Positions 1 through 36,067 of a stretch of 36,067 nt of DNA are shown here, piece by piece. Every line of letters starts with the position of its first letter. Within the stretch, counting starts at the first letter, position 1. Source of the stretch: a virus; IMG/VR virus record IMGVR_UViG_3300047157_000109, positions 1 through 36,067 of that record, one strand, 5' to 3'. The notes beneath the pieces were generated by a model. The model made no database searches. It had not been told where the DNA came from and worked only from the letters and a program-made list of their open reading frames with translations. A program made the translations under genes and the position numbers.

Positions 1-298
1 AATCAGCAACTACATCTCAACTGATTTTGTCACTGGCAAGCCTGTTGAGAACGGCAAGATTGGTTCTCTGTACGGCGTAGACATTTTTGTTTCTACTAAC
101 CTGCCTACTGAGAACACTGACGAAAAAGCCGCTCTTCTCATGCACAAAGATGCTATGGTCTTTGCTGAGCAAGTAGGCGTGCGTGTACAGACTCAATACA
201 AGCAAGAGTACCTCGCAGACTTGATGACTGCTGACACTCTGTACGGTGTTAAGACTTACCGCCCAGAAGCCGGTGTGGCACTTCACTGCGCTATCTAA
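1..298 (+). CDS. Major capsid protein, C-terminal part (gene cut by the window edge)
   Basis: This is the last 98 codons of the major capsid protein. Codons begin at base 2 and the stop is TAA at 296-298. Base 1 completes a glycine codon with the last two bases of the window, so the gene joins exactly with the 5' part at 35496-36067 and gives a 289-residue protein. The text has the usual late capsid pattern: a segment with VTGKPVENGKIGSLYGV, then the beta-rich core, ending in a short tail. That the fold is HK97-type is known for tailed-phage capsids in general and was not tested here. A hairpin follows 15 bases after the stop, before the tail fibre gene. Confidence 0.93.
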   Translation, partial: ISNYISTDFVTGKPVENGKIGSLYGVDIFVSTNLPTENTDEKAALLMHKDAMVFAEQVGVRVQTQYKQEYLADLMTADTLYGVKTYRPEAGVALHCAI

Positions 299-312
299 GT
301 AGCAGACTAACA

Positions 313-330
313 GGGGGCCTTCGGGTCCCC
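313..330 (+). terminator. Hairpin with TTCG loop after the capsid gene, probable partial terminator
   Basis: GGGGGCC at 313-319 pairs with GGTCCCC at 324-330 (one G-T pair) around a TTCG loop. This is a very stable stem placed just after the capsid stop. The following bases are TTCCCTCATT, a poor T-tract, so it probably attenuates transcription or protects the 3' end of capsid mRNA rather than stopping all transcription into the fibre gene. Confidence 0.6.
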
Positions 331-365
331 TTCCCTCATTCCTCTCACCCGCATAGGTTATCAAC

Positions 366-3300
366 ATGGCAACAATTAAGCTAAAAAACGGCTCAGGCGC
401 GCCCCTCGCCACTGACTTAGTGCAGGGTGAACCCGCCCTCGATTTAACTAATAAGCGACTGTATACAGAAGATACACTAGGCGCTGTAATCGAAGTAGGC
501 GTAAACCCCACAGAATTAAACGTAACTAACAACATCACTGTAGGTGGTACTGTAGACGGGCGCGACATCGCGACTGACGGTACTAAGCTGGACGGTGTAG
601 AAGCAGGCGCTACTGCTGACCAGACTGCCTCAGAGATTCGCACACTGGTTGAGTCTGCCACTGACTCCAATGTATTTACAGATGCTGACCATATAAAGTT
701 AGACGGCATAGAAGCAAGTGCTACTGCTGACCAAACAGCCGCAGAGATTCGTACACTAGTTGAATCAGCTACCGACTCCAATGTTTTTACTGACGCAGAC
801 CACACAAAGCTAGATGGCATTGAGGCTAGTGCTACAGCAGATCAGACAGATGCTGAGATTAGAGCCGCAGTAGAAGCCGCTACAGACTCCAATGTATTTA
901 CCGATGCTGACCATAGTAAGCTAGACGGTATTGAAGCCTTAGCAGACGTAACAGACACAGCTAACGTCACAGCCGCTGGCGCCTTGATGGACTCAGAGTT
1001 AACGAGCGAAGCTTCAGTCAAGGCTTTGAACCAAGGTGTAGCTACTACTGATAGCCCAACCTTTGCCGCTGTTACTGTCAACGGTAACGTAGAGTTTGAT
1101 GGGCTGTCTGGTACAGGCGCTGTCACAGTCACAGACATCCTTGACCAAGACGACATGTCTAGCAACAGTGCTACTGCATTGGCTACTCAACAGTCGATCA
1201 AAGCGTATGTTGATACTACTGTAGCGGCAACTAACGAACTCGTAGAAGACACTACGCCACAACTGGGTGGTGATCTTGCGTCTAATGGCAATGACATTCT
1301 GTTTGCTGACAACGACAAGGCTATCTTCGGTGCTGGCTCTGACCTACAGATTTTTCATGATGGTAGCAATAGTTATATTAAAGATGCAGGATCTGGCGGA
1401 TTACGTTTATCAACAAACCAATTTAGAGTTTATAACGCGGCTACAGATGAGTTGAGTATAAACGCAGTTGAAAACGGTACTGTAGAGCTTTATTACGATA
1501 ATACTAAGAAACTAGCCACCACCTCCACAGGCATCGACGTAACGGGGACTGTTGTAAGCGACGGCCTTACGATAAGTGCGCAAGACCGAATCTATTTAGA
1601 CGGCGGCAGTAACACATACATTCAAGAATCAGCGGCTGATGACCTTAGATTTTTTGTCGGAGGCTCACAGGCTGTTCGAGTGCGGCCTAGTGGAACAACT
1701 ATTTTAGGGACAGTGACTGCTGATGGGCTTGATGTACAAGGCAACGTCATTATTAATAATAGTTACGCATATCAAATTGGTGGAGACAGTGCCAGTACTA
1801 GCGTAATTGGTAAAATGCACAATTCTTCAGGTGTGTTTACCTTAGCGTCTCTAGACTCTAGGCATATGAAGTTAACTACAAGTAATGCTGACCGTCTAAA
1901 AGTAGATGCCAACGGAGACATTAGCTTCTACGAGGATACGGGGACAACCGCAAAACTCACATGGTCAGCTAGTGATGAAGACCTGAAGTTTACTGACAAC
2001 TCGAAGGCCATCTTCGGTGCTGGTAGTGACCTACAGATTTATCATGATGGGTCTAATAGCCATATTAAAGATACCGCCACTGGAAATTTAAACATTTCTG
2101 GCAATGACATACAGATATTAAATGCTGCCTCAAATGAAGCTATGGCCTATTTTGCGCAGGATGGTTCTGTTACTCTGTACCACAACGGCTCAGAAAAACT
2201 AGCCACAGCCTCCACAGGCATCGACGTAACGGGGACAGTGACTGCTGATGGCTTAGAAGTAGAAGCCGCTACGCCAGTAATAGAAATTGACAGCACAACA
2301 TCGGCTAATCTTGCCACGCTTCAGTTTACTACTAGTGGCACGGTAGACAGTAAAATTACGCATCAAGCAAGTACTGGAGTCATGACTATTGACTCTGGAA
2401 GAAATGCTAGTTGGGGCGGCAAGATAGATTTTGTCACTGATACTGACACCAGAATGCGTATTAGCAACAACGGCGACATTAGCTTCTACGAAGACACTGG
2501 CACGACTGCGAAGTTGTTCTGGGATGCTTCTGCGGAGCGGTTGGGTATTGGTACTAGTTCGCCCAGTCAAGACTTAGAAATCCTTAACGGCTCGACAGGG
2601 GCAGGTATTAGATTAGCCGCTACTGGTACAGCCTATTGGGATATTGAGCGTGACTCAACTTCAGGGCATCTTACATTTACAGATGACGGAGCAGGTACAG
2701 TATTAACTGTAGGGCAAGACGGCAACGTAGGTATCGGCACTAGCAGTCCTACCTCAGTACAAGGTTTTGCCAAAGTATTAAAGTTAGAAGATTCAAGCAA
2801 CGCCTCCATTGTTGTTAGTGGTGGTTTGCATGAAGCTGAATATGCTGTTTCTTCAAGTGGCGGTTGGTTTGGTACATCGACAAACATTCCGCAACGGTTT
2901 GCAACCAACAACACAGAACGTATGCGTATCGACTCTAGCGGCAACGTAGGTATTGGTGCTACTCCAGATTCAGGATGGGGTTCTGTTTGGAAAAACCTAC
3001 AAGTAACAAATTTATCAGCACATTTTGCTAGTACTTCCACCAATACTTTTTCTGGATTGACGCATGGCGGTTATTACGACGGAACGCAATGGCGTTATAA
3101 CGCTACAGATGTAGGCGCAACATTAATACAGTCAGTTGGTAGCGCGTCTCCTTCTATGCAGTTTTATGTTGCTAATTCAGGAACCGCCGACGGTGTTATT
3201 ACTTGGACAGAAGCCATGCGTATCGACTCTAGCGGCAACTTGCTGGTTGGTACTACTACTACAAACTTCAATACAGCGGGTACAGTTTTATACGGTGCTA

Positions 3301-4037
3301 ATGGCGTGCAGATGGTAAGAAGCAACGCAACGCCGTTAAATCTAAACAGAACTACATCCGATGGCGCGATTCAAGAGTTTTACAAAGACGGCACCGCAGT
3401 CGGTAGTATTGGTACCTATGATGGTGCTGATATTTATGTAGGTTCGGGCGACACAGGGATAAGGTTTGCTTCTGGAGCAGATGCAGTAATACCTGTAAGC
3501 CCAAGTTCAAGTGGTGCAATCAGAGGTAGTTCTATTGATTTAGGTTTATCAAGCATTCCTTTTAGCAACCTTTACCTGTCAGGCGTTATTTATGGTGTAC
3601 AACAAACTCTTACTCGTGACAGTGCTGCACCTTTAGAGCTTAATAGAACAACTAACGATGGTGAATTAGTCTATTTTAAGCAAGCAGGCATTGTTAGAGG
3701 CTCTATTTCCATCAGCGGCTCTGCCACTTCTTATAACACTAGTTCTGACTACCGTTTGAAAGAAAACTTAATAGCAATGTCAGGTGCTACTGAAAGGCTT
3801 AAGCAGTTAGCACCTAAGCGATTTAACTTTATTGCTGATGCCGATACAACTGTCGATGGCTTTTTAGCACACGAAGTTGCAGATGTTGTGCCTGAAGCAA
3901 TTACAGGCGCTAAGGATGCTGTAGATGATGACGGCAATGCAGTGTACCAAGGCATTGACCAATCCAAACTTGTGCCGCTACTTGTGGCAACAATCCAAGA
4001 ACTTGAGGCACGTATTGCCGCACTTGAATCTAACTAA
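366..4037 (+). CDS. Tail fibre protein with C-terminal S74 intramolecular chaperone
   Basis: A 1223-residue probable receptor-binding fibre. The N-terminus (starting MATIKLKNGSGAP) resembles the particle-binding end of many marine phage fibres. Residues about 74-190 hold three and a half 37-residue repeats beginning KLDGIEA. The middle contains fibre-type repeats such as GAGSDLQI, GIDVTGTV and MRIDSSGNVG. The last 97 residues are a Peptidase_S74 / endosialidase-type chaperone domain with the conserved SDYRLKEN at about residue 1127, followed by a leucine-rich helix ending the protein. In this family the chaperone directs trimer folding and usually cuts itself off before the Ser of the SD pair. 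No enzymatic head domain is evident. It follows the capsid gene and precedes small virion genes. Confidence 0.9.
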   Translation: MATIKLKNGSGAPLATDLVQGEPALDLTNKRLYTEDTLGAVIEVGVNPTELNVTNNITVGGTVDGRDIATDGTKLDGVEAGATADQTASEIRTLVESATDSNVFTDADHIKLDGIEASATADQTAAEIRTLVESATDSNVFTDADHTKLDGIEASATADQTDAEIRAAVEAATDSNVFTDADHSKLDGIEALADVTDTANVTAAGALMDSELTSEASVKALNQGVATTDSPTFAAVTVNGNVEFDGLSGTGAVTVTDILDQDDMSSNSATALATQQSIKAYVDTTVAATNELVEDTTPQLGGDLASNGNDILFADNDKAIFGAGSDLQIFHDGSNSYIKDAGSGGLRLSTNQFRVYNAATDELSINAVENGTVELYYDNTKKLATTSTGIDVTGTVVSDGLTISAQDRIYLDGGSNTYIQESAADDLRFFVGGSQAVRVRPSGTTILGTVTADGLDVQGNVIINNSYAYQIGGDSASTSVIGKMHNSSGVFTLASLDSRHMKLTTSNADRLKVDANGDISFYEDTGTTAKLTWSASDEDLKFTDNSKAIFGAGSDLQIYHDGSNSHIKDTATGNLNISGNDIQILNAASNEAMAYFAQDGSVTLYHNGSEKLATASTGIDVTGTVTADGLEVEAATPVIEIDSTTSANLATLQFTTSGTVDSKITHQASTGVMTIDSGRNASWGGKIDFVTDTDTRMRISNNGDISFYEDTGTTAKLFWDASAERLGIGTSSPSQDLEILNGSTGAGIRLAATGTAYWDIERDSTSGHLTFTDDGAGTVLTVGQDGNVGIGTSSPTSVQGFAKVLKLEDSSNASIVVSGGLHEAEYAVSSSGGWFGTSTNIPQRFATNNTERMRIDSSGNVGIGATPDSGWGSVWKNLQVTNLSAHFASTSTNTFSGLTHGGYYDGTQWRYNATDVGATLIQSVGSASPSMQFYVANSGTADGVITWTEAMRIDSSGNLLVGTTTTNFNTAGTVLYGANGVQMVRSNATPLNLNRTTSDGAIQEFYKDGTAVGSIGTYDGADIYVGSGDTGIRFASGADAVIPVSPSSSGAIRGSSIDLGLSSIPFSNLYLSGVIYGVQQTLTRDSAAPLELNRTTNDGELVYFKQAGIVRGSISISGSATSYNTSSDYRLKENLIAMSGATERLKQLAPKRFNFIADADTTVDGFLAHEVADVVPEAITGAKDAVDDDGNAVYQGIDQSKLVPLLVATIQELEARIAALESN
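585..955 (+). repeat. 111-bp tandem repeat inside the tail fibre gene
   Basis: Units starting at 585, 696, 807 and 918 (the last incomplete) encode 37 residues beginning KLDG and ending near FTDADH. The units differ by synonymous as well as amino-acid changes, so the repetition is old at the protein level. Such repeats lengthen the fibre shaft. Confidence 0.8.
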
Positions 4038-4048
4038 GGAGAAAACTA

Positions 4049-4354
4049 ATGGCTACATGGACTATCGCAAACCTTGAGCGTAACGTGGCAGACGGCGGTG
4101 TAACCGTTGCACACTGGCGTGTTACTCAATCTGAAACTGTTGGTGACGACACATTCACTGCATCCTCATACGGCACTGTAGGCTTTACACCTGACGCTGA
4201 TGCTGACGGCTTTGTAGCTTACGATGACCTTACTGAGTCTGCTGTACTAGCATGGGTACACGAGTCAGTTGACCAAGACGCTACTGAAACGGCACTGACA
4301 GCTAACATCGAAGCACAGAAGAACCCTGTGTCTGCTGATGGTATGCCTTGGTAG
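4049..4354 (+). CDS. Small conserved phage protein (resembles DUF7936)
   Basis: A 101-residue acidic protein preceded by AAGGAG nine bases before its ATG. The pattern (MATWT start, HWR motif, YGTVGFTPDADAD, then VLAWVH and a closing GMPW) matches a family I remember from marine phages as DUF7936, which sits near tail genes and has no assigned role. Twelve bases separate it from the fibre stop, and its own last codons overlap the next gene by seven bases. It could be a fibre accessory or assembly protein. That is inferred from position only. Confidence 0.75.
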   Translation: MATWTIANLERNVADGGVTVAHWRVTQSETVGDDTFTASSYGTVGFTPDADADGFVAYDDLTESAVLAWVHESVDQDATETALTANIEAQKNPVSADGMPW

Positions 4355-4635
4355 CCGAATCTTTTTTCCTTTACGTCCTCGTAGCCTTACAGCTCGGGGA
4401 CATTTGGACCACACAGTATGCTCTGCAAAACATTCGTGGAGCCGTGGAGAGTAACCCTATAGTCAAGAAGGCTATGGATAAGCTCGGTGTCCTCGGCGGT
4501 CTCTTCGCCATTAAGACACCCTTTATTGTCATCCTAATCTTCTACCCTCTCCCCCTATGGGCACTTGCCGCCATCACAGCACTCTACGTGTACGTCGTCG
4601 GCAACAACGCTCGAATCATCTTTAAACACCGATAG
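4348..4635 (+). CDS. Three-helix membrane protein, DUF5658-like, possible holin
   Basis: The frame is open from a TTG at 4348 overlapping the previous stop. No ATG occurs until the middle of the protein, so TTG is the likely start. The 95 residues hold about three hydrophobic segments (roughly 5-20, 48-65 and 67-88) and the pattern DIWTTQYAL followed by GAVESNP, which resembles DUF5658 membrane proteins. The end is basic. Placement among late genes would fit a holin or a membrane protein for ejection, but a clearer holin lies at 16289-16678, so the role is open. Confidence 0.7.
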   Translation: MVAESFFLYVLVALQLGDIWTTQYALQNIRGAVESNPIVKKAMDKLGVLGGLFAIKTPFIVILIFYPLPLWALAAITALYVYVVGNNARIIFKHR

Positions 4636-4644
4636 CCCCTATAA

Positions 4645-4678
4645 GGGATCTATAGTATAATAGCTTTAGATCCTTTTT
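4645..4678 (+). terminator. Probable intrinsic terminator before the giant repeat gene
   Basis: GGATCTA at 4646-4652 pairs with TAGATCC at 4667-4673, followed by TTTTT at 4674-4678. The 14-base loop is long and AT-rich and contains TATAAT at 4656-4661. No -35 box lies 16-18 bases upstream of that TATAAT, so I read the site as a terminator or attenuator rather than a promoter. Confidence 0.5.
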
Positions 4679-4695
4679 ACTTCCTTGGAGATTGC

Positions 4696-7600
4696 ATGTA
4701 CTACGTAGGCACCCAACAGTTCAGTTCCTTTGATGACGCAATGAACTACGTCAGAGCAAACGGCGGCTCCATTACTAACGAGCCTGTAGGTGACACAACT
4801 GGTATGCTAACCGGATCTTCAGGAGGCACCAAGGGTACTCCAACTGACGAACCTATCAAGCAAGCTCCTTTGGTTAACGACACAAATCCCCCTACTGCTC
4901 AAACCTTTACGTTTATTGAAGGAAGCGAAAGAGGCGGTGCAGTACAAGATTACCTATACGGTCAGCAGGCAGAACCTAGACAGGTTACAGCCGCTGAGCT
5001 AGAAGCATACTTCAGCGACCCAGAGCAAACTAACCGGCTACCAGAAGTGTTTGGCACTTTCGATAACTACCTTGCTTACATGACTGAGCGGGAGCAGTTA
5101 TTGCAGTCAGGCAATCTAACTGTTGGCGACTGGGCCGACGCAGACGCAGGCTTTAACCAAGATCAAGAGATGATCCTTGAAGGCGATGCTGACCTCACTA
5201 TCGACCCTAGCGATCCCAGCCAGAATTACGAAAACTTATTAGGGCAACAGCGTGGTGCCCAAGTCGGTGCTTACGAAAATTGGATTAACTCTGACGCTAA
5301 CCAAGCGCTCCTACAGAAGTACGGGGTACATGCTACTACGTACAGCGGATCTGGTGATAAGTTCCGGTGGAACGGCTCAGCATATGTTAAGGTACAAGAC
5401 GAAGATCACGCAGGCTTTACTGACTTCGTTAAGATGGGCATGATGATTGCCCTTGGTGCTATGTCAGCAGGGGCTCTTTCTGCCGCTGGTCTAGGTACGG
5501 TCACTTCTTCTACGCTCTCTAGCGCTATCACTCAAGCCGTTTCTACCGGCTCTATCGACCCCGCTCAACTTTTACAGTCTGCCGCTACAGCAGGCCTTAC
5601 TGGTGCTCTATCGGATGCGGTAAGTGATTTACTGCCAGAAGGTGTAGACCTCTCCAGCATCTCTACAGGGATTGAGGAGGTAGACACTGTATTGCAGACA
5701 ATGGGCATGGATGTCCTACGCCAAGGTATTATGACCGGCGAAGTGGATTTACAACAAACTCTACAGGCTGGTGTCTTCTCTGCCGCTGGTGAGTTTATTG
5801 ACTTCATCCAAGGCCAGATGGGTATTAGTGCTGAAGAGCAGGCCGCGTGGGAGGCTCGTATAGCCAACCAGACAGCCGATCAGCAGAACGCAATGATGGG
5901 CACTATTGAACAGCAGTTCGGTGAGGGTGCCCTTGCTGAGGCGCTTAACAGCATGGACGCGGAGCTGGCGCAGATGGCCTCTCAAACGCTCTCTAATATG
6001 TTTGCCGACACAAACGTAGCCTTTGTTCCAGACGACACAGGAGCATACGTAGAAGAGGTTACGGAAGACCTTACGCAGGACACTACGGCAGGTGACACCA
6101 CTGTCGATGAAGGTCCTATGAATCAGATCGACTACGGTTTAGGAGAGAATCCCCCAGAAGGCGCTACTGAGCTAGTCAACGGAGTTTACTACGACGAAAA
6201 TGGCATACCTATTGGTATCGCGTCAAATGCAACGCGAGATCAGATACTAGATCAGTTCGGAAGCGAGACTAATGCACTAGTGAACGGAGGGGGCTCTGTA
6301 GCCGCTCACCCTATCACAGAAGACGCGCTTGCTATTCTGGTAGGCGATACAATGGGTGCAGACGGTACTACGCAAAGCCTACAAGGACTCAGTGATGCTC
6401 TGGTAGGGCGGGGTCTTGTCCTAGCTAACGTCAACGGTCAGTATGTTTTAATCTCTGGTACTACTTCATCTACGGGCCTGCATAGCAGTCTCGATCAAGA
6501 TGCTTTACTGAACCTCACTCCTTCTAACGAAACCTTCATACCCCCTCCATCTTCAGATCCTAACGACGCGTTACTGGCTCCTACCGACGCTAGCGACATA
6601 TCCCAAGAGATTCAGGACCTTTTGACTAACGTAGAGAATGCGCCAGAGGTCCCTAGCCCTGATTGGGTAGTAGATGCAATCACTATCGACCCAACAGATC
6701 CCATCGTGTTTGAGCAGGATCCTATAACGACTCCTCCTGCCCCTGTAGATCCCGTAGACACCACTACAGGAGGCGAAACAGGTACGTCTACAGATACAGG
6801 CGCTGGCGTCACTACAGAACAAATTACTAACGCTGTAAACGCGGCTGTGCAAAACGCTGTTTCTAATATATCAGCAGGAGCTACTCAGGAAGAAGTCCAA
6901 ACAGCTATCGACACAGCTATCGCCGCTATTGACATCCCAGCCGGTCTAAGCGCTGAAGAAGTGCAAAACATTGTAGACACAGCTGTGGGAGGGATAACAC
7001 TTCCCGAAGGCGTATCAGCAGAGGATGTTCAAACGGCTATCGACACGGCTATGGAAGGTGTAGCCACGCAAGCAGACATAACTGCCGCTGTGGAGTCCCT
7101 TCAGGAAGAGATTGCTAACATCCCAGCAGGCGCTACAGCTGAAGAGGTACAAACAGCTATTGATACAGCTATTGCCGGCATAGAGTTCCCAGCTGGCTTG
7201 ACTAGTGAAGACGTACAAGGCATTGTAGATACAGCCATCTCAGGAATCACCTTCCCAGAGTCAGTTACTGCGGAAGAGATGTCTACAGCGATTAACGAAG
7301 CTGTTACAGGAATGGCTACGCAAGCTGACGTGGATGCTTCTATTGAGGCGGCTGTCGGGGCTTTACAGACCGACATTGCTAACATCCCAGCAGGCGCTAC
7401 AGCTGAAGAGGTACAAACAGCTATCGACACAGCCATATCGGGCATTGAGTTCCCAGCAGGTTTGACACCAGAAGACGTACAATCTGTTGTTGACAATGCT
7501 ATTGCCGGTATAGAATTTCCAGAAGGGCTGACAGCAGACGATGTAGATACGGCAATTTCCTCGGCCCTAGAAGGTGTAGCCACTACAGAAGGTGTCCAGA

Positions 7601-9657
7601 GCGCTATCGACGCGGCAGTGACAAGCATTAACGAAACTATTGCCAGCCTACCAGAAGGACTGACAGCCCTAGAGGTTAGCGAAGCTATCGACACGGCTAT
7701 TGCCGGTATCGAGTTCCCAGAGTCTATCACAGAAGAGCAGATGGGCGAAGCCCTTGAAGGTGCTATAGCTTCTATTGAGTTCCCCGCCAGTCTTACAGCA
7801 GAAGAAGTAGGGGAAATTGTTGCTAACTCCGGTTTCGCTACTCCAGAAAACGTAGCCACTGCCATAGCTAACGCAGGGTATGCAACCCCAGAGGATGTAG
7901 CTTCTGCCATCTCAGGTGCTGGCTTCTCCACTCCAGAGGACGTAGCGGCGGCTGTAGCGGCGGCAGGGTTTTCTACTCCAGAGGACGTAGCTACAGCGAT
8001 TGCCAATGCAGGCCTTACAACGCCACAGGACGTCGCTGAGGCGATTTCAGCGGCAGGGTATGCTACCCCACAGGATATTGCTAATGCGGTCTCACAGGCC
8101 GGTTATGCGACCCCTGAGGACGTTGCTAGTGCTATAGCCTCCGCTGGGTACGTAAACCCAGAAGATTTAGCCACTGCGCTTGAGAACTCAGGGTTCGCCA
8201 CAGCAGACTCGCTGGCTACTGCACAGCAGGCCATCGACGACAACATGGCAGACTTACAGCGCGATCTCTTAGAGACGCTGGCTACTATGGGTACTAACCA
8301 GACTACAGAGCTGTCTGAGGCGGAAGCCCGACTGCTAGAGTCTATCGGTGGTGTCGGAGCGGATGTCCTCCTAGAGCTTTCTCAAGTAGAAGGCGGTCTG
8401 GAGCAAGCCATCGCTGACATGGGCGTAGACTTTAACGAAGCCTTGTCACAAGGTCTAGAGGCTACTCAAACAGATCTGATGGAAGCTCTAGAGGCTTACA
8501 ACACTGGACAAGGCGAAGCCCTTACAGCGGCTGAGGCACGCCTCCTAGAGTCTATTACTGGCGGTGACGCAGAGACGCTACGTCAGATGAGTGAGAACAC
8601 AGAGTCGTTCAATCAGGCTCTTGCAGACCTCGGCTTAGACCTCGAAGGTGTTCAGACTACACTAGGTGATCGCATAGGCGGCCTAGCAACAGACGTATCT
8701 ACTGGATTTGAGACAGCCGCTCAAGAGCGTCAGGACCTCATGGATGCTCTCACTGCTATGGAGCTAGGACAAGCAGAGGCACTGACGGATGCTCAAGCGG
8801 CCCTCCTTGCAGAGATCACTGGAGGTGACGCGGCTACGCTACAAGAATTAAGCACAGTACAGGGAGCCCTTGAAGAAGAGCTAGCCACACTGGGTACGAG
8901 CCTAGGTGACGTAGAAGCAGGCCTTACAGAAGACATTGCGGCATTGCAAGAAGAGACCGCTGGTGGTTTTGAGCAGGTAGGCGAAGACATAGCCTCCTCT
9001 GAAGATCGTCTCACTAATTTATTCAATCAAGGCCTTGAGTCTGTCGGCGGAGATCTTAACGCTCTGGCTGAACAGTCACTTGGTCAGTACAACTCTCTAC
9101 AGGATACGTTGGCTAACCAAGCGGCAGGCCAAGCAGAAGCCCTTACGGATACAGAGGCCCGATTGCTAGAAAGCATGACAGGTGTTGAAGCCAGTGTCTT
9201 ACAGGAACTCTCTACCGTCCAAGGCGGTTTGGAGCAAGGCTTAGCAGACGTAGGCGTAAGTATTTCTGACCTATCCTCTGACGTAGACACACGTATCGGT
9301 GACGTAGAAGCGGCTATGGGTGCCGGCTTCCAAGGCGTTGCAGATCAGTTTGGTCAGGTACAGGGGGAGCTTGCAGGCCTAGGCGCTGGCCTAGAAGGCC
9401 TAGGTGCTGGACTGGGCGGTATCGGTGCTGGACTACTTGGAGGACTCGGAGGTCTCGGTGTAGGTCAGCAAGAGATTGCTCGTAAGATAGCTCAGCCCCA
9501 GTGGAAAGATTTTTACTCACAACAGCAAGCCTACAGTCCCGGCCAATTCCGTAGCGCCTACCTCGGCGGTCAGCAACAACAGCCGAACACTATTAAGAAC
9601 CTTAATGATTTAATCTCCAGAAGCCTTTCTGGACCCAACAAAGGAATGCTCTCATGA
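4696..9657 (+). CDS. Giant repeat-rich virion-type protein (1653 residues), function unknown
   Basis: The largest gene of the genome, with GGAG eight bases before the ATG. Residues 1-240 are acidic and low in hydrophobics. About 245-275 is a hydrophobic Ala/Gly/Met stretch that could meet a membrane. From residue 727 come 22-residue units (consensus AGLTAEDVQTAIDTAIAGIEFP) in four super-repeats. Residues 1046-1180 are nine 15-residue units (GYATPEDVASAIANA type). Residues about 1200-1520 contain four copies of a block with EARLLESITGGDA. Then follow a Gly/Leu-rich linker and a distinct C-terminal end with WKDFYSQQQAYSPGQFRSAY. Its stop overlaps the tail-tube gene by ATGA. Position and size suggest a virion component such as an ejection, tape-measure-like or fibre protein; I recognise no family. 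Confidence 0.85.
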   Translation: MYYVGTQQFSSFDDAMNYVRANGGSITNEPVGDTTGMLTGSSGGTKGTPTDEPIKQAPLVNDTNPPTAQTFTFIEGSERGGAVQDYLYGQQAEPRQVTAAELEAYFSDPEQTNRLPEVFGTFDNYLAYMTEREQLLQSGNLTVGDWADADAGFNQDQEMILEGDADLTIDPSDPSQNYENLLGQQRGAQVGAYENWINSDANQALLQKYGVHATTYSGSGDKFRWNGSAYVKVQDEDHAGFTDFVKMGMMIALGAMSAGALSAAGLGTVTSSTLSSAITQAVSTGSIDPAQLLQSAATAGLTGALSDAVSDLLPEGVDLSSISTGIEEVDTVLQTMGMDVLRQGIMTGEVDLQQTLQAGVFSAAGEFIDFIQGQMGISAEEQAAWEARIANQTADQQNAMMGTIEQQFGEGALAEALNSMDAELAQMASQTLSNMFADTNVAFVPDDTGAYVEEVTEDLTQDTTAGDTTVDEGPMNQIDYGLGENPPEGATELVNGVYYDENGIPIGIASNATRDQILDQFGSETNALVNGGGSVAAHPITEDALAILVGDTMGADGTTQSLQGLSDALVGRGLVLANVNGQYVLISGTTSSTGLHSSLDQDALLNLTPSNETFIPPPSSDPNDALLAPTDASDISQEIQDLLTNVENAPEVPSPDWVVDAITIDPTDPIVFEQDPITTPPAPVDPVDTTTGGETGTSTDTGAGVTTEQITNAVNAAVQNAVSNISAGATQEEVQTAIDTAIAAIDIPAGLSAEEVQNIVDTAVGGITLPEGVSAEDVQTAIDTAMEGVATQADITAAVESLQEEIANIPAGATAEEVQTAIDTAIAGIEFPAGLTSEDVQGIVDTAISGITFPESVTAEEMSTAINEAVTGMATQADVDASIEAAVGALQTDIANIPAGATAEEVQTAIDTAISGIEFPAGLTPEDVQSVVDNAIAGIEFPEGLTADDVDTAISSALEGVATTEGVQSAIDAAVTSINETIASLPEGLTALEVSEAIDTAIAGIEFPESITEEQMGEALEGAIASIEFPASLTAEEVGEIVANSGFATPENVATAIANAGYATPEDVASAISGAGFSTPEDVAAAVAAAGFSTPEDVATAIANAGLTTPQDVAEAISAAGYATPQDIANAVSQAGYATPEDVASAIASAGYVNPEDLATALENSGFATADSLATAQQAIDDNMADLQRDLLETLATMGTNQTTELSEAEARLLESIGGVGADVLLELSQVEGGLEQAIADMGVDFNEALSQGLEATQTDLMEALEAYNTGQGEALTAAEARLLESITGGDAETLRQMSENTESFNQALADLGLDLEGVQTTLGDRIGGLATDVSTGFETAAQERQDLMDALTAMELGQAEALTDAQAALLAEITGGDAATLQELSTVQGALEEELATLGTSLGDVEAGLTEDIAALQEETAGGFEQVGEDIASSEDRLTNLFNQGLESVGGDLNALAEQSLGQYNSLQDTLANQAAGQAEALTDTEARLLESMTGVEASVLQELSTVQGGLEQGLADVGVSISDLSSDVDTRIGDVEAAMGAGFQGVADQFGQVQGELAGLGAGLEGLGAGLGGIGAGLLGGLGGLGVGQQEIARKIAQPQWKDFYSQQQAYSPGQFRSAYLGGQQQQPNTIKNLNDLISRSLSGPNKGMLS
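6874..7830 (+). repeat. 22-residue units arranged in 252-264-bp super-repeats
   Basis: Super-repeat starts at 6874, 7126, 7390 and 7654. Each has two 22-residue units plus a longer third unit containing GVATQAD; the fourth is shortened and runs into the 15-residue repeats. Fifty bases are identical at 7111-7160 and 7375-7424, so part of the array duplicated recently or is kept uniform by recombination. Confidence 0.9.
7831..8235 (+). repeat. Nine 45-bp units encoding 15-residue repeats
   Basis: Nine in-frame 15-residue units follow each other without spacers. They have the pattern G(F/Y)(A/S)TPEDVA-AI---, with Gly, Thr-Pro and the hydrophobic positions conserved. The last two units (GYVNPEDLATALENS and GFATADSLATAQQAI) are degenerate, as is typical at the end of an array. 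Confidence 0.9.
8302..9228 (+). repeat. Four degenerate long repeats in the C-terminal third of the giant protein
   Basis: The block (A/E)L(T/S)-AEARLLESI-G, followed by LSEVQGGLEQALADLG-like text, occurs near 8326, 8534, 8797 and 9156. The spacers are uneven and helical in character. This is a protein-level repeat with little DNA identity. Confidence 0.75.
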
Positions 9658-10301
9658 CATACTTGGAAGTAATTAACAGCATCCTCCGACGATTGCGTGA
9701 GGACACAGTGGTAGCTGTTAGTGAGACAGATTACTCAGAAATGGTGGGTGATTTTGTTAATGACGCAAAGCGTATTGTAGAGGACAGCTACCAGTGGGAA
9801 GCCCTTCGTACTGAGTATGCAGTGACTACGACAGCAGGTACGCACACCTACACATTGACCGGACTGACCAATCGTGCTAAAATAATAAACGTATGTGATG
9901 AAACCTCAGCGTACTATTTAGAGAATAAGCCGCTATCTTGGGTAAGAAATAAGGACGTTAAAAGCCCTTCCCAAACTGGAACGCCTAGATATTATGCGTA
10001 CAACGGTTTAGATTCTTCGGGAAACACTCTGCTCCGTTTTTGGACTACCCCAGATGCTTCTTACGACATAAACGTGTACGCTGTAGTACCTCAGTCTGAT
10101 TTAACATTAAAGTCTGATGTATTAAAAGTTCCTTCAGCGCCTGTTATCCACCTAGCGCTCGCCATGTTGGCTAGAGAGCGGGGAGAGACAGGTGGCACAT
10201 CCACTGCTGAATACTTCCAGATGGCAGATAAGTACTTAAGAGATGCGATTGCGGTAGAAGCCGCTAGGCATGAAGATGAACTCGTTTACTTTACGGTGTA
10301 A
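9654..10301 (+). CDS. Tail tubular protein A-like adaptor (T7 gp11 type)
   Basis: A 215-residue protein that should form the ring joining the portal to the tail nozzle in the virion. The N-terminus has the usual pattern for this family: TYLEVINSILRRLRED, then a helical DFVNDAKRIVEDSYQWEALR segment and a beta-rich middle. The C-terminus has a helix with LALAMLARERGETGG. Length is close to T7 gp11 (about 196). The ATG overlaps the previous stop (ATGA), and the nozzle gene follows three bases after its own stop, the usual A-B order. Confidence 0.85.
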   Translation: MTYLEVINSILRRLREDTVVAVSETDYSEMVGDFVNDAKRIVEDSYQWEALRTEYAVTTTAGTHTYTLTGLTNRAKIINVCDETSAYYLENKPLSWVRNKDVKSPSQTGTPRYYAYNGLDSSGNTLLRFWTTPDASYDINVYAVVPQSDLTLKSDVLKVPSAPVIHLALAMLARERGETGGTSTAEYFQMADKYLRDAIAVEAARHEDELVYFTV

Positions 10302-10304
10302 TCA

Positions 10305-11834
10305 ATGTCGCAACCTATTCAGCAATTATCCCTAGTAGCTCCCGCCTTCCGTGGAGTGAATACAGAGGATAGCCCTATTGACATGGACCCTACGTTCGCC
10401 TTAGTGGCGGATAACTGTGTGGTGGACGAGAACGGTCGTCTGGGTGCGCGCAAGGGCCAAACCGTGGTGACTACTACTAAGACAGAGCTGGGCACTGATG
10501 TCCTTGATGCTGTCCACAAGTTTACAAGCCGCGCAGGTACGGACTACTTCTTCAGCACGGGGAACAACAAGATACTACAGGGGGACACCACCCTTACAGA
10601 TGCCACTCCCACGTCGTACACCATTACAGCTAACCACTGGAAGATCATACCGTTTAACAACAAGCTATTCTTTTTCCAGCGTGGGCATGCCCCTCTTGTA
10701 TTCGATGACACCACTAACGTAGTACAGCGCGTACAGGATTATCATACGACAGGCACTGTAGCTCCAGAAGCTAACGAAGCTCTGGCGGCTTTTGGTCGTA
10801 TATGGGCGGCTGACGTCACGGGCAATCAGAATACTGTCTACTGGTCTGACACCCTTATAGGTGAGAGATGGCAGGGGCATAGTTCAGGCTCTATTGACCT
10901 AACTACTGTCTGGCCTCGTGGCTTTGACAAAGTGGTAGCTCTGGCGGCCCACAACAACTTCTTAATTATCTTTGGTGAGTCCTCTATCCTTATGTACCAA
11001 GGAGCTGAGGACCCGTCTACTATGACCCTTGTTGATACCATTGATAACGTAGGGTGTATCGCTAGGGATAGCGTAGTAAGCATTGGTACTGACCTACTGT
11101 TTCTTTCGCGTGAGGGTCTTCGATCTCTCGGGCGTACAGTACAAGAGAAGTCGGTAGCAATCGGCATTCTATCACGTAACGTCCGTAATGAGCTAAACAC
11201 TTCTATCGGCTCTTTAGCCGCTGAAGAGATTAAAGCTACGTTCGTACCTGATGACAGTCTCTACATCTTATCGTTCCCTCTTCGCCAGCTTGTCTACGCA
11301 TTCGACGTTAGACAGCCACTAGAGACGGGGGCTTACCGAGTTACTCGGTGGACCACGGTGTCGCATCACTCGTACTTTACTGACATAGAGGGCAATGTCT
11401 TCATAGGCAGTGTGGACGGTATAGGGACTTACTCAGGGTTTTTAGAGAAAGGAAACGCCTACAATCTCTATTATCAATCACCGCGAATGAGCTTTGGCGA
11501 TACGTCACGGCTAAAGCTGTTAAAGAACATCTCAGCTATCTTTATCGGCGGCGGCAACACTAACGTAACCTTGCGATGGGGCTACGGGTTTGACGGGTCG
11601 TTCAAGAGTAAGACGTTCAGTATCGCTTCGGGCGCTTCAGTGGGTTACTTTAACGAAGGGGAATTCAACATCGCTGAGTTTTCAACGGGAGCGACTACAG
11701 ATACATTCAACGCTAAGGCTAACGGTAGCGGAACTATTCTTAATATTGGGCTAGAGGCTAGGATTAATGGCGTAGCTCTTTCTATTCAAGGTTTCAACCT
11801 ACAGACACTATTGGGGAAAATCACAAATGGCTGA
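10305..11834 (+). CDS. Tail tubular protein B-like nozzle protein (T7 gp12 type)
   Basis: A 509-residue, beta-rich protein directly after the gp11-like adaptor gene. The start has LVAPAFRGVNTEDSPIDMDP and then NCVVDENGRLGARKG, which is the typical opening of phage tail nozzle proteins of this group. The protein is shorter than T7 gp12 (about 794), as in other small marine podoviruses. It would form the tail tip channel through which DNA leaves. The ATG has no strong ribosome site of its own; coupling to the preceding gene three bases away is likely. Confidence 0.82.
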   Translation: MSQPIQQLSLVAPAFRGVNTEDSPIDMDPTFALVADNCVVDENGRLGARKGQTVVTTTKTELGTDVLDAVHKFTSRAGTDYFFSTGNNKILQGDTTLTDATPTSYTITANHWKIIPFNNKLFFFQRGHAPLVFDDTTNVVQRVQDYHTTGTVAPEANEALAAFGRIWAADVTGNQNTVYWSDTLIGERWQGHSSGSIDLTTVWPRGFDKVVALAAHNNFLIIFGESSILMYQGAEDPSTMTLVDTIDNVGCIARDSVVSIGTDLLFLSREGLRSLGRTVQEKSVAIGILSRNVRNELNTSIGSLAAEEIKATFVPDDSLYILSFPLRQLVYAFDVRQPLETGAYRVTRWTTVSHHSYFTDIEGNVFIGSVDGIGTYSGFLEKGNAYNLYYQSPRMSFGDTSRLKLLKNISAIFIGGGNTNVTLRWGYGFDGSFKSKTFSIASGASVGYFNEGEFNIAEFSTGATTDTFNAKANGSGTILNIGLEARINGVALSIQGFNLQTLLGKITNG

Positions 11835-12057
11835 TTATACTACTTCGGTAAACTTCACGGCGAAGGACTCCCTGCCTTCTGGTGATCCTCAGAAGGTCAT
11901 CAAGGGTTCGGACTTCCAGCTAGAATTCGACGCTATAGCTACAGCGTCTTCAACTAAGGCAGACCTTGCGTCTCCCACTTTCACAGGTGCCGTTACGGTC
12001 CCTGATTTAACTATTTCGGGTAGCGTCACAGGAACGCTTGACGGAGGCACTTACTAA
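11827..12057 (+). CDS. Short fibre-like protein (76 residues)
   Basis: The gene overlaps the nozzle gene by eight bases and ends in TAATG with the next gene. The N-terminal half (YTTSVNFTAKDSLPSGDPQKVIKGSDFQLEFDAI would be its first part, 34 residues from position 4) resembles the particle-binding ends of phage fibres. The second half reads KADLASPTFTGAVTVP, a fibre-shaft repeat word. It could be a separate short fibre or an adaptor onto which the large fibre at 366-4037 docks. No frameshift is visible that would join it to a longer frame. Confidence 0.75.
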   Translation: MADYTTSVNFTAKDSLPSGDPQKVIKGSDFQLEFDAIATASSTKADLASPTFTGAVTVPDLTISGSVTGTLDGGTY

Positions 12058-12908
12058 TGGATTATGATGCGTTACTTGAGGCCTTAATGGGCGCTGGCGG
12101 TGCTATCGGCGGCGGTCTATTGACACAAGATGCCTACCAAACACTAGGCGACATAGGTACCGCCGCTCAAGAGCAGATGACTGCACTGGGGCAAGAACAA
12201 TTGGAGCAAACAGCGTTCCGCCCTTACAGCGTAACTACAGCTACTGGTGCTGGTTTCGGCGTAGACGAGGCTGGTAGTATTAACCAACAGTTATCAGAGC
12301 AGGAGATGGCGCAGTACAACCAGCTCATGGGTGCGGCGTCTGGCCTCTTCGGTCAAGCGGCGGCTCCGAGCGCTCAGGTTGAACAGCAAGTATTCGACCG
12401 CATGATGGCTTTACAAAGCCCAGCGGCAGAGCGAGAGCGAGCGGCTCTTGAGAATCGCCTGCGTGCACAGGGACGTCTTGGGACGTCTTCTAGTCTCTAC
12501 GGCGGTACTAGCCCCGATATGCTTGGTTTCCAAACAGCGCAAGCCGAAGCGCGTAACGCGGCGGCCCTACAGGCTATGCAACAGGCGCGTGCAGATCAAC
12601 TACAGGCGGCTAACCTAGGTACAGCAATGCAGGGCGCGGCGTACTTGCCACAAGCGCAAGCATTGGCGGCCTTCCAGCCTTCACTCACAACCAGCGGACT
12701 TGCTCAGCAGGGTCAGCTTCAGGGCGCTAACCTCTACGGTGAAAGCGTTGCAAGCGGTCTTGGTACAGCTCTTGGTGCCGCTCAAGGACAAGCTAACCTC
12801 ATAGGCAACCTTGGCGCTTCTATGCTAGGTGGCTCTATGGCTACAGCCTCAGGTGAAGACGGCTGGGTTAGCGCCATTGGCGACGTCCTCGGATCAATCT
12901 TCGACTAA
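12057..12908 (+). CDS. Probable internal virion / DNA ejection protein (283 residues)
   Basis: An Ala, Gln and Gly-rich protein with a glycine-rich hydrophobic start (LMGAGGAIGGGLL), an ALENRLRAQGRLGTSSSLYGG segment near the middle and a hydrophobic end. Small proteins of this kind between the tail nozzle and the large internal proteins are the ejection proteins of many podoviruses (compare P22 gp7 or T7 gp14 in role). Assignment rests on composition and position. Its ATG overlaps the preceding TAA (TAATG). Confidence 0.65.
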   Translation: MDYDALLEALMGAGGAIGGGLLTQDAYQTLGDIGTAAQEQMTALGQEQLEQTAFRPYSVTTATGAGFGVDEAGSINQQLSEQEMAQYNQLMGAASGLFGQAAAPSAQVEQQVFDRMMALQSPAAERERAALENRLRAQGRLGTSSSLYGGTSPDMLGFQTAQAEARNAAALQAMQQARADQLQAANLGTAMQGAAYLPQAQALAAFQPSLTTSGLAQQGQLQGANLYGESVASGLGTALGAAQGQANLIGNLGASMLGGSMATASGEDGWVSAIGDVLGSIFD

Positions 12909-12917
12909 GGAGTAATC

Positions 12918-14126
12918 ATGCCACGTTTAGACGCATCGTTAACACAGGGCCTGATGAACCCCACATACTCAGACAGATTGGCTAAAGCGGGCGGGATGCT
13001 CGGAGGTATGGGCGGTCAGATGAGGCAGACCCGCCAAGATAAAGAACAAGCGCAAGAGATGGCTGGTATGACCACTGAAGGTTTGCTAGCGGCTCAGCGT
13101 GAAGCGGCGGCGACACCAGCAGAGGCTATCGCGGCTGGTTTGGCTCAAGAGAAATTTGGTCGTGAGACAGCAGAGCGAAAGGACGCACAGCGCGTTAAGA
13201 AGCAAGGACAGGCAGAGAAGCTCGCAGGCTCTAAGCTGTCTGCTATGGGCCTACGACACAAGGCTCTAGTAAAGCAAGGTAAGCAGGAAGAGGCCGATAA
13301 GCTCCTTACTCAGATGGATGAGATCGCTCAGGGCGCTATGGTTAACCTCTCGGATTACGTAGAAGACGTAGTTCCTGAGAAGAAAGACGACTCTAGCCGT
13401 TACCTCAACATCGGCGGCGGTAAGGTGTTCGACACTAAGACCGCTACTATGATCGGCGGTGGAGAAGGTAAGGGTAAAGACGGAGGGGTAGACCCCGACA
13501 AGCTCGCTGATATTCTCTATAAAAACAAAGACGCTTATACCACGCAATCATGGGAAGAGTACTCTAATGCTCTCGTTAATGACGGCGTAGTCGAAGCGGC
13601 TAAGCTCTTAAAAGGTGTGGACGTATCTCGTGAAGCTGAGGCGGTAAGCGCGGCGGTAGTAGCCGACTCTAGCCGCAACATGCGCGCTATCGACGACTTA
13701 CTTGCTACAGACGTTAACGAATGGTCACAAGCGGTGGCTTGGTGGGTCCCTGGATCTGAAGAAAAGTCTATTGACAACGCTGTAGACACTCTCAAGGCTA
13801 ACGTAGCATTCGACCGACTACAGAAGATGCGCGACAACTCTAAGACAGGAGGCGCTCTAGGTCAGGTCAGTGAGAAGGAATTACGTCTGTTGGAAGCTAA
13901 CCTTGCGTCACTAGATCCCACATCGGCTGACTTCAAAAAGAACCTACGAACTATTCGACGCACTTACGAGCGTATCGTAGACATTGAGACTGGCCCGCAG
14001 GGCTTCGATGAGGAGGGCAGGTCTAAGGGGTCCCCTAACTTCTTTAAAGCAGAAAACGGCGTAGTCTTTTGGGCAGACCCAGAGACGGACATCGTTTACG
14101 ACTACGCAACAGGCGCTCCAATTTAA
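12918..14126 (+). CDS. Probable internal virion protein (402 residues)
   Basis: Preceded by AAGGAG at a good distance. The first 150 residues are helical and highly charged with Gln, Lys and Glu (for example RQDKEQAQEMAG). A Gly-rich segment with IGGGEGKGKDGG follows, and then a helical C-terminal half. I recognise no catalytic motif. Its position as the second of three large genes after the tail nozzle suggests an inner core or ejection protein comparable in place to T7 gp15. Confidence 0.6.
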   Translation: MPRLDASLTQGLMNPTYSDRLAKAGGMLGGMGGQMRQTRQDKEQAQEMAGMTTEGLLAAQREAAATPAEAIAAGLAQEKFGRETAERKDAQRVKKQGQAEKLAGSKLSAMGLRHKALVKQGKQEEADKLLTQMDEIAQGAMVNLSDYVEDVVPEKKDDSSRYLNIGGGKVFDTKTATMIGGGEGKGKDGGVDPDKLADILYKNKDAYTTQSWEEYSNALVNDGVVEAAKLLKGVDVSREAEAVSAAVVADSSRNMRAIDDLLATDVNEWSQAVAWWVPGSEEKSIDNAVDTLKANVAFDRLQKMRDNSKTGGALGQVSEKELRLLEANLASLDPTSADFKKNLRTIRRTYERIVDIETGPQGFDEEGRSKGSPNFFKAENGVVFWADPETDIVYDYATGAPI

Positions 14127-14135
14127 GGAACTGTA

Positions 14136-16058
14136 ATGAATAGAGAAGAGATACTAGCACAGATCCGTAAGCAACGCTCAGAAGCAGGTGTTACAGGTGC
14201 ATCAGGGCCTGTCACTGCTGACGATGTACGTGCGCGGGTGAAGCAACAGCGAGAAGCCGCTGGGGTCGCTACCGTTCCTTCTGACTCTCCCACCCCTACA
14301 CAGCCAAAAGCTCCTGAAGAGTCTTCTGCACTGAGCCGAGGACTTAAAAGAGGTGTTGTAGGCGCTATGGGTCCTTTAGGGAACGTGGCAAATCTTTTAG
14401 GGCTAACGGATGAAGCATTCGGGGGCTTAGAGGCAGGCGCTTCTATAGCTGGAGGGGCCGCTGTAGGCATCCCTGCCAGCATAGCAGGCTATAGGGATGT
14501 GTACGAGCAATACTCTCAACAGGCAGAGGGCACAGCAACGGGAGGCGCTGAGGCCGCTGGAGATGTCTACAGAGGCTCTGGCTTCATGGAGGGCCTTGAG
14601 TCTATGGTGTATCAACCCAAGACAGAAGAAGGTCGGCAGGCCTTAGAGGGCTTCACAGATGTGCTTTCTCCTGTAGGCGAGGCCTTTACAGAAGTTAGTG
14701 AGTTCCTCGGGGACACAGCATACGACGTTCTAGGAAGCCCCACAATAGCTACGGCTTTTTACGCGGCTCCTGATGTAGCACTAGAGCTTACAGGATTAGG
14801 GACAGCGGGTAGGACAGTACGTGCGTCCAAGCTAGCCAGACAGTCTAAAGAAGTTAAGGCCGCTACAGAGCTACTAGAGAATGCAGAGATCCGCGTAGCC
14901 GATCCTGTAGGCGCACAGTGGAAACTGGACAAAGACGGTGTGGCTGTTCCTAATGAGATAGGACGCGAGTTGGTTAAATCTAAGGTAGTCAGTGGATCAG
15001 ACGCGGCGCTTATCACCAACAGCAACAAGATAACTAGGAAGCAAATGACCGCCATGACGGAGGCGTTCAACCGTCGTGCAGAAGGGAACCCGCAAGGTCT
15101 ATCCCCTAACCAAATCATCGGCGCTAACAGCGCTAAAGCCCTTTCAGAAGCTAACAAGGCACGTAAGGCTGTAGGCGCTGAGATGGATGCCTTAATCAAA
15201 GGCCCTGTAGGGCAAACTCCTGTGAATGTCCGTCCAGTAATCGACGGTTTCTACGCTCAGCTCTCAGAGCTAGGTGTTAGCCCTAAGGTGAACATGAACA
15301 CAGGCAAGGTAGAGCTAGACTTCCGTGGTAGTGAGCTAGACCTGAAGACCTACGCGGGTGCGCGTAAGCTCATGTCAGACGCCTTCGAGATCTCCACCAC
15401 CAGAAGCCGTACTACACTCGCTGACGTTCACAAGATGAAGAAGCAGTTAGACGACCTACTCGACGCTAAGAAGCTAGAGCAAGGCGGGACACTGGGTAAC
15501 ATGGAGCGTAAGCTACTTACTCTACGGTCAGGCCTGAACGATGCCGCTAAAGGCGTTAAAGGGTACGGGGAGCTTAACGCTAAGTATTCCGCTCTAGTAG
15601 ACGGTCTGCGTCCTTTTGACTCTTACCGCCCAGCGGGCATGTCTTGGGACGATTCCGCTGTAGCTAACAACATCGGCGCGGCGCTAAAGTCTGCCTCCGC
15701 TGATACAGCTAAAGTGAACAACATGCTGGAAGGCCTCACCGGCCTTAACACAGCCATGAAGAACGCAGGCGCTAAGCCTTTCTCTGTAGACGTTGCCGGT
15801 CTGGCCCGCTACAGTGACTTCTTGAATAACAACTGGAGTCGTACTGTCGCCGAGTCACAGCCTAAAGGTGGCTTCCTCCGTGGCGCACGCCAGAACATCC
15901 AAGGCGCGGCTCTGTCGGGAATGGTAGGTAACAAGTTTGGCGTAGCTAACAACATAAGCGGTCTCGTAGCTAGTGGTATGGACGCTAAGATAGCATCTCA
16001 GGTAGCTAAGAAGGCTAAAGAAAATCAACGGCTCGTACTTAGGGCTCTTTCACAGTGA
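14136..16058 (+). CDS. Probable large internal virion protein (640 residues)
   Basis: The N-terminus has two copies of a basic motif (ILAQIRKQRSEAG and VRARVKQQREAAG), then a Gly/Ala-rich region with hydrophobic stretches at about 70-120 (ASIAGGAAVGIPASIAGY) that might cross a membrane during ejection. The rest is helical, with many Lys and Asp. There is no visible transglycosylase motif of the kind carried by T7 gp16, and it is half that protein's length. Position suggests the largest core or ejection protein. It starts nine bases after the previous stop. Confidence 0.6.
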   Translation: MNREEILAQIRKQRSEAGVTGASGPVTADDVRARVKQQREAAGVATVPSDSPTPTQPKAPEESSALSRGLKRGVVGAMGPLGNVANLLGLTDEAFGGLEAGASIAGGAAVGIPASIAGYRDVYEQYSQQAEGTATGGAEAAGDVYRGSGFMEGLESMVYQPKTEEGRQALEGFTDVLSPVGEAFTEVSEFLGDTAYDVLGSPTIATAFYAAPDVALELTGLGTAGRTVRASKLARQSKEVKAATELLENAEIRVADPVGAQWKLDKDGVAVPNEIGRELVKSKVVSGSDAALITNSNKITRKQMTAMTEAFNRRAEGNPQGLSPNQIIGANSAKALSEANKARKAVGAEMDALIKGPVGQTPVNVRPVIDGFYAQLSELGVSPKVNMNTGKVELDFRGSELDLKTYAGARKLMSDAFEISTTRSRTTLADVHKMKKQLDDLLDAKKLEQGGTLGNMERKLLTLRSGLNDAAKGVKGYGELNAKYSALVDGLRPFDSYRPAGMSWDDSAVANNIGAALKSASADTAKVNNMLEGLTGLNTAMKNAGAKPFSVDVAGLARYSDFLNNNWSRTVAESQPKGGFLRGARQNIQGAALSGMVGNKFGVANNISGLVASGMDAKIASQVAKKAKENQRLVLRALSQ

Positions 16059-16071
16059 GATAGGCACGCTA

Positions 16072-16302
16072 ATGAACCAGCAGGACAGAGCATATATGGA
16101 AAAGATAGACGGTAGGCTGAGAGGGGTCGAAAAAGAGGTCGCTGTGAATACACAGACTCTAGTAGACCTACGCGGTCTCCTCCGCTGGGGAATTGGACTT
16201 ATGGTAGGAATATCTGTGTCTTTCGGAAGTTATGTTTTCAGTGAGATAGGAGATATAGACGAACGTGTAGACAGGTTAGAGGCTGAAGATGGGAATCGTT
16301 GA
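16072..16302 (+). CDS. Small coiled-coil membrane protein, probable lysis accessory
   Basis: A 76-residue protein with a helical N-terminal part (EKIDGRLRGVEKEVAVNTQ), one membrane segment at about 38-58 (WGIGLMVGISVSFGSYVF) and an acidic end. This layout resembles XhlA or spanin-like lysis helpers. It overlaps the holin gene by 14 bases, which supports a lysis role. An alternative is a structural membrane-contact protein. Confidence 0.65.
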   Translation: MNQQDRAYMEKIDGRLRGVEKEVAVNTQTLVDLRGLLRWGIGLMVGISVSFGSYVFSEIGDIDERVDRLEAEDGNR

Positions 16303-16678
16303 ATTAATTGGCGGGATCTTTAAACCTGCCGCACAGCTAATTGATGAGTTGCACACTAGCGACGAGGAGCGGTTAGAGCATAAAGAGAGGCTTTTAGAAG
16401 TGCAGGCGATTGCCATGCAGACTGTCTTTGAGTATGAGGAGAAGGCGTTAGAGGCTAGGGCTAACATTGTAAACTCTGAGGCTAAGTCGGAGCATTGGAT
16501 TGTCGCCTCGTGGAGGCCTATTGTTATGCTCTCTCTTATGGCCTTAGTGATTGTAGACAGCTTCGGATGGCTAGTGAATCCACTAAGCGGGGAGGCGTGG
16601 CTACTGTTGCAGATCGGCCTTGGCGGCTACGTGGTGGGCAGATCAGGGGAAAAGATAGCGAAGACTATCAAGCAATAA
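16289..16678 (+). CDS. Holin of the three-helix GTA type
   Basis: A 129-residue protein with an amphipathic start, a charged helical part (residues 20-65) and then SEHWIVASWRPIVMLSLMAL followed by a second hydrophobic segment ending GLGGYVVGRSGEKIAK. This matches the family I know as GTA_holin_3TM (PF11351), whose members make lesions in the inner membrane to release endolysin. It is the last gene of the rightward late unit, immediately before a strong terminator. The likely partner is the M15 peptidase encoded at 29773-30126. Confidence 0.82.
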   Translation: MGIVELIGGIFKPAAQLIDELHTSDEERLEHKERLLEVQAIAMQTVFEYEEKALEARANIVNSEAKSEHWIVASWRPIVMLSLMALVIVDSFGWLVNPLSGEAWLLLQIGLGGYVVGRSGEKIAKTIKQ

Positions 16679-16683
16679 CGAAG

Positions 16684-16705
16684 AAGGCCCCGAAGGGCCT
16701 TTTTT
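16684..16705. terminator. Strong intrinsic terminator between convergent operons
   Basis: AAGGCCC at 16684-16690 pairs with GGGCCTT at 16695-16701 around CGAA, and six T follow (16700-16705). It ends the rightward late transcript 5 bases after the holin stop. The stop of the leftward diphosphohydrolase gene lies in the T-run, so the same stem may also help end the leftward transcript, though with a poorer U-tract. Confidence 0.88.
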
Positions 16706-17120
16706 AATTCTGCTTGTACTTATCTAAAGCGAACGCACCAGCGCCAGCAGGCGGTCGATTGTCTACTACGTGACCGCTCTCCAGTGCGTCCACAAGGATC
16801 GCCAGAGAGGCCATAGCGTGTGATAGATGCGAGTTACCGCTATCAGGGTCGATGTCTTCACCGTCTTGCCAAGCCATAAGGTGACGCAGTGTCGCACCTA
16901 AGTAAGTCTGAGCCTCTACAGTCAGAGTCCTCCAGTTGTAAGCTCCGTACTTTCGCGCACCTTCTTTCAAGCCCATAGCGATAGACACCATAGCTGGCGC
17001 AGGGACAAGATGCAAGGGCACCTTGGCGTCTCCAAAAGCCTGCTTAGGATTAACACCTTCAGGCTCCAGCTCTAGTTTCATCCCATTAAAATAATAATTA
17101 TCGTCAATGAACTGTCCCAT
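16704..17120 (-). CDS. dATP/dGTP diphosphohydrolase-like protein (DUF5664 / MazG-like)
   Basis: A 138-residue protein with the family pattern GARKYGAYNWRT, then ATLRHLMAWQDGEDIDPDSG and HLSHAMASLAILVDAL. Acidic and His residues of these helices bind metal and nucleotide in MazG-type pyrophosphohydrolases. Families of this kind (Pfam name dATP/dGTP diphosphohydrolase, N-terminal) are common in phages and remove or reshape the nucleotide pool. The best-known context is 2-aminoadenine genomes, but no PurZ-like gene is present here. It is the last gene of the leftward operon and overlaps the previous gene by 17 bases. Confidence 0.78.
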   Translation of the reverse strand: MGQFIDDNYYFNGMKLELEPEGVNPKQAFGDAKVPLHLVPAPAMVSIAMGLKEGARKYGAYNWRTLTVEAQTYLGATLRHLMAWQDGEDIDPDSGNSHLSHAMASLAILVDALESGHVVDNRPPAGAGAFALDKYKQN

Positions 17121-17391
17121 CAGTATCTCCCATTCCGAACTCAGAACCTATAAACCTCTCAAGCATAGACATCTTGGCTAATTCCAAAAGCATGATGATG
17201 TGTGCTGGATCTTCGTAGTTACTACCTACAGAGACACCGTAATCGTCAAGCTGAAGTACAACAGCGTCAACCGCCTCATGTCCATCCTCCATAGCAGGCT
17301 TGGTGATCTGCTCCAAGAACTGCTCAAGGCACTCCTGCGCTGTTGGCTTCTCTACTTCCTCCTTCCCAAACGTACCTTTAATTACACTCAT
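17104..17391 (-). CDS. Conserved hypothetical protein (95 residues)
   Basis: An acidic protein without a recognised domain. Two predicted helical parts flank VVLQLDDYGVSVGSNYED. It shares ATGA with the upstream 51-residue gene and overlaps the diphosphohydrolase gene, so it is translated as part of the same tail-end cluster of the replication operon. Function unknown. Confidence 0.75.
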   Translation of the reverse strand: MSVIKGTFGKEEVEKPTAQECLEQFLEQITKPAMEDGHEAVDAVVLQLDDYGVSVGSNYEDPAHIIMLLELAKMSMLERFIGSEFGMGDTDGTVH

Positions 17392-17543
17392 GATAAAAAC
17401 TCCTGAACCTCTTCGGCGTTGTCAATCAGGTGAGAGCGTAGAAGCTCCACTAGATCCTCGGTCTTGATGTTCGCTAACTCAACGATGTCAGCAGGCTCAA
17501 CATCCTTTGCTAACTGTTCCATTAAGTCGTCGATGGCTGGCAT
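17388..17543 (-). CDS. Small acidic helical protein (51 residues)
   Basis: The open frame fills the gap between its neighbours exactly. Its ATG lies three bases after the metallophosphoesterase stop, and its TGA overlaps the next ATG. The product (MPAIDDLMEQLAKDVEPAD start, VELLRSHLIDNAEE later) is acidic and almost entirely helical. A ribosome site GAGAG lies just upstream. No family recognised; packing between genes is the main support. Confidence 0.75.
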   Translation of the reverse strand: MPAIDDLMEQLAKDVEPADIVELANIKTEDLVELLRSHLIDNAEEVQEFLS

Positions 17544-17545
17544 AG

Positions 17546-18238
17546 TTACTCTCCTACCCGTCGGATTTTAGAGCCAAGGTCCATAGGCACAGCGTGTGGT
17601 ACGCCGTCGATTACTACGCCACAGCCGATTACAGGCTTCTTGGCGAAGTGCCTACCGTAGGCGAAAGCCATGTGCCTCTGGTTGACACCACAGCCTACAG
17701 CCAGACCCCATACTAACTCTTGGTCGGTAGCTGTGTAGCTGACACCGAAGTTAGAGTGGTTGTGCCCAGTAACGGTGCACCGCATCCGCGTCTCTGCGTC
17801 CTTACGGAAGCCGTTAACGCCACCAGCCGTCTCGCCGTGATGGTAGAGAACGTCGTCGATGACTACGCTGTCTCGAACGTCCCATCCACTAGGAAGGCCG
17901 TATATCTCCGCCAGAGGCTTCATAAAGATCGAAGGCTCCATGCCTATCTTGCGTAGCTGGCGAGCTGGTATGCGGTCGTGGTTGCCTTGTATGAGGGTAG
18001 CCTTGGGGAAAGCCTTGTACCACTCAGACGCCCTCTCGTATGACGACTCAAACTCCCCTGTGACACCCTGTAGCATCGGCTCAGAATCGTGAAAGCTGAG
18101 TGCGTGGTGGTCGATAAAGTCACCAATGTGAATGACGCGGTGACAGCGGTACTGCTTCTTTACTGACTTGCAGAACTCAAGATACCCCTCCAGCTCGTAT
18201 GGCAAGTGAGTATCTCCAATGATGAGAACGCGTGACAT
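17546..18238 (-). CDS. Calcineurin-like metallophosphoesterase
   Basis: A 230-residue protein with all core metal-site motifs in order: GDTH near residue 8, GDFIDHH near 38, GNHDR near 100 and GHNHS near 175. These bind two metal ions in metallophosphoesterases, which hydrolyse phosphomono- or diesters. The substrate in phages is unknown; nucleotides, DNA ends or host RNA ends are possible. It starts at the base where the HNH gene's stop begins and lies in the nuclease part of the operon, which favours a nucleic-acid or nucleotide substrate. Confidence 0.85.
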   Translation of the reverse strand: MSRVLIIGDTHLPYELEGYLEFCKSVKKQYRCHRVIHIGDFIDHHALSFHDSEPMLQGVTGEFESSYERASEWYKAFPKATLIQGNHDRIPARQLRKIGMEPSIFMKPLAEIYGLPSGWDVRDSVVIDDVLYHHGETAGGVNGFRKDAETRMRCTVTGHNHSNFGVSYTATDQELVWGLAVGCGVNQRHMAFAYGRHFAKKPVIGCGVVIDGVPHAVPMDLGSKIRRVGE

Positions 18239-18606
18239 TATCGAGTCTCCTTGCGCGCTTGGCGCTCTTCGTTGGTCTTTAGCTGGTGGCAGGATTTACA
18301 CATTATCGTTAGTCCGCCTGCCTCGCAAAACATATTAGCAACAAAACGCGGGAGGTCCTCGTAGCTCTTAAGAGAGCCGCAGGGCACTGTGTGTTCGACT
18401 TGTACATCTTTATCTTTGAATAAGCCACCACACGAGGAGCATTTGTACCGCACTCCCTCTTCGGTTATCTGTTTTGCTTGTCCTTTAGCTTGGTGTTTAA
18501 CGGGGTATTTCATGAAGGCGGAGCGCAGGGCTGACCGTATGAATGACCAGTACCGCGCTTCGGTCCATGTGTTCCCCGCCCTAGTTCTCGCTACTCGTTG
18601 GGGCAT
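18238..18606 (-). CDS. HNH endonuclease
   Basis: A 122-residue protein with CSSCG near residue 56, VEHTVP near 69, then IMCKSCHQLKTNEE near 101. This is an HNH / endonuclease VII-like zinc fold: two CxxC pairs, the active His after VE, and the final His-Lys. The N-terminal 45 residues are basic. In T7-like phages a nuclease at this place (T7 gp3 in role) helps degrade host DNA or resolves branched DNA; a free-standing homing enzyme is the alternative. It overlaps the exonuclease gene by 26 bases. Confidence 0.82.
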   Translation of the reverse strand: MPQRVARTRAGNTWTEARYWSFIRSALRSAFMKYPVKHQAKGQAKQITEEGVRYKCSSCGGLFKDKDVQVEHTVPCGSLKSYEDLPRFVANMFCEAGGLTIMCKSCHQLKTNEERQARKETR

Positions 18607-19333
18607 CCCATAGCTCTCCTTCTTCTCGTCTAATCCATAAGCATCTGCCTATGTTCTTTAGCCACCCATCTACAACCGCCTCTCGCTGATCGGGACACAT
18701 TCCAACCTTGTCGTACCCTATGAGGTACTGATCCCTCACATAGGCGAACATCTCTTCGGGTGTGTCTAGCTCGTAAAGAGGCTCCAGTATCTTCTTGGTG
18801 GCTTTGATACCGACCATGCGATAAAGTCCAGCGATGTTGTCCGTAGCGTCTCCTGTCAGCATCTGCTTGTAGAAGAACGTGTCGGCACTCTCAGGGCTTA
18901 CCATATAAACCTCCTGTTTCTTCCAGTTGTAGTGCCAGCCGGCGATTCCGTTAAGGTCCTTATCCAGCGTGGCGATGCCGTGTCCATGTTGTACGGCACC
19001 AATGCCTAGTAGGTCGTCCGCCTCTTCGTTAACCGATACGATAGCTTCCATCTTGTCTATCATGTACTCCTTGATGGCCTGAATGTGGCGAGGCTTCCGA
19101 GCGTCCTTACGATTACCTTTGTAAGGATACTCTGGAAGCCCGAAGTCGTTTCGGTAGTTGTCGGAGCCGGTCAGGTAGATTATACCCTTCTCAGCTCCAC
19201 AACCATCGAGGATGCCCTGCACCATTACCTTTGTAGAATGTAAGGCGAACGCTACAGGGTCATCCTCAGAGGCGAACCCGACACTGTAGCAAATGATGTC
19301 TCCATCTATGCCCCAGACGTCAGGCCGTTTCAT
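18581..19333 (-). CDS. 5'-3' exonuclease (T7 gp6-like, PIN/FLAP fold)
   Basis: A 250-residue protein. Visible motifs are GIDGDIICY near the start, YKGNRKDARKP near 71, EEADDLLG near 102, TLDKDLNGIAGWH near 120 and LTGDATDNIAG near 158. Together they form the acidic two-metal site of T7 gp6 and of FLAP-type exonucleases. In T7 this enzyme removes RNA primers and degrades host DNA. The start overlaps the SSB stop (TAATG), so the two are coupled. Length is a little below T7 gp6 (about 300). Confidence 0.9.
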   Translation of the reverse strand: MKRPDVWGIDGDIICYSVGFASEDDPVAFALHSTKVMVQGILDGCGAEKGIIYLTGSDNYRNDFGLPEYPYKGNRKDARKPRHIQAIKEYMIDKMEAIVSVNEEADDLLGIGAVQHGHGIATLDKDLNGIAGWHYNWKKQEVYMVSPESADTFFYKQMLTGDATDNIAGLYRMVGIKATKKILEPLYELDTPEEMFAYVRDQYLIGYDKVGMCPDQREAVVDGWLKNIGRCLWIRREEGELWDAPTSSEN

Positions 19334-19755
19334 TAGAGCGCATCTTCGAGGTCAGCACCGCCAGAGCCCGTCTCAGGCTCTACTAAGCGGTCGATAACCA
19401 TGAACTGAACGCGAGGTGATACACCAGAGCGACCGCCCATTTTCCACTCGACAGGCTTAAGAGCCGCACGAACTATAGTGCCATACCCTACGCGCTCTGT
19501 CATACCTTCGAAGCTGTTGCCGTCAACATCCTTGGGGATGATTGGGAACTTAGACTTACAGGTAATGAAGTTACCGCGCTCATACTTGTCGCCGTCCTTG
19601 TAGCTTACCTTTATGCCAAGCTCTTCTAGCTTCTCTACCGCCGCATCTGACAGATTAGCTAGTTGCACAGTGTACTTACCCGCCATGCTGTCCTCACGCT
19701 CAAGGTTAGGGAACGCGATTGTTGCTTTGATTGTTACCGATTGGTTATCCAACAT
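19333..19755 (-). CDS. Single-stranded DNA-binding protein (T7 gp2.5-like)
   Basis: A 140-residue protein with an OB-type beta pattern (VTIKATIAFPNLER, NFITCKSKFPIIPKD, RVQFMVIDRLVEP) and an acidic C-terminal tail ending ADLEDAL. Acidic tails that contact polymerase and helicase are typical of phage SSBs. Place in the operon, between polymerase and exonuclease, also matches T7-like phages. GGAT lies about nine bases before the ATG. A promoter at 19811-19839 would start a transcript here. Confidence 0.8.
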   Translation of the reverse strand: MLDNQSVTIKATIAFPNLEREDSMAGKYTVQLANLSDAAVEKLEELGIKVSYKDGDKYERGNFITCKSKFPIIPKDVDGNSFEGMTERVGYGTIVRAALKPVEWKMGGRSGVSPRVQFMVIDRLVEPETGSGGADLEDAL

Positions 19756-19810
19756 AAGTTATATCCTTAAAAGTTATCCGATTGGTCGGGCTTTGTTAGT
19801 ACCCACAAAC

Positions 19811-19839
19811 ATAATAGGCTGTTTGGCTGTTAGAGTCAA
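19811..19839 (-). promoter_or_regulatory. Sigma-70-like leftward promoter before SSB
   Basis: On the minus strand TTGACT (19839-19834), 17 bases, TATTAT (19816-19811). The -35 box overlaps the stop codon of DNA polymerase. The expected start point is near 19804, about 50 bases before the SSB start codon. It would let SSB, exonuclease and the nuclease cluster be made independently of the upstream genes. Confidence 0.72.
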
Positions 19840-21485
19840 TGCGTCTCTGCCCATGTATCACCTATCTGATATTCGCCGTCCAGAGGGCACCTCATGTCGA
19901 AAGCTCGACCGGCTTGGCGAATAGCATTACGGAAGATGACGCCGACTCGCTCAGCGTACTCTTCCGGCACTTCCACTTGGAATTCATCGTGAACCTGAGC
20001 CACCAGTTTGTAGGGGTAGCCATATCTGACTAACTTGTCTACAGCGATGGTCAAGGCACGTTTCATTACCAAAGCCCCAGCAGATTGTAGGAGGGTGTTA
20101 AGAGCGGCATGCTCAGAGCGTACCCTTACCCGTCTGCCGTCCAGCCCCGGAAGTGAACCCGTCGAGGATATGCGCTGGACTTTTAGGATGAGAGCATTGA
20201 GTGCGGGGAGGGCCTTAAGGAACTTGCTCTTAAGTTTATTACCCTCAGAGGCACCACCACCAACAATACTCCCGATTTTGGCGTCACCCGCACCATACAA
20301 AAAGGCATAAATGAATGTCTTGGCGTCATTACGTGACGGCAGACCTGCGGCCTTCTGGTTGTAGGTGTGGATGTCGCCGTGAAGGATAAGGTCCGTGTAT
20401 GAATCATCCTTCATGTAGTGAGCTAACATGCGTAGCTCTAAGCCCGACGCGTCGATGCCTACGAGTTTGTGGCCCTCAGGGACGGTAAAGCATTTCCTGT
20501 AGTCCGACTCGCTGGGTATCTGCGCCATGTTGGGCGATGAGTGGGTCATGCGGCCTGTAACAGCACCGCACGTATTGACCCGACCGTGGATTCTGCCGTC
20601 ATCCTTGACAGCATCTATCCAGCTCTTGAGCATTCCGACACGCTTCTGCAATGTCATATACTCAAGTACCTTGGCGGCCTCAGGAACGTGAGCGTTGGCG
20701 GCGAGCGTCTTGTCGTTCACGACGGGCTTGCCGGTAGGAGTTAACTCACCCCACTTGGCCCCCTTCTCCGCTAAGCGCTCTGCTACTTGCTGACGGCTTC
20801 CGACATTGAACATTGTTACCTTATCCTTTAGTCGCTTGCCTGTCTTTTCTGACCAACGCTCCTCAACGATTGGCGGAAAGATGGCCTGTAGCTCATCGCT
20901 AATGGTTGTCATCCTCGCATCATGATCGTTGAACAACCGACACGCCCGCTCAAAGTCTAGGGCGAATCCGTTGCGTTCCTGCACCGCCGTTATCTTGGCG
21001 ACCTCAAGCTCCAGCTCGCGGCTGTAGTCTGAGAAGCCGTCCGCATCTAAGAGTCCGACGATGTACTCGTAGATGTCATACGTTGCTCGACAGTCTGCTA
21101 GGCAGTAGTCGATCATCTCTTGCGTGAGGCCCTTGTCGAAATCTGCGGCGTCAAAGTCCTCCTTGAGCCGCTGTCCTGCGCGTAGTGCCCACTGCTTGAG
21201 GGAATGGCCTCCGTCGATGCTTGGGTCATACAGACGTCCGAGTAGAAGTGTGTCGATGATCTCCAAGCCTCTAGGTTCCCATCCCCAGATCTCATGCAGT
21301 CGAGGGAGGTCAAAACCCACCCCGTTGTGCAGAATCAATGAACGACAGCCAAGCCTCGTCAGCGTAGCGTTCAGTTCCTCCGGACTGTACACGGCTACGC
21401 TTTCTCCTGTGTCCGCGTAGATACCCACTACCCAGATTCTCGACCACGCTAGATCCGTTTCGATGTCTAGTACGCACTTTGTCAT
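19836..21485 (-). CDS. Family A DNA polymerase with 3'-5' exonuclease (T7 gp5-like)
   Basis: A 549-residue enzyme. Exonuclease motifs are LDIETD at 6, HNGVGFDLP near 53 and YCLADCRATYD near 127. Polymerase motifs are GIDASGLELRMLAHYM (motif A), RNDAKTFIYAFLYGAG (motif B) and VAQVHDEFQVEV (motif C). Both activities look intact. At 549 residues it is shorter than T7 gp5 (704), mainly in the linker and thumb. The residue matching E. coli Phe762 is Tyr. GAGGAG precedes the ATG by about ten bases. It replicates the phage genome together with the primase-helicase and SSB. Confidence 0.95.
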   Translation of the reverse strand: MTKCVLDIETDLAWSRIWVVGIYADTGESVAVYSPEELNATLTRLGCRSLILHNGVGFDLPRLHEIWGWEPRGLEIIDTLLLGRLYDPSIDGGHSLKQWALRAGQRLKEDFDAADFDKGLTQEMIDYCLADCRATYDIYEYIVGLLDADGFSDYSRELELEVAKITAVQERNGFALDFERACRLFNDHDARMTTISDELQAIFPPIVEERWSEKTGKRLKDKVTMFNVGSRQQVAERLAEKGAKWGELTPTGKPVVNDKTLAANAHVPEAAKVLEYMTLQKRVGMLKSWIDAVKDDGRIHGRVNTCGAVTGRMTHSSPNMAQIPSESDYRKCFTVPEGHKLVGIDASGLELRMLAHYMKDDSYTDLILHGDIHTYNQKAAGLPSRNDAKTFIYAFLYGAGDAKIGSIVGGGASEGNKLKSKFLKALPALNALILKVQRISSTGSLPGLDGRRVRVRSEHAALNTLLQSAGALVMKRALTIAVDKLVRYGYPYKLVAQVHDEFQVEVPEEYAERVGVIFRNAIRQAGRAFDMRCPLDGEYQIGDTWAETH

Positions 21486-21545
21486 GTTTCAGATCCTCCT
21501 CGATCTTACTTGTTTCTCGTTCGAGTACATAAGCGCCTATCTTAC

Positions 21546-21677
21546 TCACCTCTTGTCCTCCTTCTTGTCTTTCGACTTGTTGCCGAATATCTTGTCCCAG
21601 TTGTCGTTGAACTTCTTGGGGTCAGTCTGGCGCTGGCGTGAGCCTTTGCCGCCCTCCCCTGTGAGGTCACGCCCCAT
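21546..21677 (-). CDS. Small basic hydrophilic protein (43 residues)
   Basis: The frame starts with ATG overlapping the previous TAA (TAATG) and ends TGA. The product is very polar, with QRQTDPKKFNDNWDKIFGNK and then a Lys/Asp-rich end. A short protein with NxxxIFG near its middle is common in small phages and may bind a partner through that segment. No role is known to me. Its 3' end carries AAGGAGG, which could serve as ribosome site for the following GTG frame. Confidence 0.75.
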   Translation of the reverse strand: MGRDLTGEGGKGSRQRQTDPKKFNDNWDKIFGNKSKDKKEDKR

Positions 21678-21952
21678 TAGAACTGCAAATCCAACTGTGA
21701 CGCTTCATAGGATAACCCAAGAATTGCACGCGGTCTACCACTTGATCGGTCAGTGCCTACCTCGTCGATAGCACCTAGCTCTAAAAGCTCTGTGACGCGG
21801 CCTGTAACGGCATTGATAGGCCACCCTAGGTCTTCCCCTATGTCCTGCCTTGTGGCTTCTCCTAAGCGGATGATGACGTCTAGCACCTCGCGGCGCTTGC
21901 CACCAATCCCGTCGATGATGTCGTTGTACGCTTTAAGTGAATTTCTGTGCAT
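21677..21952 (-). CDS. Winged-helix DNA-binding protein
   Basis: A 91-residue protein whose residues 15-75 read as a winged helix: REVLDVIIRLGEATRQDI, a turn, GWPINAVTGRVTELLELG (recognition helix), then a wing with GRPRAILGL. It resembles MarR/ArsR-type folds. Being a lone small DNA-binding protein inside the replication operon, it may control early or late promoters of this phage or act on host promoters. It is coupled to the downstream 43-residue gene by TAATG. Confidence 0.78.
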   Translation of the reverse strand: MHRNSLKAYNDIIDGIGGKRREVLDVIIRLGEATRQDIGEDLGWPINAVTGRVTELLELGAIDEVGTDRSSGRPRAILGLSYEASQLDLQF

Positions 21953-21962
21953 CTTGTACCTC

Positions 21963-22154
21963 CTAGTCGAAAGTCAATAAAAGAGCGCCCTCTGCTGGAA
22001 CGTCGGGGTCGTCCACCAAGTAGCTGTAAGAAAAGTGAGAGATGCGTACAGCGTTAGCATGAAACGTCTCTTCAAACGCTTGGTATCTCACCTCTTGATC
22101 CAAATATACCTCCGGCAGTTTTTGCAATAAAGCCACCAACTGTCTATAAGTCAT
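21963..22154 (-). CDS. Hypothetical protein (63 residues)
   Basis: I place the start at the ATG at 22154, which has GGAGG seven bases upstream and overlaps the stop of the 34-residue membrane gene (ATGA); the frame is open further upstream, but only with weaker starts. The product (MTYRQLVALLQKLPEVYLDQ start, SYLVDDPDVPAEGALLLTFD near the end) looks like a small alpha/beta domain found in many phages. Function unknown. Confidence 0.75.
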   Translation of the reverse strand: MTYRQLVALLQKLPEVYLDQEVRYQAFEETFHANAVRISHFSYSYLVDDPDVPAEGALLLTFD

Positions 22155-22255
22155 AGTAAACCTCCAATCATAAAGACGACAAACAGTATGCACGCCGCTA
22201 GAGTGGCTTCTACGAATATGTCAAAGTCGTCTGGGTTTTTAAAAGGGTCGTACAT
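22151..22255 (-). CDS. Very small membrane protein (34 residues)
   Basis: ATG follows the primase-helicase stop with no base between, and its TGA overlaps the next ATG. The product begins with an acidic MYDPFKNPDDFDIF and continues into one membrane helix with ATLAACILFVVFMIGG. Tight packing on both sides and the clean helix support it. It might affect the host membrane early in infection or anchor replication proteins; both ideas are inference. Confidence 0.7.
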   Translation of the reverse strand: MYDPFKNPDDFDIFVEATLAACILFVVFMIGGLL

Positions 22256-23920
22256 TTATAGAGCCTCCTCTTCAGCTTCTATGGGCTCATAATCGGTGAG
22301 CCTTCCCGTGTCCACGTTGTACAGTAGGTGCCCTGCGGGGCCTGTGATACCGCTGAATCGGTTCTTCAACACGCGAATGTGCGTCGTATTCCGATCCGTC
22401 TCATCCTCCGCCTGTCCGTTCCGCTCCAGCCCGATAACAAAGTCTGAGAGCTGGGCAATCGAGGCAGAACCTCGGAGCTGTGCAATTGAGGTCGCCGCTC
22501 CGTCCTCGTGGCCCTTACCTTCTGGACGCTTGAGGTGCGACACTGCAAACAAGACGATGCCTGTGTCCTGCGTGAGTGTGCGTAGCTTGGTCATGATCTC
22601 GTCTAGGGCCTTACGCTCGTCGCCATATTGACCACCAGATACAAGGATAGAGATGTGGTCGAGGATAATCACCTTACAGTCTAGCGCCTTAGCCATGAAG
22701 CGCACACGCGAAACCACTTGATCGACGGTAGCGCCGGTATCGAAACTGGCGTCCATAATCATTAACTGATCGTCACCAAAGACACGGTCGAAAGAGGCCT
22801 TGTATTCCTCTGTGCCGCGCTTTACGACTGAGGTAGGCAAGTGCACGGGCGTGCTTAGATCGACGCTCATGAAGCCCTCAGCGGTCCTCTCGACGGCCTC
22901 CTCCATGAATAGGCACCCGATTCGGCTCTTGGTGGTTTTCTTAACGTGCATGACGATCTCCCGAAGGATGCTCGACTTGCCTAGACCAGAGCCCGCACAA
23001 ATGGTCACCAACTCAGTTGGGCGGAAGCCGTACGTGAGGGCGTTGAGGGGGTCCCAAGGGTAATATCCAATAGCGTCGGGCCGTGGTGTGTTCAACTTCT
23101 CCCACAGCTCAGTGCTGGATAAGACACCCTGCGGGGTGTACTGAGAGGCCGACCAATACAGGTCACTAAAGGCCTTAGACTCACCGGCCTTGAGGTAGTC
23201 GCACGCGTCCTTGCCTGTACGAGGATCGAGCCGCATAACCCGTAGCTTACCGGCGAAGACGTCGGCGGCTTTGTCGATGCCTGCCTTTCCTGCGTCGTCG
23301 GCGTCGAAGCACAGAATGATCTCGTCGAACCCGTCCAAGAACTGGAAAGATTCTTTAAGATCCTTTCCTGCCGCCGCCGCGCCGCCCTTGAGTGACACCA
23401 CCGGCACCTTACCGCCGAACATTTGGTTAGCCGCCACGGCGTCAAGCTCGCCCTCTGTGATAACGATGCGGTTGCGCTGGTGGTTGCCGTATTTCTGCTC
23501 GCCAAACAAGCCCGAACCCTTCAGCTCACCAACAATGCGGAACGATTTTGTAGCTACGTTTCGAACCTTGAAGGCACAAGGCGTATTCTCACCATCTCGG
23601 AAATAAGGGTAGGCGTGGTCGGTAGCGCTCACCACGACGCCATAATACGCGACGTTTCCGCTTGAGAGGTTGCGCTGTGGGATAGATGACGGCTTAGCGT
23701 CACCCCAAGCACGTTGGAGCCTCTCAAGCTCTAAGTCGTTGGGTTTAAACTGGACTTGATTTTCTGACATTTTATGCCCCTCCGCTGGGGGATAATAATG
23801 ATTACATGAGAAGCAGAAACGATGGCTGTCGCTGTACTCCGCGACGGCGTCACTCGATCCGCACTCCTCACACGGTAGCTTGCTCTTTACTATGTGGGAT
23901 TCCTCCCGATCAAAACTCAT
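22256..23920 (-). CDS. DNA primase-helicase (T7 gp4-like)
   Basis: A 554-residue fusion of primase and helicase. The zinc site Cys17, Cys20, Cys36 and Cys39 has the same spacing as T7 gp4. The Toprim part has VITEGELDAVA near 153 and FDADDAGKAG near 205. The RecA-like helicase has Walker A AGSGLGKSS near 309, an acidic MEEAVERTAEGF segment, Walker B CKVIILDH near 420, and LRGSASIAQLSD with the sensor Gln. Ring helicases of this family unwind DNA 5'-3' and make primers. ATGA overlap with the 55-residue gene upstream. Confidence 0.95.
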   Translation of the reverse strand: MSFDREESHIVKSKLPCEECGSSDAVAEYSDSHRFCFSCNHYYPPAEGHKMSENQVQFKPNDLELERLQRAWGDAKPSSIPQRNLSSGNVAYYGVVVSATDHAYPYFRDGENTPCAFKVRNVATKSFRIVGELKGSGLFGEQKYGNHQRNRIVITEGELDAVAANQMFGGKVPVVSLKGGAAAAGKDLKESFQFLDGFDEIILCFDADDAGKAGIDKAADVFAGKLRVMRLDPRTGKDACDYLKAGESKAFSDLYWSASQYTPQGVLSSTELWEKLNTPRPDAIGYYPWDPLNALTYGFRPTELVTICAGSGLGKSSILREIVMHVKKTTKSRIGCLFMEEAVERTAEGFMSVDLSTPVHLPTSVVKRGTEEYKASFDRVFGDDQLMIMDASFDTGATVDQVVSRVRFMAKALDCKVIILDHISILVSGGQYGDERKALDEIMTKLRTLTQDTGIVLFAVSHLKRPEGKGHEDGAATSIAQLRGSASIAQLSDFVIGLERNGQAEDETDRNTTHIRVLKNRFSGITGPAGHLLYNVDTGRLTDYEPIEAEEEAL

Positions 23921-24084
23921 TCGACCTCCTTGCCTGAGATGTTGGGCGAATATTTGTCGATGTACACGTCCGGCGGAAGTATCACCGGCGTATTTAGCGC
24001 CCGTACGTATTCTCTGAAGCGGCGCTCTTCGTTAGTCTCTTCCGGTTTCTCCTGTTTGTCAACCGTTACTTTAATACCAAACAT
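23917..24084 (-). CDS. Small hypothetical protein (55 residues)
   Basis: An excellent ribosome site (TAGGAGG, seven bases before ATG) and an ATGA overlap with primase-helicase support it. The product is charged and hydrophilic (KVTVDKQEKPEETNEERRF, then ALNTPVILPPDVYIDKYSP). It is the first gene of the replication block after a 180-base gap that may contain a promoter. No family recognised. Confidence 0.75.
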   Translation of the reverse strand: MFGIKVTVDKQEKPEETNEERRFREYVRALNTPVILPPDVYIDKYSPNISGKEVE

Positions 24085-24163
24085 GATTTCCTCCTAATTG
24101 TGGTAATGTGCCGCAAAACAGACCAAAACCCTATTGACAGGGCATTGACAAGGCCTCACTATG

Positions 24164-24191
24164 TTTATAGACACTCTAAGGGATCGCCAAA
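24164..24191 (-). promoter_or_regulatory. Weak leftward promoter candidate before the replication genes
   Basis: On the minus strand TTTGGC (24191-24186), 16 bases, TATAAA (24169-24164). The -35 match is poor, but the site lies in the only gap before the primase-helicase block. The same gap has two TTGACA words 11 bases apart on the plus strand (24134, 24145) and CTAT-GTTT-ATAG dyad symmetry, so a regulator site is also possible. Confidence 0.35.
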
Positions 24192-24245
24192 GTTTTTCAT
24201 TTGTTCTTCATGAGATGAATGACGCTGAATGAATACCACTTGGGG

Positions 24246-24260
24246 CTACCTTAGAGGTAG
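24246..24260. terminator. Hairpin after the early small-gene cluster
   Basis: CTACCT at 24246-24251 pairs with AGGTAG at 24255-24260 around three bases. It sits just after the stop of the 79-residue gene. Neither strand has a clear T-run after it, so it may be an mRNA-end or processing hairpin rather than a true terminator. Confidence 0.4.
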
Positions 24261-24265
24261 TCACC

Positions 24266-24505
24266 TCATCCCTCCGTAGGTTTAGCGGACGTCATGCCCT
24301 CATCGGTCGGATAATTAGGCTTAAGCGAACCGAGCGCCATATCCACCAGCTCTGGGATAGGGTCATAAGGCACCTTTTGAATCTCACCACCGGCGGACAG
24401 AAACTCCTCGATGTGCTGGGCTATCGTCGCGCTCTGCTTGCTCTTTTCAGGAGTCAGAGGCGCGGTGGCCTCCTCGCTCCAGTCATAAAACTCATGATTT
24501 AGCAT
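24266..24505 (-). CDS. Hypothetical protein with FLSAGGEIQKVP motif (79 residues)
   Basis: Start chosen at the ATG at 24505, which has GAGGAG upstream and lies inside the end of the previous gene; a longer frame exists but its extra part is antisense-like. The segment HIEEFLSAGGEIQKVPYDP resembles short phage proteins that share an FL-xGG-IQ-hP motif, sometimes annotated as transcriptional regulators. The rest is disordered in appearance. Last gene of the early cluster before a gap with a possible promoter. Confidence 0.7.
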   Translation of the reverse strand: MLNHEFYDWSEEATAPLTPEKSKQSATIAQHIEEFLSAGGEIQKVPYDPIPELVDMALGSLKPNYPTDEGMTSAKPTEG

Positions 24506-24698
24506 GGTATCCCATCTCCTCTTCAATGGTCTCGATAAGCTCGGCAATCACCGGAAGCTCTCCGGCTAGATAATCGCTCCTGCTCTCTCGTAAATGCGTC
24601 TCGACCTCTAGCAGAAGGCGAACGGCCGCCGCTCCGTGGTGCTGTATAGACAGCTTGCGCCATGCGGCATCACAAACGCTATTGCTCTTCGTAGTCAT
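24492..24698 (-). CDS. Hypothetical helical protein (68 residues)
   Basis: Start chosen at the ATG at 24698, overlapping the end of the previous gene and preceded by GAGGAGG. The product reads MTTKSNSVCDAAWRKLSIQH and continues as amphipathic helices (VRLLLEVETHLRES, VIAELIETIEEEMG). No domain recognised. Part of a chain of overlapping small early genes. Confidence 0.7.
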   Translation of the reverse strand: MTTKSNSVCDAAWRKLSIQHHGAAAVRLLLEVETHLRESRSDYLAGELPVIAELIETIEEEMGYHAKS

Positions 24699-24876
24699 AA
24701 GACAGTGCCTCCTCGACTCGGTTGGTTTCGTCGCACAGCTTGTCGTACTCATACCGCAGAGCAACATATATGCGCTCCTGTTCCTCATTAAGGCCGGCAG
24801 TCATGTCTAGCCTATGCAGAAGGCCGCAAGCCTCCTCCAGCGCGTCTAACGCCTCCTCTAAGTAACGTAATTTCAT
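24679..24876 (-). CDS. Hypothetical coiled-coil protein (65 residues)
   Basis: The start overlaps the previous stop (ATGA). The product is nearly all helix with heptad-like leucines (YLEEALDALEEACGLLHRLD) and an acidic end. No family recognised. It overlaps the next gene by 20 bases. Confidence 0.72.
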   Translation of the reverse strand: MKLRYLEEALDALEEACGLLHRLDMTAGLNEEQERIYVALRYEYDKLCDETNRVEEALSYDYEEQ

Positions 24877-25076
24877 CGTAAATACCTCTCAGCTAGGGGC
24901 CAAACCTCGAAGTCTTCAACCTCTAAGTTTGAATAATAGTAAACCACGGGTTTTTGCCCCGTGGCGATGTTGTAGTCTATGGCGTAGCGCCGAGCCTCCT
25001 CAAAAAACACGGAGGACATAAGCTCATAAGCTCCCTCATCATCTGTAAATGTAACATAATAAAAAGCACTGCTCAT
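24873..25076 (-). CDS. Hypothetical protein (67 residues)
   Basis: The start overlaps the preceding stop (ATGA). The product begins MSSAFYYVTFTDDEGAYELM and has a beta-alpha-beta look, rich in Tyr, Phe and acidic residues, which is frequent in phage host-takeover proteins. I do not recognise a family. Confidence 0.72.
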   Translation of the reverse strand: MSSAFYYVTFTDDEGAYELMSSVFFEEARRYAIDYNIATGQKPVVYYYSNLEVEDFEVWPLAERYLR

Positions 25077-25342
25077 TGTATCGCCTCCCTTGTAGCTTTT
25101 AAAGCCTCTTTACGTGTCCAGTGTTGTGAGTTGACCAGATAATCCGCAACGCTAGAGCGCCGGCAGTGGTTAACCTCCCAGAAAAATAATGCGTTAAAGA
25201 ATACCACCAAACCGGCGGCGGTTTTGTTGCTGTGGCTGAGCCGGTAGCATCGACCGCACAGCGTCTCGCGACTCTCCCCACCTGTTAGGGTGTTGAGAAG
25301 GATGGAGAAGGCCCGCGAGACCTCCCATAATTGATAACACAT
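25073..25342 (-). CDS. Hypothetical protein (89 residues)
   Basis: GAGGTGAT lies just before the ATG, within the stop region of the upstream gene. The product has EVSRAFSILLNTLTGGE, then CGRCYRLS, and a basic end. A similar opening (SRA-N-LTGG) occurs in small phage proteins of unknown role. One hydrophobic stretch (AAGLVVFFNALFFW) may be buried or membrane-associated. Coupled by ATGA to the next gene. Confidence 0.7.
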   Translation of the reverse strand: MCYQLWEVSRAFSILLNTLTGGESRETLCGRCYRLSHSNKTAAGLVVFFNALFFWEVNHCRRSSVADYLVNSQHWTRKEALKATREAIQ

Positions 25343-25349
25343 ATTTAAA

Positions 25350-25808
25350 TCACCTCCATGTCATAGTGAGGCCACGGGTCGCCCACTCGGCGGCCTTGTT
25401 GGCGTAATAAACTTGGTACGCTTCCACAGCGTCGGAGCGCTTGCATTCGTCGGGCATGCACTGCGGCGGGTCTGTGAAGCCTAGGTCGTCGATGTTGCGG
25501 GGCGGCTGGGCCAGCGCCTCGGCCTTCTCGGCTATGGTCTTGTGAACCTTGCCGTAGCGGCGCGTGTATTCGTCTCCAAGGGCCATCATGTGGTCATAGG
25601 CCCACAGGTAGTGGTCGAGCGATAAACGCACCCACACGGCGCTAGGGTGGTTCTTATGGGTGGGCTTGTAAGCCGGTGACTCGCCGTCAAGCTCGTGATG
25701 TGCCGTGGAGAGTAACTGCGCTGTCTCGAGTATCATTTTGACCACGTGACGGTCACATTGCGCGTCAGCGGCTAAGATCGGGTTACGGTTAAGGTAAAAG
25801 ATGTTCAT
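25350..25808 (-). CDS. Conserved phage protein, possibly DenV-like DNA repair fold
   Basis: A 152-residue protein with AGGAG eight bases before ATG. The signature reads FYLNRNPILAADAQCDRHVV followed by KMILETAQLLS, then THKNHPSAVWVR and EYTRRYGKVHK, and finally QCMPDECKR and AYQVYYANKA. This family is widespread in phages and usually left hypothetical. Its helical order and conserved His/Lys/Tyr recall pyrimidine-dimer glycosylases (DenV), but the likeness is from memory and weak. It follows the structured region 25857-25977 directly, so its expression may be controlled by that RNA. Confidence 0.75.
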   Translation of the reverse strand: MNIFYLNRNPILAADAQCDRHVVKMILETAQLLSTAHHELDGESPAYKPTHKNHPSAVWVRLSLDHYLWAYDHMMALGDEYTRRYGKVHKTIAEKAEALAQPPRNIDDLGFTDPPQCMPDECKRSDAVEAYQVYYANKAAEWATRGLTMTWR

Positions 25809-25856
25809 GTGTAAATCTCCTGTTGTTACTTATAAGGTGCCGACTAGGTTTCTGGA

Positions 25857-25977
25857 CTGCCGTGATGTTCGGCGAGCCCTCCACTAATGATTCACTCTTA
25901 GAAAGTGTCATCCCTTACCCTTTCGGGCAGTAGCTAGGCGGCGAAAGCTGGTTACCTTAGCGCCCCGTAGGACGCTA
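25857..25977 (-). ncRNA. Candidate structured RNA or RNA control element
   Basis: In the minus-strand reading there are four hairpins: TAGCGTCC/GGGCGCTA (25977-25958) with a TACG loop; CCC/GGG with a GAAA loop (25927-25918); CACTT/GAGTG (25907-25893); and GCCG/CGGC (25873-25859). Two pairs that are C-A mismatches on the plus strand (25963/25972 and 25897/25903) become G-U on the minus strand, and both tetraloops are the stable kinds only in that orientation. No open frame fills the 180 bases. It lies in the early operon, ahead of the 152-residue gene. I could not match it to a known riboswitch. Confidence 0.5.
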
Positions 25978-25988
25978 TCGAAACCCTC

Positions 25989-26132
25989 CTAAATGTGCGG
26001 ATAGTCCCAATCCTGAGCCTCTCCGTGTCTCTCGTATGCGCAATGATCGCACAGATACTCCTCCGCTAAGTCGTCGTAAAACATATCGGCGGCGTCGTAT
26101 GCCACCTCGCCGCACTCCTCACATATACCCAT
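25989..26132 (-). CDS. Small zinc-ribbon protein (47 residues)
   Basis: ATG at 26132 lies three bases after the previous stop, with AGGAG eleven bases upstream. The product has CEEC at 4-7 and CDHC at about 28-31, a four-cysteine zinc ribbon, with acidic residues between. Tiny zinc-ribbon proteins of early phage operons often bind host RNA polymerase or other host proteins, but nothing here shows the partner. The structured RNA candidate follows 11 bases after its stop. Confidence 0.75.
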   Translation of the reverse strand: MGICEECGEVAYDAADMFYDDLAEEYLCDHCAYERHGEAQDWDYPHI

Positions 26133-26135
26133 GTA

Positions 26136-26468
26136 TCACTGCTCCTCTAGATCTAGGCCTAAGCGCTCTGCTTGCTCGTGCATGAGGAGCAAAGCGCCCT
26201 CGTAAGCGATCTGATGGACCATGTCCCAGAAGTTAAACTCGAGACCGTAGAGGGCCTCTTCTGCCTTGTACTGAGCGTTATTGAACAGGTTACCATCTCC
26301 GCGCATGGCGTCCACAATCTCGAACGCTGTTGCGTCGTAGGTCTCTACGCCCATTCGGTAGGCCGACTCGTGGAGTAACTGCCCCGCGTCTCCGCCAAAC
26401 TTTTCGATCTCGTCCGCTACTTCGTTAGTGCGCGACATGCAGTCGCTGTAGAATGCTGTGAAATTCAT
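26136..26468 (-). CDS. Hypothetical acidic protein (110 residues)
   Basis: Preceded by CAGGAG and overlapping the upstream stop (ATGA). The product is helical and acidic (SRTNEVADEIEKFGGDAGQL, then LEFNFWDMVHQIAYEGALLL). No domain recognised. It belongs to the first transcribed part of the leftward operon. Confidence 0.73.
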   Translation of the reverse strand: MNFTAFYSDCMSRTNEVADEIEKFGGDAGQLLHESAYRMGVETYDATAFEIVDAMRGDGNLFNNAQYKAEEALYGLEFNFWDMVHQIAYEGALLLMHEQAERLGLDLEEQ

Positions 26469-26677
26469 CGTGTAATCTCCTGATTAGTTGCTTGCTTGGC
26501 GTAGTCAAACGCCGGTATATACTCTTTAAAGACTCGGCGAGTGTTTGGCAACTCCTCGCCCGTCTCTTGGTCTGTCAAGGTTACCGTGTAGCGAAACCCG
26601 CAGTCTGTTTCGGTTTCCCGTACCTGAGCGCAAAGGCCGTCTTCGTCTTTGTCTATCAATACGTTTAAAAGCTCCAT
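26465..26677 (-). CDS. Hypothetical protein (70 residues)
   Basis: Start chosen at ATG 26677, which has GGGGAG five bases upstream; the frame is open further but would cover the membrane gene upstream. The product (MELLNVLIDKDEDGLCAQVR start) has a small beta-rich look with FRYTVTLTDQETGEEL. No family recognised. Confidence 0.7.
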   Translation of the reverse strand: MELLNVLIDKDEDGLCAQVRETETDCGFRYTVTLTDQETGEELPNTRRVFKEYIPAFDYAKQATNQEITR

Positions 26678-26678
26678 A

Positions 26679-26843
26679 CTAACTCCCCAAATAAATAATT
26701 GCGTTAAAGATGAAAGGCAAGCCCCAATGGAGCATGAAGGCCGCAAATCCGGCCCCGCCTATTACTATGGTGAGAAGATCTTGCGCCTCGTGGGCCTTCA
26801 GTTTGTTTCGTTCTTTGCTGATTTCTTTGCGTAAGTAGAACAT
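26679..26843 (-). CDS. Small membrane protein (54 residues)
   Basis: The frame fills the gap between its neighbours: ATG three bases after the previous stop, with GGGAG upstream, and TAG one base before the next ATG. A charged start (FYLRKEISKERNKLKAHEAQ) is followed by one long or two short membrane segments (LLTIVIGGAGFAAFML, LPFIFNAIIYLG). By context an early membrane-directed protein. Confidence 0.7.
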   Translation of the reverse strand: MFYLRKEISKERNKLKAHEAQDLLTIVIGGAGFAAFMLHWGLPFIFNAIIYLGS

Positions 26844-26846
26844 CTC

Positions 26847-27176
26847 TCACTCTCCCTGCTCTGGGACGCTACGTAAAACCTCAAGATAGGCGTCTGTCAT
26901 GCCCTTTTCATACCAGAGCGATCTAGCTAGCGCCTTGATAAGGCCTCTATATTCTAGCGCCTCGATACACTTGGCGATTGGATAGCCGCGCTTCGCTTGC
27001 TTGAGTGCATAAGCTACTAGGACACCCTCCGCCGACACTAGCACCTTTGAGGCGGACGTCCAGCCGTTGCGCCCTCGCTCCCTGTGCTTCGCGTCCCGCT
27101 CGCTTGCGGTGGCGTATTCGCTTTTAACTGAGCGGAACTGCTCAGCGTTTTTAATCTCCATGAATCCGTAGGTCAT
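26847..27176 (-). CDS. Hypothetical protein (109 residues)
   Basis: Start chosen at the ATG of TAATG at 27176, with AAGGAGG eight bases upstream; an ATG six bases earlier is too near that site. The product is basic in the first half (YATASERDAKHRERGRNGW) and helical after. No domain recognised. Confidence 0.72.
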   Translation of the reverse strand: MTYGFMEIKNAEQFRSVKSEYATASERDAKHRERGRNGWTSASKVLVSAEGVLVAYALKQAKRGYPIAKCIEALEYRGLIKALARSLWYEKGMTDAYLEVLRSVPEQGE

Positions 27177-27427
27177 TACCATGCCTCCTTAAGTAGTCTC
27201 AACGCCTCTGCGCGTAGCTCTGTCCGCTCTCCGCGCCGCGCTCCCTCCATTTTCCCAAGCTCTGAGGCCAAGTCCCCTACGCGGAGATCTAAGGCCCGCT
27301 CATGCCGGTCCAGCGCCTCACAAGGGCCATCCCCTAAGGTAGCCTCCAAAGCCGCCCTACGGGCTACTGAGCGCGCTTTGAGCGTTGCTTCGAATCTCTC
27401 CAGAAAATCTAATTGCTGTGCGTTCAT
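27176..27427 (-). CDS. Hypothetical coiled-coil protein (83 residues)
   Basis: AGGAG precedes the ATG by about nine bases. The product is one long charged helix rich in Arg, Glu, Leu and Ala (LERFEATLKARSVARRAALE), suited to a coiled coil. It is the second gene of the leftward early operon. Function unknown. Confidence 0.72.
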   Translation of the reverse strand: MNAQQLDFLERFEATLKARSVARRAALEATLGDGPCEALDRHERALDLRVGDLASELGKMEGARRGERTELRAEALRLLKEAW

Positions 27428-27430
27428 TGT

Positions 27431-27880
27431 TCAATCTCCTATGCGGGCCGCGCCGCCTATGTTCTTTCCGTCTTGCGTAAACCATGTACTGGTGGCGATC
27501 TTACGACGCTGTGCGGTGTCTGCCGTCCAGTCCTGAATGACGCCGTCGATAACCGTTAGCGTGTGACCCCTTACCAGTAGCACCCAAGTGCCTTTGGTGT
27601 TTTGTTTGGTGAAGCGGTTAATGGTTACGCCGTCGAACTCTTTGGTGAACTCAATCGACCGCCCCTCCTTGCCCGCCGCCTCAATTAGCGCCGTGGTGAA
27701 GCCGGAGCACTTAGGCCCCTTGCGGTGCTTTCTGCCATGCTTAGCGAGTAGCCGGTGTGCCTTGCCAGCGCTCCAATTGAACGCCGTGGCGATGGCAACG
27801 ACGGTGCAGAAATTGTTTTCGTTGTAGCCGCTAGGTGACTTCATAATCATCCGAACGTGTTCGTAATTTTGGGTTGGCAT
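27431..27880 (-). CDS. Papain-like cysteine protease family protein, first early gene
   Basis: A 149-residue protein. NNFCTVVAIATAFN places a Cys at residue 25 at the start of a helix. GTWVLLVRGHTLTVIDGVIQ places His106, with Asp112 or Asp117 following. This is the Cys-His-Asp order of papain-fold (C39-like) enzymes seen in many phage early proteins with a GHA-x-IDG word. The start has GGAGG seven bases upstream. Being the first gene behind the leftward promoter and leader, it is probably made at once on infection and may cleave a host protein. The target is unknown, and the fold assignment is by motif only. Confidence 0.68.
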   Translation of the reverse strand: MPTQNYEHVRMIMKSPSGYNENNFCTVVAIATAFNWSAGKAHRLLAKHGRKHRKGPKCSGFTTALIEAAGKEGRSIEFTKEFDGVTINRFTKQNTKGTWVLLVRGHTLTVIDGVIQDWTADTAQRRKIATSTWFTQDGKNIGGAARIGD

Positions 27881-27905
27881 GATGTGCCCTCCTTAGTTGC
27901 TTATT

Positions 27906-27928
27906 AAAAGACCCTATCGCTAGGGCCC
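27906..27928 (-). terminator. Terminator-like attenuator hairpin just before the first early gene
   Basis: Minus-strand CCCTA (27925-27921), loop GCGA, TAGGG (27916-27912). The stem extends through G-U pairs (plus-strand 27911/27926 and 27909/27928) and a G-C pair (27910/27927), and is followed by TCTTTTAAT. It lies about 25 bases before the protease start codon, so transcription could stop here unless prevented. Confidence 0.55.
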
Positions 27929-27939
27929 TTAAATAAGCC

Positions 27940-28042
27940 CTGAGAGCGTTTCTCTGCGGCTTGGATTGTCTGCCCTTGCCGGTGAGTGCCGTGGATTGTC
28001 TGCCCGTTGGCGCGCTCTCAGTGCTTGGTGTTGCTCTCAGTG
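27940..28042 (-). repeat. Direct repeats and competing complementary arms in the early leader
   Basis: TGGATTGTCTGCCC occurs at 27962-27975 and 27992-28005 (30-base period). GCTCTCAGTG occurs at 28014-28023 and 28033-28042. CTGAGAGC at 27940-27947 is complementary to GCTCTCAG of both latter copies, so the leader RNA can form either of two exclusive 8-bp stems. Confidence 0.6.
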
Positions 28043-28329
28043 TTCCGCGTGGCTTCGCTTCATCGCCTACCCGATGGGCTAGGCCGCGCTTTCCGCTGAG
28101 GTGTTGCTATATGACCCGTCGCGCTCCGGTCCGCTAGGCTTGAGGCTGAGCATGTGATCCGGTAGGGGATCGCCGCGCCTCGCTAGCAGGGGTTAACTAG
28201 GGGTTTGGTTAGATTTTCAGTGAAGGCCCTCTTCGTGGACTCCGACGCTAACCCGTCGCTTTCTTTACCGAGCCGCCCAATGTGGGGGTGACTCTGCGGG
28301 ATTGTGGCTCCCCGTCGCCGTTGAAATGA

Positions 28330-28357
28330 ATATTAGCAAACTGAGGAGTCCGCGCAA
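28330..28357 (-). promoter_or_regulatory. Leftward early promoter candidate flanked by an inverted repeat
   Basis: On the minus strand TTGCGC (28357-28352), 16 bases, TAATAT (28335-28330). The expected start is near 28323. TTGAAAT at 28321-28327 and ATTTCAA at 28364-28370 form an inverted repeat that encloses it, with TTAG/CTAA inside. It is the only plausible promoter found for the early operon. Confidence 0.5.
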
Positions 28358-28383
28358 CCCCTAATTTCAATTTATTTTCACTT

Positions 28384-28398
28384 TGTGGATTATTTACA
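28384..28398. other. Two overlapping near-DnaA boxes in AT-rich DNA, possible origin element
   Basis: TGTGGATTA (28384-28392) reverse-complements to TAATCCACA, one base from TTATCCACA. TTATTTACA (28390-28398) differs at two bases. They lie in the AT-rich stretch 28320-28430. Function as an origin is inferred. Confidence 0.3.
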
Positions 28399-28401
28399 TT
28401 C

Positions 28402-28429
28402 TTGAGCTGAAAACTCACGCGCCTATAAA
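28402..28429 (+). promoter_or_regulatory. Rightward promoter-like site
   Basis: TTGAGC (28402-28407), 16 bases, TATAAA (28424-28429). It is back-to-back with the leftward candidate at 28330-28357. No convincing gene follows for 1 kb, so if active it would make a long leader or an untranslated RNA, possibly a replication primer. Confidence 0.35.
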
Positions 28430-28710
28430 TAGAACGCGCACGCGGTTAGCACGTATGCGATGCCCTGTCTAGGTATTATTACACAAAATGCGAATAAAGT
28501 GTTCCGAGTGCTAGGGCATAGCTTAGGGCTAACGTCGCTCACAGGGCGTTTTAGAGGCCTTCTCGAGCGTGTTGGGGTTGGCATGGTTCGTGCTAGGCCC
28601 TCAACTGCCTCATTACTGGTAATAGTTCACAGGGTTGTAGTGACTGGCACGGCGTGTGCATGGCGTTGTAGCTGACCGCATGGCTCGCCGCTCGCTTATC
28701 CCAGCGTGTC

Positions 28711-28751
28711 CCCTCGTGGTCAGGCCCTCGTGGTCAGGCCCTACGGTCAGG
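28711..28751. repeat. Three tandem 13-14-bp repeats
   Basis: CCCTCGTGGTCAGG at 28711-28724 and 28725-28738, then CCCTACGGTCAGG at 28739-28751. GC-rich and non-coding. A second pair, GCACCACCACGG, lies at 28836-28847 and 28849-28860. Confidence 0.75.
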
Positions 28752-29085
28752 CCATGGGTGAGAGGGCCCCCCATAAAAGCCCCAGCGGCTCCCACACCGC
28801 CTCCCTCCTGTCACCTTTCTGGATCCCCCACGGTCGCACCACCACGGTGCACCACCACGGACAAGCACAAAGCATGCCAAGTCGGGCCAAACAGGCATAC
28901 CCCGCGTACCTATGCGGTTTGGCGGCCGAAAAGCACCCCCACGGGGGCCTGTTGGGCTGGCGAGTATAGTGTGGTAGGCTCTTCCGTTTGCAAAGAGTAA
29001 CTTTTGAGGTCTGTTTGGGCACTTATTGGTACATTTTAGGCACCCCGTGGGTAGCCAGAAAGACCAATACATTCATAGACTTAGC

Positions 29086-29221
29086 CATATAGGCCCACAG
29101 AGCATAAATAGAGCCCCAACCAGACCACTGTGTGACTATATGGGAACTTCACGAACAGGCATATATAGACTAGAATGTGACCTTTGTGTGAGCTTACCTG
29201 CCGTCTAGTTGGCTATATGGG
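29086..29221. repeat. Recurring CTATATGG words upstream of the late promoters
   Basis: GCCATATAGG (inverted) begins near 29089, CTATATGGGAACTT near 29137 and CTATATGGGTACTT near 29213. A related CTATATGG lies at 33886-33893 just after the 33844 promoter. Spacing and orientation vary. They may be binding sites for a phage regulator. Confidence 0.45.
29148..29176 (+). promoter_or_regulatory. Rightward promoter candidate, upstream member
   Basis: TTCACG (29148-29153), 17 bases, TAGAAT (29171-29176). The -10 box matches five of six bases and the -35 four of six. It lies 81 bases upstream of a better promoter and shares its CTATATGGG neighbour. Confidence 0.42.
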
Positions 29222-29228
29222 TACTTGA

Positions 29229-29257
29229 TTGACAAAACCCCTTAAAAATGCTACAAT
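29229..29257 (+). promoter_or_regulatory. Strong sigma-70-like late promoter before the terminase genes
   Basis: TTGACA (29229-29234), 17 bases, TACAAT (29252-29257): a full -35 and a five-of-six -10 at ideal spacing. The expected start is near 29264, giving a 175-base leader before the small terminase. It probably drives packaging and head genes with host polymerase. Confidence 0.8.
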
Positions 29258-29438
29258 AAAACCGTATTATAGGTACTATATAGGACAAGACGGATTAGGC
29301 TTAAGCGACCTCTTCCTCCACACCTTTTCAGAGTGACTCAAGCGATCTCATCTACGGACATCATCTATCGACTCCCTCTGAGAAGACAACACCATCCAAG
29401 TTAAATCCCGCAGGGGACTATAGAGTAAGGAGTTTGAG

Positions 29439-29780
29439 ATGCCTAATAAAGTAGGACGTCCAAGGAAGGCGGAGTTAGCGTCTACTAAAGACATGACAAA
29501 AAGGGAGCAGGCGCAGGCGCTTAAAGACTTTAGGGCCCGTCTACTTCTAAACCCGTCTTCACCTAAGCTGATTGAGAAACTCTTCGAGACGGCGTTAGAC
29601 GACGACCACAAGAACCAAAGCGTTGCCATGAAGATTTTGTCTGACCGCCTCTTACCTGTCGCAGGCTTTACTGCTGACGGCAAGTCTCAGAGTGCTGTCC
29701 AAATTAACATCTCCGGCCTCGGTCAGCCCGACGCTGGTATTATTATTAACGGCGAAAGCGGGGAGATTGACGATGAGTGA
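29439..29780 (+). CDS. Terminase small subunit
   Basis: A 113-residue protein with AAGGAG eight bases before ATG. The start GRPRKAELASTKDMTKREQA is basic, followed by helices (FRARLLLNPSSPKLIEKLFE) and an acidic tail. Small terminases recognise the packaging site and hand DNA to the large subunit. Assignment rests on size, DNA-binding type N-terminus and position before the large terminase. It overlaps the next gene by eight bases. Confidence 0.75.
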   Translation: MPNKVGRPRKAELASTKDMTKREQAQALKDFRARLLLNPSSPKLIEKLFETALDDDHKNQSVAMKILSDRLLPVAGFTADGKSQSAVQINISGLGQPDAGIIINGESGEIDDE

Positions 29781-30126
29781 TTACCGCTACTTCACCTTAG
29801 ACGAGTTTGATTGCCAACACACGGGCAACAACCAAATGGACCCTGTGTTTCTAACGCGGTTAGATGCTCTGAGGGACGCATGCGGCTTCCCCTTCCGCAT
29901 CACTTCAGGCTACAGGGATCCTTCCCATCCAGTGGAAGCAAAAAAGAAGAAAAGCGGCACACACTCACAAGGAATAGCCGCTGACATCGCTGTAGCAGAC
30001 GCCTCACAGCGCCGTATTTTAGTCGCTCAGGCGCTCCGGCTTGGCTTTAATGGCGTAGGAGTAGCCCGTGGGTTTATACACGTTGATACACGCGAAACTA
30101 CGCCTGTTCTTTGGCTCTACCATTAA
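29773..30126 (+). CDS. M15-type D-Ala-D-Ala peptidase, probable endolysin
   Basis: A 117-residue protein starting at ATG 29773. The zinc-site motifs of the Peptidase_M15_3 family are clear: ITSGYRDPSHP, GTHSQGIAADIAV (His and Asp ligands) and GFIHVDTR (His ligand). These enzymes cut peptide bonds in peptidoglycan. No signal peptide is seen, so release needs a holin, probably the one at 16289-16678. Unusually it is inserted between the two terminase genes, overlapping the first by 8 bases and sharing TAATG with the second. Confidence 0.9.
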   Translation: MSDYRYFTLDEFDCQHTGNNQMDPVFLTRLDALRDACGFPFRITSGYRDPSHPVEAKKKKSGTHSQGIAADIAVADASQRRILVAQALRLGFNGVGVARGFIHVDTRETTPVLWLYH

Positions 30127-31382
30127 TGGCGGCTCTTAACTTAACCCTAACGGCTTGGCAAGAGACCGTATTTAAAGATCCTTCTCGCTTTAAGGTAGTA
30201 GCCGCTGGTCGCCGTACGGGCAAATCGTACCTTTCTGCCGTATCCCTTATCGTTAACGCACTTAACGGCAAAGACGGTAAAGTGTTCTACGTTGCGCCTA
30301 CTCAGGGGATGGCTAGAGATATTCTTTGGGACCTGCTTTTTGACTTGGCTGGAGATATTATCGAGGCTAGTAACGTCAACAATCTCACCATTACTTTAGC
30401 GGGCAACAATACGATCTATTTGAAGGGCGCAGACCGCCCAGATACGCTTCGTGGTGTTTCCCTAAAGTATTTAGTGCTAGATGAAGCGGCCTTTATGAAG
30501 CCGGACGTCTGGGAAAGCATCCTGAGACCGGCCTTATCTGATAAAAAAGGGAGCGCGTTATTTATCGGTACTCCAGAGGGAAGGAATCACTTCTATGACC
30601 TTTATTGCGGTGCTTCAAGCGGCGTATGGCCTGACTGGGACGCATGGACATTTTGCTCCCGCGACAACCCTTACATAGACCCTGCTGAGATTGACCACGC
30701 CGAGGCTACGCTACCCCGCTGGGCGTTTGTGCAAGAATACATGGCATCGTTTGACGCGCAAGGTAGCGAATATTTTGACCCTAACGAGTTTCAATATTAT
30801 GAAAAAAAGCCTAACAGTGCTGGTGATTTTTATATTGCTTGTGACCTCGCCGGTTTCGAAAATGACAGGGGGTCTAAGACAAAGAGAAGAGATAACTCAG
30901 CGGTTGCTGTAGTCTACGTTACAGATTCAGGTGATTGGTACATCCACGATATAAAATACGGGAGGTGGACGCTAGATGAGACAGCAGAGACTATTTTTAA
31001 CGCCGTTGCGGAGTATAGGCCGGTTAGTGTGGGCATTGAAAAAGGAATTGCACAGCAGGCCGTTATGGGTCCCCTATCGGACATTATGCGCCGTACTCAT
31101 CGTACATTCCGTGTGGAGCTTCTAAGCCACGGCAACCAGAAAAAGGCTGATCGTATCCTCTGGGCTTTACAGGGAAGGTTTGAACATGGTAAAATACGTA
31201 TTAGACGAGCTGATTGGAATCCGGCATTTATCGACGAAGCCTCAGCGTTTCCGTCACAGTTAGTACATGACGATTTATTAGATGCGGTCTCCTACGTAGA
31301 CCAGATGGCTATTATCCCATATTTGTCTGGCGATGAGATGCAAGACGATTGGGACCCCTTAGACGCAGAGGCAGGTTATTAA
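30126..31382 (+). CDS. Terminase large subunit
   Basis: A 418-residue packaging motor. I set the start at the ATG of TAATG (30126). Residues 27-35 read AGRRTGKSY (Walker A). YLVLDEAAFMKP near 117 is Walker B with the catalytic Glu, and ALFIGTPEGRNHFYD is the coupling motif. The nuclease half has ACDLAGFEND with a metal-binding Asp near 235, VGIEKGIAQQ near 305 and the late HDDLLDAVSY near 380. The stop overlaps the portal ATG by one base. Confidence 0.95.
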   Translation: MAALNLTLTAWQETVFKDPSRFKVVAAGRRTGKSYLSAVSLIVNALNGKDGKVFYVAPTQGMARDILWDLLFDLAGDIIEASNVNNLTITLAGNNTIYLKGADRPDTLRGVSLKYLVLDEAAFMKPDVWESILRPALSDKKGSALFIGTPEGRNHFYDLYCGASSGVWPDWDAWTFCSRDNPYIDPAEIDHAEATLPRWAFVQEYMASFDAQGSEYFDPNEFQYYEKKPNSAGDFYIACDLAGFENDRGSKTKRRDNSAVAVVYVTDSGDWYIHDIKYGRWTLDETAETIFNAVAEYRPVSVGIEKGIAQQAVMGPLSDIMRRTHRTFRVELLSHGNQKKADRILWALQGRFEHGKIRIRRADWNPAFIDEASAFPSQLVHDDLLDAVSYVDQMAIIPYLSGDEMQDDWDPLDAEAGY

Positions 31383-33358
31383 TGAGCGAAGACATTTTCA
31401 ACGGAGAGTTTGACGGGACCTCCTATGAAGGCGAACTAGCCTCATGGGTTGTGGGCAAGACACAAGGATGGAGAGATTACTACGAGGCAAACTATGCAGA
31501 GCGCCACGATGAGTATATGCGTCTTTACCGAAACAAGTGGGCCGCTGAGGACAAAGTACGTGACTCAGAACGCTCTAAACTTATTGCTCCTGCCCTAGCG
31601 CAAGCTGTAGAGTCTAACGTAGCTGAGATCGAAGAGGCTACTTTTGGTCGTGGTAAGATCTTTGACATCCGCGACAATTACGGGGACGAAGACCCTTCAG
31701 ACATCGAATACCTTCGCAACAAGCTCCACGATGACTTCGAGATGGCTAAGATCCGCTCTTCTGTAGCTGAGTGCCTTATTAACGCCGCTGTCTACGGTAC
31801 AGGCATTGGCGAGATCGTCATTGAAGAAAAGAAGGTTTACACTCCAGCTACACGTCCTATGATGGACGGCTCTATGGCACAAGTAGGTGTAGAAGAGACA
31901 TACCGTCCCCTCATTAAAATTAACCCCATCCAGCCCCGTAACTTCCTTATCGACCCTAATGCGTCTAGCGTCGATGAGGCTCTTGGTGTAGCCATTGACG
32001 AGTTTGTCTCTCGCCACACTGTAGAGATGTTACAGGAGCAGGGTGTATATAAGGACGATGTGTACGTAAGCGATGCGGCTTCTGATGTAGAGATCGAAAA
32101 CGATCCTATGCTGGCCAGCCGCCCTACTGACCGCATCCGACTCTTAAAATACTATGGCCTTGTCCCCCGCGACTACTTGCTGGCCGAAGGCGTAGACGAA
32201 GCAGACATGGATGGAGACAGCGAGTACGTAGAAGCTGTAGTCGTCATTGCTAACGAAGGCACTCTGTTGAAGGCAACAGTGAACCCTTATATGTGTCAAG
32301 ATCGTCCTATCATTGCATTCTCTTGGGATCTAGTCCCCTCGACCTTCTGGGGCCGTGGCGTGTGCGAAAAGGGCTACATGAGTCAAAAGGCTTTGGACAC
32401 AGAGCTACGTGCGCGCATTGACGCACTAGCCCTAACTACTCACCCGATGATCGCTATGGACGCTACACGCATCCCCCGTGGTCACAAGATGGAGATACGC
32501 CCCGGTCGTGTCCTACTGACTAACGGCGCTCCTCAAGAGAGCATCATGCCGTTTAACTTCGGTCAGCTCAATCAAGTTAGCTTCGCTCAAGGCCAACAGC
32601 TCCAGAACATGGTGTCTCAGGCTACAGGCGCAGGCGAGGCTTCACAGGGGCAAGTGCAGAACGATGTAACCGCCGCTGGTATGTCTATGAGCCAAGGCGC
32701 TCTTGTTAAGCGACAAAAGCGTACCCTCCTCAACTTCCAAGAAAACTTCCTTATCCCACTGGTGCGTAAGTCAGCATTCCGCTACATGCAGTTTGACCCT
32801 GACAACTACCCAGTAAAAGATTATACGTTCCAGCCCTTCAGCTCGCTCGGTGCTATGGCTCGTGAGTACGAAGTGGCTCAGCTCTCTCAGATCCTACAGG
32901 TTATCCCTGCTGAAAGCCCAGCACACGGCGCTGTTATTGAAAGCATTATCGACCACCTTAACGTCGGCAACCGTGACAGCATTGTAGCGGCTATCCAGCA
33001 AGGAAAAGAACCTAACCCGCAGGAACAGCAGATGGCTCAAATGAAGATGCAGATTGAACAGCAGATCGCTCAAGGTCAAGTTCAGTTACTAGGCGCTCAA
33101 GCCGCTGAGTCTCAGTCACGCGCTCAGAAGTATAACACTGAAGCGAAACTAGCTCCGACAGAGTTGACGCTAAAGTACAGCGATCAAAACAACGACGGAA
33201 AGCTAGACGCTGACTTCGAGAAGCGTGTTAAGACTGCTGAGCTACTGCTAAAAGAACGCGACATTTCTGTTAAGGAAAGAGCTTCAATAAACCCAGAAGA
33301 TCAGTTACGGCAAATGATGCAAGAAAGAGGCCCTTCAAACAACATGCAAGGTTCTTAA
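31382..33358 (+). CDS. Portal protein (head-tail connector)
   Basis: A 658-residue protein starting at ATG 31382, inside the terminase stop. Features are WRDYYEANYAERHDEYMRLY near 30, ERSKLIAPALAQAVESNVAE near 67, NAAVYGTGIGE near 140, the ring-forming middle, and a Gln-rich helical end. In the virion it forms the twelve-fold ring through which DNA passes. The C-terminus holds an EF-hand-like loop, DQNNDGKLDADFE at about 601-613, which could bind calcium. Length fits podovirus portals of this group. Confidence 0.92.
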   Translation: MSEDIFNGEFDGTSYEGELASWVVGKTQGWRDYYEANYAERHDEYMRLYRNKWAAEDKVRDSERSKLIAPALAQAVESNVAEIEEATFGRGKIFDIRDNYGDEDPSDIEYLRNKLHDDFEMAKIRSSVAECLINAAVYGTGIGEIVIEEKKVYTPATRPMMDGSMAQVGVEETYRPLIKINPIQPRNFLIDPNASSVDEALGVAIDEFVSRHTVEMLQEQGVYKDDVYVSDAASDVEIENDPMLASRPTDRIRLLKYYGLVPRDYLLAEGVDEADMDGDSEYVEAVVVIANEGTLLKATVNPYMCQDRPIIAFSWDLVPSTFWGRGVCEKGYMSQKALDTELRARIDALALTTHPMIAMDATRIPRGHKMEIRPGRVLLTNGAPQESIMPFNFGQLNQVSFAQGQQLQNMVSQATGAGEASQGQVQNDVTAAGMSMSQGALVKRQKRTLLNFQENFLIPLVRKSAFRYMQFDPDNYPVKDYTFQPFSSLGAMAREYEVAQLSQILQVIPAESPAHGAVIESIIDHLNVGNRDSIVAAIQQGKEPNPQEQQMAQMKMQIEQQIAQGQVQLLGAQAAESQSRAQKYNTEAKLAPTELTLKYSDQNNDGKLDADFEKRVKTAELLLKERDISVKERASINPEDQLRQMMQERGPSNNMQGS

Positions 33359-33394
33359 ATTAAACAATCAACGGACCCGACTAAGGAGTAAATT

Positions 33395-33457
33395 ATGTAC
33401 AAGTCATGCGGATGTAAAGGTAAGAAGTGCAACTGCGGATCTGGAGGTTACAAATAA
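33395..33457 (+). CDS. Twenty-residue cysteine-rich microprotein
   Basis: AAGGAG lies nine bases before ATG and the TAA overlaps the next ATG (TAATG). The product has four Cys in the pattern C-x-C-x5-C-x-C with Lys and Gly between, and ends GGYK. It could bind a metal. The good ribosome site and coupling to the next gene are the main evidence; it may also be only a leader that lifts ribosomes to the next gene. Confidence 0.55.
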   Translation: MYKSCGCKGKKCNCGSGGYK

Positions 33458-33600
33458 TGCCAGCAAAGCGAGGCCTATACGCCAATATAAATGCCAAGCG
33501 CAAAGCAGGGAAGACAATGAGGCAAAAAGGGGCTAAAGGTGCCCCTACAGAGCAAGACTTTAAGAACGCGGCTAAGACTGCTAAAAAGAGGAAAAAGTAA
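33457..33600 (+). CDS. Small lysine-rich protein (47 residues)
   Basis: The frame starts and ends in TAATG couplings. The product (MPAKRGLYANINAKRKAGKT start, AAKTAKKRKK end) is very basic. Proteins beginning MPAK-GLY-NI are frequent beside portal genes of marine phages. A role in binding DNA or RNA in the head is possible but unproven. Confidence 0.75.
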   Translation: MPAKRGLYANINAKRKAGKTMRQKGAKGAPTEQDFKNAAKTAKKRKK

Positions 33601-33842
33601 TGCCCCGCCCTACAGGCCCAGCTAAGGGTAAAGCAAAGGTAAAAACTACTGCTTCTGGCAGAAAAGTAAGCTACGGGCAAAAAGGCGCTAAGGTTAAGCC
33701 CGGAACCAGTAAGGGTGATTCCTACTGCGCCCGCTCTGCTGGTCAGATGAAAAAGCATCCCAAGGCCGCCAAAGACCCTAATAGCCCTCTACGCCTTTCA
33801 CGCAAGCGTTGGAAGTGTAAGGGCTCCAAGAGTTCAAAATAG
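33600..33842 (+). CDS. Small basic DUF6321-like protein (80 residues)
   Basis: TAATG coupling to the gene before. The pattern KVSYGQKGAKVKPGTSKGDS, followed by YCARSAGQMKKHPKA and LSRKRWKCKG, matches the family I know as DUF6321, found in marine phages and cyanophages without known role. Two Cys and many Lys suggest nucleic-acid binding. Last gene before an internal promoter. Confidence 0.8.
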   Translation: MPRPTGPAKGKAKVKTTASGRKVSYGQKGAKVKPGTSKGDSYCARSAGQMKKHPKAAKDPNSPLRLSRKRWKCKGSKSSK

Positions 33843-33843
33843 T

Positions 33844-33873
33844 TTGACCGTACGCTTAATTTTTTGATATAAT
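33844..33873 (+). promoter_or_regulatory. Strong internal late promoter with extended -10
   Basis: TTGACC (33844-33849), 18 bases, TATAAT (33868-33873), with TGA directly before the -10 box (extended -10). The expected start near 33880 coincides with a 6-bp hairpin. It probably adds transcripts for the scaffold and capsid genes. Confidence 0.78.
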
Positions 33874-33880
33874 AGGTATT

Positions 33881-33897
33881 GAGGTCTATATGGCCTC
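33881..33897 (+). promoter_or_regulatory. 5' hairpin of the capsid-region transcript
   Basis: GAGGTC (33881-33886), loop TATAT, GGCCTC (33892-33897), with one T-G pair. It would lie at the very 5' end of the RNA from the 33844 promoter, a place where such stems protect mRNA from decay. It also contains the CTATATGG word. Confidence 0.5.
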
Positions 33898-33930
33898 CTT
33901 CCCACCCACAGCGCCCTAAAGGGAGAACGC

Positions 33931-34083
33931 ATGCGTAATGTAACTGTAAAAGAGCTTGATGAAACGCTCACTCAGCTCAATAAGATCCTTGCCAGTTTGA
34001 ACGCTCGAATAGAGGCGTTAGAGGAAGCCACAAAGGCCAACCCCACAGTAACTCGTAAATCACCAGCTAAAAAGGAATCTTAA
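33931..34083 (+). CDS. Small coiled-coil protein (50 residues)
   Basis: GGGAG lies eight bases before ATG. The product reads VTVKELDETLTQLNKILASL and then ARIEALEEATKA, a short heptad-type helix with a basic tail (RKSPAKKES). First gene after the internal promoter. Function unknown. Confidence 0.72.
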   Translation: MRNVTVKELDETLTQLNKILASLNARIEALEEATKANPTVTRKSPAKKES

Positions 34084-34084
34084 T

Positions 34085-34330
34085 ATGAACGAGCAAGAGA
34101 AAATTTTTGACGCCGCCCGAGAACTATTTAACACAGAGGGATGGCAAAACTTTGTATCAGACATTCAAAACAATATCGCCAGCATCCGCGTAGAAAACAT
34201 TGACGACGAGAAAGGCTTCTGGATTGCCAAAGGGCAACTCAACGTCCTCCACTCAATCGCAGGCTACGAAAACATGATGAAGGCGGCAGAAGAGCAGGAA
34301 GAAGAGGATGACGATGCGTCGGCTGTATGA
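34085..34330 (+). CDS. Conserved hypothetical phage protein (81 residues)
   Basis: Starts one base after the previous stop. The product has EKIFDAARELFNTEGWQNFV, IASIRVENIDDEKGFWIAKG and an extremely acidic end with EEQEEEDDD. Similar small proteins precede the scaffold genes of other marine podoviruses. No assigned role. Confidence 0.75.
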   Translation: MNEQEKIFDAARELFNTEGWQNFVSDIQNNIASIRVENIDDEKGFWIAKGQLNVLHSIAGYENMMKAAEEQEEEDDDASAV

Positions 34331-34538
34331 CGTACGTTGTTCCGACTGCTCAGACGTAACTGAGGCGTTTGGCTACTCCAACGACATATTCCGGTGCGGA
34401 ACGTGTGGAGGTGAAGCCAAGCGCATCATTAGTCCCGTTCGTTGTAAGCTCGAAGGTGTATCCGGAGATTTTCCCGGCGAAGCCATGAAGTGGGCAAAGC
34501 GACATGAACGTGCGGCTAGGAACGGGGATAACGGTTAA
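34314..34538 (+). CDS. FmdB-like zinc-ribbon protein (74 residues)
   Basis: I choose the second ATG (34314), six bases after GAAGAGG; the ATG at 34308 touches that ribosome site. The product has YDVRCSDCSDVTEAF and FRCGTCGGEAKRI, the two CxxC knuckles of FmdB-type zinc ribbons, which are common just before capsid genes in phages. It may act as a small DNA- or protein-binding factor in head assembly. It overlaps the previous gene by 17 bases. Confidence 0.75.
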   Translation: MRRLYDVRCSDCSDVTEAFGYSNDIFRCGTCGGEAKRIISPVRCKLEGVSGDFPGEAMKWAKRHERAARNGDNG

Positions 34539-34594
34539 GCCAACTGCCTCGTAAACACTAACACCGAGAACCCTTACAGGACCGGAGATACTTA

Positions 34595-35449
34595 ATGGCT
34601 AAGATAATAGACACCGACGTAACCGAACAAGAAGATAACTCCACCGAGTTTGCTTCGCTCGCTGAAGAAGAAACTACAGAGGCCCAGCAGGCCGCTCCTG
34701 AGGTAGCTCCTGAGGAAGAAGTAGCTGAAGCCCCAGCAGGAGAAGAGTCTAACGAAGAGGAGCTTCCTGAGAAGTACAGAGGGAAGAGTGCCGCTGAATT
34801 AGCGCGCATGCACCAAAACCTAGAGCAGTTGATGGGTAAGCAGTCATCCGAAGTGGGTGAACTACGCAAGGCCGTAGACTCTCTAGTGCAACAGTCCATG
34901 CAGGCTCAGTCAGCGACCGCAACATCCGCACCAGAACCCGACGTAGACGACTCGGACTTCTTTACTGACCCCAAGGGTACTGTAGAGCGTCTCATCGCCC
35001 AAAACCCAACGCTACAAAGCGCCCAGCAAGTAGCCGCTGAGATGTCTAAACAGCAAGCCCTTTCCACACTGAAGAATGCCCATCCCGACATGGATAAGAT
35101 CCTAGGGGACGAACAATTCAAGCAGTGGGTAGGAGCAAGTAAGATCCGCTCAGAGATGTTCGCCAAGGCGGACCAGCAGTATGACTTTGAGCAAGCTAAC
35201 GAGCTATTCTCTCTCTGGAAGGAGCGAGCGCAGGTCGTCAAGCAAACTAAGGCAGTCGAAAAGCTAGAGCAAAAGCGACAGCTCAAGAAGGCCTCAACAG
35301 GATCAGCTAGAGCAAACCCAGAGGGGAAAGCTGTAAAGAAGGTCTATCGTCGTCGTGACATTATCGACCTAATGAACCGCGATCCAAAGCGTTACCAAGC
35401 CATGCAAAGCGAGATCATGCAAGCTTACGCTGAAGGACGCGTTAAGTAA
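34595..35449 (+). CDS. Capsid scaffolding protein
   Basis: A 284-residue protein: very acidic, disordered start (EEETTEAQQAAPEVAPEEEV), LPEKYRGKSAAELARMHQNL, long helices in the middle and a basic end with KKVYRRRDIIDLMNRDPKRY that should touch the capsid protein. This charge layout and the place before the major capsid gene are those of podovirus scaffolds, which guide procapsid assembly and are then lost. Confidence 0.85.
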   Translation: MAKIIDTDVTEQEDNSTEFASLAEEETTEAQQAAPEVAPEEEVAEAPAGEESNEEELPEKYRGKSAAELARMHQNLEQLMGKQSSEVGELRKAVDSLVQQSMQAQSATATSAPEPDVDDSDFFTDPKGTVERLIAQNPTLQSAQQVAAEMSKQQALSTLKNAHPDMDKILGDEQFKQWVGASKIRSEMFAKADQQYDFEQANELFSLWKERAQVVKQTKAVEKLEQKRQLKKASTGSARANPEGKAVKKVYRRRDIIDLMNRDPKRYQAMQSEIMQAYAEGRVK

Positions 35450-35457
35450 ACTCTATC

Positions 35458-35471
35458 GGCCCGTAAGGGCC
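35458..35471 (+). promoter_or_regulatory. GTAA-loop hairpin between scaffold and capsid genes
   Basis: GGCCC (35458-35462), loop GTAA, GGGCC (35467-35471), without a T-run. It may be a processing or stability hairpin that raises capsid mRNA over scaffold mRNA, or a weak terminator. Confidence 0.45.
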
Positions 35472-35495
35472 ATTAACCTTTAAGGAAACAGTAAA

Positions 35496-36067
35496 ATGGC
35501 ACTTGGTACTAACCATGTAACTAACACTACTGCGGCGACTTTCATCCCTGAAATTTGGTCGGATGAAATTATCGCGGCATACGAAAACGCTCTTGTCGTT
35601 AAGCCCCTTGTCCGTGCTATGTCTATGACAGGCAAGAAAGGCGACACTGTGCATATCCCTAAGCCTGATCGCGGCTCTGCATCTGCAAAAAGCGCTGAAA
35701 CTGAAGTTACTTTGATTACCGGCACTACTACAGAGCTGGTTGTAACTATTGACCAGCACTTCGAGTATAGCCGTCTGATTGAAGACATTACTGACGTGCA
35801 AGCTCTTAACAGCCTCCGTTCTTTCTACACTGAAGACGCTGGTTATGCACTTGCTAAGAAAGTAGACGATGCTTTGATTGCTGAGGCGGCTAACTTCACT
35901 GCACAGCTTCAATGTGGCTCTTCTGGCACTGCGGCTTCTGCCGGCACTGCTGTTGCGTTCAACGACGCTTCTTTCCGTGACGCGGTTCAGACTCTGGACG
36001 ACAATGACGTTCCTATGTCTCAGCGTGTATTCGTTATCCCACCAGCGGTTAAGAATGCAATGCTCGG
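35496..36067 (+). CDS. Major capsid protein, N-terminal part (gene cut by the window edge)
   Basis: ATG at 35496 with AAGGAAACAG upstream. The 190 codons present read MALGTNHVTNTTAATFIPEI, then GKKGDTVHIPKPDRGSASAK, a helix with YAEDAGYALAKK-like text, and VIPPAVKNAML at the edge. The frame continues at base 1 (gene total 289 residues). The protein forms the icosahedral shell around the scaffold made by the gene before it. It is probably the most expressed late product, supported by the internal promoter at 33844. Confidence 0.95.
   Translation, partial: MALGTNHVTNTTAATFIPEIWSDEIIAAYENALVVKPLVRAMSMTGKKGDTVHIPKPDRGSASAKSAETEVTLITGTTTELVVTIDQHFEYSRLIEDITDVQALNSLRSFYTEDAGYALAKKVDDALIAEAANFTAQLQCGSSGTAASAGTAVAFNDASFRDAVQTLDDNDVPMSQRVFVIPPAVKNAML

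Follow-up and report, generated by a model that had tools for sequence, protein, structure and literature searches.

A cloverleaf-folding element between early genes of a 36-kb virus record, probably an optional structured RNA module

Phage messengers and the gap under study

Among the intercistronic elements of phage messengers are the early RNase III sites of T7 and the CUUCGG hairpins of T4. The structured RNAs of uncultured lytic phages have been little catalogued. In phage T4, the RNase E sites of gene 32 are known as intercistronic processing sites in the messenger (PMC3014915).

The window, the whole stretch of 36,067 nucleotides that was analysed, is a 36-kb virus record whose early genes, including those for an A-family DNA polymerase and a primase-helicase, lie on the minus strand. 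On this strand, a gap of 180 bases (25809-25988) separates a 47-codon open frame from a 152-codon gene, which matches PHROG 624 (E 2e-52) and falls slightly under the cut-off of Pfam Pyr_excise. The gap contains a UACG hairpin and a separate cloverleaf of about 104 nt, and scanning of its minus strand found no promoter- or terminator-like site. Three near relatives (L002, L003, and L004) were collected from IMG/VR through the 152-codon gene and the upstream 110-codon gene. The features are listed in Table 1.

Table 1. Positions of the cloverleaf, its parts, and the neighboring features in the window
Feature	Position	Strand	Remarks
47-codon open frame (MGICEECGEVAYDAADMF...)	25989..26132	-	Just upstream of the gap; conserved in L002-L004 (ORF listing and alignment)
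Hairpin 1, UAGCGUCC-UACG-GGGCGCUA, 8 bp	25958..25977	-	Separate from the cloverleaf
Whole cloverleaf, outer stem and three arms	25839..25942	-	z -2.76, 0/200 shuffles; same fold in L002; core-shuffle test
P1 5' strand, GCCGcCUAG (L002: GGCGgCUAG)	25934..25942	-	Closes the cloverleaf with the P1 3' strand
P2 hairpin, UGCCC-GAAA-GGGUA	25916..25929	-	Stem invariant; loop GCAA in L002; invariant AGGG next to it
P3 hairpin, 11 bp with two-base bulge	25886..25912	-	Sequence unrelated to P3 of L002
P4 hairpin, 9 bp	25854..25879	-	Sequence unrelated to P4 of L002
3' joint CCAGAAAC between P4 and P1	25848..25855	-	CCAGA also in L002
P1 3' strand, CUAGuCGGC (L002: CUAGuCGCC)	25839..25847	-	Outside the interval first proposed
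152-codon gene	25350..25808	-	Downstream of the gap; similar to pyrimidine-dimer glycosylases

The structure in this messenger gap is more stable than expected by chance on the transcribed strand, as judged from folding z-scores and the core-shuffle test described below. For positions 25837-25944, the minus strand gave a z-score of -2.76, a stability that no shuffle out of 200 reached, and the plus strand gave +0.58. The counterpart in L002 gave -2.72 (0/200) and its opposite strand -0.35. The cloverleaf is the centroid of the window copy; in the MFE structure, which is more stable by 0.3 kcal/mol, a further short helix forms around P2 and P3. In the predicted fold, the first two C of the 3' joint fall in P4. 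A pseudoknot is possible between AGAAA of the 3' joint and UUUCU of the P3 loop; the complementarity, though present in both copies, is weak, with p values of 0.03 and 0.20 from shuffles. Part of P3 was also considered as a hammerhead core, and this assignment was rejected because the resemblance is not common to L002.

An earlier sequence-only reading had proposed a minus-strand structured RNA not yet described, with four hairpins in 120 bases free of genes. The four hairpins are present, including the C-UACG-G loop of hairpin 1 and the GAAA loop of P2, and no gene of annotated size occupies the interval, but a 40-codon minus-strand frame crosses part of it. Minus-strand G-U pairs, reported there for two stems, occur in the UACG hairpin, in the GAAA hairpin, and in both large arms, and the restriction of the fold excess to the minus strand agrees with the suggested selection on a minus-strand RNA. 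An undescribed RNA is likewise supported by the folding scores, by the recurrence of this cloverleaf in an independent relative, and by the Rfam result given below. The interval itself had to be redrawn, as 25857-25977 cuts off the closing strand of P1 and one cloverleaf takes in three of the hairpins as its arms; that interval gave a z-score of -1.70 on the minus strand, where 12 of 200 shuffles did equally well, and +0.88 on the plus strand.

The 40-codon frame (25789-25911) runs across P3 and P4 and into the beginning of the 152-codon gene, and it is preceded by a GGG-rich possible ribosome site. A conserved open frame through the region had been named as something to look for; this one was rejected as conserved coding sequence, since the matching frame in L002 stops after eight codons.

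Frame, arms, and absence of the element in related phages

The elements of L002 and L003 are identical to each other. The L002 counterpart lies at the same place and, when folded independently, adopts the same four-helix plan; the genes on either side share about 93-95% DNA identity with those of the window (counted by eye). L004 shows a clean absence of the cloverleaf, with CCAGCTTATT directly joined to AGTAACAAC, and the junction falls at the position of the CTTATT repeat that flanks the L002 element. The element can go missing without disturbing the neighboring genes.

Between the window and L002, the outer stem, P2, and the joints are nearly identical (5' side CUAGC(U)ACUGCCCGNAAGGGUAAGGG, 3' side CCAGANNCCUAGUCGNC). 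The core of 52-56 nt between these two sides of the frame is unrelated in sequence and length, and in both copies it forms two hairpins of 9-11 bp. The same architecture is found again in a relative whose arms differ in sequence. When the core was shuffled, 0.9% of the shuffles for the window and 0.8% for L002 regained a cloverleaf in which each of the two arms had 9 bp or more. Simpler energy measures gave a mixed outcome, with p values of 0.19 (window) and 0.015 (L002) for the core alone and of 0.03 (window) and 0.13 (L002) for the full element with its core shuffled. The different cores in the same frame possibly arose by recombination with unseen relatives, by independent insertion of related modules, or by fast diversification.

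The sequence-only reading had suggested a search for compensatory changes; the collections searched contain only two distinct sequences. P1 carries a single two-sided compensatory change, from C-G in the window to G-C in L002, and a C-U mismatch of the window is a G-U pair in L002; 27 of the 28 cells of P1 and P2 are paired. Covariation was not above that of shuffles (263/500), as expected for an alignment of two rows.

L002 and L003 also carry a 30-codon hydrophobic frame (MAITNLIKNYPIIEALVSALALFGVLCIIN; L002:2895-2987) between the element and the 152-codon gene, which is absent from the window and from L004. In the distant relatives L127 and L129, other small genes occupy this place and the 152-codon gene is missing.

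Hairpin 1 keeps its position in L002, L003, and L004, with G-U/G-C exchanges that preserve the stem. As L004 has this hairpin but no cloverleaf, the UACG hairpin is a separate piece. It has the extra-stable C-UNCG-G form, as in phage intercistronic hairpins. It also matches exactly an intergenic hairpin in about 187 Klebsiella-type Drulisvirus records (E 0.6), and a drulisvirus-type locus (L147) holds a second variant with bases changed yet still pairing. These records were not accepted as independent support, since they amount to one match within a redundant group, and the identity may reflect convergence of C-UACG-G hairpins.

The search for further members covered several collections. Rfam 15 returned no family at the gathering threshold in the window and none in the element up to E 10 (window copy and L002), and ARAGORN predicted no tRNA or tmRNA gene in the window. 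Scans of viral and genome collections with a P2/joint core pattern, whose matches were either filtered by the presence of a fitting outer stem or examined by folding, found the pattern together with the full element only in L002, L003, and the window. The remaining matches were judged to be chance, one of them lying inside 16S rRNA-like sequence (by eye). A scan of viral contigs with a pattern of the 3' part found the fold only at known loci, and a covariance model of P1 and P2 run over about 1.2 Mb of related loci found only the window and L002/L126. A topology scan of 1.38 Mb gave no further convincing cloverleaf; a candidate in L168 was rejected as coding sequence by eye. Phage records held no similar DNA except short matches. 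As no further member was found, the element may be young, rare, or too divergent for the searches used.

Several other sites were seen along the way. A second non-coding gap of about 180 nt (24085-24265, minus) precedes the small gene upstream of the primase; it is kept in L126, L134, and L135 and more loosely in L127 and L129, with the motifs CTGTCAA(G/T)AGG, ATAAACA, and ATCCCTTAG, and may represent either a site in the DNA, for example an origin, or an RNA. At 16680-16705, a strong hairpin with a U-tract lies between convergent gene blocks and is probably a bidirectional terminator. A region of about 1.5 kb (27881-29438), which separates the first early gene on the minus strand from the late genes on the plus strand, has no frames other than overlapping, doubtful ones and includes a hairpin, AAGGGCCCTAGCGATAGGGTCTTT, at 27907-27930. 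Six other phages (L005, L006, L007, L009, L010, and L013) have leaders of 116-141 nt upstream of their homolog of the 152-codon gene, with many CCTAAG/CTAAGG-type repeats and, in some, strong folds (z about -5.3 in L013).

Possible roles of the element

The presence of the 152-codon gene without the element in L004, the gene lying between the two in L002, the short leaders (less than 40 nt in front of the gene at 50 of the 69 loci with homologs), and the missing promoter- and terminator-like sites together point to a messenger module or an excised RNA and not to a riboswitch. As the best explanation, we tentatively favor an optional structured intercistronic RNA that acts in cis on the early transcript as a module for processing, stability, or protein anchoring. 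Such a module would comprise the small stable UACG hairpin and the 104-nt cloverleaf, both in an untranslated gap of a polycistronic early transcript, with P1, P2, and the two joints as a conserved frame and P3 and P4 as exchangeable arms. It may provide a compact barrier, or a processing or anchoring point, for ribonucleases or a bound protein. Placed after the 47-codon gene and ahead of the genes that follow, it would shift the stability and the relative yield of messenger segments.

A role as barrier or anchor is suggested by the arms, which keep their shape and not their sequence, and by the ribosome site of the next gene, which is free and lies outside the cloverleaf. The minus-strand fold excess of both copies, the four-helix plan common to the independent folds and regained by about 1% of the shuffled cores, the compensatory pair with the nearly complete pairing of P1 and P2, and the position between same-strand genes are all consistent with the cis-acting module. 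However, the element is known from two distinct sequences with covariation no better than shuffles, and the invariant P2 and joint hint at a specific recognition that would be superfluous for a plain barrier.

Ranked second, and possible though unlikely, is a free stable phage RNA that would be excised from the early transcript and act in trans, its frame serving as a scaffold and its variable arms binding different host targets or a host protein. A compact closed cloverleaf with a constant frame and changed arms would suit such an RNA, as would the lack of a tie to a particular downstream start codon and the dispensability of the element in L004. However, the gap has no promoter- or terminator-like site of its own on the minus strand, and homologs elsewhere were found neither in the viral and genome scans nor in the related loci.

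The clean presence and absence between L002 and L004, the CTTATT repeat on both sides of the L002 element, and conserved ends around a different inside could also be read as a small mobile or cassette-like DNA element. Its ends would be the outer stem, the fold would represent terminal inverted repeats, and the two copies would be different members of one family inserted at the same spot. We consider this rather unlikely, since other copies were found neither in the window nor in the related loci nor by the viral and genome pattern scans, the flanking repeat is inexact in the window and present as such in L002 only, P3 and P4 are well formed on the transcribed strand only, and loss is equally explained by slippage between the CTTATT repeats.

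Less probable again is a modular phage RNA of a new kind, whose fixed frame of outer stem, GNAA hairpin, and two conserved joints would carry arms swapped between near-identical phages, for example in tracking host targets or defences, either as a free RNA or as a protein decoy.

The sequence-only reading had considered riboswitch-like control of the 152-codon gene. A cis-regulatory leader of this kind, whether a riboswitch or a translational operator, would fit the location of the element, which in the window immediately precedes that gene, and the complementarity of the P3 loop and the 3' joint in both copies. We regard it as improbable: besides the comparisons with L002, L004, and the leaderless homologs, the cloverleaf does not sequester the gene's ribosome site, no terminator-like site follows the element, and the pseudoknot complementarity is weak.

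A non-functional intergenic remnant of chance stability would agree with two known sequences, a third relative (L004) without the element, and a wider family that the scans did not find, but it is the least probable reading, as the same cloverleaf with different arms occurs in two genomes and is about 1% likely in each with shuffled cores.

Comparison with known systems

The element is probably a genuine RNA module, although an optional one. Its two sequences provide a lead and not an established family. A frame kept while the arms are replaced between phages about 93-95% identical nearby would offer a handle on the exchange of RNA modules, and the element could help tell whether the messenger or the host is the target of such RNAs.

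In its outer stem and three arms of similar order and size, the element resembles a tRNA, but its outer stem is 9 bp long and, in the window copy, contains a mismatch, and both a TUC loop and a CCA end are missing. Like curated Rfam RNAs such as riboswitches, ribozymes, and phage RNAs, it is compact and has a GNRA-capped hairpin; unlike them, it matches no family. MITE- and REP-type elements are short palindromic mobile elements, and the paired ends, the flanking short repeat, and the presence and absence of the element recall them; however, it occurs as a single copy, and neither related copies nor a transposase were found in the loci and scans used.

The likeness to phage intercistronic hairpins and processing sites lies in a structured RNA placed between genes of a phage transcript. 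With no more than 11 bp, the stems fall short of what a classical RNase III site would have. Unlike those intercistronic sites, the element lacks a long RNase III stem and is predicted to form a four-helix cloverleaf in which the frame is conserved and the arms are exchanged.
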